Source: Pollenia angustigena
Taxonomy: Eukaryota; Arthropoda; Insecta; Diptera; Polleniidae
NCBI GenBank assembly: GCA_930367215.1
Contig: OV884058.1
Coordinates: forward strand, 219,522,208-219,586,207
Length of the DNA: 64,000 nucleotides
Reading direction: 5' to 3'
Made by a program: the position numbers and the translations under genes. The notes under the pieces were generated by a model, which saw only the letters and a list, made by a program, of their open reading frames with translations, had not been told where the DNA came from and searched no databases. Position 1 is the stretch's first letter, and every line of letters begins with the position of its first letter. Positions 1-64,000 of the stretch are shown here, in pieces.

Positions 1-700
1 GTTGTTTTTTTGAGTTTATCTTAAGGTAAGATTTTTAGATCTGATTAAGAGATAAAAATTTGCCGAAGAGAGACAAGCAATATATCGAATAGTTCACGAG
101 ATATAGACTTAAGAATCAGTACATGTGTTTTGAAAATTGAACTAAAATCCACCCCCAGTCGAAAACTTCAAACATGAATTAAAAAAAACCTTAGCTTATA
201 ATTTAAAACACAGCTAGGGTTTTTCTTCTGCCATCATAAGCTTTCAGATTTTGGGGGTCTCAATTGGTTCAAGATTATGAAGTTGGAAAATGTGCTACTG
301 TGTTATAAGACACCAACAGAATGTGTATAGATATACTTAATACATTTTATGTATTATTTCTTTTAATAAGTAATTTCTATTATATAAACCATTTTAATTT
401 TTCGAATGTGTTCAATGATATCAAATTATAATTTAATAAGCTTCAATGTTAAGCAAAGGTTTCCATAAACATAAATATGTGAACAAATGAAGGAATAAGG
501 CTATTACAAGGATGCTTTATAAATTGAAATTTGATTCATTGAACACATTCGAAAATAAAATTAGTTTATAATAAAAATAACTTTTAAAAAGAAATAATTC
601 TCATATGCTATTTACAATAATTTTATAAAAAAAAACTTACTAGAAAATAAAACATCTTTTTTTGTCTTAAATAACGTATCACTGCAAGTATATTTTCCAT
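1..700. repeat. AT-rich stretch with an imperfect hairpin MITE remnant
   Basis: No gene is visible. At about 370-418 and 534-590 lie inverted arms (tttttcgaatgtgttcaat on one side, its complement on the other) around a loop containing gaaggaataaggctattac. The same arm and loop words occur in the long hairpin at 31844-32127, so this is probably an older copy of that hairpin family. No target duplication was identified. Confidence 0.45.
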
Positions 701-828
701 TTTTTACTTTTTAGCTCATTTTAATAATTTATATTTAGCAATGCAAAGTGAAAAGTGAAAAGTGATAAGACAGAAATGCAAAGATGATTAAATCCTTTGT
801 GGAACACTTTGCAGATTCACTTTGCAAA

Positions 829-891
829 AGAGCGCAAAGACTTTGCAAGAGAGCGCAAAGACTTTGCAAAGAGAGCAAAGTCTTTGCAAAA
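829..891. repeat. Three 21-bp tandem units with a palindromic core
   Basis: Three consecutive units of about 21 bp each hold the near-palindrome gcaaagactttgc (third unit gcaaagtctttgc). Flanking sequence on both sides repeats the word gtgcaaagtgaaaagt. A 65-residue frame across this stretch is low-complexity repeat (FAKERKDFARERKDFAKRAK) and is not a gene. Confidence 0.6.
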
Positions 892-1344
892 ACTAGATAA
901 GTGCAAAGTGAGATTTGCAAAGAATGTTGTGGAACAGAAACACTTATCACTTTGCCAAAAAATGCAATTTGATAAGTGCAAAGTGAAAAGTTGATAAGTT
1001 GTTTTGTGGAATAGGGCCCAGGTATGTTATTTTATTCACATGGAATTCATGATACGAAATTAAAGTCCATGTGAATAAAAAATTTTATTCGGAAATTTTC
1101 ACATGTGGAATTCATGATAAGGGTGACTGTTATTAAATGTTCGTTAGTATGTGGACAACAAAAACGTTAAATAAAACGTAAATTTAGCCCGAGTTCGAGC
1201 CTCAGCTCAGCCAAGCATAAAAATTATCAATAAATTTTTATTAATTTCATGTTGTAAAATTCTTCCTTCTTTTTTATGAACAAGTGGGAAACTCTTAAAA
1301 CTTATATCACAAATTCGTACTCATACAGCGCTTATACTTTATAT

Positions 1345-1700
1345 TCACGGCGGCATGAAATAACCCCCCAAAGTGTGGGGCCTTATTTCATAATAATTGA
1401 AAATGAAATTAGCCCCCAACGAAATGAAATAACGCCCCAAATATAAATAAAATAATTCGGCGCTGCTAAATATGGCCCAAGGACATATGGCCCCAAAAAA
1501 TAAATGAAAATTGACCCCAAATTTGGGGATATTTTTCATAAGGCAATATGGCCCCATTTTTTTTTATTGAAAAATTACCCCAAAAAAAATTAAAAATAAC
1601 CCTAAAAATAAAATGAAATATGACCCGAAATTTGGGGTTATTCTTCATTATGAAAAATCACCTCAAAATTTATAATGAATTTGAACCCCAAAAAAGAACA
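1345..1700. repeat. Degenerate A/C-rich simple repeat
   Basis: Irregular reiterations of words such as gaaataaccccaaaattt are scattered over about 350 bp. Minus-strand reading frames here are rich in F, Y, G and P because of the repeat and have no domain. No unit boundary or terminal repeat could be fixed. Confidence 0.5.
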
Positions 1701-2044
1701 CAAAGAAAGTTACATTGAACATTTTCAGTGGAGTTCATATGCCCGAAACTAAAAATCACAAATTTAGAATCCCGATTTCAAAATCCGGATAATTATACAG
1801 TTTTGGTTTTAAAAATCGTACGATTGATAGCATAGTTGGGCTTTCGGCCATGCGCAAGGATTTTTTTCTCTATGGTATTACCAAAACTGGCTTCGCTAAC
1901 TAAAGCATCTCTGCAGAATAAAATTTGTGTCAAAATTTTTGGGTTGTTTTTTCATTTCTTAAATTTGCATTTTTTTATTAGTAGACGAAAAATAGCCCCA
2001 AAGTAAAAATTGTGATTTTATTTGAGGCCATTTTTCATTCCTTG

Positions 2045-2335
2045 ATATTCCAAAAAAATTGCACCCAAAAAAATTGATAATTTTGTTACAAAAACTAACA
2101 TAAATGGTTGAATAATGCAAGGAATGAAATAAGATTTTACACGAATTTGCAATTCACACTGTAAAATTTCGTGAAGATCGGTCCATAATTTAGCCTAGGC
2201 CCCATATAAACCCTTCTTCCGAAAACAGTTTAGTTCGACATCATAATAAAATTTTACGTCACAGATTTATAGGACAAGAATTCACACTGTAAAATTTCTT
2301 GAAAATCGGTCCATGATTTAACTATGTAGTACAAG
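2045..2335. repeat. Decayed fragment of the 153-bp repeat / mini-me-like family
   Basis: Words of the tandem block at 33500-34300 recur here: aaaaaattgataattttgtt, gaagatcggtccataattta, and gccccatataaaccc followed by gaaaacagtttag. Two partial units are recognisable. No ends are visible. The foldback at 2381-3740 begins just downstream. Confidence 0.5.
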
Positions 2336-2380
2336 AAAAAAAATTTTAATGAAACTAAACGCACATATGTAGGTACATAT

Positions 2381-3740
2381 GTACATTAGGGTGGCCGTTA
2401 TTTTCTTTTTTTTGATTTCTTATATTCTCCCCCCCCCCCCCAAATCGGTTCAGTTTTATGTAAAAAAAAATACAAAAAAATTTCGTAGCGATAAGTTGTG
2501 TTTTATGGGGGGCGTCGGCCCCTCAAAGTTTGCCATCAAGCCATTTATTCAAATGTAATTTGTTTGCATATGACTATCTCTTAAAAACAACATTTTACAA
2601 GAACATGGTATATGGCAATATTTTAGCTCTTCTAGTCAACAACATTAGCCTCGAAGAAAGTTTTTTGCTAAAATTAATATTTAAGAAAATAATTAAGAAA
2701 ATAACAACAAAATTCCAAACATTTTATATACGTTTTATATATATAAAAGAGGGATTTAATGTCAAGTGAACTAATTTTGAAATCGATGTCTTTCGATTTG
2801 GATGAAATTTTCACCAACGTTAGTCCTATTGAATAGTAGTTTAGACACAAATTTTCAACAAGATCGGTCAAAAAGTTTCTGAGTTTGGGGGGGTCAAAGT
2901 TAGAAATTTTGGCCATATAGGTGTTCTTTCACATCCATGTAACTTATTACCAATTGGGGTTAGCAAAATTTGTCCCAAGCAGCTTAGATAGCTATTTGAT
3001 CAATCTTTAAAAAAAAATTTTTTTTGTTTTTTTTGGAATATTTTAAAATTTTTTTTTTTAATTTACAACTTGGCAAAAAAAAAAAAAAAAAAAAGTTTTA
3101 AATATAAAAAAAATATGTTAAAAAATTTTTTAAAAAAACCAAAAAATTTTTTTTAAAAAGATTGATAATAAGTTACATGGATGTGAAAGAACACCTGTAT
3201 GGCCAAAATTTCAAACTTTGACCCTCCCAAACTCAGAAACTTTTTGACCGATCTTGTTGAAAATTTGTGTCTGAACTACTATTCAATGGGACTAACGGTG
3301 GTGCAAATTTCATCCAAATCGAAAGATTTCGATTTCAAAATTAGTTCACTTGACATTAAATCCCTCTTTTATATATATAAAACGTATATAAAATGTTTGG
3401 AATTTTGTTGTTATTTTCTTAATTATTTTTTTAAATATTAATTTTAGCAAAAAACTTTCTTCGAGGCTAATGTTGTTGACTAGAAGAGCTAAAATATTGC
3501 CATATACCATGTTCTTGTAAAATGTTGTTTTTAAGAGATAGTCATATGCAAACAAATTACATTTGAATAAATGGCTTGATGGCAAACTTTGAGGGGCCGA
3601 CGCCCCCCCTAAAACACAACTTATCGCTACGAAATTTTTTTGTATTTTTTTTTACATAAAACTGAACCGATTTGGGGGGGGAGAATATAAGAAATCAAAA
3701 AAAAAAGTTCTCCATACAACTAACGGCCACGCTAATGTAC
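2381..3740. mobile_element. 1.36 kb foldback element with arms of about 560 bp
   Basis: The first and last bases are complementary (gtacattagggtggccgtta against taacggccacgctaatgtac), and complementarity continues for over 500 bp into a poly(A)/poly(T)-rich centre around 2990-3160. Each arm therefore encodes a mirrored copy of the same small frames: an identical 79-residue frame at 2530-2769 (+) and 3346-3585 (-), and a nearly identical 80-residue frame at 2674-2916 (-) and 3199-3441 (+). These are inverted-repeat shadows, not genes. The C-tract at about 2430 is longer than the matching G-tract near 3672. No transposase is present, so the element would need help in trans. Confidence 0.8.
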
Positions 3741-4164
3741 ATACAAACAAACAGATCTTTAAAAGTACAGTAGTTCTGTTTGTAGGTACAATGTATTCTT
3801 GTTACTGTTGTTTTTATTGTTGTTAATTTTAACAAAGCATGAGAGTGGTTTATTGTTGTTATTGTTGTTAATGTTAACAAGCGTCTCATCGAGTGGACAA
3901 TGACTACTTGACTGCAAAAGTATAAGTATGTGTTCTTTTGAATTTACACTGTTGTGTTATATTGCGTGAGCAACAAAAATGCAAATAAAGCACTTTCAAT
4001 AAAAAACGAATAAATGCAAAAATCAAATGTGTACGAAACGATGTAAAAATTACCAACGTTGAACTTTGTTTTGCAAGCAAAGAGTGAATGTAAATTTTAG
4101 CGTATGAATAAATCAAGAAAAATTGTGATTTTGCAGTTCTCTGTTATAAACATCATATAAATTC

Positions 4165-4245
4165 CACTCCTGAAATATTCGAACTGTCGGTGGTGGGTAT
4201 CAAAGATTCGGCACAGTCGAATATAGCTTTCTTACTTGTCAATTA
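4165..4245. repeat. End fragment of a mini-me-like element
   Basis: The words gtatcaaagattcggcacag and cgaatatagc, followed by cttacttg, match the terminus of the copies at 4642, 31815 and 34445. Only this end is present. Confidence 0.55.
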
Positions 4246-4641
4246 ATATCCCCTTTAAAATTTAAAGCTCTTATATGGGTTCAGTTAATAGCAATTTACG
4301 ATATTTTTTTTTCAATTGTAATAAAATCTTTTTTATCTCCCCATAAAAATTACTGCAAATAACATTTTAACCTAAAAGAATTTCTTAAGAAAAATATTTT
4401 TAAATCTTAGTTTATTTAACTTAATTGTATGTTTTCATATGAACTTTAGTGTGAGTTGCTTATTTAGCACTTATCACTTAAAAATCCTAATCAAAACAAT
4501 TGAAAATCCCATTTGATATTTGTGTATATCCTTAACAATGTTAACACATTAAATTTCCGTTTTAAAAACATTAAGTACAACATGAGATTAGAGAAAGATA
4601 GAATAAACAAAATTTATTCTTTCTAGAGAAAAATAATAAAA

Positions 4642-5444
4642 AACAAGTCAGAGTGCTATATTCGGCTGTGCCGAATCTTTGATACCCTCCACCGACAGGG
4701 CGAATGTTTAAGGAGTAATATCTGTATGATGTTGTTATCTTAAACTGTGACGATTTGTTATTAATTATGGTTTTGGGCAACTAAACTGTTTTCCGGTAGT
4801 AGGGTTTATATGGGGCCTAGGGTAAATTATGGACCGATCATCACGAAATTTCACAGTGTTATTTCTAGTCCTAAAAAACTGTGATGTACCAAATTTTGTT
4901 ACGATAGCGCTATTTTTTACGGTTTTAGGCGTTCTAAACTGTTTTCCGGGAGTACTGTTTATATGGGGCTTAGGGTAAATTATCGATGGATCTTCACGAA
5001 ATTTAACAGCGTGATTTCCCGTACAATAAAACAAATTTTTGCGAAATCTGATCTCATTCGGTGCCTTGTTCCAGCATTTATGCTACTTTTTGTAACAAAA
5101 TTATCAATTTTTTTAGGTGGTGGTTCCATATTTTGATTCATAGCTCTGGTCCTACTGAACCGATTTTGCTGGATTTCAATCCCAAACTGCTTAGGATAAC
5201 TACAAGCAATTTGGCACCAAGTGATTGATAATTTCTTTTGAGTTGTTCGAAAGTGAGCGTGTTTTCAACAGACGGACAGCCGGACAGACAGACAGACGGA
5301 CATGGCTAAATCGAATTAGAATTACTCAAGGACCCTGAATATATATACTTTATGGGGTCTGAGATGAATAATAAAAAAGTTTCACACGGAATGACAAACT
5401 TAATATACCCTCTTCACAACTAATTGAGGTGGAGGGTATAAAAA
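4642..5444 (+). mobile_element. Mini-me-like element with (GTCY)n/(TA)n core and two 153-bp units
   Basis: It begins aacaagtcagagtgctatat, then cggctgtgccgaatc, and ends ggtggagggtataaaa. Near the right end is a cagacagacagacggacatg tract (the (GTCY)n block on the other strand) followed by atatatactttatggggtc, the microsatellite-core-microsatellite order described for dipteran mini-me elements. The left part holds two units of a repeat with period exactly 153 bp (ctaaactgttttccgg at 4781 and again at 4934). The copy at 33180-34445 is the same family in reverse with five units. No long ORF or reverse transcriptase is present. Confidence 0.7.
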
Positions 5445-6183
5445 CCAACACACTGACGACTAAATTGAAACCCATGAATTTCTTTTATTATGACCAGACT
5501 CAAAATGACTATTTAGTTAAGATGGGTGTATTAAGCGGATGAAAACCTCTTTATAAAACAAAAAAGTTTTTTTCTTTTTCTTTTGTTCCCCAGCACAAAA
5601 AAAATATTCATTAGAATTTACAGAGTTTTTTTTACTGCCATCACTTCCTTTCAAACTCTTATGTTTGTTTAAGTCTATTAGTTAGTTCTTAGGTTTTTTC
5701 TTAGGGGTTCTTTCTTTTTATATATTTAAGACATTTTTAGAGAATTTACTAACTTGAAAATAAAAGACAGTAAAACCCGGACTAAAGTATGCATTTCCTA
5801 TTTCATTTGTATTTTTAAGTTTTTGAAGGATGTTAGAAAAATAGAGTCATAAGTGTGTTATTTTTATTTCAAACATTTACAATTGAAGATAAATTTTCAG
5901 TCTCCTTCTCTAACGCAGTTTAAATTTTGGGTAACACATACATACATCTTTCCTTGGTAGCTGGCAAAAAAATTTTTTTTTTTTGCTCTTTTTTATCTGT
6001 TTTGTGCCTTTTTATATTTTATTAAGAATCTTAGTAAACCAGCCACTTACTGAATGAACATCATCATTATCATGGGGCATGATTTTTGATTGTTCATTTA
6101 ATGGTCAAAGGAAATGAATTCTAACTAAAACTACATATGAGAGTATATTAAATTGTTCTTTTTCGGATGAAATAAAAATGTTA
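5445..6183. other. No gene seen
   Basis: AT-rich unique-looking sequence. No ORF of note, no terminal repeat pairs and no recognised family were found. Confidence 0.5.
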
Positions 6184-6191
6184 GATGTGGT

Positions 6192-6849
6192 CAGGGCTGC
6201 CGGATACATTTGTGAAGAAATCGTCAATTTCCTGAGAAAAATAAAAAAAATCGTGTTTTACGTTTCGAAAAATCGTCAAAAAAATACCCAGCTAGCAGGG
6301 AGTCTCATTAAGAGCGTCTTTGATCGTTGATGACTGCATTTTTTAATCGTAGAAGATTCCATAGCACAGCGAAAGGCGCCTTTTCAGTCGTTTAAGACGT
6401 GGGTGAGGATTATCCAACGAGTCTTTTATGTCAAGAATCGTATGGGACTCATGCAGATATTATCTTACTACCTGTGAAATGTTCGCCGTATCAGTGCTGA
6501 AAATATGATTTATACAGAGAGTCTTAAAAGGTTCATTCGATGATGGTTTGTCGAAAGATAAACAAAGTGTAACATTGTTGTTTTTGTACTCTGAACATAA
6601 TCATTTAAAGATTTTCTTAAGACTTGCATATAACAGCCTTACCTAAGCAAAAGCGGCACGCGTTTTCTCGTTTTGAACACAACGTTGATGTTCTTGCTTT
6701 GGTATGGCATATCAGCGTAAAAGCTAAGCAAAAGAAAACGTTCCGCCTTACGCTCTTGTTAAGGTACGGCTATTAAACATTCCAAGATTAAAAAACGAAC
6801 GTGTCTGAAAATTTCGTGACGATAAATCTGGTCAAATCTGGCAGCCCTG
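6192..6849. mobile_element. Nonautonomous hAT-type element, 658 bp
   Basis: The termini are cagggctgccgga and tctggcagccctg (12 of 13 complementary), with the CAGGG start common in hAT elements. They are flanked by gatgtggt (6184-6191) and catgtggt (6850-6857), a 7-of-8 match to an 8-bp target duplication. No transposase is encoded. Inside, at about 6630-6775, are weaker inverted words (taacagccttacctaag and its near complement ttaaggtacggctatta), suggesting a second small element inserted within. Confidence 0.7.
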
Positions 6850-6952
6850 CATGTGGTATAAAGTTGGGAAGTGGTATAAAGTGTATGGGACGCAAGTGTA
6901 TGGGGCACTTGTTTTTGTACTAAATACATCGATCTTTTACTACAGTAGGGAC

Positions 6953-7605
6953 TAGTGCTGGGAAACTATCGATAGTCGTAAACTATCGAAAATATCGATA
7001 GGAAAAATATCAATATCGATATTATTATTATTTTAAATACAGCTATGAAGACATGTTACAGCAGCTATACACACACAGTTTTTGCCGCAAGTTTTTACTT
7101 GCTATTATTAATTCGCGCTGAATTACAGCAATGAATACAAACAACAAGAATGGCAGGTGGTATGGAACGCTTAGCTGTAATTTTTTACTGCTAACTAAAG
7201 CCTTTATGTCGAAATTTGTATATGTTTACATGGGGACTGAAATGTTAAATATTTTTGTGATGCTGCAAAAAACTGCAATTGCAATTGCGAGCATGCGACG
7301 AAACAATGAACGACCATTATTGGATAAGTCCGCTTAATTGATTACCTTTTGGGTTGAGAATCAAAACCAATTTAGAAAATTATCCTACTTTGGTTCCTTC
7401 AGAAGGGTGCTTATCAGCATTACAATTTTTAAAAATCTTAAATAAAGTGATAAAAACAACGAACTGTAGCCTGATAAAAAATTTGTTAAAGTTTTTCTAC
7501 TTAAGTACAGACATTCAGTCGATAGTAATATTGATATATCGATAGTGAAATCTGAACTATCGATAAATATCGATAGTAGAAAATATCGATAGAATCCCAG
7601 CACTA
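6953..7605. mobile_element. Nonautonomous hAT-type element rich in TATCGATA, 653 bp
   Basis: The termini are tagtgctgggaaactatcga and its imperfect complement (right end tcgatagaatcccagcacta). The flanks gtagggac (6945-6952) and gtaggtac (7606-7613) match at 7 of 8 positions, an 8-bp duplication typical of hAT transposition. Both ends carry repeated atcgata motifs, including several full TATCGATA palindromes. The small frames inside (68, 63 and 72 residues) show no domain. Confidence 0.75.
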
Positions 7606-7613
7606 GTAGGTAC

Positions 7614-8622
7614 CCGATAGTTTAAAAACGCAATGGAATAGCTATTTAGAACGAATTACAGAGATTTTGGTTTCACGAGGTTTAATAAGAAAAATACAAA
7701 TTAATTTATTAATTAGAACAAACAAAAAAATATACAAAGCTAAAACAATTTTTAATTAGAACCACGACCTTTTGTAAATCAAATAACAAACTGACTATAA
7801 AAACACCAATTAAATTAGAAACTAAAATCCATAAAAAAATGTTAACGACAAATCCAGCTATACTCCAAATATGACCATGTACAAATATACATACATGCAA
7901 ACATACACAAGCATTATCGGGCATGTTTTAGAAATTGAAATGAAGTGAATTTGAAATCGGGCAAATTTTAAAAACGACCCTGTACTGAAACTTTATAAAA
8001 ATATCACATATAAAATTTTGTATTCCCAAAAATTGCTTTGATAATAAACTGGCAAGTGCACGGCTTAAAAAATTTAAACTAGCAACATGCTTTATGTTTT
8101 GCGAAAACAATAAAGCAAGTTGTTTTTGTTTTTATTAAGTTTTTTCTTAACCTATTTACAACTACAAATAATGTTGGAAGAATTCCAAACAATTGTAGTG
8201 TTGATGTTTTTGTTTAAACTTTGTTATTGTTGCAAGTAGAACTGTTGCATATAATTCTTATACGTTTAACAGTTTTATTTGGTTTAATATCTTTAGTTTT
8301 TCTAAAATCTTTATGGAAGAACTTTCCTGATGATCTGGCCTAAGCAACCAGTGAAATGCTCATAGGAATAGCTTATCCCATCAACAATAAATTTTAGTGT
8401 TTTTAACAAGAATAAAAATTGGGAATTAAGCACGACAAACATAATCTTGATATTCCATTTTATCGATTTTATTTTTTGAGTAACAATGAAATCAGCTTTA
8501 CACGAACAACTCTCTAAGGCAGGAAAAACTACGTTAATTTTGTGAATAATTGTTCTTAAATCTCGTTCGATTTCAATTTTGCTTCATTTCGATTTCTAGA
8601 ACATGCCCGTATATTTTAACTA

Positions 8623-8653
<31 letters not shown>

Positions 8654-9350
8654 CTACGAATAATGAGGTTAAACCGAGTTTGTATTGAAAACATACGAAT
8701 TTATGAGGAGGCCAAAAAAAAAAAAGGGATAGAATTATTGCAATTAAACGGGACTTTTAAAAGGGACCAAGAGTATGTTCCAAATTATTGAGATTTTCGA
8801 TTTAACGGGGCACAGATTATCGGGATTCTACAGTTACTAGTGGATTAAATTAAAAAGACAACAATTCGATTTGAAATTTTTTCCTATTTTTAATACCTTA
8901 AAAGATAAATTATGTTAAAAAAAGTACCAAAATTTAGATGTATACCGGTTTTACACTTTAAAAGTACAATTATCCAAAAAAAAATATTAAACACGCATCA
9001 TCTTCTTTTTTGACGGCATTCATATGCTTTTTGAGTTTTTATTTCATCTGTCTTGATTTCGAAGATATTAGGCTGCAGATTTTAGGCATTTTTACAGTTT
9101 TAGCAGATTAGTCCTCTGATTAACGTCAATACCTCTCCCAACCACAACCAACACACCCAGGTAGCGGTTTGAGTGAATAACTCGGCAAAAATTATACACT
9201 TCGCGCTTGCTTAGGAGCTGGAGCTATCTTACCTGCGCTGCATTAAAATAGTCTAGTGCATCTGTTGAATAGCAACAGCACCTAGAAAGATTCATTCCAC
9301 TTTGACTTTTACAAGCCTTCGAATTCTAGAACATAGTAAATCTTACCTAG
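7614..9350. other. No gene; poly(T) run and degenerate repeat fragments
   Basis: A run of about 26 T lies at 8627-8652. The segment at about 8365-8440 (agcttatcccatcaacaat and following) matches the fragment at 19200-19260, and ttttgtattcccaaaaat at about 8013 recurs at 19292, so this is a decayed dispersed repeat. Nothing coding is supported. Confidence 0.45.
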
Positions 9351-9353
9351 CCT

Positions 9354-10083
9354 GTGCCCATGTTCTGTAACTCTCGCGTCGAGAAAGTTTTCGATTGAAA
9401 TGTGTGAAATGAAACAAAAATGCCATAAATTGAAACAAACAGCTGTTTTTCTCACTTAACTGTGTCTGTAACTTTTTTTGGCGAGAACAAGCTGTCACGT
9501 AAGGAAATTACTCGCCAATTTACAGAAAAAGTGTGTCTGTAACATTTTGGTGAGAAAAGTTCCCGCTTTGAACTGTCAAATAAACTCACGAATAAAAATG
9601 GGGCGAGGAAAAATTTTAACATTAAAAAACAATTAAAAATGCAAAATGCAAAGAATAATAATAATAATATTTTATTCTTGGCACATTTTTCATTGTTTTA
9701 TTATTTTGCTTTTAACATTTGTATAAAATATACGAATGTCTTCAAAGCTCGTTTGCAAGCAACAAACATTAAATTCGCTCTTAACACAATTTGGTTTAGC
9801 CGACGGTCGTGTTTTCGCCGCCGTCGTTGAAAAATTTTCAATTTTAGTAAATTTTGGTCGCCGTCAACGATATGTGTTACTGGCGTTCTGAACGTCTGCA
9901 ATGTCACATCGGCTTCGAGTGCAATATTATGACATTTATAACGTAACGACGTAATCTCTTTTGATAGTTTTCGACATGAGTTACAGACACACATTTTTCT
10001 CACTTTTCGAGAAACGATGGAATATTTTGTTTTACATCTTTTCGATGCAAGAAGTTCTCACTAAAGTTACAGAACATGGGTAC
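9354..10083. mobile_element. MITE family M1, complete copy, about 730 bp
   Basis: The ends are gtgcccatgttctgtaact and its counterpart gttacagaacatgggtac, an inverted repeat. The words ctagcct just outside the left end and ctagcctt just outside the right end are a likely target duplication of 5-8 bp whose exact limit is unclear. A second copy in the opposite orientation lies at 43154-48850, where it has been split by other insertions. Small frames inside (63 and 100 residues) follow the repeat and have no domain. Confidence 0.75.
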
Positions 10084-10369
10084 TGCTAGCCTTTAATATA
10101 CCAGCCAGCTAAGACCTTCACCAACACCAACATCACCAAACCGGTCTCTCAACTTTTCGCAACATCACAAAATCCCTAATCACATTGACACTTTGGCAAT
10201 CATAGCTGCTTCATTTGATCAACCACGGAGTGCTTTTCATATAAATTTTACTACCAGCTGCAAAGCAGCTGATGTCAGATGGCTTGTCAGTTCGAAAAAG
10301 AACACGATCCAATTGAAAATTTTAACACTGCTAATTCGAGATGACATTTGCAGAAGCAAATTTTTTTGC

Positions 10370-10437
10370 TTTTACACGACATGTATATATTTTGCATTAC
10401 GAAATTTGACAAGTACATTGCTAAATACATGTCGTGT
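10370..10437. mobile_element. Very short hairpin element related to the 41540 MITE
   Basis: The ends ttacacgacatgtat and atacatgtcgtgta are complementary. The terminal words (acacgacatgtat, aaatttgaca) match those of the MITE at 41540-42531, so this is probably a deleted relative. A further related fragment (gcattttgcagtggaaattt) lies at about 11050. Confidence 0.5.
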
Positions 10438-10592
10438 AGAATTACCTTAATAACCCCTATACACATGCACTTTTTTATAATACGCTTTCTATGTCAAAAA
10501 TTTTATGAGAATTCAATTAAAGCAGTTATTAAAAAAAGTCTGTTTTAATTAAAAATTAAATTTAGTGAATTAAACGTTTACTTATATCAACA

Positions 10593-10902
10593 ACACAAAA
10601 AAAAAATTTGCACCAGTTAAAGCATTAATCAAAAATATAATCAGTTTTTATTAAAAATGTAATCAAGTAAATTACACGTTTAATCAAGTGAATTAAACGT
10701 TTAATCAACTGAATTAAACGTTTAATTGATATTAATAATTTGTTTACTGGTGCATATTAATATTGTCAATTAAACGTTAAATACACTTGATTAAAAGTTT
10801 AATTCACTTGATTAAAAGTTTAATTCACTTGATTAAATTTTTAATTATAACTGATCTTATTTTTGATTAATGCTTTTACTGGTGCAAAATTTTTTTCTGT
10901 GA
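10593..10902. mobile_element. AT-rich palindromic MITE, about 310 bp
   Basis: The left end aaatttgcaccagttaaagc and the right end gcttttactggtgcaaaatt are complementary. The interior is made of alternating aattaaacgttta and cacttgatta words that pair across the centre. Both ends run out into CACARAAAAA-like sequence seen at other TA-flanked elements here, but no TA duplication is present at this copy. Confidence 0.6.
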
Positions 10903-11069
10903 GCATAACTGCAGAAAATTTTGTTGATATCAAAATATATTTAATTGATACTATTAATGTGACTACTGATGCAAATTTAATCAATTTTTTAGTTAATATC
11001 ACACATTTTTAATTGAAATCAATTTTTAATTTTTCTGTGGACATGTCTGCATTTTGCAGTGGAAATTTG

Positions 11070-11810
11070 ACAACAAAAAAACTGGAAATTTTTCTTATTT
11101 TGTTTCAGTGAGATAGCGAAGACCACTAGACTTAGCATTTTCTTCCATAAATTATAACTATCATGCTGATAGTATGCGGCATTCATTTACAATAATTTTA
11201 TGTTTAACCTTAAAAGGTTTATTGTTTCCAATAACCATCTCCTTTATTTAAATTAAGTTGTAGCATTTGTAACGAAATAATTTGCCGATCAATTTTTTTT
11301 ATTTATTTTTTTTATTTCCAACGAGAGTTTGACTTAATAAAATTGCTGTAAATGAATGATAGACAGTTATTGAGACAGACGAACAAGAATATCTATCAGC
11401 AAATGCAAACAGTTTAACAGACAAAGAATAGAATTCAATAAATGTATATTTATGTATTTTGTAGTGCATACGTGAAAGTACTTACAAGTATTGTATACGT
11501 ATGTGTACAGACGTGTAAGTCATTGTGTATAAGATGGTATAAATAGTGGTTTGGGATTTTAACTCTACTTGTGACTCGTAACTCGTAACCATGTCAAGTT
11601 ATTTGCTTTATTAGACATGATATATTTGATGTGTTGATGATATTGTTCCTTTTTATGTTTTCACTCCATCACAAATATATTCATACAACTACTTGTATAT
11701 TTAACATTTCTTTCAAGGATATTGAGCTAAAAATCAATAACAAGACAGAGAAGTAAGGAAAGAGATAAGTTTTTGTATAACAATGAAAGAAAAACCTTTT
11801 TTCCATTCAA
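11070..11810. other. No gene seen
   Basis: AT-rich sequence with no ORF of note and no terminal repeats recognised. Confidence 0.4.
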
Positions 11811-11814
11811 ATTC

Positions 11815-13980
11815 ATTTATTCAAATATTTAATTATTACAAAAATGGTATTGCCTCAGCGTCAATAGGACATTATTGAGGCCAGTTGGCAAAGAACTACA
11901 TACTAAACAATAAATACAAAAAATAACATTTTCATACATATTAATAAAAAAGAAAAGAGAAAAAAAATGAAAATAAATTTTTATGATATTATTATAGTAC
12001 TAGTTTTACTACATTAGAAGCAATTCTAAATTTTCAAATAAATATTCCTTAATATTTTTCTTAAAAACCGAAATTCTTTGGATATTTTTTAAAGCTTCCG
12101 GTAACTTGTTATATTCTAAACTACCCATATGTTCCATTCTTTGTTTTGTTTTTTTCTAAGCGGCAAATAGCCACTCTTAGATTACTCGCATTTCTCGTAT
12201 TAAAGGCATATTGATTCCTGGAGAATAGAATAGTATGATGACCAATAACGTGTAAAGATTTATAAACATACATTAAGAGTTGCGATTTGTATAAACCATA
12301 TACGGGAAGAATTCCTGCAGTTATATCTCTATATAAATGTAAGGTCGAAAAAGACAATGGAAGATTGAAAACAGTTTTCAACGCTTTATTTTGAGATCTC
12401 TGAAGTGCTTTCAGCTCATTGCTTTTTTTCCACGCGTACACAACCGCCAAATAGTTAAGGTGACTTTGAATAAGGGCTTGGTATATTATCAGCTTTGTTT
12501 TAACGTTAAATTTATTTTTAAATTTATAAATCAAACCGGTGGCAGATGCAATCTTTGACTTCAAATGTTTTATATGCATATCCCACGATAGGTTACTCTG
12601 TAGGTGTATACCAAGATATTTTGTTGAGAAGACCTCATGTACAAGTTTACCATCGACAAATATACTGAAGTTTTGATCATGAACCATATACGGCCTAAAT
12701 CTTAAAAGTATGGTTTTTTCCGCATTTAAACATATCTTATTTATCCTCGCATACTCCGTTATCATTGCTGCATCATATTCCATATGAGCTTTTAGAGAAG
12801 TTTCATGTTTATATGGGTAAAACAAACATCCCAATAAAAAATTTTATCATATTGCGAAGCACTAATGGTACATTTAAAAAAATAAGCGCAGAATTATGCG
12901 CTACGCAATAAGACATACAGAAATGCAGTAAAGTAAGTGAAAAAACTCTCAACAACTTTTATAAAAAAAAAATAACATTTCAAGTGCTACGGCATTCCCT
13001 TACTACGAAGCAGGTTTGTAAGGGAGAATACTAAAAAATAACTGTATCAAAACATTTAGTGTGTAAAGCTGATCGTTACATCCAACAATTTTTTGTGCGC
13101 TGAATAATGCGCTTCATGTGTCAAAAATGTATTGCTTCAAAGTGGTAACTCGCCATATAAAATTCATGTCTTCCGTATGCGCAATGGTAAGCGCAAGTCT
13201 TATGTTTCTCCCTTACAAACCTGCTTCGTTGGAAGCTCCATTTTTTACTGGGATATGTCATCTGCAAACATTATCAGTTTTCCAAAAAATTGTAGGTTTT
13301 TCAAATCATTTAGATAAATACTGAATAGTAATGGTCCCAATACACTTCCTTGTGGGACTCCATATTCAACAAGTCCAATCGAACTTTTCTGATTATTTAC
13401 TTCAACATATTGTTTTCTGTTTAACAGGTAACTTTTTAACAAAGCTAAAGCTCGTCTATCGACTCCATAATACATAAGGTTTTGAATAATAATTTTATGA
13501 TCAACAAGATCAAACGCCTTTGAAAAATCATAAAAGATACCTGCAACACCACTAAATCCTTCATCTAGCCCTTTACATATGTAATTTACTATATTAACAA
13601 CAGCTTCTTCAGTACCACATCCTTTTTTGTAACTATATTGGAATTCGTATAATAGTTTGTTTTCATTTAAGTATGACGATAATGGTTTATAAAGTAATTT
13701 TTCAAATATTTTGTCAATACTTGGTAGTGAAGCAATTGGCCTAAAATCTTCTACTCTTGAAGAGTTAATTGTCTTAGGTATCGGCACAACCTTAGCCATT
13801 TTTAAATATTCAGGATATGTAGCAATAGTAATAATATTGTTAAATATTTTTGTAAGATGAGGAGATAAAATTTCTCTGCATTCAAACAACATTTTCTGTG
13901 AAATCCCATCATGTCCACAGCTTTTTTTTCAAATCAATTTCTGAAATAGTATTCCTCGTAACTAGATTTTTGCTAAATAA
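11815..13980 (-). pseudogene. 5'-truncated non-LTR retrotransposon (CR1/L2-like) reverse transcriptase, broken
   Basis: Two minus-strand frames form one reverse transcriptase. The upstream frame (13892-13245, 215 residues) has the RT fingers/palm signatures PIPK, FRPIASLPS, DFSKAFDLVDH, GVPQGSVLGPLLF and the catalytic FADD near its end. The downstream frame (12834-12121, 237 residues) has the post-catalytic motifs KTILLRF, STKYLGIHL and the thumb/connection region ending in an AFNTR stretch. The frames are separated by a MITE (12830-13252); removing it brings them into one frame. Upstream, an A-run near 13921-13928 shifts the frame, and homology-like sequence continues to about 13975. Endonuclease and ORF1 are missing. 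The 3' end (near 11815) finishes in AT-rich words around gaataaatgaatttgaatgg. CR1/L2-type assignment is by eye. Confidence 0.8.
12830..13252. mobile_element. 423-bp MITE inserted in the LINE
   Basis: The termini cccaataaaaaa and ttttttactggg are inverted repeats. AT at 12828-12829 and again at 13253-13254 is a 2-bp target duplication consistent with the continuous LINE reading frame on either side. A second internal inverted pair (gaagcaggtttgtaaggga near 13006 and its complement near 13211) is present. No ORF. Confidence 0.7.
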
Positions 13981-13999
13981 ATGCCGGCAAATATTTAAA

Positions 14000-14686
14000 C
14001 TATAAATCTGCGCGATTTTTCAAAGACACAATGTGACATCACAAACAAATTGTTTCCTATAACAGTTTAAATGCCGTCAGTCCTTAATTAAATGCATGTA
14101 TTTTTGCATTTCTTAAATTAGCCTCGAGGGATTAATACAATTCTGTTGCATATACAAACGATTGCTGAAAATAAAACAATCCATAAGATGCTTATAAAAG
14201 TTAACTATACACTGACTCACAGTCGTTAAAAGCCAACACAAAAACATTGAAATAAGAGTTGTTCTCTATGGCAGTAGCAGCATTCAAAGAAAACTACAAA
14301 GATATTTGACATAAATCCTAGAAAATGGCTTTTATAAACACTTTTTTGTAAAATCTTATTGAGGAGTATAACGAATTTTATGTGTTGCTTCTTTAATATC
14401 GTTAAATATAGATGTGTATACCTGGTCTTGAATAACGGGTGTTTTTTAATACCCATAGAATTTTAAATTGTAAGAAAATAATACAAAAAATTAAGCGGGT
14501 TATTTGTAAATCCGTTCACCTTGCGTTGAGGTATCAAATTTTAAAAAATTTTTTTAGAACTTTTAATTAAAATTAAAACATTTTTTATTCCAAATATCAA
14601 TACATGATATTAATACTATAAAATATTTATTTATTTGCTTTTTACACAGCTTTATTTAAGAAAACTTTTAAACAAATTTAAAAAAT
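14000..14686. other. No gene seen
   Basis: AT-rich. A minus-strand 76-residue frame (14226-14456) is F/K-rich with no recognisable domain and was not accepted. Confidence 0.4.
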
Positions 14687-15684
14687 AACAAGTAAGAGTG
14701 CTATATTCGGCTATGCGGAATCTTATATACCATTCACCACACTGAGATAAGAACAAAAAGTGATATACATAAATAACGTTCTTTAGATAGGTATAAATTA
14801 ATATTAATTGAGCCTCGCCAACTTTTCATTTCGTCATGCCGAAGAATATAAAAAAACAAAAAAATATATATATATACCTAAGCCCGTTTCCTCTTTTGCC
14901 AAAGTTGATGTTTGAAATTCGTTTTATAATCTTAAAATCGTTTTTTACAATATAAAAAAATTAAATAAAAAAAGTGAAAAAAAATTATTTTTGGGATTCG
15001 AACTGGCAATATCATCCGTCTCATGAGAGAACTTAACAACTCGGCTACGAATACTTTTACTAAAGAAGCGTTTAATTAAAACATATTGAGTCTATGAGTT
15101 TGTTTCTTTATTTGAGCGGCATATCATATACATGCATTAATGCGTATGTGTTTTCGTAAAATTAAACACATTACAAATAAAATCCACCACTTGTAGTGAA
15201 GAATATAAAAAAACAACAAAAAAAGCCACATTACCAACACTGTATTACCATAGCCACTATATGACCGTAGAAACCAAAATTGTATTGGTTTGTAGGGTAT
15301 GTTTATTTCGATTTGGTAATACAGTGTTGGTATGGTAATGTCACGTCTAATTGGACCTTTAAAGGAAAAAATTTGTGGCAGTCGTGGTTTTTTACTCATA
15401 TCTCAGCCATTTGTGGACCGATCTTGCTGAATTTCCATCAAACAATTCCGGACCATATGTGACACAAATGTATAATAACCTGGCGCCCATCATGTATGGG
15501 GTCTTCGGAAACCCCATTTCAACAGACAGACGGACAGACGGGCATCGTTAAATCAACTTCGCTCCTCATAAGGACCCAGAATATATATACTTTATAGGGT
15601 CTAACATCAATATTATAGGAATTACAAACGGAATGACAAACATATATATACCCTATTCACCACCTGTGGTGAAGAGTATTAAAA
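14687..15684 (+). mobile_element. Mini-me-like element with a tRNA-like Pol III promoter segment
   Basis: It begins aacaagtaagagtgctatat and ends ccacctgtggtgaagagtat. The right half has acagacagacggacagacgg, then the atatatatactttatagggt core. Unlike the 4642 copy it carries, on the minus strand at 14993-15048, a tRNA-like segment. No long ORF. The copies at 24653-25550 and 30231-31815 are closer relatives than the 153-bp-repeat subtype. Confidence 0.7.
14993..15048 (-). promoter_or_regulatory. tRNA-like segment with Pol III A-box and B-box matches
   Basis: Read on the minus strand it gives TAGCCGAGTTGTTAAG (A-box-like, 15032-15047) and AGTTCGAATCCC (B-box-like, 14993-15004), in the right order and close spacing for a tRNA-derived internal promoter. 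It is not a complete tRNA, since no acceptor stem or credible anticodon arm was found. It suggests a tRNA-related SINE origin for this subtype. Confidence 0.5.
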
Positions 15685-15689
15685 CGTAC

Positions 15690-16350
15690 TTTTTGGCTTG
15701 GCTTTAAAAAATCGCGATACTTGTTCGAAAATGTCGTTGAGGATTTGTTCCAGCTGTTTACTCCTAAACTTTTGTACCATTTACTATTTCATCTTTATAT
15801 CCCAGTAATTTGCTAGTCTTGTTATATCTAATCTTAATTTTTTATACCCATACCCAGTGTTGCCATTTCTTTTTACAAAAACTGTAAATTTTCAAAAAAA
15901 AATTTGTTTTTATGGAAAAGAACTGCTCATAAAAAATTTAAAGAAAACATTAGTGTTCTAAAGTGCTAAGTACTAAAATACTATTTTAGGCTTAATATCA
16001 CTGTTGCAGAATGTTGTATTACAATATTATAAGTAAGTTTAAACGTCAAAATTAAATGACAAAAAAGATATTTAGATTTGATTTGGTCAAACTTATTCCA
16101 TTGCAATAAGAATCCTCTTACTTAATTTTTTTTTGGAATCGGTCCATATTAGACCGCAGCTGCTATAAAAATACTTCTCCTGAAGTAATGTTGGTATTTA
16201 CATAAAAATTTACGATAGCTTCTATGTCAGGCCAAAATGGTGTCCTGGTAGGTTCAAAATTAACTATAGGTCCCATATAAACCCCCATTACAAAATCTCA
16301 TAAAAAATCAGATTTTTAAATAATATTCGGCTACTACATACATACATAAC
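15690..16350. other. No gene; AT-rich degenerate repeat
   Basis: It contains a few words shared with mini-me-like copies (ggaatcggtccatattagac, cccatataaacccc) but no ends and no ORF. Confidence 0.4.
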
Positions 16351-17074
16351 GCACTGGCTCCTCAAAAAGGGTTAACTCCAAATTTATAAATTTTCAGTAG
16401 ATACAAAAAACTGTTTTCTTTCTAAAGTGTGGTTAAAGGGCCAATGTTGAATGTAAACCACACCTAAACGCCAAGTTTTTTCTGCATTTCATTTGACATT
16501 TCTCAATTTCAGACTAACTTAATTTGAACCGTGGAAAGATACACAATCGAGCAACGCGTTAAAATTATTCAGGCTTCTTATGAAAATGGTCGTCCAAATC
16601 AAAATGCATATTGTGCACTTCGTGATTTTTTTCGGTCAATTTAATCGTCCAAATGCGCGTGCAATCGGAATAATCGTGTAAAAATTTGAGCAAACGAGTT
16701 CTGTAGGCAATGTGAAAACACCAGTGCATGCTCGTACAGCTCAAACTGCAGAAAATATTGCTGCTGATCGCGAAAGTGTGGCTAAAGAGCCGTCCACCTC
16801 AACTCGTCGTCGTTCCCAACAATTGCACCTTTCACGCTCGTCGTTAATGAACATTATACATAAAGACTTGAATTTACACGCTTACAAAGTGCAATTGACT
16901 CAAGAACTAAAGCCTCTTGACCATTCCAAACGTCGTCAATGGTCAGAATGGTGGCAAGAAATGGCAACAGTGGATGATCAAGAAAAACATCTTCAGTGAT
17001 GAGGCACATTTTCATCTCAGTGGATTCTTCAATAAGCAGAATTGCCGCATTTGGACGAAAGATAATCCAAGAGT

Positions 17075-17201
17075 TTTTTTTTTTTTTTGATTATTGAATC
17101 TTTCTTGTCGAAAATTACAATATGTATTCAAAGCTTAATCCTAATTCTTATTTGTATTTGTTAATTTGCTAATTGTGTCGGATCTTTTCAGCCTCCGGTG
17201 G
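17075..17201 (-). mobile_element. Retroposed 3'-end fragment with poly(A), 12-bp target duplication
   Basis: On the minus strand it ends in a run of about 14 A's. The 12-bp sequence taatccaagagt flanks it exactly (17063-17074 and 17202-17213) and also matches the interrupted transposase reading frame. Only about 127 bp is present, so the donor (LINE 3' end, SINE or mRNA) is not identified. Confidence 0.8.
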
Positions 17202-17373
17202 TAATCCAAGAGTGATTGTCGAAAAACCAATGCACTCACAAAGAGTGACTGTTTGGTGCGGCTTATGGGCTGGCAGCATCATCGGGCCGTATTTTAATGG
17301 CGTTCGCTATTGTGAGATGATAACGAACTTTTTATGGCCCGAATGTAAAGATATGTTTATGGACGATATGTGG

Positions 17374-18476
17374 CAGGGTTGATAAAGTTGGTACAATTGT
17401 ACTTTTTTTGGTACAATTTAAAACTAAAAAGTACGCTGATACTCCCGTCGCTCATTTGGTACTATTTCCAAATTTTTCAAACCTACATATTTATTATTGA
17501 TATAAAAAGACAACTCGTATTTACTTTCCAATGAATTTATTGTAAAAACAGCTATGATATTTTGCATTTACTCTTTTGCAAGAACATTTGCACCAAACAC
17601 AGAACTTGGCTACTCTGAATAGATTTTTGCACTTATTGATTGAACGATTGCTTATGCTACATTCTAAATTTAGTATCAGCGACAGCATATAAGCGTGCAT
17701 TTTCTGATGATATTGACAAGTTTTTAAAAGATATAGGAAACCACTTCTGCAAAAGTTCTACATAGTACAAGAGACGAGTTCAACTCAATAATATTTTAAA
17801 ATATTCTTCAACAAGATGGTTGTCATGTCAAGAAGTAATCAACAGAATTTTAGAACAGTGGGAGCCCACTCCATTATTATTCTACTACGAATTATTTTGA
17901 AGGAGCTTTTACAAGTGCTAAATTAAATTTTATTATATCCGAACTTTCTACTCTTTTTCCTGCTCGTATGCACATATTTTTAGAACGCTTAAAAATTTTA
18001 TTTTCGTTTAAAATTAGAGATTGCATTTTGAGAAATATTCGTCAATTTTCCACAAAAAAGGCGATAAATTCTAAAAAGTGTAGGAAAACGCTCTCTGGCG
18101 GCAATCAAAAATAAAAATTAATGGATTTCTCGACTCTTAAAACCGCATGATACAGGTCTGGAAAACTAACTATTTTGAAAAATCCGGGGCTCGAAATTAA
18201 TTTTTGAACTATGGTTTCTTTGGCAAAGTTTCTTGGTATGAATTATAGAACAAGAATCGCGATATACTTTTGACGTGAAGAAATTTTACCCACCCTATTA
18301 TTATGTATAACTAATGTATAAATGAATTTTAAGTACCTTTTGTTTTTGTTGTATTAAATATTTGTTTTTAAAAATAAAATAATATTATAAAAAGAGATTT
18401 AGTACTATTGGGACCGAAAAAGTACGATTTTAAAAGTTCGTTGGTACGATATTGGTTTTCTCATTTATCATCCCTG
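17374..18476 (+). mobile_element. hAT element with transposase remnant inserted in the mariner transposase
   Basis: The ends are cagggttgataaa and tttatcatccctg (12 of 13 complementary). They are flanked by the exact 8-bp duplication atatgtgg (17366-17373 and 18477-18484); deleting one copy plus the element rejoins the host frame between its MW and FQQDG codons. Inside, plus-strand frames at about 17670-17880 read AFSDDIDKFLKDIG and RWLSCQEVINRILEQW, the latter resembling the hAT transposase segment before the C-terminal dimerisation domain. The coding sequence is broken by many stops. Confidence 0.85.
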
Positions 18477-18800
18477 ATATGTGGTTTCAACAGGACGGTG
18501 CCACTTGCCACACAGCTAACTTTTGGGCGATAAATTCAATGGCCGTGTTATCTCAAGTGGTGGCAATGTCAATTGGTCGCGAAGATCATGTGTTTTGACA
18601 CCGTTGGACTTCTTTCTTTGGGGTTATTTGAAAGAAAAGATGTACGTCGATAAGCCAGCAACAATTCAAGAGCTTAAGGATGAGATAATTCGGCACATTA
18701 ACGGCATAAGTAGAACATCAATTATGCCTTAGCGTCATCGAAAATTTAGACCATCGGATGGAGGTGTGCCAACGAGGTCGCTGCGGCCATTAGGCCGATA

Positions 18801-19189
18801 TTTTATTTCATACATAATTGAACCAATATTATCATAATAATAATTTCCTTAATAACACTACGTGACAAAATTTCAACAAAGTCGTGACCAAATGAATCTG
18901 TAAAATTTTCCGCTGAATCCAAATATGAAGTCAGAATTGTCAAAAGTAGAAAAGTTTTTATTCCAAAATAACCATTATTTGTGTTTTTTAAAATGATGAT
19001 GTGATTGAAATGCAAATATCCTTAAAAATTTTAAACGGATTATGTATTTCTTTCTTTTTAGTAAAGGGTTATAAAATTTCTAAAATAACCATGGGTCGTT
19101 TGTGAAGATGAGTCAGTAAATGGCAGAGTTATAGTGTACAAAATTTCAAATTTTTTTTTTAATTCTTGTTGTTTGTAATTCCGATTCGC
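18801..19189. other. No gene seen
   Basis: AT-rich sequence with no accepted ORF or terminal repeat. Confidence 0.4.
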
Positions 19190-19440
19190 TTTACAGTTTT
19201 GTTTGTAACAAGCTTATCCCCCCAACAATAAATTTCAGTGTATTTCTCAATAAATATTGGGAATTTAGCACATCATAATTATTGAATAAAAAATTTTGTA
19301 TTCCCAAAAATAACTTTGTTAAAATACTTTTGTTAAGGCGGTTCCATAATTGCCCATGGGTCGCAAATAGGTTACACAAGCAAAAATTGTTTGTATATAC
19401 TGTGGTGTAGCGTATCATATGATTGGGCTTGACCGACTAC
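19190..19440. repeat. Fragment of the 22679-type repeat family
   Basis: The right edge, tatactgtggtgtagcgtat then catatgattgggcttgaccg, corresponds to the terminus of the foldback at 22679-23983 (gaccatatgataccctacac on the other strand). The left part matches words at 8000-8440. No ORF. Confidence 0.5.
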
Positions 19441-19762
19441 ATTATACTTGTTTTCACTCAATTCTGTTTTAATACTTTTACATTTTAAACATAGTTTGAC
19501 TTCATTGGTTCTTTTACTTTTATATTTTGCAGTGCTTATTCATACATTTCTTTTTCACTAAGCTTTCGAACTTTTATTTACGAAAACAAATTTCTATTGA
19601 AAAACGTTTAGAAATTTGCCATCAATGAATTTCATTCATTACTTAAAAACATATTTGTTGCTGTCTAGAAAATGTTCAATAACAAAATAATTATATTTGA
19701 TTTGCCTGAATTACAAATTATCGACAGTAGAAAAAAACAATTTTTAACAAAAAGTAAAACTA

Positions 19763-20090
19763 AGTGCCGGTTCACACACGTCAATTATCAATTAGCACAT
19801 CACTTATACGTCTAAGTGGTTAACTGGGTTGTTAAAATTGTCATTTTTGAATCTCTGTTAGTGCCAGTTCACACACGTCAAGTTTGACTCGGCAAGTCTA
19901 GAGCTTTTAGGAGAGAAGGGAAAAGAGAATGGCATTTCTTTTCCCCTCTTTCCAAAAAATTTAAGACTTGACGAGTCAAACTTGACGTGTGTGAACCGGC
20001 ACTAACAGAGATTCAAAAATGATAATTTTAACAAACCAGTTAACCACTTAGACGTATAAGTGATGTGCTAATTGATAAAAAAACTTAATT
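19763..20090. mobile_element. Nested hairpin: MITE inside the centre of a palindromic MITE
   Basis: Outer arms (about 19780-19858 and 20004-20082) are near-perfect complements, including agcacatcacttatacgtct and ccacttagacgtataagtga. Between them, 19859-20003 is a second hairpin with ends gtgccagttcacacacgtca and tgacgtgtgtgaaccggcac. The outer left terminus carries the same gtgccggttcacacacgtca end, so both belong to one family; the outer right terminus is missing. The stretch could fold as one hairpin of over 300 nt if transcribed. Confidence 0.75.
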
Positions 20091-20099
20091 AAAAACACT

Positions 20100-20570
20100 T
20101 ATATGGCCCCTTACAAAACGATTGCTGTTTTCTGTCGGTTTCTAGTCGAAATTTGTTTTCTAAACTTCATCTAAAATAACAAAACCTTGCGCTTAGCTTT
20201 TTAATTAAATGGAAAACAAGTGCATACTTATTTTAGTAAAAAAAAAAACAATAACAAAGTAGTTGTATTGAAAAAAAAAACATTCTATTCTAATTCTATT
20301 ACCAGCATTATTACGTGATTAAAAATGTTGCCAAACCAAAAATCCTCCAACTGTATAATGAAAACTTTAATAATAACTATGTACTACAACTACTTTAGAG
20401 CATCATTATGATATTGTTTGTATTTCATTAGTATTAATACTAAAGTACGATAATACGTTTAGTGTTATAAACCCGCAGTGGGAAAAGGCAAGGAGGGAGA
20501 GAGAAATGGTGGTAGAGAAAGGGAGGTAGAGAAGGTGTATAATAAAAACAAATTAAACTTAAAATTAATT
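20100..20570. other. No gene; intron-like flank of the exon
   Basis: AT-rich, with a short purine-rich run at about 20475-20535 (ggcaaggagggagagagaaa). It would lie just inside the intron downstream of the minus-strand exon. Confidence 0.4.
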
Positions 20571-20580
20571 TCAAACTTAC

Positions 20581-20957
20581 GTTTATCGGGGACTGCATTA
20601 ACAACTTGTTGGCCAGGTGTTAAAATATCAGCCGGCTTTTTATTTAAACCAGTTCCCTCCTTGAGCTGTGATGCCATCTTGTTGTTGTTGTTGTTACTCC
20701 CATTAATTTCAGGGGAAATCATTACAAATGATTCGGATGATGATGTTGAAGAGGAAGATGTGGATGGTGTGATGGTTAAAGCAACAGATTGTCGAGTTAA
20801 TACAATTATTGCGCATAATGAAGAAAATATTAATAAAACGAAGCGATTATGGCTAGAAAAAACATTTTGAAAATCCAATATGAACAAGGAAGAAGAAAAG
20901 TTTCGATGTTTTAAAGTTTCTAATTTAAACATTATTGGTGTTTTGTTTGCCGGTAGC
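20581..20957 (-). CDS. Isolated internal exon of an unidentified host gene
   Basis: On the minus strand a polypyrimidine tract and acceptor (tttgtttccttctccag) ends at 20958, and a consensus donor gtaagt begins at 20580 after an exon ending ccgataaac. The exon is open throughout; the first ATG in frame gives MFKLETLKHRNF at 20932. The frame contains a hydrophobic stretch (RFVLLIFSSLCAIIVL), then Ser-rich and Asn-rich tracts and, after a second Met, MASQLKEGTGLNKKPADILT. The exon ends mid-codon (phase 1). The true start could be either Met, or lie upstream, since the exon has no in-frame stop before the first ATG. GC content and splice signals are unlike the surrounding repeats. I do not recognise the protein. 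No neighbouring exon was found, so the flanking introns would exceed 20 kb and 43 kb within this window. Confidence 0.5.
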
Positions 20958-21087
20958 CTGGAGAAGGAAACAAAAATTAATGTACAAGTTTTAAATTACT
21001 AAAATGTTTAAATTGCTAAAGAACAGAATTTAAGAAACTATTAAGCGTTTAACAATTTAAAATTAATTACAACAAATATCTTTTAAC

Positions 21088-21790
21088 AATTCTTGAAATA
21101 ATTAGTATTGTGGTTATTTTGTTGAACTATTTATGGTTTTTAATCCAAATTTTTAATATTTTAAATTAGGCTTAAGTTCATGAAATTTAATTTTTTATTA
21201 AATTATTTTTGTGAAGAAAGGAATTTTACAACATGAAAATTAATTAAAATTGTTATTGATAATCTTTCATTCTTGACGTGGCTCGGGCTCGAACCCTGGC
21301 CGGCAGGTTACCATGACATTTTTCGATCGCAACCACTCGATCTCCTCAGATGGATTTGCCGTCTTACACTCGCAGCCATCGACGACTGCTGACGTCACTA
21401 GTCAAACATCAATCCTTAAACCAAATTGTATTTTAACATTTGGTAGATCGAAATTTGCTTTCCTGAATGATTATCCACTTTAATTGATTTTACATGTTTT
21501 TTCCTTTACTTCTGTTTTTTCGTACTTTCGTCAAGAATTTTTCTTGAAGTCCAAGTACATTTTTTGTTTTTTCACTTTGTCTTTCTCTTTTTTGTTGACC
21601 TTTTTCAGCACAACTTGAAGGACAAATGTACACATAGAGCTCGTGCCTTAGCTTTAACAATAATTAGTATTGTGGTTATTTTGTTGAACTATTTATGGTT
21701 TTTAATCCAAATTTTTAATATTTTAAATTAGGCTTAAGTTCATGAAATTTAATTTTTTATTAAATTATTTTTGTGAAGAATTCTTGAAAT
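21088..21790 (-). mobile_element. Terminal-repeat retroelement with hammerhead ribozyme, copy 1
   Basis: Read on the minus strand the order is a 5'-truncated repeat R (21778-21661), an internal domain, then a full R (about 21260-21099). R contains words such as ccacaatactaatta, gttcaacaaaataacc and catgaacttaagcct. The copy is flanked by aattcttgaaat at 21088-21099 and 21779-21790, an 11-12 bp target duplication, longer than LTR integration makes but normal for target-primed insertion. The internal domain has a hammerhead fold (21301-21361) followed by a tRNA B-box-like GGTTCGAGCCC. No ORF of size is present. The layout matches the copy at 48921-49683. Penelope-like or retrozyme-like origin is inferred. 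Confidence 0.75.
21301..21361 (-). ncRNA. Candidate type I hammerhead ribozyme, copy 1
   Basis: Minus strand, 5' to 3': helix I outer CGGCA (21361-21357), loop, helix I inner CCAT (21353-21350), core CTGAGGA (21349-21343), helix II GATCG paired with CGATC (21342-21338 and 21329-21325), core GAAA (21324-21321), a minimal helix III, then the cleavage triplet GTC (21317-21315). ATGG (21314-21311) and TGCCG (21305-21301) close helix I. All invariant core positions are present. Helix III is weak here (AATG), so activity of this copy is doubtful. Confidence 0.65.
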
Positions 21791-21829
21791 AGTTTTCTGA
21801 AAGTTACAATTTATCTATAAGACTTAAAA

Positions 21830-22678
21830 GCTTTATTTGTACAAATACAAAATGTTGATCAAAAGTTGCATGAATGGCCAAATTTAATTTTACTTTCAGC
21901 AATGAACAAATTTTTGCTGATTTTACATTCAACTTCAGTTTCGTATCATTGACAGCTATTAGTTTCTCTCAGCATTATCGTACAATGGAATCTTTTCACT
22001 TCGCATCTTCAATATAATATTTTAGAAATAAAAAACATTTTTTTAACAAAAAGCATCTTCTTTTGAATCGTAGTAACAAATAAAGCTGAGAGCGTGAGTG
22101 GCTTTTAACTCACAATCCCGCACGCTTACAGGGAAAGGAAATGTAATTGCGTGCAATCACTTAATAAAAAATTTTCATAATCAAGCTTATGCCGGTCATA
22201 CGCTACACAAGCTCAATGCATAAGTCTGGCACTGCGTAAACAAAACTTGTGCCACGTAAACTGTGCAGTTTTTATCCCGCTCACCACTTGGCGAAAAGGG
22301 TTTGAAATTTCCACAATATTGATCTTAGACTAAAATGTCCTAAATTGGAGTGAGGTGGATTTAAAAATGTCCGTCTGGCAGTCCATCAGTGTGTCCGTTG
22401 AAATGGGCTTTTCGAAGGCCCCAGATATGATGTGGACTAAGTTGTTATGTTTTTATATGTCATACAGTCTGTAATTTTTTGCTATTGAAATTAAACCCGA
22501 TGGATTCACAAATCCACTGTTGAATTTTTTTTTTCTTTATCTTATTCTGCTAAGATCACACTATCGGCGAATATAGCAAAAATGGATTATGCACGCACAA
22601 AAAGGAAAATATAATAATATAACTTTAGTTAAATTATTTTGCTTTACTATAGTAAATTTTAACAAAGTTTCGAATAAC
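21830..22678. other. No gene; degenerate mini-me-like fragment at about 22345-22510
   Basis: The segment with gtccgtctggcagtccatca and gttgaaatgggcttttcgaa, then atgatgtggactaa, resembles the core of the copies at 25005-25440 and 30340-30480. The rest is AT-rich without features. Confidence 0.45.
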
Positions 22679-23983
22679 AAGTAAGAAAGTATGGTCGGTC
22701 AAGCCCGACCATATGATACCCTACACCACAGTATTAAATAACACATCATGCTTATGTGTCCATATGGATTTATCTATGTTAATAAACTTCATTAAAATCG
22801 GTTTAAAAGTTTGTGAGAGGCAGAAATTGCCCCCTACCTCCCCTTGTGGACCTATTATTGAAAAACTGTAAAGATTATGTGTCCATATAGATATGGATCT
22901 ATCTATGTTTTAAATTCCATTAAAATCGGTTTGATAGTTTCTGAGAGGAAGAAATTTCCCCCTAAATTCCCTCGTGGTCCTATGATTTGGCTAATTTTCA
23001 ATAGGCTTGGTGCTTGTGCCGAAAAAAACCTATGACCCAAATTTTATCAAATTATCTCCAAAATTGCGACCTGTACTTTGCGCACAAGGTTACATGGACA
23101 GCCAGCCAGCCAGCCGGACGGACATCGTTAGTTCGACTCAGAAAGTAATTAGATATACCCACACCACAATAGGGGAGAGGATATTATGCATTTGTGCTGA
23201 TGTGTGTAACGCCTTAAAATATTGGTCCAAGACCCACCTTAAAGTATATCGATCGACTCAGAATCACTTTCTGAGTCGAACTAACGATGTCCGTCCGGCT
23301 GCCTGGCTGGCTGGCAGGCTGTCCATGTAACCTTGTACGCAAAATACAGGTCACAATTTTGGAGATAATTTGATAAACATAGGGACATATGTTCTAATTG
23401 GCACAAGGACCAAGCCTATTAAAAATGGGCCGAATCGTGTTACCACAAGAGAAGATAGGGGAAAATTTCTTCTTTTCAGAAACTATCAAACCGATTTTAA
23501 TGATATTTAAAACATAGATAGAACCATATCATTATGGACACAAAAAGGTAAGCATTTTTTAAAAAATAGGACCACGAAGGGAGATAGGGGCAATTTCTGC
23601 CTCCCAAACCGATTTGAATGAAACTTAAAACATAGATAGATCCATATCTATATGGACACATAAGCTATACAGTTTTTCAAAAATAGGACCACAACGGGAG
23701 GTAGGGGGCAATTTCTGTCTCTCACAAACTTTTAAAAAAATTTTAATGAAATTTATAAACATAGATAGATCTATATTTATATGGACATACAGGCATGATG
23801 TGTTTTTTAATACTGTGGTATATGGTCTCATATGGTCGGGCTTGACCGAGACAATACTTCCTTACTTGCTCTGAGTCGATCGGTATACTTTAAGGTGGGT
23901 CAAGGACGAATATTTTAAGGCGTTACACACATCAGCACAAATGCATAATACCCTCTCCATTATTGTGGTGTGGGTATAAAATT
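22679..23983. mobile_element. Compound foldback element with (GTCY)n-like palindrome
   Basis: It starts aacaagtaagaaagtatggt, then cggtcaagcccgaccatatg; the complement of this start lies at about 23815-23870. Arms meet around gacagccagccagccagccg (23098-23117) and its complement near 23300-23327. A second inverted pair (cacaccacaataggggagag at about 23160 and its complement near 23955) lies outside the second arm. The order is A-B-A'-B', so it is probably two head-to-head copies or a rearranged dimer of one repeat. The 107-residue and 68-residue frames here are arm shadows. Confidence 0.65.
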
Positions 23984-23989
23984 ATACTT

Positions 23990-24425
23990 TAACAATATTT
24001 CCTATTTTAGCATGATTTCCTATTAAAAGTACATTTTATCATACTTTCCTATAAAAAATAAATGCTAACAACATTTGCTATAAAAAGCTAATTTTAGCAA
24101 AATTTCCTATAAAAAGTAAGTGAATTTTTGCAAAAATTTCCTATAAACTTTCCTATAAGAAGTAAATTATAACCACATTTGCTACAAACAGTAAATTTTA
24201 GCATAATTTAAGTAAATTTTAACAACGTTTCCAATAAAAAGTTTATTTTGACATAATTTTCATAACTAGTAAATTTGCACAAAATTTCCTATAAAATGTA
24301 AATTTTAACAAAATTTTCTATAAAAAATAAATTTTAGCAAACTTTCTTGTAAAAAATAAATGTTAACAAACAACATTTGCTATAAAAAGTAAATATTAAC
24401 AACATTTGCTATAAAAGTAAAGAAA
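23990..24425. repeat. AT-rich minisatellite, left block
   Basis: Tandem units of about 28-30 bp built on agtaaattttagcaaaattt and cctataaa, with much divergence. The array resumes at 25555 after a mobile-element insertion. Confidence 0.75.
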
Positions 24426-24652
24426 ATCTTAAAGCAAAGAAAACAAGTGTTTTTGTGAAGTTTTGTTATATTTTTTAATTGTTTACATACTTCTGAAGAT
24501 GGTTAGCGACGCTAGCCGAAATATTGGGAATAAAAATAAAAATATAAACACAAAAATCATGAGTTTTTAGTTTTTAACTTTATTTATTTACTTGGACCTG
24601 CATCCAAACAAAAACAACTAATAATTAATATATTTGAACAAGGTCAACTATT

Positions 24653-25550
24653 AACAAGTAAGAGTGCTATATTCAGCTGTGCCGAATCTTATATACCCTT
24701 CACCATTGTGGGAGCAGAATACAGAGCAACTAGACAAAAACTAAATAATTTTTACATATGTATACATACATATTTACAATACTTTAAACTTCATTATAAA
24801 TTAAATTTAAATCGTTTTTAGAACATAAAAAAAATAAAAATTTAAAAAATAAATTTTTAAAAAAAAAAAAGTTTGGAATCAGAGAACTCACAGTTTCTAA
24901 CTTAACACACCCCCTAGACAACTAAACCATGAAGGAACGTTGTTAAAAAAAAATTAATTTTGGTCATAACTTTTTTGCATCTGAACCGATTTTCCCGAGT
25001 TTTTTTATAAAATATGTTCTACTAAAAATTTCCGATATTTTGGTACATAAAACATATCCATAGGACATATACCAGCTGTGAAATTTAGGTTTTTATAATA
25101 TTTTAAATTTTTTTTGTACGGGAGGTACCATGCCCACTTCTCCAATTCCACCCACATTTTGTAGGATGGTATGTATTGGCAACCTAAATGGCTTTTGCCG
25201 TTCCCCAGATATACAGCAAAAAGGTAATAAAAATACAACAAACACAAGGGATTTTTGTAAAAAATTAGAGGTAGTCGTGGTTTTTTGCTCATATCTCCGT
25301 CATTTTTGGACCGATCTGGCTGAATTTCAATAGCAAACTTAAACGGAGTATATGTGACATAAATATACATCAACCTAGTCCACATCGTTTCTGGGATTTT
25401 CGGAAAACCCATTTCAACATACACACGGACAGACGGACAGCCGGATTTGAACTTCGCTTTTCATAAGGGTGTAGGATCAATATTGTGGAACATACAAACG
25501 GAATGACAAAGTTATATATACCCTTTTACCTTCGGCGAAGGGTATAAAAA
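24653..25550 (+). mobile_element. Mini-me-like element inserted in the minisatellite
   Basis: It starts aacaagtaagagtgctatat, then tcagctgtgccgaatc, and ends cggcgaagggtataaaaa. The core contains cacggacagacggacagccg. Minus-strand frame 25005-25424 (139 residues) and its relative at 30288-30602 come from the repeated element body and have no known domain. A tRNA-like segment equivalent to that of the 14687 copy is present only in degenerate form near 24865-24935. Confidence 0.7.
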
Positions 25551-25554
25551 CATA

Positions 25555-26505
25555 CTTAAAAAGTTAATTTTAGCAATATTCCTAAAATTTTAATTTTAGA
25601 AAACTTTCTATAACTAGTAAATTTTAGCAAAATGTTCTTTAAAAGTGAATTTTTGCAAAAATTACCTATAAAAAGTAAATGTTTGCAAACTTTCCAATAA
25701 GAAGAAATTGTAACAACATTTCCTACAAACAGTACATTTTAGCAAAAGTTTCGTAACTGGGTAATTTTAACAAAATTTCCTATAATAAGTAAATTTTAGC
25801 AACATTTCCTATAAAAAGTAAATTTTAGCATAATTTTCATAACTATGTGGTAAATTTAAACAAAATATTCTACAAAAAGTTAATTTTAGCACAATTTGCA
25901 TGACTAGTAAATTTTCACAAAATTTCCTATAAAAAGCAAATTTCAGCAATATTTTCTATAAAAAGTAAATTTTAACAACATTTCCTATAAAAAGAGCTAA
26001 ATTTTCTATTACTTGTAAATTTTAGCAAAATTGCCTTTTAAAAGTAAATTTTATCAAAATATAGTAAATAGTAAATTTTCAACAAATTTCGTATAAATAA
26101 TAAATTTTAGCATAATTTTCTATTAAAAGTGAAGTTTTGCAAAATTTTCTTGAAATAAAAAGTAAATTTTAATAACATTTTAAAAGATAATTTTAGCATA
26201 ATTTTCATAACTAGTAAATTTAAACTCAATTTCCCGTTAAAAGTAAATTTTGGCAAAATTTCCTATTAAAAGTGAAATTTCCTATAAAAACTAAATTTTA
26301 ACTATATATCCTATAAAAAGTTAATTCTAGAATAATTTGCATAATTAGTAAGTTTTAACAAACTTTCCTATAAAAAATATATATAAAAAAATTTCCTCTA
26401 AATATGTAGTAAATTTTGGCAAATTAGCAATATTTCCTTTAAATGGTAAATTTTAATAAATAGTGAATTTTGTCAAAATTTCCTATAAATAGTCTTTACA
26501 TTGGT
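25555..26505. repeat. AT-rich minisatellite, right block
   Basis: Continuation of the 28-30 bp array, with unit words agtaaattttagcaaaattt, cctataaaaag and cataactagtaaattt. About 30 divergent units. It ends before atgttcgcttagatcgg. Confidence 0.75.
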
Positions 26506-26604
26506 GTTTTTATTTATTTAGCAACCATATGTTCGCTTAGATCGGCGCGCAAGTGCCCTTAAAAATCGGCGTAGTTGTAACAGTTTTATTGCGTAACATA
26601 TCGA

Positions 26605-26855
26605 GCCCTAACCGCGAAAATAACGTAAGCGACAACATTTTCAATGTTCGTTTTATTTAATAAATTACTTTATTGGCAACACTTGCATCATCTCCTAAAA
26701 TGTCATGGCCACATAAGGTACCGTTACGATTTTATAGCAAGAACAATTTTATTGTAAGCGACAGATTTCATACAAAATTTATATGAAATAAAATAAAAAA
26801 GCTCTCTCCTGTAAAATTTTACTTTTGGCGCTTACGTTATTTTCGCGGTTAGGGG
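26605..26855. mobile_element. MITE, 251 bp, with TCGA target duplication
   Basis: The termini gccctaaccgcgaaaataac and gttattttcgcggttagggg are complementary over about 27 bp, continuing into gtaagcg. TCGA flanks both ends (26601-26604 and 26856-26859). No ORF. Confidence 0.8.
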
Positions 26856-27262
26856 TCGATATTGTGCTAAAGAGGGTTAACACTATCGTTGCATCAGGGT
26901 TGCTTTTATTAGTCTAAAGTTAGCAGGATTTCGACGTAGATTTTAGTATATTTAAAAATTACGTGTACATTACGCCGATAGTGGGATCTTAGCTTTAGAC
27001 ATAACAAATACATATACATATAAAATTTACAAATTTGGGGTATTTACAAGATGTGCTATCATGTTATATTGTCATAATGTACTAACATTTTACAATGGTT
27101 TAAAAATATTGTTGTTGCTTTGTAAACAAAAAGTGTCTTTAATTAATAGAACTTTGCTTGCTATGTTTTTTGTGCTGTCGTTACTGATCAGAAAAGCGGC
27201 TAAGCCGAGCGCATTAGTTTTTGTAAGCCGTCGCCTTTGATAGGATAATTTTATCCGGCTAA

Positions 27263-27873
27263 TGCTATGTTCACACTTGGGTTCTTAAACGCGTTTAAGC
27301 AGCTCGAACGTGATTAAGCTCTAATCACTTCAAAATCGAGATGATTACCCATACATTGAAGTGATTTGTTAATCACTTCAAATTGACATGATTACAACTA
27401 AATCACTTCATAAATCACGTAGAATCCACTGAACATACCTCAAATGTAGAATCGCCAACATGATCGTGTACAACCGGCCAATATTTCTGCTTAATGCTTT
27501 TATTTTTTTTCCTTAAATAATTCATAAATTTTCACCATTTCATCATTAAAATATTTTAATCATTTTAATCTTCTGATAACTTTATAAAAGTGTTTTTATC
27601 CATTTTTAATACTTTAAAGAAATATAAATTTGTTTGTTGTTTTTTTTTTGTGTGTTCGTTGTGTGTTTTTTTTTCTTAATCATCTGTCATCTTAATCATT
27701 TCAAATGTAATGTGAACGGCTTTGATTAGCTAAATCAAAATTTTGCTTAAACGCGCTTAAAACCCCAAGTGTGAACTTAGCATTAATCATCTCAAATGTA
27801 GTGTGAACGGCTTTGATTAACTTAATCAACATTTTGTTTAAACGCGTTTAAAACCCCAAATGTGAACACAGCA
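27263..27873. mobile_element. PIF/Harbinger-like MITE with TAA target duplication
   Basis: The left end is tgctatgttcacacttgggt; the right end ccaaatgtgaacacagca is its complement. TAA flanks both sides (27260-27262 and 27874-27876). Subterminal words aaacgcgtttaa pair across the element. The right end exists twice in tandem (about 27690-27783 and 27784-27873). No transposase. Confidence 0.75.
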
Positions 27874-27879
27874 TAAAAT

Positions 27880-28590
27880 CCGAATTTAACCTGTGACTAG
27901 CAATTTTTGCAACAAAACACTTGCGGCGTCAAATTTTATCGTTTACCGGGTATGTATATCTTATTGATATTTTCATAGACAATAAAATAAGTATATGTTT
28001 GAATAGTAGTTCTACTTGCTAATATCCTCTTCTTTGAATTATCTTATTACCTTTCCAATTACGTTTATACTATTTATCATTCATCTTTATGTTCCCCGTA
28101 ATTATAGGATAAAACATGCTGCTTTAAGCCATACAATTTTAACTCGGATATTGAAACAAACTCGGATTTTGCAACAGCACTTGGTCACAACCTGTTGCGC
28201 AACCCGAGGTCGTACTGCATAGTATACTAATGCCCAATTTTCAGGATAGTATTTAAATCAATATTAAGTTAATTTTCATAACAAACTTAAATCGTATTTT
28301 AAACAGATTGGTTTTTTGAGTTTTATTTGAAAAGTCTTATTTTATTAAGATAAAAGTATGGTAGCACTACTAAATACAAAAAAATATATAAAAAAGAGTA
28401 TTTATTTATAAGGTGGTCTGAAAAAACAGCTGACTGTTAATGCTTTGCCTGTTGTTGAATTGTTGTGATTTTGAGGCCACCTTGCTAAAATATTACAATG
28501 GAAACTTAAGTTGAAATTAAGTCTACCACATCGGTGACTTAAGTTTCACTTAAGTTTTTAGTGAAGAAGAGAATTTTGTATTTAAAACGA
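27880..28590. other. No gene seen
   Basis: AT-rich sequence. A 68-residue plus-strand frame (28016-28222) has no recognisable domain and was not accepted. Confidence 0.4.
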
Positions 28591-28596
28591 TTTTAA

Positions 28597-29206
28597 CCCT
28601 TAACTACCCAGTATGCTTTTGTAACGTAACTGACCAGTAGTGTCCAACGGACTTATTAAAGAAATTAATGATACTTAAAGAAAAACAAAGACAGTATAAA
28701 TTAAAACCCCTGTTTTATTGATATTTGCTTAGGTGTTTAATTTATTTAACTTTAATTAGTTTTTTTTTAACAAATACCTTCAAATATCTTCATTGTCAAT
28801 TTCAGAAAGGGCACGTTCAATTTCTCCCTGTGCTCTGTTTGTAAAATTAATATTGTGAGAAAATATGCTCTGCGATTGATTCATTTATTAAAAAAGTTTA
28901 AAATGACCTGTTAAGAGAATCAAGAAGAAGCAATGATTTTCACGCCGACTAAACCGTTTCAGAACCGCAGTCACTTGTATGAAACTTGGGCGACTCGATT
29001 CAAATAATATATTAATGTGTCTATTGGACACTTGTGGGTTGGTGCGCTACTATTTTTGTTTATTTATAATAAATAATAAACTATTTATTCTACAAATATT
29101 TTTATTGCTCATTTCTATTCTCAAGACCATCGGGGTAGAATAGGTAAAACGGGGTTTCTCAAAAATAAATATTTTAGATTTTATGAGCAATGTGGGTTGT
29201 TAAGGG
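28597..29206. mobile_element. piggyBac-like nonautonomous element, 610 bp
   Basis: TTAA flanks both ends (28593-28596 and 29207-29210). The termini cccttaactaccca and tgggttgttaaggg are inverted repeats, and subterminal agtgtccaacggac and gtctattggacact form a second inverted pair. A TTAA target and CCC start fit piggyBac-type elements. A short minus-strand frame inside (28884-28780) may be the remains of the transposase N-terminus. Confidence 0.75.
28780..28884 (-). pseudogene. Possible piggyBac-type transposase N-terminal remnant, 34 residues
   Basis: The minus-strand frame starts at an ATG at 28884 and runs 34 codons, ending in an acidic stretch EIERALSEIDNEDI. An acidic N-terminus is usual for piggyBac transposases, and the position inside a TTAA-flanked element supports this. 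No catalytic part remains. It is short, so chance is possible. Confidence 0.3.
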
Positions 29207-29209
29207 TTA

Positions 29210-30230
29210 AAAATAAATGTCAATCCTGAAAATTGGCCATAAGTTTAATAAACATAACTGGCATATCGGTATTTCATATTTTAAAGGTTTGTTAAATATA
29301 TTTATGGTTCTTTGAAAATGCGGGTTTTCAGTAAATTTTTACTACCAGAGTTTTAAAAAGTCACAAACGAAATGTCGTAAATATCTACATAAAAATCTTA
29401 AACTAAACTTATATTTTTAAATGATTTAAATAGTTCGAAAATAGTTTTGTCTTTAAACTTGACACACCAGAGAGTTTATTCCTTCGTAAATCAATAAAAC
29501 GATAAAAACTGTTTAAAACTAAAAATTTTAGGAATATTAAACTTACTAAATTCAACAATTTTTAATGTTTAAAATTTCCCCTCGAGTTTTCGGCTTCTGT
29601 TTCCTTTTTTAAGTTAACCATTAACAAAAACAGAAATATTTTTGTAATATTTTTTTTTACTTTTATTTATTCGTTTTTTTTTATATTCAATAAAATTTTT
29701 ACACGCGATATTAACCACTATGTGAACTAAACTAAATGCTAGAGAGACTACAAGTAGCACTTTAATAAAGTCAATAAATTTTATCAACCAAAATAAAATA
29801 AATTGCTGAAAAATAAAATAAAAAAGTGCAAAAACAGCAGTAGAATATGGTTTAAGTGTTTTCCAAATGATAAGAACGTTAAAAAGCGCTAATAATGACA
29901 TTTAACGGTTTTTGATAAAAAAAATAAATACATATTGTTCTATAACGGAAATTATTTAAATGTTCTTTAAATAATATAAATATGCGAAAAACAATTATTT
30001 AAAGGTTCAAACGCTTATCACTAAATCCATATTGACAATTAATTGCTTTTTGGAGGAAATTTATTATTATTTTGTTTCTTCTTTGTTGCCATTTTAATCT
30101 AAAAGATATACCTACAAATGTTTTAGACTAGTACTTAGTGAACGCCTCCTTTACAATAAGTCCTAGAATGTTAGAATTATTAGTATCGCAACTTGTATTG
30201 TACAAATTTTACGTATTACTATACAAATGA
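29210..30230. other. No confirmed gene
   Basis: AT-rich. One minus-strand frame of 95 residues (29614-29901) is very hydrophobic with several candidate membrane stretches and a Lys-rich end, but it lacks homology, a coding signature or gene context. Confidence 0.35.
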
Positions 30231-31815
30231 TTTTTATACCCTTCACCGAAGGTAAGAGGGTATATATAACTTTGTCATTCCGTTTGTATGTTCCACAATA
30301 TTGATCCTACACCCTATAAAGTATATATATTCTGGGTCCTTATGAAAAGCGAAGTTCAAATCCGGCTGTCCGTCTGTCCGTCTGTCCGTGTGTATGTTGA
30401 AATGGGTTTTCCGAAAATCCCAGAAACGATGTGGACTAGGTTGATGTATATTTATGTCACATATACTCCGTTTAAGTTTGCTATTGAAATTCAGCCAGAT
30501 CGGTCCAAAAATGACGGAGATATGAGCATAAAACCACGACTACCTCAAAATTTTTCCAAAAATCCCTTGTTGTTGTATTTTTTTTATTTCTGTATATCTT
30601 GAGAACGGCAAGAGCCAAAAAGTTTCCAAATTAAGTACACACATTTAGGTTGCCAATACACACCATCCTACAAAATGTGGGCGGGATTGGAGAAGTGACC
30701 GTGGTACCTCCCATACAAAAAAAATTAAAAATTTTATAAAAACCTAAATTTTAGGGCTGCCATATGTCCTATGGATATGACTTATATATCAAAATATATA
30801 TATAAAATTTCTAGTAGAACATATTTCATAAAAACTCGGAAAAACCGGTTCAGATACAAAAAAGTTATGACCAAAATTAATTTTTTTTGTTAAATACCCT
30901 CTTTCGGGAACCATAGATCTCCCCGAGTCCAAGCTTTATAACTCAAGTAAATGGTAAATTTCTTCTTAAACACGTCGGTATATAAATCTGTCAAATCGGT
31001 TAAAAAATGGCACAGTTACAACCGAAATACTGAATCCCCAAAAATTACTCTTTTTTTATAATTAACTTTGTTAAAATATATGTATACAAGTATACATAAA
31101 TGTTTATATAAATATAACTTAAGTAAATGGTAAAATTCTTCCTTAACACGTCGGTATATAAAAATATCAAATCGGTTAGACAATGGGTAATTTATGAGCA
31201 AAATACTCCAGAAATGGGCTCAAAATTTTTATAAAAACCTAAATTTTAGGGCTGCCATATGTCCTATGTATATGACTTATATACCAAAATATCGGAAATT
31301 TGTATGAGTTATAACCGAAATACTGGGGTCTAATCACCGCATACGATATCGAGCAAAATTCATCGAAATTATTTATTTTGGTATCTTGAAACTCGATATC
31401 GAATGAAATGTATTGAATTTGAAATAATAGCATTCGACATCGAGTAACTCGACATTACATTTATCGAGTTTTCATTCGATACGCCAGTGTCTATCGTATG
31501 CAAAAAAATTTAATAGTTTATTCGATACGATAGTATCGAATGAGGTGATTAGACCCCTGAATTCCCGTAAATTACTCTTTTTATACCCTTCACCGAAGGT
31601 AAAAAGGTATATACAATATTGATCCTACACCCTATAAAGTACATATATTCTGGGCCCTTATGAAAAGCGAAGTTCAAAACCGGTTGTCTCTTATTTAAAA
31701 AAAAAAATATTTACCAGTTTTATTTAATTTTTGTCTAGTTGCACTGTATTCTGCTCGCACAATGGTGAAGGGTATATAAGATTCGGCACAGCCGAATATA
31801 GCGCTCTTACTTGTT
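30231..31815 (-). mobile_element. Two adjoining mini-me-like copies, reverse orientation, one internally deleted
   Basis: It begins tttttatacccttcaccgaa and ends with gattcggcacagccgaatat followed by agcgctcttacttgtt. The (GTCY)n block gtccgtctgtccgtctgtcc lies at about 30369. A second start of the same family, ttatacccttcaccgaaggt, appears at about 31578 and is followed after 100 bp by the distal end, so a short deleted copy abuts a longer one. The 104-residue plus-strand frame (30288-30602) is the mirror of that at 25005-25424. A MITE is inserted at 31326-31556. Confidence 0.65.
31326..31556. mobile_element. MITE, about 231 bp, with (G)GGGTCTAATCACC ends
   Basis: The left end gggtctaatcaccgcatacg and the right end aatgaggtgattagaccc are complementary except near the inner edge. 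CTG flanks both sides (31323-31325 and 31557-31559), a possible 3-bp duplication. The interior has several ATCGATA-like and TCGATAT-like words. No ORF. Confidence 0.7.
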
Positions 31816-31843
31816 TCTTCTAAACTAGATCTTAAGGACAATT

Positions 31844-32127
31844 AATTAATTGAAACTATTACATTCAACATTTTTCATTTTTCGAATTTATTCTATGAGC
31901 TAAATTTCAGTAATGTATTTTATAAAGCTTTTTTGTAATAGTTCTATTCCTTCAATTTTTCAGAAATGACTTTATACGCTACCAGACTATTAAATTGTAT
32001 TTTTCATTTCTGAAAAATTGAAGGAATAGAACTATTACAGAAAAGCTTTATAAAATACATAACTGAAATTCAGCTCATAGAATAAATTCGAAAAATGAAA
32101 AATGTTGAATGTAATAGTTTCAATTAA
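31844..32127. mobile_element. Near-perfect hairpin element, arms of about 125 bp
   Basis: The left arm (aattgaaactattacattca onward) pairs with the right arm ending tgaatgtaatagtttcaatt, with few mismatches, around a loop of about 40 nt. If transcribed it would be a double-stranded RNA of over 100 bp. The remnant at 370-590 shares arm words. Confidence 0.8.
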
Positions 32128-32152
32128 TTAAAATACTCAGTTTTTTACTTAA

Positions 32153-32527
32153 AGCTGCGTTCACAATCAAAAAAACATTTTCACTTGGTGTTCATAATAG
32201 AGCAACAATTTCTTTTGTAACTACACGCATTTTGCATCAAGAAACCGTTTGCAAATTTTAGCCACAACAGTATTCTGCTTTTATTTTTATTTTAGTAAAC
32301 ATTTTGTTAAAATTTTCATTCAAAACTAAATAAAATTATTTTAAACGTCAGAAAAAATTTCATACAAATTGTTGCTGAAGTTCTAGTTGACTCAACTTTA
32401 GTTACATTTTTAAAAAAATTTTAGTTACATTTTTGTTCTAAAAATGAAAGGAAAATATATGAAATACTTTGGGAAGAAAAAAGATAGAAGAAAAAACGAA
32501 ATTGTTTTTTTGATTGTGAACGTAGCT
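32153..32527. mobile_element. PIF/Harbinger-like MITE, 375 bp, TAA duplication
   Basis: The left end is agctgcgttcacaatcaaaa and the right end tttgattgtgaacgtagct is its complement. TAA flanks both (32150-32152 and 32528-32530). No ORF. Confidence 0.8.
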
Positions 32528-33179
32528 TAAGTGTTTCATTTTCTGTTTAGGTTGTTGATAAAAAAGAGTGTTATAACATTAAACAATTTTGACCACCGCT
32601 GTCTCGAACAATTTATTTAAACGCACCACAAAATCGAAGTAGAGTGCGTATTACAAGTGGTGACGTCATCATTGTGCCAAATTTATTAAAGATCTGCACC
32701 ACGAAAAAAAAGCTTAAAACAAAAACTCGTTTTGCAAGCATTGCAGTGTGAGAGGTCAAAAGCTCCAACCCAAGAGAAGTGTGCAATTTAAGAATTTTTT
32801 TTTTTCTCTACGTACTTAATAATTATGCTTTTGGCGAATGTAACCCATAAAGATACCTTATTAACAATGTTATATTTTTCTACTATAATTTAAAAAATTA
32901 TATACAAAACTAAGTCCTACAAACAATTAACAATTTAAAGAATCCCTTAAATAATAATAACGTATTTAGTGTTATCCTAAAACTTTCACAAAAACATACA
33001 AAAAAACTATTACTATAATAACTATTCTAAACTTCTTAAATTTTCAAACATACACACAGAAAAAAATCAATGTAAATTCGTTCAAAACAAGGTTGATTTT
33101 ACATTTTTCAGTAGTGATTTTGCTTCATTGTTGTTTCATGTTAATTTAACATGATTTTACAATAACTTGCGAACAACAT

Positions 33180-34445
33180 TTTTATACCCTCCACCACAAT
33201 TAGTTGTGAAGAGGGTATATTAAGTTTGTCATTCCGTGTGAAACTTTTTTATTATTCATCTCAGACCCCATAAAGTATATATATTCTGGGTCCTTGAGTA
33301 ATTCTAAGTCGATTTAGCCATGTCCGTCTGTCTGTCCGTCTGTCCGTCTGTCCGTCTGTTGAAAACACGCTCACTTTCGAACAACTCAAAAGAAATGAAC
33401 AAACTTGGTGCCAAATTGCTTGTAGTTATCCTAAGCAGTTTGGGATTGAAATCCAGCAAAATCGGTTCAGTAGGACCAGAGCTATGAATCAAAATGTGGA
33501 ACCACCACCTAAAAAAATTGATAATTTTGTTACAAAAAATAACATAAATGCTGGAACAAGGCACGGAATGAGATAAGATTTTGCAAAAATTTGTTTTAGT
33601 TGACTGGAAATCACGCTGTTAAATTTCGTGATGATCCCGCCATAATTTACCCTAAGCCCCATATAAACAATACTCCCGGAAAACAGTTTAGTACGCCTAA
33701 AATCGTAAAAAATAACGCTAGCGTAACAAAATTTGGTACGTCACAGTTTTATAGAACTACAAATGACACTGTGAAATTTCGTGAAGATCGGTACATAATT
33801 TACCCTAGGCCCCATAGAAACCCTACTCCCGGAAAACAGTTAAGTCCGCCTAAAACCGTAAAAAATAATGCAATCATAACAAATTTTGGCTCGTCACAGT
33901 TTTGTAGGACTACAAATGATACTGGGAAATTTCGTGAAGAACGGTACATAATTTACCCTAGGGCCCATAGAAACCCTACTCCCGGAAAACAGTTTAGTAC
34001 GCCTAAAACCGTAAAAAATAATGCAATCATAACAAATTTTGGCTCGTCACAGTTTTGTACGACTGCAAATGATACTGGGAAATTTCGTGAAGATCGGTAC
34101 ATAATTTACCCTAGGGCCCATAGAAACCCTACTCCCGGAAAACATTTTAGTACACCTAACACCATAATTAGTTATGCTAGCATAACAGAAATTGGTACGT
34201 CACAGTTTTAAAGGACTTGAAATGACGCTGTGAAATTTCGTGATGATCGGTCCATAATTTACCCTAGGCCCCATACAAACCCTACTACCGGAAAACAGTT
34301 TAGTCGCCTAAAACCATAATAAATAACAAATCGTCACAGTTTAAGATAATAATAACATCATACAGATATTACTCCTTAAACATTCGAACTGTCGGTGGAG
34401 GGTATCAAAGATTCGGCACAGCCGAATATAGCACTCTAACTTGTT
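33180..34445 (-). mobile_element. Mini-me-like element with five 153-bp tandem units
   Basis: It begins ttataccctccaccacaatt and ends with the gattcggcacagccgaatat terminus. The (GTCY)n block gtccgtctgtctgtccgtct lies at about 33325 with the tatatattctgggtcc core upstream. Tandem units start at the gatgatc/gaagatc word at 33630, 33783, 33936, 34089 and 34242, a spacing of exactly 153 bp each time. It is possibly inserted into an older TA-flanked element with acacagaaaaa ends (about 33051 and 35744). Confidence 0.75.
33600..34300. repeat. 153-bp tandem repeat block
   Basis: Five units with period 153 bp (51 codons), so one frame stays open for 203 residues at 33600-34211 with repeated motifs such as IIYPRAHRNPTPGKQFSTP. 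The same unit occurs twice at 4765-5034 on the other strand. Openness follows from the period being a multiple of three. No start context, known domain or expression evidence supports a protein. Confidence 0.8.
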
Positions 34446-36398
34446 TTCTTTTAAAATCACTATAATTCATGTTAATTTAATATTGCAGTAAAGTTAGTGC
34501 AAAATGTAATTAATATTGAAATCACAATCCGAATCACGTTGAATGAAAGTTATTTAAAGTTGAAACAACGTGAATTTCATGTAGAATCAAATTGGTTCGA
34601 GTGTGATATAACAGTGTGAAGACAACATATGCATTTATTTAAGAATAATTTAAAACACTTACCCCTGTAACACATGTTTCACTTATCTTGTATCTCCTTT
34701 GTTTACAGAAGCACCAGCAGAATGGCCCGATATCGTTTTCGTCATCATTCTACTTTGAAAACTTGATGTACTATTTAACTAAATAATTTTAATTAAAAGA
34801 ATACGGGAATTGTCTTCTTTTTATAACATATTTTAAACATGAAAATAAAAAGATGTATATACTTAAGTGTGTATTAGACTGGCCCACGCTTGTATGGAAA
34901 AGTAAAAGTATAGTCCAATACTTTCTCCACAAGCTTGCTTTTGTTTCTTTTTCTACAATATATGTATATACCAAAAATTGGATCAATAGGACAATATTTA
35001 GAGGTCGCGATGAATGGCGACTTTTATGTTTCACAGCTTATACCTATTACATGCATTTACTTTTGGCTTATCATTATTGTACTTGTTTATGTATTGGAGA
35101 TACTTTTTCACACTTTTCTTTGATCTTTACTAGATTTACACTTGTTAAGATCCAAATATATTCATCCCTCTACATAATTATTTAACTTATTTTGAATGCA
35201 GAATTACAAGAAGCGAGTTTAGAAGGATTATGTTGAAATTTCTGACAGTGAGTCAGATTCATCGCACGAAGAAGTTAAGTTTCGCAAAAAACAAAATACA
35301 ACTTAACCAATAAAACTGAAATCTGTTTTTTAAAACGACTTTATTGAATCTATTGATCGTGTAAGTTTATCTAACCCCGAAAAATCCTTTAACTATCGCA
35401 ACCTCTAAATATTGCCCGATTGTACTCAAATTTGGACTGAACATTTTTAAGCACTATTCGAATAGGATCAGCTTTGTGGAGCGCGAATATTCGATTCTTT
35501 TGTATTTTGGGCCACCCTAGTGTGTATGCATGTTAATTTAACAAGATAAACTTTTGATTTTAATATAAAACAGGTTTTTATGGATTCAATATTGAACAAT
35601 GCTATTTTAACAGTGAATAATAATAAATAAACGTGATTTAAGATTATTTTAATATTTTTCATTTAAAATTAATATGAAATAATGATAAATTTAAATAAAG
35701 GGCATACTTTTGCGGAAATTTACCATGATTCTTTTTCTGTGTATATAAGCTCTGTAATCTTAACATAATTCGGTAAAATGTACAATAGTTCCCAAAACTC
35801 AAAACCTTTAGCATTCCAAGAATAGTTTCCGTTTCCTATTATACCTAATTTATCCATTTCATACCACACTATAAATTTTCTATAGTAATTAACAACTTCC
35901 AACAACTTTAATATACTCCTAACCTAACTTTAACTAACCTTAATGAAAGCCTAATATACCTATGTATATAAGATACCCTTATTATTTAAGCTTTATCTAA
36001 AATTTATTGAAACCATTTCTAGTAAGGTCTGTATCGACAACAATATCTTTATGTATTTATACCTTTTAAATTAATCAATTCTTATATCATTAAGAAAATA
36101 TGCAACTACAATTTTAACATCATAATTATTACCCAGTGTATGCAGAATGTTCGAAGAGGCCTCCGAGACATCGTAAGCAACATTTAATATTTTTTTTAAT
36201 CAACAAAGTTTGGTGAGTGATCGAACCTATTTATTTTTATTGTATTTTTTGCATATTTTTACAAAAACAATAACAGAAACAACAGCAATAATAATCAGGA
36301 ATTAAAGTAAAAGAGTAAGCAAATATTCTCTTATGTTTAGCAACATAGTTTTTATTGTTTTTGTTTCTGATTATATGTAACAAGGTTTATGTTCATAT
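34446..36398. other. No confirmed gene; low-complexity and TE-like scraps
   Basis: At 35225-35300 a short plus-strand frame reads DYVEISDSESDSSHEEVKF and then stops, resembling the acidic linker of a transposon protein. At 35525-35744 words pair with 33100-33150 (catgttaatttaaca), suggesting the right arm of an older element around the mini-me-like insertion. Nothing else is supported. Confidence 0.35.
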
Positions 36399-36402
36399 CT
36401 AC

Positions 36403-39400
36403 ATATGAGTCGTTCAGTGGATAAAGGGAATGAGTCCATTTTTGGCGTTTTTGAGATATAGCGTGGATACACTTCCTTTTATGACTAACAATGTATGGTA
36501 ATAATTTTGTTTTCAAATTTCAACGGAAAACCCCTTTTAAAAACAAAACATTTTTTTGTACGAAACACAAAATTTTTATTTTCAGTGGAAAAAGGGAATA
36601 AGTCCACGCTTGCATTTATATTGCAATAATCACTTGTTAACTTTGCTTTAATTCACTTTTATTTGTTTCTTTTTTTTGCCCCTCTTCGAGCTTTCGCTAC
36701 CTGCCAATTTTTTTTGTTCTTTAAATTGTTGTTGTACTTAGTTCATTGCTGCATGAGAGGAGCAATCGGAAGCGTAACTGTAATCCAACTTTATGCTTTA
36801 TTACATATGAATTCGACCTTTGATCGCTGTGGTTAGAAGAGTTTCTAACTTAGTAAGTGCAGTGAGTGCAGATCGGTCGTAACCTTCGTCGTAAGTTACA
36901 ACGTTCCTGCTAAAAAGCATTTGAAAAAGATTTCGTAAAAATATTTTAATTATTTGACCTGCGCATATTAAGTAAGTAAAGTTGAATATTATTTTTTTAT
37001 GTGTTATAAATATTAAAGTTTACTATTTATAGTTAAATAGTGCCAAGAATGAACGAAAACAACAACAATGAGGTCAATGTCGAAAGTGGTGATTCCGATT
37101 GTTCATCAGTTGGCTTTCTACGTTTCTCAAAAAGTCGAGTGACAAGAATTATATCCTCGGATTTATCGTCAAATAATGATGATGACTTGGCAACGATCTC
37201 AGTTGGGCAAAAGCGACGACGAAATAGTATTGAATGGCGAAAAAATGTAAGAAAGTTTCGTCGAATCAACGGTTTGCAATACACAAATAGCTCAAGCTCT
37301 ATTGCATCAGCAATAACATTTGCGTATGTAGTTTGTCGATGCAAACGTAACTGTAATTCCAAAATTACAGTTGACCAAAGAAAAGCAGCGTTTACATCCT
37401 TTTTTAACTTAAACTCCCATACACAACAAAATATTTTCATTAGAGGTTGCGTTGCGTCGAAAATGGTTGAAAGACAGCGTCCAAGAAATGATAATCCAAA
37501 GCCAAAATTTCGTACTTTTTCGTATTCTATTCGAATACCAGACCAAGGCGACATTCCTGTCTGCAAAAAGTATTTTTTGGACACATACCACCCACATAAG
37601 CAACAAACGACTTTTTAATTGCAGTCAAAAAAATCAGGTTTCGGAATTAATAGACCAGCGGGGAAAACACATTCGAACTAATAAAATTGATGACACACCC
37701 ATCATTAATCATATAAACTCATTTCCGGCTTATACTAGCCATTACAGCAGATCCCATAATCCGCAGCGCAAGTATTTAAATTCCGACTTAAACATAAGAA
37801 AAATGTACGACCTTTATGTTGAGAAGTGTAAGTCGGACAGTCTTGAACCTGTAAAAGAAAAATTTTACTACCATATTTTTCCAACGAAATTCAACTTACA
37901 TTTCAAACACCCATCCAAAGATACTTGTCAAATGTGCGATTTACTGGAAATGAGAATTAAGTCATCGGTTGACAATATTATCTCAATACAAGAAAAGGAG
38001 TGCCACTTATTCAAAGCTCAAACAGCCCGAATCCAAATGGCAGCGGATAAGCTAACTGCTTCCGAAAGCACTTATGTGTTTTGTTTCGATTTGCAAAAAG
38101 CCTTAGCTTTTCCCAAGTTAACCACATCAAGTGCTTATTACAAACGTAATTTGTACGTATATAACTTAGGATTAAATGAGTTTCAAAACAATGCTTGAGA
38201 CATGTTTGTTTGGCCAGAAACTGAGGGATCAAGAGGCTCGCAAGAAATCGCATCTTGTTTGGTCAAATACATAAAAATGTTTGCTGATACGCACGATCGG
38301 ATTGTTTTGTGGTCTGACTCATGTATTGGACAAAATAGAAATATCAAGACTGTCCTAAGTTTACTCAAATTAGTTCAAAGTACTGATATAAAAGCTAAGT
38401 CGATTGAAATGAAATTTTTAGTAAGCGGACTTACCTACTTACCAAATGATACCGATTTTGCCATTATTGAGTCTAACGCAAAAAAAAATCAGCACATTTA
38501 TTCGCCAAATGATTGGATAAATATAATCGCAACATGCAAAAGAAAGGAACAGTTTCGAGTGGTTAAAATTACCCATTTTGATTTTTTCTCTACAAAATCT
38601 TTAGAAAATAACGTTTGCAATCGCAAAACCAATACCGCGGGAAAACCGGTAAACTGACTCCAAATGAGGTGGATCAAACTAGAGAGATCAAGATCGATGA
38701 AAATTTAGGATTTGAAAATATAAACATAAGAAAGAAAGGTAAGGTAATGTTATTGAATAGCGTGAGTCAAAGTTTATTGTGTCCTGAAACTAGAGCTATA
38801 ACAAAAGAAAAGAAAAAGGATATGATAGATTTATTAAAATATATCCCTCCCGTGTACCATACTTTCTATAAAAACTTGAAAACAGTATCAAGTCAGAAAG
38901 ATTATTCTGAAGAAGACATATTATTTTGTTAAATTTAGGAAGAACTTTTTTTTAGTTATTTTTTGTGTTAAAAAGAAGAAATGTTTTATGTTATTTTTTT
39001 AAGTTCATTAAAAATAAAACTGTGCGAATGCACTGAACTAAAAAACAAATTATCTGCAGCCTTTTTTTGCAAAATTATAAAAATTGTACTCTTTCCTATA
39101 CTAATTCAATTAAAACACTACGCGAGGTAAGCCAATATTTAGATGGATATTTTTTCTTATTATTTCCGAACGAATGCTCAAAGTCAAAACATAATTAATT
39201 TGCATTTTTACGCTATCGATTTTAACAACAAAATATTTGGTGGACTTATTCCCTTTTTCCACTGAAACTCTTATCAATAAAAATGTATTTGTATCATATT
39301 AACAGTTTTTGTGAACACATACACTAACATACTAACATTATATATTTACAAATTGTAAAAGAAGCCCTGATAATTAATTTTGCATTTTAGTTTTGAGTTT

Positions 39401-39501
39401 TGTTGTAACAAATAGTTTTAAGGTCAACGTCAACTGTTCTGTCGTTTTTCTCCATTTCAAATATTTGGACTCATTCCCTTTATCCACTGAACGACTCATA
39501 T
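36403..39501 (+). mobile_element. 3.1 kb DNA transposon with 36-bp inverted repeats
   Basis: The termini are exact complements over 36 bp (left: atatgagtcgttcagtggat, then aaagggaatgagtcca). A second, internal inverted pair of 24 bp with nearly the same sequence (cagtggaaaaagggaataag, then tcca) lies at 36583-36606 and 39241-39264. The direct repeat atatctacat at 36395-36404 and 39498-39507 overlaps the ends, so the target duplication could be 4 bp (CTAC) or up to 8-10 bp. It carries a decayed transposase gene on the plus strand. The superfamily is not certain; hAT-like length and Sola-like 4-bp duplication are both compatible. Confidence 0.8.
37040..38932 (+). pseudogene. Decayed transposase of the 3.1 kb transposon
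   Basis: The plus-strand frame starts MPRMNENNNNEV at 37040 and continues through RWRKNVRKFRRI-type basic stretches. A 4-bp duplication-like shift near 37590 moves the frame to that ending at 38198. It then crosses a TGA (38196-38198) into the frame from 38202, another TGA at about 38655, and a further shift to the last frame ending at 38932. Recognisable parts: a Cys-rich HPSKDTCQMCDLLEMRI (about 37910), FCFDLQKALAFP (first acidic residue, about 38085), LWSDSCIGQNRN (second, about 38312), SGLTYLPNDTDFAIIES (about 38424), and a Lys-rich C-terminal end with IPPVYHTFYKNL. This D...D...D order occurs in a widespread but, to me, unnamed insect transposase family. At least four lesions make it inactive. 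Confidence 0.75.
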
Positions 39502-39509
39502 CTACATGT

Positions 39510-39920
39510 GAATATATTTTAATAATTTTGTCTTTTGGTATTTTATTTTAATATGGGAAGTATCCCTTATTTAAAATCTTTATTTTTAAATATGTATATA
39601 AAATTTATCATCAAAGATAAGTCTATAATTTAAAATAATTTTGAAGTTAAATTTAAGGAAAAAGTTTAACTAATTCGCTATGAACTTTATTAAATGAATA
39701 AATTTTGTAATTTCTTAAAATGGATTGCTAGACGTTAAAAATCTTTTCTTGCGGATGTAAAATGAATTAGGATGACATCGTTTACGGATTCAGCAAACTT
39801 TGTGCCACTGAAACATTAGGTAGGGAGGGTAACGAGGAATTGGCCCCAAAAACATCTTGGTTGCTCTACAATCAGCAAGTTGATGTGACAATAGTTTTGT
39901 TTTGTTTCTTCGAATTAGTC
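39510..39920. other. No gene seen
   Basis: AT-rich; no terminal repeats or ORF accepted. Confidence 0.4.
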
Positions 39921-39924
39921 AATA

Positions 39925-41237
39925 CACGCAGAGAAAAAATATGGTTGGGCATGGTTACGGCAACAACACTATGTTTAATGTAACAATATATTGTTGTCGT
40001 ACACAAATAATTGTTATTTTTATTTAATATCAACAATATTATAGTTACTGTAAACATATAAATGTTTATCGCAATTATGAATTTGAGTATTGTTGACCGA
40101 AAAATATTTATTTTTCTAACAACTAAATTATGATAACTTTCAAAACATATTATATTACCCACAACCATATCATGATATTTAATAGCCATAACATGATAAC
40201 TTTCTATACATTTATCATATTATGTTAAAGATGCAATCAAACTATTTTTACTCTAATCATATTATGTTAGCGCCATTTGTAAAATAATTTTGAAGCAGTT
40301 GTGTCATTTTTTTATTTGTGAGCGGTTAAACAATTAAAAGATAAAATTCCATAAAAAAAATAAGTTTAAAGAAATTACAAAATTAAAATATTAGCGGAGT
40401 TCATTCAAGTATTAGTGATGTAATAGTGCAAATGCAAAATATCATAGTTTTTTTGTAAAATCCAACAAAACAACACAGAGATTTCGTTATATTTTATTAA
40501 AGTGCTACTATATTTCTGTGGTTTTCATGGGCAATCGCGTATGTCTTAAAACAAATTGTTCAGGAAAGCCAAAAAACCATTCGAGATCAAACTATGGGCT
40601 AGGTACTGCACATTTTAAACTTTGTCATTACGTTAAAAAATCGGAATTGATCCATCTTTTTTCAAAAAAATTTAAAGAGTGTTCAAAATTAGGCAATATG
40701 GCATCAACATCTCAAAATCGAAAAAATGGACACACGCGGTTACCCATGAAAACCACAGATTTTTCATTTGCTCTTTTGCAAGCCTTATATTGAACTCCGC
40801 TATTTGATTAACATTAAGAAAAATTGTAAAAAGCCACAAAATTAAAAATCGATTCAACAATATTTAAATTTATTTTGTATTTTTATGACAGCTATGAAAG
40901 GTGCTGTATCATAATATGATTGCTTCTAAATTTATTATGATTAACATGATGATAATATGATTACTTCTTAGCTTATTATGATTAACATAACAATAATATG
41001 ATTAATTGCTTAGCTTATTATGAGTAACATGACAATAATTTGATTATTTCTTAACTTAGTATGATTAACAGAATAATAATATGATTAAGGGAAAACTATT
41101 ATGATGTAATAGTACGAGTATATTTAGTCATAATATGATTAAATAATAATCTTAATATGGTGGCTACAATCATAATTCTTATCATAATATGTTGCTCTTA
41201 GAATATGTTTACCACAACCATGTTTTTTCTTTGCGTG
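39925..41237. mobile_element. TA-flanked nonautonomous element with internal tandem repeats, 1.3 kb
   Basis: The left end cacgcagagaaaaaatatgg and the right end ccatgttttttctttgcgtg are complementary, flanked by TA on both sides, as for Tc1/mariner-type insertion. About 40905-41105 holds roughly four divergent units of about 45 bp (ataatatgattacttcttag, then cttattatgattaacat). A plus-strand 91-residue frame (40518-40793, MVFMGNRVCLKTNCSGKPKN) contains a few Cys/His but no clear domain. It could be an exon-like remnant and was not accepted as a gene. Confidence 0.65.
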
Positions 41238-41539
41238 TAGTTTTGCTTTAATTTCGGCTTGAGTTAATTTAATTAGTATTTTGCAGTTTTTTCATATAAC
41301 AGAGACAAGGGAGTTTTAAATTATTATGTATACAAGTACAAGTCAGTTGTATGCGATTAAAGGGTATTAGCTGACAAGAACCCACCCTAAACAGACTGTT
41401 AGCTAGCATGCTGATAACTCCCGATTGTCATAGCTACTTATCTTTAAAAATAATATTTTATTAACTAGAACTAGTGCGCATACTTATTTCCGATCTCTCA
41501 GTCCAATTTTATAGTGACTTTAAACACGCTATACTGTAA

Positions 41540-42531
41540 AGGCGCCCGTACACGACATGTATTTGTCATCTGACATGTCAAATTTTCAAGTCACATGTAA
41601 TTGTTCATGTCTGTCAAAATTGCTGTTTTACATAAGGTTTATAATATTCGGTCACAAACGTACATGTAATTTGCTTCTGACATTGTCTCTGTTTTTTTTT
41701 CGCATTGTTATTGCAGAAACCAAAGTAGTTCTCGGTTTCAAAATAGCTTGCTGCCGCCACGAAAATATTTATTTGCGCCGTAAAATAATTTAGTCATCTT
41801 AACATTTTTTCTTTTATTTTAAAGATACCAATTTAGAATTTTATAATTAAACGGTTTTTATGTATATACCCTGCGAGAAATTTGTGTCAATTGGTCCCAC
41901 AGACTGGTCCTGGGAGTTGTGAAAATAGAACAGGTACAAAAAGAAAGAACTCATGACCAGTGAAAGGAGAACCAATCATGTAACTGGTTTATGAAGAACA
42001 AAAAGGTAGAAAAGTAATGAATTACAGAACAGTCTTCACCGGTGGTGGGAGAAATTTTTTTGGGACTTTCTAAAGTTTGGCTCTTGAATTTAATTCTAGG
42101 ACTTGTTTTATTGAAAAATTACTACATTGTAACGAAATAATACTAATATTTTAGTAACTGTCACTAAACACGTCCATTGAGAATAGATTTGTGACTGGTC
42201 AAATGGTGTCAATTGACCCCCTCCAATGACAACCCCATGTAAATGTGATAGGTCTTATTCATAGAAAGTGTTAAAACCAGAACCGGTCTCTACCACCAGA
42301 GACCTATCACAGGACTACTTTGGTGTCAGTTCGCTTCCCTCTAGGGTATTTACATAAATTCTATTCAATGGTGAGATGAGCATACATATCTTGGTATTGT
42401 AAAATATTAACTTCAGCCGGCTAATGATTCCGTCAATAGTTGACGCCGCTGCCAGTTTCACGACATGTATGTGTTTTGCAGTGGGAAATTTGACATGTCA
42501 GATGACAAAAACATGTCGTCTATATGCTCCT
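41540..42531. mobile_element. PIF/Harbinger-like MITE containing a second element
   Basis: The left end aggcgcccgtacacgacatg and the right end catgtcgtctatatgctcct pair over most of their length, and the match continues through gtcatctgacatgtcaaatt. Flanks are TAA (left) and TTA (right), so the duplication is not exact. A TA-flanked element lies inside at 41869-42346. The frames of 78 and 62 residues are arm shadows. Confidence 0.65.
41869..42346. mobile_element. TA-flanked MITE, 478 bp, with CCCT ends
   Basis: It begins ccctgcgagaaatttgtgtc and ends gacaccaaag-type complement ... ctctaggg (right end cgcttccctctaggg). TA flanks both sides (41867-41868 and 42347-42348). The inverted repeat is imperfect after the first few bases, then matches again at gtgtcaattgg against ggtgtcagtt. 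No ORF. Confidence 0.55.
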
Positions 42532-42570
42532 TTAGCAAATATTTTGTCCACTTGTACATTACAAACTGCA

Positions 42571-42814
42571 GCCGTATTCCGTAATTCGCTAAAGCTAAAT
42601 CTCTATCGCTAAAAATCTATAAAGTTAATTTAGCAATTTTTGGCTACAAATGTAATTCAGTAACGTGCATTGCTAAATTTGGCAATGTAATACAAATTTA
42701 ATTTGCCGCAATTTTAGCTTTTAATGTCATCGCTAAAATTTTTTAATTTTGTTTTCTTTAAGGAATTTTAGCGATCGAGATTTAGCTTTAGCTAATCGAA
42801 TTACAGAATACGGC
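42571..42814. mobile_element. MITE, about 245 bp, with GCCGTATTCYGTAATTCG ends
   Basis: The left end gccgtattccgtaattcg and the right end cgaattacagaatacggc are complementary. The interior continues pairing through taaagctaaatct and cgctaaaa. No clear target duplication. Confidence 0.7.
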
Positions 42815-43153
42815 AGCTGAACTCTAATTTTAGGGTTTTTGCAACACTTGTTTTAATTTTTCAGTCTAGGTTTACACGCTTCAACCTTTGATGCTCAATT
42901 GGTAAGTTGTTAGGAGAGAGAATAAACTGCATTCCTATTTGCTTACAATTTCAAACTTGCAAACTTGAAACAGTTGTCAGAGCTGCCGTTGTTGGTTATT
43001 TTTAACCAAAATTTAAAATTTTTTTTTAATGTAGACATGCGAATAGTTTTTTCATTTTGGTTTCTTTTATTCCGCTGTATGAATATTTTTTTTATTTTTC
43101 TTGATAAACTTTTAAATCACGTTGTTTAAATGAAATTAAATTTCTAAATTAAA

Positions 43154-43259
43154 CCCATGTTCAGTTACTTTACTTTGGTGAGAACTTTTCGCATCGAAAA
43201 GTTGTGAAACAAAATATTCCATCGTTTCTTGAAAAATGAGTAAAAAGTGTGTCTCTTAA
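43154..43259. mobile_element. MITE family M1, second copy, left part
   Basis: It begins cccatgttcagttactttac and runs collinear with the reverse complement of the copy at 9354-10083 (shared words agaacttttcgcatcgaaaag, attccatcgtttct) up to TTAA at 43256-43259. The remainder is at 48252-48850, displaced by a 5-kb insertion. Confidence 0.8.
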
Positions 43260-44046
43260 GGTCCCATTAGCCGACCGTAAATGTAGAAATGTAAATGTAA
43301 TGTAAACAGCTGATCGTTTCTGTTATATGGAAAGTAATGCAAATGCTTAACTGACTGTAATGTCACTTAACCGTAACGTGCCAACCTGTAGAAAATAGAA
43401 TTTCCTTACGAGGTTACGTGACAGTTGTAGATAGTGATGGGCTGCTTATATTTTAAATGCAATGCGGGTAAAATCACTCGTTTTGTTTGGTACTTTTTCA
43501 GTTATAATATCTGTGGACTTTTGACAAAATAAGTAACAATCCATACATATTTTCATTTATACAAATACATGCTTAGATGTATAAAATTAACAAATGTATA
43601 CATATCCACAAACAAACAAAGTCTGGTTTTTAATGGTATCAGAACCTTGTTTAGGTGTATGCACATTTTGAATATGATATAATACATATTTGTTTTTTGT
43701 AAATCTGTAATATTATTATCAAATATTAAATTATTTATTTATTTATACATGCAAGAAATACAGTTTTAATACTATTTAAATCACTTGGTACTTTTTCTGC
43801 AAAGCGTGTCATATGTTTTCCCATTCATAAACAAAAAGCAATAGTATACATAAAACAAAACAAACAGTGATGAGAATCAAAAATGTTCAAATGGTGACCG
43901 TTGTGCAGAAAAGGTACCACGTGATTTAAGTGGTATTAAAACAGTATTTTGTGTATGTAAAAAATGTTAATAATTTAATATTTGTATTATAGATTTACAA
44001 TAAATAAATTTGTATTTTAGCATATATACATTTTTAGCATACATAT

Positions 44047-44487
44047 TGTTACGTTTTTCCTTTAATAAACGCGTTCGGTTTAATCCCTTTATAATAAACC
44101 GTTGAGTTCTTTTAATTGCAAATAAAAATAAATACACGCACTTATTCAACTTTACAAACTTTATTGAAATTAATTATTTTGTTCACAATTGTTAGTTACG
44201 AACAGAACCGTTTTTCAAAACAGACTAAACTAATTTTACATGAGTCACCCCTTTTTATATTTCATAATTATTTCTAGATTTTTCCTGAACCTTCCCGTAA
44301 AAACTATTTATTATGTTCTATAACCATTTCTAGAAATTACTGGGAAATTTATATAGGAATTATTTTTAAAATAACAGTTGTGTTGAAAATTATACATGAC
44401 AATTTTAAGTAACATAAAACTATAACTTACAAGATAACTTATAACTATAACTATAAATAATTCTTAGATAATTTAACTTTCGTAACA
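44047..44487 (-). repeat. 3' LTR (minus-strand sense)
   Basis: 441 bp, tgttacg...cgtaaca. It matches 47363-47803 except for two differences noted by eye (tttaatccc against tttactccc, and atacatgac against ataaatgac). The 660-residue reading frame ends inside it at 44420. Confidence 0.9.
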
Positions 44488-46402
44488 CTGCCCTCCACTT
44501 AAGCCTGTTCGTCCCGAATAGGCTCAGATTCTCCTTTCCATAATGGGCTAGTCGTTCTAGATGTACCACTTTCATTTTTGATCTTGGGCTCTTATATTTC
44601 TGGATCCGATACACCACGTCATTCAATTTCTTTATTACTTTATATGGGCCATCCCAATGAGTCTGCAGCTTTGGAGATAGTCCATTCTTCCGTTGCGGAT
44701 TAAAAAGTAAAACCAGCTGGCCTTCTTTGAAGCCTTCCGAATTTGCCACTCCATTGTTTCTGGCTTTCAACTGCCTTCGTCTTAACTCGTTTTTCTGCTC
44801 TTGGGTAGAGTCATTATTATTCGCTGGTTCGGATAGTTCACCAAAGTTGTACTGCTGGACCGGATTTCTACTTTCTCCAATTAGACCACTGTCTGCAACG
44901 CACTGTGGGCATGTAATTACGCAATCAATCACGGCTTGCTTGCAACCGATCCAATAGAAGCTTGCTTTTAACTTCTTTATGGTTTTCGTAACGCTTAGAT
45001 GCCCACCACCAGTACCTTCGTGGAATTTCTTCACAACTTCACATACTTTAGAAGTCGGTACTACAATAAGGTTTTTAACCGTTTTGCCATCAGTACTTTC
45101 CCATGTACGGTATAGGCAACCATTTATCATCCGCAGACTACTCCACTGCGCCCAATACGCTTTCATTAGTGGACCGTTCAATTTAATTTCTTCACGAGTC
45201 GGCCTTTCACCTTCGTTTTTAGCCATCATAATTTGCGATAATAAGGGGTCACTTTTCTGCGCCGTTGACCAGTCTTCGCTGGGTTCCACATCTAATAAGC
45301 GAATCTCATTTATGCGTTTCTTGTTTTTAGACTCTATACCGTGCTTGCTTTTATGTTTACTTGGCCGTCTTGAATATGTGCTCGCTTTCCCACGTTTTTC
45401 ATCGTCTCTTCGGGATGACCATTTCTTATGATCACTAGTGGCTAGCTGTCTTACAAGAGCTTCACTTCCATTCCCAACGTTAAGGGGTATTTCTAGACCA
45501 TACCAATTCATAATTTGTCGTCCCATATCTAGACTAATGCCTTGACGAATCATAAAATCTGCTCCAATTATGACCTCGTCCATAATTTCAGCCACAATAA
45601 ACTCATCAAAAACGATCATATCGGCCATTCTTATTTCCACTCTTGCTTTGCCATAGACAATGACAGGCTCTCCCGTGGCTGTTCGCAAGTTCACGCCACT
45701 TAGCGGCTCGACAGCTCCCTTTATCAAATCAGCTCTTATAATGGAATGTCCTGCACCAGTGTCGATAGTCAAAATGCGGATTTCACCATTTATGTAACCA
45801 CAGGTCGTAATATTTCTGTTACTCGTTTTCACTACTAAATTGATCGTGAGACCTTCAGCTTCCTCCGAACTGCTTGCTCGTCTCAGCTTTAGCGGTGGCT
45901 CCTGCGATGTTTGTTGACTAGCTCTTCGTTTGTCCCTTTGCGGCGAAGCAGATCTTGATCGTTGCTTGGGTGCTTTGCAGTTTCGCTGAATATGGCCAGT
46001 TTTACCGCAGTTATAGCATTTAACTTTGTTTTTACCTTGCTTCTCGCCCAAAGCCTGCAAAACTGCCTCCTTCATGCTTCTCATTTCCTTTAAAATATCT
46101 CCTTCGTCTTCTGCTGTTATATCGAGCTTGCGCACCTTGCATATATGCGGTTTTGAAATTATTCTAGCGGTTTCTTGTGCTAGGGCAAATGATACCGTTT
46201 CTGCAAATGATGGCCTCTGTGATGCACATACCGCTAGTTTTACATCAGCATCCCGTATACCGTTTACAAATGCCTCGGTCTTAAAATGATCTAGCAATGG
46301 ATGACTTTCACCTGGATAAGTAAGCTGCACCAAGCGCTCAATCTCTAATGCGAAATCCTGTAGCGTCTCGTTTGGCTTTTGTACTCTACCCCGTAATTCC
46401 AT
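44420..46402 (-). CDS. Gag C-terminus / protease / integrase-remnant polyprotein, 660 residues
   Basis: Read on the minus strand. Residues 1-95 continue the Gag core (RGRVQKPNETLQDFALEIE). A CCHC zinc knuckle CYNCGKTGHIQRNC lies near residue 130 and an aspartic protease motif IDTGAGHSII near 210. Then comes a linker, and an integrase N-terminal HHCC-like segment (KFHEGTGGGHLSVT ... CVITCPQC) near 450-490. The C-terminus has the GPY/F-type motif HWDGPYKVI and VVHLERLAHY. RT, RNase H and the integrase DDE core are missing, yet the frame stays open. It probably starts by frame change from the upstream Gag ORF. The product could at most supply structural or protease functions. Confidence 0.8.
   Translation of the reverse strand: MELRGRVQKPNETLQDFALEIERLVQLTYPGESHPLLDHFKTEAFVNGIRDADVKLAVCASQRPSFAETVSFALAQETARIISKPHICKVRKLDITAEDEGDILKEMRSMKEAVLQALGEKQGKNKVKCYNCGKTGHIQRNCKAPKQRSRSASPQRDKRRASQQTSQEPPLKLRRASSSEEAEGLTINLVVKTSNRNITTCGYINGEIRILTIDTGAGHSIIRADLIKGAVEPLSGVNLRTATGEPVIVYGKARVEIRMADMIVFDEFIVAEIMDEVIIGADFMIRQGISLDMGRQIMNWYGLEIPLNVGNGSEALVRQLATSDHKKWSSRRDDEKRGKASTYSRRPSKHKSKHGIESKNKKRINEIRLLDVEPSEDWSTAQKSDPLLSQIMMAKNEGERPTREEIKLNGPLMKAYWAQWSSLRMINGCLYRTWESTDGKTVKNLIVVPTSKVCEVVKKFHEGTGGGHLSVTKTIKKLKASFYWIGCKQAVIDCVITCPQCVADSGLIGESRNPVQQYNFGELSEPANNNDSTQEQKNELRRRQLKARNNGVANSEGFKEGQLVLLFNPQRKNGLSPKLQTHWDGPYKVIKKLNDVVYRIQKYKSPRSKMKVVHLERLAHYGKENLSLFGTNRLKWRAVLRKLNYLRIIYSYSYKLSCKL
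44488..44500 (-). promoter_or_regulatory. Polypurine tract of the LTR element
   Basis: Directly before the 3' LTR on the minus strand the sequence is aagtggagggcag, the purine run expected to prime plus-strand DNA synthesis. Confidence 0.7.
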
Positions 46403-46424
46403 TCTGAATATTTCTTTTCTATGT

Positions 46425-47294
46425 TCACCACCATACTTGCACCACCATACGTTGCAGTGCTACCATAATGTCATCATAATTATTTCTGCAACTTACTGGT
46501 ACACTTTCTAGAATTTCAGCCGCAGTTCCTTTTAAAGCCAGAATCAGCTTTATGGCTTTTTCTTCATTGTTCCAAGCATTTTTATTGGCAACTGTGTCAA
46601 ACTGGAACTTAAACACATTCAATGGTGAGCTGCCGTCAAAACTTGGAGCTCTTATTCTATTCGAGACTTCTGGAAAAACTCGCACCACTCCCTCTTGGCA
46701 CTGAAGACTATTTACTTTTTCTTCCAAATGATGTAGTTTTCCATCAAAAACAGTGACTTGTGTTTTAACATCAAACAGCTTCTGGTTGAATTCTATCTCC
46801 ATATCGTCTACTCTTTCATTTATAGCAGTAGAAATCTCTTGAAGCTTCTCAAGTTTTTCATTTGTCAATCTGGAATTTTGTTGAATTTCGGCTAAAATGG
46901 TGTTTGAGTTTTCTTCCATTTTTCTAGAATTTTCTTCCATTCTTCTAGAACTTTCTTCCATTTTTCTAGAGGTTACAGCCGAATTTTCTTTTACCATTTC
47001 CTCCATTTTTCTAGAATTTTCTTCCATTTTTCTAGAAGTTTCTGCCGACATTTTTTCCATTTTCTCCATCATAGCAGCAAACATTGTACCAAAATCCATG
47101 TTGCTTGTTACTGCACGGGTAGCAACTTCTATTTCTTCTTTTTCTTCAAATTCATAAGTTGCGATGTCAATATTGCGTCGCTTAAATTCATCGATTAATC
47201 TTTTCTGCAGCTCAGCTTTATTTCCTGCAGTAGGCAGATCCAACTTGCTCAACTCCTTCTTGAGCTGTTCAACTTTTAGTTCATCGAATTTCAT
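46425..47294 (-). CDS. Gag with N-terminal SAP-like domain and coiled coil, frame broken at its end
   Basis: 289 residues, starting MKFDELKVEQLKKELSKLDL; residues 1-40 resemble a SAP (DNA-binding) helix-loop-helix motif. Residues about 65-200 are a heptad-like coiled coil with repeats of SRKMEENSRKMEE encoded by a small internal repeat (46905-47050). Residues about 205-285 match the start of a gypsy-type Gag core (APSFDGSSPLNVFKFQFD). At 46426-46449 the 10-bp word caccaccata occurs twice four bases apart, and the duplication appears to shift the frame, truncating Gag before the core continues in the 46402-44420 frame. The 47294 start is the first Met after the primer site. Confidence 0.8.
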   Translation of the reverse strand: MKFDELKVEQLKKELSKLDLPTAGNKAELQKRLIDEFKRRNIDIATYEFEEKEEIEVATRAVTSNMDFGTMFAAMMEKMEKMSAETSRKMEENSRKMEEMVKENSAVTSRKMEESSRRMEENSRKMEENSNTILAEIQQNSRLTNEKLEKLQEISTAINERVDDMEIEFNQKLFDVKTQVTVFDGKLHHLEEKVNSLQCQEGVVRVFPEVSNRIRAPSFDGSSPLNVFKFQFDTVANKNAWNNEEKAIKLILALKGTAAEILESVPVSCRNNYDDIMVALQRMVVQVWW

Positions 47295-47346
47295 TGTTGT
47301 TTGTATAGTTTTTTTTTTTTTTTTTATCCTTTGTTTATTACAATTT

Positions 47347-47360
47347 CACTTCTGACACCA
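47347..47360 (-). promoter_or_regulatory. Primer binding site, tRNA-Leu-like
   Basis: Plus strand cacttctgacacca, two bases inside the 5' LTR, equals a tRNA 3' end including CCA; the complement is the site. CTGACA-CCA ends fit an insect leucine tRNA, by memory of the acceptor sequence. It fixes the minus-strand direction of the element. Confidence 0.7.
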
Positions 47361-47362
47361 AT

Positions 47363-47803
47363 TGTTACGTTTTTCCTTTAATAAACGCGTTCGGTTTACT
47401 CCCTTTATAATAAACCGTTGAGTTCTTTTAATTGCAAATAAAAATAAATACACGCACTTATTCAACTTTACAAACTTTATTGAAATTAATTATTTTGTTC
47501 ACAATTGTTAGTTACGAACAGAACCGTTTTTCAAAACAGACTAAACTAATTTTACATGAGTCACCCCTTTTTATATTTCATAATTATTTCTAGATTTTTC
47601 CTGAACCTTCCCGTAAAAACTATTTATTATGTTCTATAACCATTTCTAGAAATTACTGGGAAATTTATATAGGAATTATTTTTAAAATAACAGTTGTGTT
47701 GAAAATTATAAATGACAATTTTAAGTAACATAAAACTATAACTTACAAGATAACTTATAACTATAACTATAAATAATTCTTAGATAATTTAACTTTCGTA
47801 ACA
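47363..47803 (-). repeat. 5' LTR (minus-strand sense)
   Basis: 441 bp, tgttacg...cgtaaca, almost identical to 44047-44487. Transcription would start within it and run leftward through Gag. Flanked on its outer side by ATAT. Confidence 0.9.
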
Positions 47804-48251
47804 ATATATTGTAAATGTGCATACACCAAACAAGGTTTTGATACCATTTAAAGTCTTTTATATGTTTCCCTTTTTCATTGTATGTGTATATTCATTTGTT
47901 TATTTTAAACATCTAAACATATGTATATTTGTATATTTGGAAATATGTTGTATTGTAAGTTGTTTTGTCGCAATTCCATAGATATACTAAAAAAGTACCA
48001 AAAAAAAGAGCAAAATTACCCGCATTCAATGTAACATACAAGCCGCCCAACACTGTCTTACAAATGTCACGTAACAACGGCATGAAATTCGATTTTATAC
48101 AGATTGGTACGTTGCAACTACGGTACTTTGCATTTCGGTAAGCTTTTGTATTGGTTTTCATATAACAAAAAGCGAACAGCTGTTTGATACAGTACAGATA
48201 CGGTACAGCAACGTTCGCCTAACTGAGCCTTTACGGTCGGCTAAAGCGGCC

Positions 48252-48850
48252 TTAACTCATGTGAAAAGAGGTAACGTCGTTACGTTATAAATGTCATAAT
48301 ATTCTACTCGAAGCCGATGTGACATTACAGACGTAGAGAACGCCAGTACGAAATATCGTCGACGGCGACCAAAATTTAATAAAATGGAAAATTTTTCAAC
48401 GAAGGCGGCGAAAAAACAACCCTACCACCAAATACCAAATAATGTAAAGTGTTGACTTAATGATTGTTGTTAACAAAATGGTTTTAAAAACATTTGTATC
48501 TTTTTCAAAAATGTAAAAAGCGAAATAATTAAACATTGAAAAAATCACCCAAGAACAAAATACTTATCTCTTTTTAATATTTTTTCGTGTTAACAATTTT
48601 TCTCACCCCGTTTTTATTCGTGAGTTTATTTGACAATCCAAAGCGGGAACATTTTCACAGAAATATTACACACACTTTTTCTGTAAATTGGCTAGAAACT
48701 TCCTTACGTGACAGCTAATGCTCCAAACATTTTTGCAGACGCAGTAAATTGAGAAAAATAGTTGTTTGTTTCAATTTGTGGCATTTTTGTTTCATTCCTC
48801 ACGTTTTAATCGAAAAGTTTCTCGACGCGGGAGTTACAGAATATGGGCAC
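48252..48850. mobile_element. MITE family M1, second copy, right part
   Basis: It begins at the duplicated TTAA and continues the M1 sequence (acgtcgttacgttataaatg, gaagccgatgtgacatta) to the terminus gttacagaatatgggcac. With 43154-43259 it totals about 705 bp, close to the 730 bp of the complete copy. Confidence 0.8.
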
Positions 48851-48920
48851 AGGACAACATTTTGTCATGACATAGTAGCTATCGTAAAAGTTATAAGTTA
48901 TAGTTGTTTTTTTGTTTAAA

Positions 48921-49683
48921 TAATTAGTATTGTGGTTATTTTGTTGAACTATTTATCAATAACAATTTTAATTAATTTTCATGTTGTAAAATTCCTTTCT
49001 TCATAAAAATAATTTAATGAAAATTAAATTTCATGAACTTAAGCCAAATTAAAAATATTAAAAAATTTGGATTAAAACCCATAAATAGTTCAACAAAATA
49101 ACCACAATACTAATTATTGTTAAAACTAAGGCACGAGCTCTATGTGTACATTTGTCCTTCAAGTTGTGCTGAAAAAGGTCAACAGAAAAAAGAAAGACAA
49201 GATGAAAGAACAAAAAAATGAACTTGGACCTCAAGAAAAATTCTTGACAAAAGTACGAAAAAACAGAAGTAAGGAAAAAACATGTAAAATCAATTAAAAT
49301 TGATAATCATTCAGGAAAGCAAATTTCGATCTACCAAATGTTAAAATACAATTTGGTTTAAGGATTGATGTTTGACTATTGACGTCAGCAGTGGTCGATG
49401 GCTGCGAGTGTAAGACGGCAAATCCATCTGAGGAGATCTAGTGGTTGCGATCGAAACATGTCATGGTAACCTGCCGGCCAGGGTTCGAGCCCCGGCCATG
49501 TCAAGAATGAAAGATTATCAATAACAATTTTAATTAATTTTCATGTTGTAAAATTCCTTTCTTCATAAAAATAATTTAATGAAAATTAAATTTCATGAAC
49601 TTAAGCCTAATTAAAAATATTAAAAAATTTGGATTAAAAACCATAAATAGTTCAACAAAATAACCACAATACTAATTATTGTT
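48921..49683 (+). mobile_element. Terminal-repeat retroelement with hammerhead ribozyme, copy 2
   Basis: The order is a 36-nt inverted tail (48921-48956, complement of 49081-49116), direct repeat R (48957-49122), internal domain (49123-49518), R again (49519-49683). The two R copies differ at only a few positions. The internal domain carries the hammerhead fold (49416-49476) and then GGTTCGAGCCCC. There is no ORF. Terminal direct repeats plus a short inverted tail are typical of Penelope-like elements, and a hammerhead is known from both Penelope-like elements and retrozymes. Unlike a normal LTR element there is no TG..CA end, primer site or polypurine tract. The monomer length (internal + R) is 561 bp. 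No clear target duplication at this copy. Confidence 0.75.
49416..49476 (+). ncRNA. Candidate type I hammerhead ribozyme, copy 2
   Basis: Helix I outer CGGCA (49416-49420) with TGCCG (49472-49476); helix I inner CCAT (49424-49427) with ATGG (49463-49466); core CTGAGGA (49428-49434); helix II GATC (49435-49438) with GATC (49449-49452) and a 10-nt loop; core GAAA (49453-49456); then CATGTC with cleavage expected after C49462. Helix III would be the palindrome ACATGT, too short to close within one molecule but able to pair between two, as in dimeric hammerheads. An outer stem, TTGACGT (about 49379) with ATGTCAA (about 49498), could enclose it. Confidence 0.7.
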
Positions 49684-49689
49684 GAAAAA

Positions 49690-50190
49690 TATTAAAAAAA
49701 AAATAGAATAAACAAATCATAATAATAGTGATGTTTATAAAATAAATAGATATAGATATAGCTATGGGTACAACAAAAAGAGCGCATGCTATTATAATAT
49801 GAAGTCAAACCTAAGCAAACGTTGAGTTTGCCACAGCACATGCGCGATTCCCCTTATTTATTATTCCTTTTTGAGAAGTGTTCCTATTTTAGCACATTGA
49901 GTTGGAGATTTGCATATTTTTTTAGAAAATATTCTAACTGCTTTTTGGCATATTTCCTTGCCCAAAAGCAGATTTTTTAGCATATATTTGCTTTTTAGGA
50001 AAGCATTTTTTTAACGACTTACTATACATATTTTTAAAAAATTTCATATTCAGGTTTTTACTACTTCTATTTGTCGCATAATTTATCTTATATATTTTTT
50101 AAATAAAACTTTTTATGCAAAAAATTTATATAAAAATAGCATTTAACCCGCTACTTCGTTAGCGTCTCCTTTTTCTTCGTGGATATATTT
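49690..50190. other. No gene seen
   Basis: AT-rich with reiterated agcatatttttt-type words. No ORF or terminal repeats. Confidence 0.4.
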
Positions 50191-50194
50191 TTAT

Positions 50195-50890
50195 GCCAAA
50201 GTTTATTTTCAAAAAAGTACCAAAAAATCGGTTCAGATGCAAAAAACTTATGGCCAAAATAAAATTTTTTTTAGTAAAATACCCATTTTCGGGAATCATA
50301 GATTTTCCCGAGTCCAAACTTTACAACTCAAGTAAATGGTAAATTTCTTCATTAACACGTCGGTATTTAAATCTTTCAAATCGGTTTAAAAATGGCTAAG
50401 TTATGATCAAAATACTGCAATCCCAAATATTATTTTTTTTATACCCTTCACCGAAGGTAAAAGGGTACACTCAAAATATTATGTAGTTAAATTCAAACGA
50501 AAATTCATTTGAAACAAATTAAAATTCATTTAAAAAACGGATCATTTACATTTCATTTAAAACAAATGATTTTTTCAATAATTTCTAAGTTTTTTGTTTA
50601 TTGAACATCATATTCGTTAAAATTGAATAGTTTTTACTTTTAAAAAATATATTTTAACCGATAAAAATCAAACAAATTAACAAAAAAAAATACGGAAAAC
50701 ATTATTTTTTGGTAGTTTGTTTTTTTAATAACAAACATAAATGTTGAAAAATAAATTTATTCGTAAAATAACTATATTTTTATTCAATTTTAACAGTACC
50801 GAAAACGAATTTAATAACCTACAATCAGTTACTGTAATAATTTTATGAGTGTATATATAACTTTGTCATTTTGAATTTTATGTTTCTAGG
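50195..50890 (-). mobile_element. Mini-me-like fragment split by a TA MITE
   Basis: The left part (gtaccaaaaaatcggttcag, ttacaactcaagtaaatggt) matches 30836-31000, and ttatacccttcaccgaaggt at about 50440 is the family terminus. After the insertion it resumes with tatatataactttgtcatt. Confidence 0.6.
50468..50851. mobile_element. TA-flanked MITE, 384 bp
   Basis: It begins cactcaaaatattatg and ends aataattttatgagtg (complementary with one or two mismatches). TA lies at 50466-50467 and 50852-50853; the interrupted mini-me-like sequence is rejoined when it is removed. Tc1/mariner-type target. No ORF. Confidence 0.75.
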
Positions 50891-52415
50891 TCCAATACTA
50901 ACGCAAATTCAAAAAGTACCAGTTAATGAACAAAAAAGTACCAAAAAGTTCCCTCATAGATTCTTATCCACTTAGGACATTGCATCTTGAATTTTATGTT
51001 TCTAGGTCTAATAATAACGGAAATTTAAAAAGTACCAGTTAAAAAAAAAGAAGCTCAGAAACGCGCTTTTACAGATTATCATTCACTCAAGACATTGCAT
51101 GTTCAATTTAATTTTTCTACGTCCAATGCTAACGGAAATTCAAAAAGTACTATTTAAAGATCAAAAAAGTACCTAAAAACGCTCTTACAGATTCTCATTC
51201 ACTCAGGACCTTGCATGTTTAATATCATGTTTCTAGGTCCAATACCAACGGAAATTCAAGCAGTACCAGTCAAAGAATAAAAAAGTACTAAAAAGTTCAC
51301 TCTTATAGATTTTCATCCACCCAGGACATTGCATTTTGAATTTTATGTTTCTAGGTCCAATGCTAACGGAAATTCAAAAAGTACCAGCTAAAGAACAAAA
51401 AAGTACCAAAAGCCCTCTTACAGATTCTCATTCACTCGGGACCTTGCATGTTTAATTTTATCTTTCTAGGTCCAATACCAACGGAAATTCAAGAAGTACC
51501 AGTCAAAGAATAAAAAAGTAACGAAAAGTTTACTCTTATAGATTTTCATCCAACCAGGACATTGCATTTTGAATTTTATGTTTCTAGGTCCAATACTAAC
51601 GGAAATTCAAAAAGTACCAGTTAAAGAACAAAAAAGTACCAAAAGCCTTCTTACAGATTCTCATTCACTCAGGACCTTGCATGTTTAATTTTATCTTTAT
51701 AGGGCCAATACCAATGGAAATTCAAAAAGTACCAGTCAAATAATAAAAAAGTACCAAAAAATTCACTCTTTTAGATTTTCATCCACCCAGGACATTGCAT
51801 TTTGAATTTTATGTTTCTAGGTCCAATACTAACGCAAATTCAAAAAGTACCAGTTAATGAACAAAAAAGTACCAAAAAGTTCCCTCATAGATTCTTATCC
51901 ACTTAGGACATTGCATCTTGAACTTTATGTTTCTAGGTCTAATAATAACGGAAATTTAAAAAGTACCAGAAAAAAAGAAGCTCAGAAATGCGCTTTTGCA
52001 GATTCTCATTCACTCAAAACATTGCATGTTTAATTTAATTTTTCTACGTCCAATGCTAACAGAAATTCAAAAAGTACTATTTAAAGATCAAAAAAGTACC
52101 TAAAAGCCCTCTTACAGATTCTCATTCACTCGGGACCTTGCATGTGTAATTTTATCTTTCTAGCTCCAATACCAACGGAAATTCAAGAAATACCAGTCAA
52201 AGAATAAAAAAGTACCAAAAAGTTCACTCTTATAGATTTTCATCCTCCCAGGACATTACATTTTGAATTTTATGTTTCTAGGTCCAATACTAACGCAAAC
52301 TCAAAAAATACCAGTTAATTAACAAAAAAGTACCAAAAAGTTCCCTCGTAGATTCTTATCCACTCAGGACATTGCATCTTAAATTTTATGTTTCTAGGTC
52401 CAATATTAACGATAA
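50885..52415. repeat. 116-bp satellite array with higher-order structure
   Basis: About 14 units with mean period near 116 bp, marked by ggtccaatactaacgg-type words at 50888, 51004, 51120, 51236, 51354, 51470, 51588, 51703, 51820, 51936, 52049, 52164, 52282 and 52398. Unit subtypes (A: ttaatgaacaaaaaagtacc; B: aaagaagctcagaaacgc; C: agtactatttaaagatc; D: gtcaaagaataaaaaagta; E: agctaaagaacaaaaaagta) appear as A-B-C-D-E-D-E-D-A-B-C-D-A. No ORF survives. Confidence 0.85.
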
Positions 52416-52419
52416 TTAA

Positions 52420-53070
52420 AAAAATGCCAGTTGTAGAACCAAAAAGCCAATGAAAAATATCAAATTTCCCGTATTTCCTTTTTTTGGTACTATTTTTCCC
52501 CCCACTAAAGTATCAACAAATTCAGTATTGTAGTGGGGGCTCATTATTAAGTACGAGTATGTTAATGAATGGAGAAAAATTTTTTGTAAAAAAAGTACCA
52601 AAAATAGCGACGATTTTCACCCCTTAAATGTTCGAATTTCGAAAAAGTACCAAACTTATATTAGTATTTTTTTTAATAGGTTTCGAATGTGGTATAAACT
52701 TTGTTTCTATGTTTATTGGTTCAAAAGATAGATGGGGTGTCAGAAAAGTACCAAAATTCAGGTTTTACCCGTTTACTCCCTAATAGGGCCAAATTTCAAA
52801 AAAGTACCAGACACATCCGCTTATTTTTCTAAAGAACAATGATCAGTGTTATATTTTTTTGTATCTCTTTTAGTTTTGGAGAAATAAGGTTACCGCATTT
52901 TCCCGTTTTTACCCTTTTTTACCCCCTAAACATTTGAATTTCCAAAAATCTCGTCTTAGTGGATCGATTTGGGGACTGACCAATCTCTGGTCCAAGTTTC
53001 AAGTGTTTAGCTTCAGGCGTTTAGGCTGTGCGATGATGAGTCAGTGAGTCAGTCAGTCAGTCAGTAACGT
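52420..53070. repeat. Unique flank of the satellite, ending in (GTCA)n
   Basis: It keeps the satellite words aaaagtaccaaa at irregular spacing and ends in gatgatgagtcagtgagtca, then further gtca units (53037-53066), before ttttatatat. A tetranucleotide tract next to a (TA) tract echoes the mini-me layout but with a different repeat. Confidence 0.5.
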
Positions 53071-55040
53071 TACAATTTTATATATGGGTAATTCCAAAGT
53101 GTTGAACGTGACAGTCGTACGCATCAAAAATGCAATAACATTTTAAGCAAAAAATATTTTTACGTTCTATTAACCCGTAAATTATAGCACTAAGGAAGCA
53201 TAATGGCAAAAGAAGTAGCGGTTCGAACGTGAAAAAAACAGAAGTAGTTTTTGTGGCCATGTATAAAAAGGCATAATTCAGCGAAACCTGGCCCAATTTT
53301 TTAGTAAAACAACTTTGAGAATCTTACGTAGCAATGTAACATTAAAATGTCTTGGTTTGATTCCACAATCTTCTGTATTTTCTTTTTTTCAAGCCAAAAT
53401 CTGGGTCGATACGTGACATTTCGAACGTGAAATTTTTTCCATAATAATAAAACTGAATAATGATCAAAATAAAATAAAAATTTACCGTTAATCCGACTAA
53501 CATATTTCTCTTTGAACTCTTCCTTAGATTACAGACCATGTAAGAAAATTTTTTTGGAATAATTTTTATCAAATATCACCTCTTTTAAGAAAGATAAATA
53601 TTAAAGAAAACATACAATAAAACATTCTCACAAATAAGAAATTACGTTTGCACCACTTTGCAGTCTGATTGTTCATCTAAGTGAACAAATTTATGGGTGA
53701 ATTTATAAAATTAGTAAAATCTGAACATTTCTCTATAACAATATCGTGAAATAATCAGCTTTTGATAACTTTTAAATTTTCGGACCTTTGACGGAAATGC
53801 CCATATATAGATTATTTGTTATTTAGCAGCTGCTTAGCAAATTTTTTTTATAAAAATTCAGAAGATTTTTAGCATATTTTTTGTAAAAATTTAGCATATT
53901 TTTATAAAATTTAAAATATTTAAGGTTTTATTTTTTAATCTTAGCAGATTTTAAGCATATTTTCTTCATTTAACGATTTAGCAAATTTTTTTTGAAGTTT
54001 TGGCACATTTTCATTAAAAAGTTATGGCAGAACTGTTTTTAAGAATATAAAAAAAATCCTAACAAGTATTTAAATTTTAAAACATCGTTTAGGAATTTTT
54101 GTCACATCAAAAATTTAATTTGGCAACGCTGATAATAACATCAATAAATTGTATGCCTGTGTGCTTGCACATGGGCATTGATGCGTTGCTCATTCCATGC
54201 GCCACTCACGAAATGTGCAACAACAAAATGCACATACACATGAGTGCGTAAGAGACAAATATAAAATATCGCTCTAACACATGTGCATGCGCTAGTTTTT
54301 ATGTGAGTGTATTTTTGGCTCATGCGCAAGAGTGTGCAATGTGTGCGCAAATGAGAACTCTTAGGCCCTGAATTTGTAAAACGCAACGCAATCCCAAAAA
54401 TAACATTGAAAGCAAAAACAATGTCAAAAATTTTTCAAAATTTTGTTGTATCAGCAATGTCGGTCATATGATAGGTCAAATGACCGTCACTATTCTTGTA
54501 GGGTATTGAGCCGGTAACGATGTTCAGTCTTCTAATATTTTATTTCTGTACATTTTGCGTACAGATTCAAAAGATACAATAAATGTCAGGATTATACATG
54601 GTATGTACTTGAAGTCATCAACAGATATGAAAAATTTATCTTTCGTATCCTAATGGCAACACTGCGGTTAACACACAATTTGCATTTTTTTATTATTCAT
54701 AATTAACTGCAATGTTTTAATTGATTATCTCAAAATGAATGTTTTGAAGTATGTAGTTCCCTTTCTGCACCTAGCTATTCTTATAAACAATAATTTTCAG
54801 TTATTAAACAAGCTAAAATTTACAATAAATTTTTGAAAAGGGGCCTCTAGCGGCAATCTATGATATTTACAACGAAAACTAGGTGTGTGTCTTTGCTAGT
54901 TTTATGCTACTATTTTCTAAGGTTTTTAGCACTCACTGAACGCACTGCACATATTCACCACATATATATACAGTCAAACTTCCCTATAATGAACCTGCAT
55001 GCGACCATAAAATAACTAAATTTTTAAGAAACTTCATTAT
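53070..55040. other. No gene; AT-rich unique-looking sequence
   Basis: Small minus-strand frames (53078, 53342, 54141) have no domains. At about 53820-54010 there are reiterated agcatatttt words. The stretch 54150-54360 is rich in tgtgcatgcg-like alternating sequence. Confidence 0.4.
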
Positions 55041-55043
55041 AAA

Positions 55044-56097
55044 GGGTGTGTGTGAAACGGTAGCAAAGTTCTATGGTGAAATGAAATTTATTTGTGGTAG
55101 AAAATTTTCATATTTGTGCTGTGTGAAACTATAACATTTTTGACAACGAAAAATTTTGACATAAAGAAAAAAACAATTACTAATAGTTTTGTGGAAATGA
55201 ATAAATTAAACAAACGTTTACCAATAATCATTTCAATTATGTTGGAAATGAGATCGTCCCAATTAGTTGATGAATTCGTTCTGATATATTAACAATTTTT
55301 ACAAAAAGTGTAGGCAAAAAATCTTATACATATTTAAATATTTACATTTTGTATAATTCTTTTTAATTTTTTTTTGCCACTGGTCCTGCTTCCATATTAT
55401 TTTTTGTTTTGTTTAAACAAATTTGATGAAAAAAAATAATTTTGTGGTTGTCAAACATTTCTACACTAATGTCAAAATTTATACTAGCCCCCAGTAGTGG
55501 GATTCTGTAACTTTTAACAATAACAACAGTTGTTATAATTGTCAACATGTTTTGTTGTTTGCACTAACGATTATGTGATTCTGTAAATTGTTGTTAAGAA
55601 CATAGACAAAAATTAACGTCAAGTGGCATCACTGTCAAAAAAAGGGCAAAATAACGAAAAACACAAAGAGGAATAAAAAAAAAACAAATTAAATTATTAA
55701 AACTAAACAGAATTTTTTTTAGTTTTTTGTTTTTTTAAGAAGATAAGCCAAACATTTTACTATTAAATTAAATGCAAATTATTTAATTGCCATTTTCAAG
55801 TTATATTATTTCTTTTAACTAAACATTTTTTATTTTTTCAACATTTAACAATAAATAAACAACACTAAAAAAATTGTCGTTTACTTAACACAAGCAGCTG
55901 ACTTAACGATAACAAGTGCTGTTTAAAATGTTACAGAATAGCAAAATCGTTAATTTGCTTGTTAATTTTTTTAACACTGACAACTATTGTTAAAATTAAT
56001 TACAGAATCGCACTACAGGGCTAGTGAAATTTTATTCACCTCAATAGTGTCAAAATTTTACTTCCATGAGTACTTTGCTACCGTTTCACACATACCC
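55044..56097. mobile_element. Outer MITE with GGGTRTGTGTGAAACGG ends
   Basis: The left end gggtgtgtgtgaaacggtag pairs with the right end ctaccgtttcacacataccc, continuing through caaagt. It contains another MITE at 55488-56020. No transposase. Confidence 0.7.
55488..56020. mobile_element. Inner MITE with TAGTGSGATTCTGTAA ends
   Basis: The left end ccagtagtgggattctgtaa and the right end ttacagaatcgcactacagg are largely complementary, continuing into ttttaacaataacaac against attgttaaaat. CTAG flanks both sides (55484-55487 and 56021-56024). No ORF. Confidence 0.65.
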
Positions 56098-56285
56098 AAA
56101 GAATTAATTTTATTTCCACTTTTGTTAAAAAAAAAAACGGGCAGTTCTAGTTTGGATTACACTGCCTCGTGCAGCCGTTATCCATTTGAGCACTGCTTTA
56201 TTAATTTCCCTATATATACAGGTTTGAAGCCTGTTCCGTTTAGGGATAAATTGCTTGGATTCTACATTTTTTGGTTAAATTTTGC

Positions 56286-56335
56286 TTTAGCCGACCGTAA
56301 ATGTAATGTAATGCAACGTTACGTACCGTTACTTA
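56286..56335. repeat. Solo terminus of the TTAA foldback family
   Basis: tagccgaccgtaaatgtaat matches the left terminus of the element at 43260. No partner end nearby. Confidence 0.6.
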
Positions 56336-56360
56336 CTGTTTTTTCTTTAACTGGTAATAA

Positions 56361-56810
56361 AGGCCAGTTTACACGGTAATACAATGTATTACGACTTTGT
56401 AGAATCAAAATAATATGAAATTCTCTCCGTGTTTAAAAGAAAAAAATAAAAGTCTGATGAGAGTATACTTTATGTTTACACGGATGGTATAAGTAAAATC
56501 AAAAATAATAACAAAAAAGCAGATGGTTGCAGTTTTACAATTTTTACAAAAACAACATGAAAATTTCCTGAGTTGTTTTTGTAATTGTATAAAAATGCTA
56601 CTACCTTCAATATACTCCGTTAAAATGCACCTCTGGTGTGATGAAAATACATAAGTTTCTAAAATGGTTTAGAAAAAAACCATTTACCGACCGCTTGTCA
56701 GATTTTGTATTCGTATTCTCTCTTACTCAATGCATTTTGCTTTTACATGATAAGATTTCTCTCATTCTACATTATGTCGTAATACAATGTATTACCGTGT
56801 AAACTGGCCT
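56361..56810. mobile_element. PIF/Harbinger-like MITE, 450 bp, perfect 35-bp ends, TAA duplication
   Basis: The left end begins aggccagtttacacggtaat; the complementary right end finishes attaccgtgtaaactggcct, with perfect pairing continuing through acaatgtattacga. TAA at 56358-56360 and 56811-56813. The perfect ends suggest recent activity. No ORF. Confidence 0.85.
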
Positions 56811-57339
56811 TAATTAATATCTCACAATTTTTATTCTTTTAAGCAAAAAATTACATTGCACAATTCAATTTGAAAAATTTTTAAGGTGTGTGCTCGCATT
56901 TCTCGGTCAAGTAGTAATTGGCACATTAATGGTTTAAGGCATTATTTATTACTGGGCTAGTTCTAAGCCGATTTTGGGTTTTTACACCTTTTTGAAAACA
57001 TAAATTTATCTATATTTTGATAAATTTATCATTAGATTAGCTTCAAACTTTTCAGATACATATTTTTATATAAAAAACTTTTTTAGCCCAGTGTGCATCG
57101 ATGTTAAGTGATGTTGCAAAAATGCCCACCATAATATTTATGTGTGCATGGAACTTAGTTGTCTTTTATGGAAAAATTAAACTCTCCAAAATATTTTCTC
57201 CAAAAAATCCTAATTTTTTTAAATATCGCTAATGCAAAAAACCCAGAATAAAAATGTTTGTCATTTTTAGCAACAAGAAAACCCCCAATTCGGTGTCAAC
57301 TCGCATCCCCGGTTTTTCAGATTTTTTTTCTGATGTTGT

Positions 57340-57830
57340 CTTCTGATAACTAAGATGCTTGTACCTAATTTGCAATCTTAGGCTTTTGCCGTACTCCAGA
57401 TGTACAGAAATCAATAATATCTTTGTATGGGAAGTGCCAGACACACCTACTTAAATAATCCCACCCACATTTTCTCGAATGTTGTGAATTGATAACCTAA
57501 TTTGAAAAATTTGTTTCTTGCCGTTTTCTAGCTATACAAAAAAAAGCATGGGATTTTGGGCATATCTCATATCTCAGCCATTCGTAGACCAAACAGGGTA
57601 AATTTCAAAAGAAAACAATTACGCACTATAAGTGATGCAGTTATATAACAACCTGGTCCCAATCATATCTGAGATCTTCGGAAAACCTATACAACGGACA
57701 TCGTTAAATAATCTTCGCTCATAATAAGACCCATAATATTTATACATACATACTTTATATAGTCAAAGATCAAAGTTATACAAATTACACAAGGAATGAC
57801 AAACTTATATATGTACATTTTCTAAAAGTA
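57340..57830. repeat. Degenerate mini-me-like copy
   Basis: The words catatctcagccattcgtag, gagatcttcggaaaacctat and acaacggacatcgttaaata, then gaatgacaaacttatatat, follow the order of the 14687 copy. The (GTCY) tract is almost lost. Both ends are unclear. Confidence 0.5.
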
Positions 57831-57849
57831 TTTGACATTTTTTTTATAC

Positions 57850-60590
57850 CTTAGAAAGGTCTTTTTCCCATTTTTGCCTTTAAAAATATCAAATTAATAA
57901 AAACAATGTTAATATCGTTTGATAATTTGTATTATTTGTTGTAATATCTATTTGTAAAGATAAGATCTCATTTGTAAATGTATAGTTAGTTATTAAAATT
58001 GTAAATAAAGGATGAATATACATACATAAATAAAAAAAAAAGCTGGTTACGTTTTTACACTAAAACTGCTGAATTAAATATTAGCAGTTTCTAGCGGTTT
58101 TTAACAAACGATTTAAAGGAAAGAGTTTAAAAATAGTTGGCAACAGTGGTTTTGACATATTTTCAGTCGTAAATTTGACATCCGAGTGACAGTTCGTGTT
58201 TTGCTGAACAATTTTTTTCTGGAGAAATGATTGAAAAAAAATATAATATTCCGCAAAAAAATTTTAAATCGAATAAATATTAAAAAAAACAGTAAATAAA
58301 CAAAACAAGTTCAATATATAGAATTTACAATGAATATTTAAAAAGAATAAAAAAATTTAAGTAGTTTTAGAATAAAATTTCCCCAAGAAAAAAGCAATGA
58401 AAAAAAATTACCAACCAGCAAAAAAAGAACAGGCATAACAGAATTTTTTGGGGCCAAATAGACGAAAAAAAATTTAAAAAGAAATTGAAACGACATAATA
58501 AAAGAAGAGTACGGAAATTAACATGAATAAAAAAAATCACAATTATTAAATCATTAAGCAAAACGGGAGCTAAAAATTATTTATCAAGTACAATTTAGTT
58601 AAAGAAATTTTTAATAACTGGAAATTTTTTTATAAATTAAAGAAAAAATATACCTATATGAATATTTTTCTAAAGGCAGATTATGAACCCAGTGAGTAGC
58701 GTGAGTGGGGATGTAAGAGTTAATATAAAAAGTGTTTGAAGATGTGTGCATGTGTGTATTCAAATGTGCAAGTTAAGGAATGTTGTGTGTGCATAATAAT
58801 AAATACACAACACCAGAGAAATGCAATTAAATGAGAAGAAGAAGCACACGGCGCAGCAGCAATTCCAACAACAATATAAAAATCAAAACGGAAAAATAAA
58901 GTACAGAAAAATAAGAATATAAATTGCGAATAAAATTTTACACATAACAGCCTAGCCATTAAAAATATAGAGTTTTTTAATAAGTATAAAGTGAAATAAA
59001 ACGTAAAAGAATTTAATGTTACTAAAAAAATACCTAATTCTAAAAAATTGTATTACATATTTAAAAAAAAGAAACTAAATTGCCGACCGACAGACAATTC
59101 AGAATTTTATATCATAAATGAAGCAACAAAAGCAAAATAAAAAGAGGTCACAGGAGCACTGTTCGTGCTGCGCTGGCACACAAGAAAATTCAATATGCAG
59201 AGATTTTTTCAACAGTCGGTTACATGGGGCTGTCGTTTTATAAAACGAAAATAAAAACAAAATTGATAATAAACCAGTGTTGTCAATGCAGTGAAGGGGT
59301 TTTGTTTGAAGCAGTGGTTTTTCTTATGTCTGGGATCACACTATGAAAGTTTTCTTTCTGAAAGTCTTAGTTTGTGGGTGAGTGTGAACCCAGACTATGC
59401 AAATATTATTATTCGAAATTGTAATTTAAATAAACAAATAATTAGTTTACTTTAGTGTTGCCAAAATTTGTTTAATACTTATACAATAAAACACTCGATT
59501 TTCCCTACTTTTATGCCATACAAGTTTTACCATCTAGATTAAATAATCTAGTTAGTCCATCGTTGAACAAATTACAATTTTTCAAACTTCATTAAAAAAT
59601 TTGGGGATGAAACTAACATTAGTTTCAATTATTAAATATTTTTTATCATGAATTTACACCTTTTAATAAATATGTATAAATATAAGATCGGCATACATAC
59701 GTACATATATCATATACATATATGCCTCCCTAAACTTAAGAATACAAATCAAAAAAATCGCAATCATTTCTCCCAAGCTGATTTGATCGCCAATTGCATT
59801 GCATGTTCATCAAAATTTTTATATGTTTTAATTTTCTTACGGATAGATCGATTTTGATCAAATACACATCAATAGCAGAGACTGTATTAACCATATTTTC
59901 TAACGGACAGATCGGTTTTGTTCAAATACATATCAATAGCAGAGATTACCTTAGGCTTAAGAGAAATTCAAAACCATTCCACATCCAAAGAAAAGATCTT
60001 TTAAAAAAGTTGAAAGTATAGGATATCTTTTATTTCTAGTTAAGGAGATTTCGTCTTTGAAAAAAAACAATTTTTATATAAATTTTAACTTGTATTATCT
60101 CCAAACTTGTTTTATATGTCCTAAATTTTTCAGAAATATAACCACAATTAAATAACCTTTTGATTTATTTTTGCAAAAATAAATTTCTTAATAAAAAAAA
60201 ACTAAGGGGCTTATTCGTAAAAAATATTTCAAGTTAATAGGAGGTTTTAAAAACGAATTCATCCAGGCCTTTACTAAAAATCACTTGATTTCAGACCACG
60301 TGTACCTTTTAAAATCATAGGTGTATTTTGTGGTGTTCCCCAAAAATGTTGTGATTTTTTAAACACAACAAAATCACACGTGTGATTTTTAAAGCACTAT
60401 ATTTGAAATCATGTATATGAGAAGTTCGGTTTGTGCTTTGTTGTGATACAGACGTGTATTTTTAGCCCCGCATACGATTTGAACTATTAATTAATCACAT
60501 TTGATTTTGTAATACATAAATATAAGCAGCGAATGGACGCTTAAAAAAAAATAATATATTTTGTTATTTAAATTACTTAACATAATAGTG
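57850..60590. other. No gene; AT-rich with minor repeats
   Basis: It contains a tiny MITE (59328-59395) and two tandem copies of a roughly 62-bp word (gatcgattttgatcaaatac at about 59846 and a variant at about 59910). The frames of 64, 79, 69 and 75 residues lack domains. The last 200 bp may include the 5' UTR of the LINE at 60795, but its start is not visible. Confidence 0.4.
59328..59395. mobile_element. 68-bp miniature hairpin element
   Basis: The ends gtctgggatcacac and gtgtgaacccagac are complementary with one mismatch, and TAT flanks both sides (59325-59327 and 59396-59398). It has the same GTTCACAC-type terminus as the TAA-flanked MITEs. Confidence 0.55.
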
Positions 60591-60794
60591 AACAATTTAA
60601 AACGATAAAATTAAACAAAATAAAACAGTAAAAATATATATGTATGTATGTACGTATGAATGTTCATACATGTGTATACATATTCTGAACAAAACATTTA
60701 AATTCTGGTTTTTTCTTTTGTTGTTGTAAAATACAATAAATAATAAAAATATTAAAGCAAAGCAAAACGGTGAAAAACAAAAACAACTCTTTGC

Positions 60795-62312
60795 ATGAGT
60801 ACAAACAGTGAAACAACACTAAGACAAAATGAAAGAAACGTTTACGTTTTAGTTAATGCGAATGAAAATAATGAAGAAATAAATAAAACAAAACAAAACA
60901 ATATTAACTACCTAACGGCTAAGCCAATTACTCGAACACGTTCCCTCTCACCCTCGGTATTTACACAAACGGTGGATAGTGACTCATTAAAAAAACTACA
61001 ACAAGATTTGGTGACAAGTGTTGCCAGGCCAGCAAGTATTGCCGTGACGTCAAAAACAAATTTAGTGGGAAATGATACCATGAACTCAAACACAAATGCA
61101 ATGGAAAACCCCCCTGTAAAAAGTTGTCAAAAGCCTACAGTACAAGTTGGTATGGACAGGTACATAACAGTGCTTAAACGGGGACACAGCCCTACCTCTG
61201 CAGCAGTTGCTTCGGCCTCAAAAGTACCATCTTTTGATAAAATAAATACTCAAAATCGTTTTGCAATTCTGGAGGATGAATCCTCTGAAGCACCAAACGT
61301 CATTAAACCATCCAAGCCTCCCCCGATATATCTAAGGGAGCAAAATTCAAATGAGCTCATAAAGAGTTTGATATCGTTGATAGGTGAAAATTCGTTTTAC
61401 GTAGCGGCTATAAAGCGTGGAAGTATAAACGAGACAAAAATACAAGTCAATAATGAGAATGATTTTCGCAAAATAGTAAACAACTTCGAAACGCTTAAAA
61501 AAAACTTTTATACCTACCAACTGAAAAGCAGTAAAGGTCTACAGGTAGTGATTAAGGGTATTGACTCATGTGTGGACCCAGAAGAGGTTAAAACATTCCT
61601 AGAAGAAAAAGGCTTCAAGGTAAAACATGTAGTAAATATTAAAAATAGAGAAAAAATTCCCCAACCACTTTTTCGAGTGGAGTTTGAACCCGGCGACGTA
61701 AAACTTAAAAAAAACGAAATACATCCTATTTACAATTTAAAATATATTCTCTACAGAAGAATAACTATAGAAGAGCCACACAAAAAAAATGGACCTGTTC
61801 AGTGCTTAAACTGCCAAGAATTTGGCCATACCAAGGCATACTGCTACTTACCCCCTGTCTGCGTAGTATGTGGTGAACTACACGGTACCGTTTCTTGCGA
61901 TAAGTCTAAAACCGACCCCAACGTAAAAAAATGTAGCAACTGTGGCGGTAATCACACTGCCAATTATAGAGGATGCCCAGTATATAATATTGTCAAGCAG
62001 ACGGTTGGACCGAAAACAAATACCCCTCAAATGCAGGTTGCAAATCAGGTAAACACAAATGCAATTCAAGCCCCCCAGCCTAGTAATAACAGAACCTCTT
62101 ACGCTAACGTCCTAAAATCAAACCATCAGCCAATGCAAGGTGCCTCGCCAAGTAATGATGAAACTCCGGTTTCTAATTTAAGTCGTTTAGAAATAACCAT
62201 GGAAACATTAGTTCAAACAGTAAATAATTTTACGAACACAATGGGTAATATGATGCAGGAAATGCTTAGAATGCAATCGATGTTATTGCAAGCTGTACTT
62301 AACAAACCATGA
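60795..62312 (+). CDS. Jockey-type LINE ORF1 (Gag-like nucleic-acid binding protein)
   Basis: 505 residues. The N-terminal half is Asn/Thr/Ser-rich and of low complexity. The middle (about 195-330) resembles the pre-zinc-finger domain of Jockey/TART/HeT-A Gag proteins (EEVKTFLEEKGFKVKHVVNI, then NREKIPQPLFRVEF). Three CCHC-type knuckles follow: C337-C340-H345-C350, C356-C359-H363-C368 and C380-C383-H387-C394. The C-terminus has a short Met-rich helix (LETLVQTVNNFTNTMG region). Such proteins coat the LINE RNA and, in Drosophila relatives, enter the nucleus. The start is the first ATG in an open frame. The stop codon overlaps the ORF2 start. Intact over its full length. Confidence 0.9.
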   Translation: MSTNSETTLRQNERNVYVLVNANENNEEINKTKQNNINYLTAKPITRTRSLSPSVFTQTVDSDSLKKLQQDLVTSVARPASIAVTSKTNLVGNDTMNSNTNAMENPPVKSCQKPTVQVGMDRYITVLKRGHSPTSAAVASASKVPSFDKINTQNRFAILEDESSEAPNVIKPSKPPPIYLREQNSNELIKSLISLIGENSFYVAAIKRGSINETKIQVNNENDFRKIVNNFETLKKNFYTYQLKSSKGLQVVIKGIDSCVDPEEVKTFLEEKGFKVKHVVNIKNREKIPQPLFRVEFEPGDVKLKKNEIHPIYNLKYILYRRITIEEPHKKNGPVQCLNCQEFGHTKAYCYLPPVCVVCGELHGTVSCDKSKTDPNVKKCSNCGGNHTANYRGCPVYNIVKQTVGPKTNTPQMQVANQVNTNAIQAPQPSNNRTSYANVLKSNHQPMQGASPSNDETPVSNLSRLEITMETLVQTVNNFTNTMGNMMQEMLRMQSMLLQAVLNKP

Positions 62313-64000
62313 ACTGTTTAAAAATTTGTTTTTGGAACGCAAACGGCATCCGCCAACATAAAAATGAATTAGAATACTTTCTTAAAAATAAACAAATTGA
62401 TGTCATGATGATTTCTGAAACTCATTTGACCTCAAGAAATACGTTTAAAATCAATGGTTATATACTATATGATACCAAGGACCCTCGAGATAGAGCTTGT
62501 GGAGGTTCTGCCATCTTAATAAAAACTCGAGTCAAACACTACATTATGTGTGATCACCGTGAAGACTATCTGCAAGCAACGACTATTTGTGTTGAGGAGC
62601 TAAATCGAAACATAATAATTTCTTCTTTATACTCTCCACCTAGATTTTCCATATCAGAAGGCCAATATTATAAATATTTTAAATCATTAGGACCCTGTTT
62701 TCTGGCCGCTGGCGATTATAACGCTAAACATACCTTCTGGGGGTCACGACTTATAACACCAAAAGGTCGTGTTTTGTTTAACACAATCTCTAAAATGGGT
62801 TTAAATGTGGTCGCGAGCGGGCAACCAACATATTGGCCTACTGATCAGCAAAAAATTCCAGATGTTATCGACTTTGGCGTGGTTAAAAACATCCCCACAG
62901 AAACGATTCATGTTGAAGCTTCCTTAGAATTATCATCCGACCACACACCTACAATTGTTACTATATCGAACCCAAATAGAATTGTATTTCCGTCAGGTTA
63001 CTTAGCGACGCCAGCCACACAAATAAATTGGTTAAAATATAAAAAATTTCTCAGTGCCCATTGCACAGAAAATATTCCGCTTAGTACACCGGAGAATGTG
63101 GATCTCTCTCTTGTTAACTTTGACAGTTATCTTAAACTAGCTGTTCAACACTCCAGCGTTACCCCCAAAAAAATTAAAAATAATAAAATATGTTCTTCAG
63201 ATGTCGAGCGGCTCTTGACTGAAAAAAGGAGAGTTCGAAGAGAGTGGCAACTTTACAGATCCCCGCAACTTAAGATTTTATTAAAAGAATGCACAAAAAG
63301 GCTAAGAAAGTTGCTACAGAATCAGAAAACGGCTTCTCTAGAAAAATATCTTAAGGAACTTGATGCAACTCCACAATCTGACTACTCATTATGGCGTGCA
63401 GCTAGAAATCTAAAAAGGCCAGTTATATCTAAGCCACCATTAAGAAACTTGAATGGTAGTTGGGCAAGAAATGATAATGAAAAAGGAAACCTGTTTGTAA
63501 ATCATTTGAAAAACGTATTTACACCAAATATATCTCACAATATTGCGGTCGAGTTACCACCTGTTGATGCTAGAGCAGCTTTTCCCCTCAGATTTGAGAT
63601 AAGAGAAATCGAAAAGGCTATTTGTGACTTAAACACTAAGAAGGCACCTGGTATTGATAAAATCAGTAATAAAATGCTTTTGGAGCTACCTCGCATAGCA
63701 AAGAAAATTATTCTTTTTATTTTTAATGCTATTTTACGCCTTGAATACTATCCTGAAAAATGGAAGGTTTCCTTAGTTACCATGATACCAAAGCCAGGTA
63801 AAGATCATACAAAAGTTGAGTCTTATAGACCTATTAGCTTATTATCAAATATGTCAAAGCTGTTTGAGAAATTATTAGTTTCAAAATTAACACCAATTTT
63901 AAGTGAAAATAGATGTATTCCAAACCATCAGTTCGGATTTAGAAGAAAACACAGCACAATCGAGCAGACTCATCGAATAGTAAATGTCATAAGAAAAGCA
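62309..64000 (+). CDS. Jockey-type LINE ORF2: endonuclease-reverse transcriptase, runs off the window
   Basis: 564 codons, open to the last base, no stop. The N-terminal apurinic-type endonuclease has N10 in FWNANGIRQ, E37 in ISETHL, D136 and N138 in AAGDYNAKHTFWGS, and D211-H212 in SSDHTP, the expected catalytic set. The linker is Lys/Arg-rich. RT begins near residue 445 with KAPGIDKISN, then VTMIPKPGKDH, SYRPISLLSN and HQFGFRRKHSTIEQTH; the catalytic YADD lies beyond the edge. The start ATG overlaps the ORF1 stop (ATGA), in the -1 frame relative to ORF1, consistent with stop-reinitiation. It makes the nick and copies its own RNA at the target. It appears intact so far. Confidence 0.9.
   Translation, partial: MNCLKICFWNANGIRQHKNELEYFLKNKQIDVMMISETHLTSRNTFKINGYILYDTKDPRDRACGGSAILIKTRVKHYIMCDHREDYLQATTICVEELNRNIIISSLYSPPRFSISEGQYYKYFKSLGPCFLAAGDYNAKHTFWGSRLITPKGRVLFNTISKMGLNVVASGQPTYWPTDQQKIPDVIDFGVVKNIPTETIHVEASLELSSDHTPTIVTISNPNRIVFPSGYLATPATQINWLKYKKFLSAHCTENIPLSTPENVDLSLVNFDSYLKLAVQHSSVTPKKIKNNKICSSDVERLLTEKRRVRREWQLYRSPQLKILLKECTKRLRKLLQNQKTASLEKYLKELDATPQSDYSLWRAARNLKRPVISKPPLRNLNGSWARNDNEKGNLFVNHLKNVFTPNISHNIAVELPPVDARAAFPLRFEIREIEKAICDLNTKKAPGIDKISNKMLLELPRIAKKIILFIFNAILRLEYYPEKWKVSLVTMIPKPGKDHTKVESYRPISLLSNMSKLFEKLLVSKLTPILSENRCIPNHQFGFRRKHSTIEQTHRIVNVIRKA

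Follow-up and report, generated by a model that had tools for sequence, protein, structure and literature searches.

We found that a 64,000-nucleotide stretch of the Pollenia angustigena genome (the window) holds two copies of a short non-coding tandem element that carries a type I hammerhead ribozyme motif. Copies of this element end as Penelope retrotransposons do, which suggests which enzyme copies it. We consider it likely that this is a retrozyme-like, non-autonomous element served in trans by a Penelope enzyme, and that it moves by way of a self-cleaved, probably circular RNA.

The first-pass annotation had reported hammerhead folds at 49416–49476 (+) and 21301–21361 (−). Both are genuine type I hammerheads, with CUGANGA, GAAA and NUH joined to the helices in type I order. 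In the plus copy, which is a whole minimal type I hammerhead, the core CTGAGGA lies at 49428–49434; GAAA (49453–49456), helix III (CATG, 49457–49460) and the triplet GTC (49460–49462) together span 49453–49462, and cleavage is predicted after C49462. Outer helix I pairs CGGCA (49416–49420) with TGCCG (49472–49476), and inner helix I pairs CCAT (49424–49427) with ATGG (49463–49466). Helix II is formed by GATC at 49435–49438 and GATC at 49449–49452 around a 10-nt loop, TAGTGGTTGC, and this hairpin is also tRNA D-arm-like. The core of the minus copy stands at the equivalent places within 21315–21349 (−). The core, helices I and II and the cleavage position had thus been placed correctly; helix III, which is just the 4-nt palindrome CATG, was absent from that description. 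The two hammerheads differ at 2 of 61 motif bases, one in loop II at position 49439, the other at 49457, adjoining GAAA, where AATG replaces CATG in the minus copy and breaks its helix III. Because the copies differ at just these two bases, an unchanged core, taken alone, says little. A loose core pattern has a chance expectation of 0.24 per window; for the core with helices I and II, the outer helix and a short helix III the figure is about 0.0013 (21 simulated cases), and for the exact minimal geometry about 0.0001 (2 simulated cases); a strict hammerhead pattern had no match in 60 Mb of simulated sequence.

The deciding evidence for the hammerhead is the other copies in the genome (1.37 Gb in 31 contigs), not the window pair. 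One sample consisted of 47 regions of a single contig (C1) around core matches, and is thus core-selected and biased; with anchors placed outside the core, the core was intact in 87 of its 90 copies. A second sample comprised 30 loci found through unit sequence that lies upstream of the ribozyme. These were not selected by ribozyme, and they are the closest relatives of the window copy and thus young; the core was intact in 64 of their 65 copies. Copies with identical 250-base surroundings were merged in these counts, so that identical tandem units count once. The possibility raised in the first-pass annotation that most copies carry core mutations is thus falsified in the copies examined, and so is the possibility that compensatory substitutions are absent, as changes were found in both helix I and helix II.

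These changes define two main subfamilies, the window type with CCAT/ATGG and GATC/GATC, and a type named after locus L009 with CCCT/AGGG and GATT/AATC. We parsed 156 of 157 copies (the window plus copy is present twice), and the parsing itself required most of the core. The third inner pair of helix I, A-U in the window type and C-G in the L009 type, was C-G in 79 parsed copies, A-U in 75 and A/G in 2; the fourth helix II pair was U-A in 80, C-G in 73, C/A in 2 and U/C in 1. Two copies mix helix I of one subfamily with helix II of the other. Helix III was CATG in 152 of the 156, and the cleavage position held C in 151 and A in 5, both of which are allowed. Genome-wide, exact patterns for the fourth helix II pair gave 15,269 C-G, 7,586 T-A and 67 broken C/A matches. 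An earlier estimate of copy number from our first pattern (8,086 matches; reversed control 1,054) was replaced by these later patterns, since the first required at least 4 bases before GTC where the motif has 3, and so found mainly the L009-type subfamily. Elsewhere there were no hits, either in viral contigs or in prokaryote contigs.

The covariation analysis took an alignment of 36 of 45 distinct hammerheads; the other nine differ, by eye, only in loops or outside the counted helices. Pairing was present in 95.7% of cells across the 36 distinct sequences, versus 19–40% (maximum 40.4%) with the partner slid. Cells with both-sided changes numbered 26 versus 11.0 on shuffling, and the covariation score was 0.211 versus 0.099, both above all 500 shuffles. 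The number of pairs with a both-sided change (2 versus 2.1) and the number of further pair types (5 versus 6.1) were not above shuffling. The covariation rests on two subfamilies, and so on few events, one or two changes per pair. The separate helix combinations and the near absence of broken forms nevertheless argue for selection on the paired state, and the predicted hammerhead is supported by compensatory changes in both helices together with intact cores.

Covariance models caught little of this. No Rfam family reached its gathering score anywhere in the window. On 70 bases of the plus copy Hammerhead_1 was the best of 4,227 Rfam families and its alignment was right, but its 16.1 bits (E 0.1) fell short of the gathering score of 34. 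On 141 bases of that copy mascRNA (18.3 bits) outscored Hammerhead_1 (16.3 bits, in an alignment that uses an improbably long helix III), both far under threshold. Neither the minus copy nor an L009-type copy drew a hammerhead match from Rfam. The model check proposed in the first-pass annotation thus told in part against the hammerhead, with a sub-threshold match in the plus copy but none at gathering score and none in the minus or L009-type copies. The exact C-G and T-A matches together put this hammerhead family above 22,000 units; every tested copy falls below the Rfam thresholds, so that annotation by those models would miss it.

Folding did not single out the hammerhead. The minimum-energy fold of either window copy is not the hammerhead (−16.4 versus −10.7 kcal/mol for the hammerhead-constrained fold in the plus copy, −17.3 versus −13.6 kcal/mol in the minus copy), fold z-scores of the hammerhead region were ordinary, with stability no greater than that of shuffled sequence, and the hammerhead did not appear when the two copies were cofolded. 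We rejected the minimum-energy fold as a refutation of the ribozyme, as plant retrozyme hammerheads are described, in one account, in a blocked conformation (PMC4918200).

Measured between successive cleavage sites, the non-coding unit of the element is 562–567 nt long (567 in L009, 562 in the window), and insertions consist of about 0.5 to 13.5 tandem units. There is one type I hammerhead in each short non-coding tandem unit, as in a retrozyme. The window copies have a GC content of 28–29%, no stop-to-stop frame longer than 86 aa, and no reverse transcriptase or GIY-YIG endonuclease. The plus copy consists of a truncated first unit at 48953–49125 (+), mapping from unit position 59 and forming the 5′ direct repeat (pseudo-LTR); the remainder of the unit at 49126–49514 (+), which has the hammerhead at its 3′ side and lacks a long frame; and the 3′ direct repeat at 49515–49687 (+), with a mapped end at unit position 227. 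An inverted copy of the 3′ tail, 38 bp long (about unit 184–221), precedes it at 48919–48956 (−) in a head-to-head, Penelope-type 5′ junction, so that the whole is an inverted tail joined to about 1.3 units. The second copy, at 21097–21780 (−), runs from unit position 101 to the unit end and on to 221. An old 5′-truncated relative at 1187–1273 (+) is 81% identical over 88 columns to the stretch that follows the hammerhead, and its ribozyme is unrecognisable.

This structure does not bear out an LTR-like reading of the terminal repeats described earlier. The direct repeats arise where a partial tandem copy overhangs, the copies end in the Penelope manner, and in place of bounding LTRs and 4–6-bp target-site repeats we found repeat starts that vary and target-site repeats mostly of 9–15 bp. 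A MITE with inverted ends was also rejected for the plus copy, as the 38-bp inverted piece is the unit's own tail.

Several other repeats lie in the window. Just downstream of the plus copy is a satellite at 50867–52446, with 13.6 copies of a 116-bp unit and a higher order of 233 bp. Between 44045 and 47803, two 443-bp direct repeats that are 99.5% identical flank a SAP domain, a zinc knuckle and pieces of protease and integrase; two frames tested there gave no reverse transcriptase match, and the whole is probably a young, internally deleted LTR retrotransposon. An inverted repeat of about 1.37 kb at 2378–3743 is 87.6% identical to its own reverse complement and forms a large foldback. A 153-bp tandem repeat with an open frame over 203 aa occurs at 33608–34326 and 4758–5444, and 33179–33868 is 93% similar to 5444–4758 in the opposite direction. 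An open, X-element-like ORF1 with a PRE_C2HC domain, whose named relatives occur in moth and Drosophila, spans 60774–62312. For one window ORF the named relatives, among the 120 of 257 relatives listed, are from a moth (Eumeta) and Drosophila.

Elsewhere in the genome the unit forms long arrays. L009 has 13 ribozymes in a row, mostly 567 bp apart, and the arrays at L010, L011 and L013 run outward both ways from a common centre. In two young arrays the units differ by 0.29% (11 units) and 0.0% (4 units), and these arrays are at least 1.07% diverged from any other locus; a single L029 unit that was 36–41% from all others in this comparison is a misassigned stretch. Such near-identical units fit one RNA circle that may have been copied several times round. 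Separate loci can be as alike as units within arrays (0.27% between L013 and L014) and older arrays reach 1.9% internally, so homogeneity does not prove circles.

To see how insertions begin and end, we mapped the ends at 49 loci, comprising 47 fetched loci and the two window copies. Their 3′ ends clustered: 43 of 75 fell at unit 214–230 and 15 at 170–199, with 17 elsewhere. About 39 nt separate the two clusters (181 and 220). The outer cluster is in an AC-rich stretch, which holds the ends of most copies and is presumably where reverse transcription starts. In the plus copy this stretch, at 49651–49686 (+), folds as UUCAACAA..UUGUUGAA with an 8-bp stem (z −2.39). The three other window-copy repeats folded gave weaker, different folds, and a conserved AC-rich stem-loop was set aside, the stem being present in 1 of the four repeats. 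The 5′ starts were scattered, occupying all 12 bins of 50 nt. A suggestion from the first three copies that 5′ ends mark the cleavage site was refuted by these unit-wide starts. Of the junctions at the 49 loci, 22 were head-to-head and none was tail-to-tail.

Target-site repeats of at least 9 bp flanked 22 of the 49 insertions, against a mean of 2.42 (maximum 7) in 200 shuffles of the flanks. Many are AT-rich, some are of low complexity, and they are mostly 9–15 bp long where found. The remaining 27 insertions, the window plus copy included, have no repeat of 9 bp, and the plus-copy flanks match at best at 8 of 9 positions. The second copy is bounded by TATTTCAAGAATT (element strand) on its right at 21088–21100 (−), 13 bp of which up to 6 could be element, and on its left at 21779–21791 (−). 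Two-arm arrays lie inside a single pair of target-site repeats at L013 (14 bp), L020 (14 bp) and L052 (15 bp); the 3.5-kb head-to-head array of L013 has AATTTCCATGATCC at both flanks. The insertions therefore bear the traits of Penelope-type insertion: their 3′ ends fall preferentially at two sites 30–40 nt apart, they are truncated at the 5′ side and carry inverted 5′ pieces, and they show target-site repeats.

Penelope-like elements are present in the same genome, which has at least 19 places with GIY-YIG. Six of these (L086–L091) were fetched, and L086, L087 and L088 are Penelope-like, with GIY-YIG in L086 and L088 (Pfam) and the reverse transcriptase motif YVDD in L087 (by eye). L086 repeats in tandem about every 2,565 bp, with the core CTGAAGA..GAAA..GTT in each repeat; a separate short tandem repeat (about 159 bp) lies inside its positions 1–4501, at 1714–2269. 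The repeats of all three loci carry a hammerhead-like core in which helix II starts one base late. Rfam did not call the Penelope-copy cores hammerhead, and their hammerhead sequence is unlike that of the non-coding element. L087 and L088 end 113 and 155 nt past the core start, 42 nt apart. The tail of L088, the one Penelope copy compared, showed no significant likeness to the element's: 251 of 1000 shuffles were as good and other parts of the unit scored higher. In L089 (minus strand, 449 of the reverse complement) a Penelope-type hammerhead-like core reads AAAA in place of GAAA, and L090 and L091 (1.2 kb each) have no hammerhead-like core.

Together, we have computed here a covarying hammerhead, a tandem unit, Penelope-type ends, multi-unit arrays in one pair of target-site repeats, and Penelopes in the genome; transcription, cleavage, circularisation and the identity of the enzyme are what we infer. 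Cleavage after C49462, at the equivalent position of every unit, would divide tandem transcripts into unit-length RNA, which would probably be closed into circles by a host ligase. As the element is non-coding, it must rely on an enzyme supplied in trans. This would be a Penelope-like reverse transcriptase/GIY-YIG endonuclease that starts within the AC-rich stretch, about 214–230 nt (or about 181 nt) past the cleavage site, primes at an AT-rich target and follows the template, or circles it, over anything from half a unit to many units. Arrays made in this way would have preferred 3′ ends but scattered 5′ ends, and would show target-site repeats and inverted 5′ pieces joined head to head. With a helix III as small as CATG, cleavage probably depends on a dimer or a protein, and the predicted ribozyme most likely works in one of these two ways; for minimal Penelope hammerheads, protein help (PMC11167929) and dimers (PMC7761336) are reported in individual accounts. 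We tentatively extend this to animal retrozymes at large, with doubt slightly outweighing belief: Penelope enzymes may mobilise them from a hammerhead RNA circle, of about 565 nt here, by rolling-circle reverse transcription that places up to 13 units, often in head-to-head arms, in each insertion.

An alternative that we think unlikely is that the hammerhead fold serves the Penelope protein as a signal for binding or folding, as one element in how that protein recognises its template, and is not a self-cleaver, with arrays arising from uncut tandem transcripts. The minimal helix III and the competing stable fold would suit a signal, as would 5′ ends of copies that are scattered and not at the cleavage site, and for PAc of Anolis one account gives no ribozyme cleavage without protein and insertion of ribozyme mutants nonetheless (PMC11167929). 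However, the catalytic bases outside helices I and II (CTGAGGA, GAAA and UH) are kept in nearly all copies examined, and the cleavage base is an allowed C or A throughout the 156 parsed copies. Because parsing demanded most of the core, it is the 64 of 65 copies in the second sample that carry weight against a signal.

We find it very improbable that the element is a tRNA-derived SINE whose head looks like a hammerhead by chance. A T-arm-like hairpin with a B-box-like GGTTCGAGCCC at 49479–49495 (+) follows the D-arm-like helix II in the right order, an arrangement matched by 0 of 500 shuffles in the plus copy and 3 of 500 in the minus copy. When 3,196 segments of the window were compared with 20 tRNA genes, the plus copy also came out best, and mascRNA outscored Hammerhead_1 on its longer stretch. 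On the other side, the box A/B statistics are ordinary (0.28 per window expected by chance), ARAGORN found no tRNA, the relative at 1187 has no significant tRNA likeness, and the 5′ ends of copies are not clustered at the tRNA-like head. Nor does tRNA likeness account for CTGAGGA, GAAA, helix I or the covariation. The copies thus do not show the tRNA-like 5′ head of such a SINE, which is disfavoured. Likewise disfavoured, and scarcely credible, is a satellite DNA with a hammerhead, spread by unequal crossing-over or extrachromosomal DNA circles without reverse transcription. The regular tandem arrays of homogeneous units would fit it, but short insertions make up many of the 49 loci, and their target-site repeats, head-to-head inversions and preferred 3′ ends are not what crossing-over is expected to produce.

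The retrozyme-like element has counterparts among known systems. Retrozyme-like repeats in insects receive a one-sentence mention in one paper (PMC7229834), so the kind is already known; what is new is the link to Penelope-type ends. Among the titles listed in a search of open-licence PubMed Central, none was on this element or on a similar dipteran hammerhead retroelement. In one review, Penelope/Terminon elements are named as no more than likely candidates for moving animal retrozymes (PMC7761336); with Penelope-type ends in dozens of retrozyme-like copies, the question of mobilisation becomes directly testable with one genome.

The metazoan non-LTR retrozymes, in the account of Cervera and de la Pena (2020; PMC7229834), share with this element non-coding tandem units with one type I hammerhead each, a low GC content, target-site repeats longer than 4 bp and the lack of LTRs. 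Their units are given as about 170–400 nt, versus 562–567 nt here, which lies outside that size range; the element here also has a minimal hammerhead, documented Penelope-type ends and a tRNA-like stretch adjoining the ribozyme. Penelope elements with pseudo-LTR hammerheads, as portrayed in PMC6155905, PMC7761336, PMC3846280 and PMC11167929, have in common with it the minimal type I hammerhead, partial tandems, head-to-head 5′ pieces, an optional tail of 30–40 nt (about 39 here), an AC-rich 3′ end and AT-rich targets. In these accounts Penelope forms partial tandems with pseudo-LTRs, an inverted 5′ pLTR and target-site repeats of 8–10 bp (PMC3846280), and an AC-rich stem-loop holds two reverse-transcription start sites with the optional 30–40-bp tail between them (PMC11167929). 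Unlike Penelope, the element here has no reverse transcriptase or endonuclease frame, its unit is about 565 bp against the 2,565-bp period of L086, and many of its target-site repeats are longer than 8–10 bp. Schistosome Sm-alpha is likewise described (PMC2770079, PMC4918200, PMC8490949) as short, non-coding and high-copy, with a type I hammerhead and tRNA-like sequence, whereas the element here resembles a tRNA just in part, over sequence shared with helix II, and its clear feature is that its ends are of Penelope type. Plant LTR retrozymes, according to one account (PMC4918200), are also non-autonomous hammerhead elements with a presumed circular RNA route, but have a type III hammerhead, LTRs and 4-bp target-site repeats, none of which occurs here. 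On this comparison the element probably functions in the manner of a metazoan retrozyme, and its insertion follows the Penelope pattern; it is neither an autonomous Penelope, nor an LTR retrozyme, nor a demonstrated SINE.
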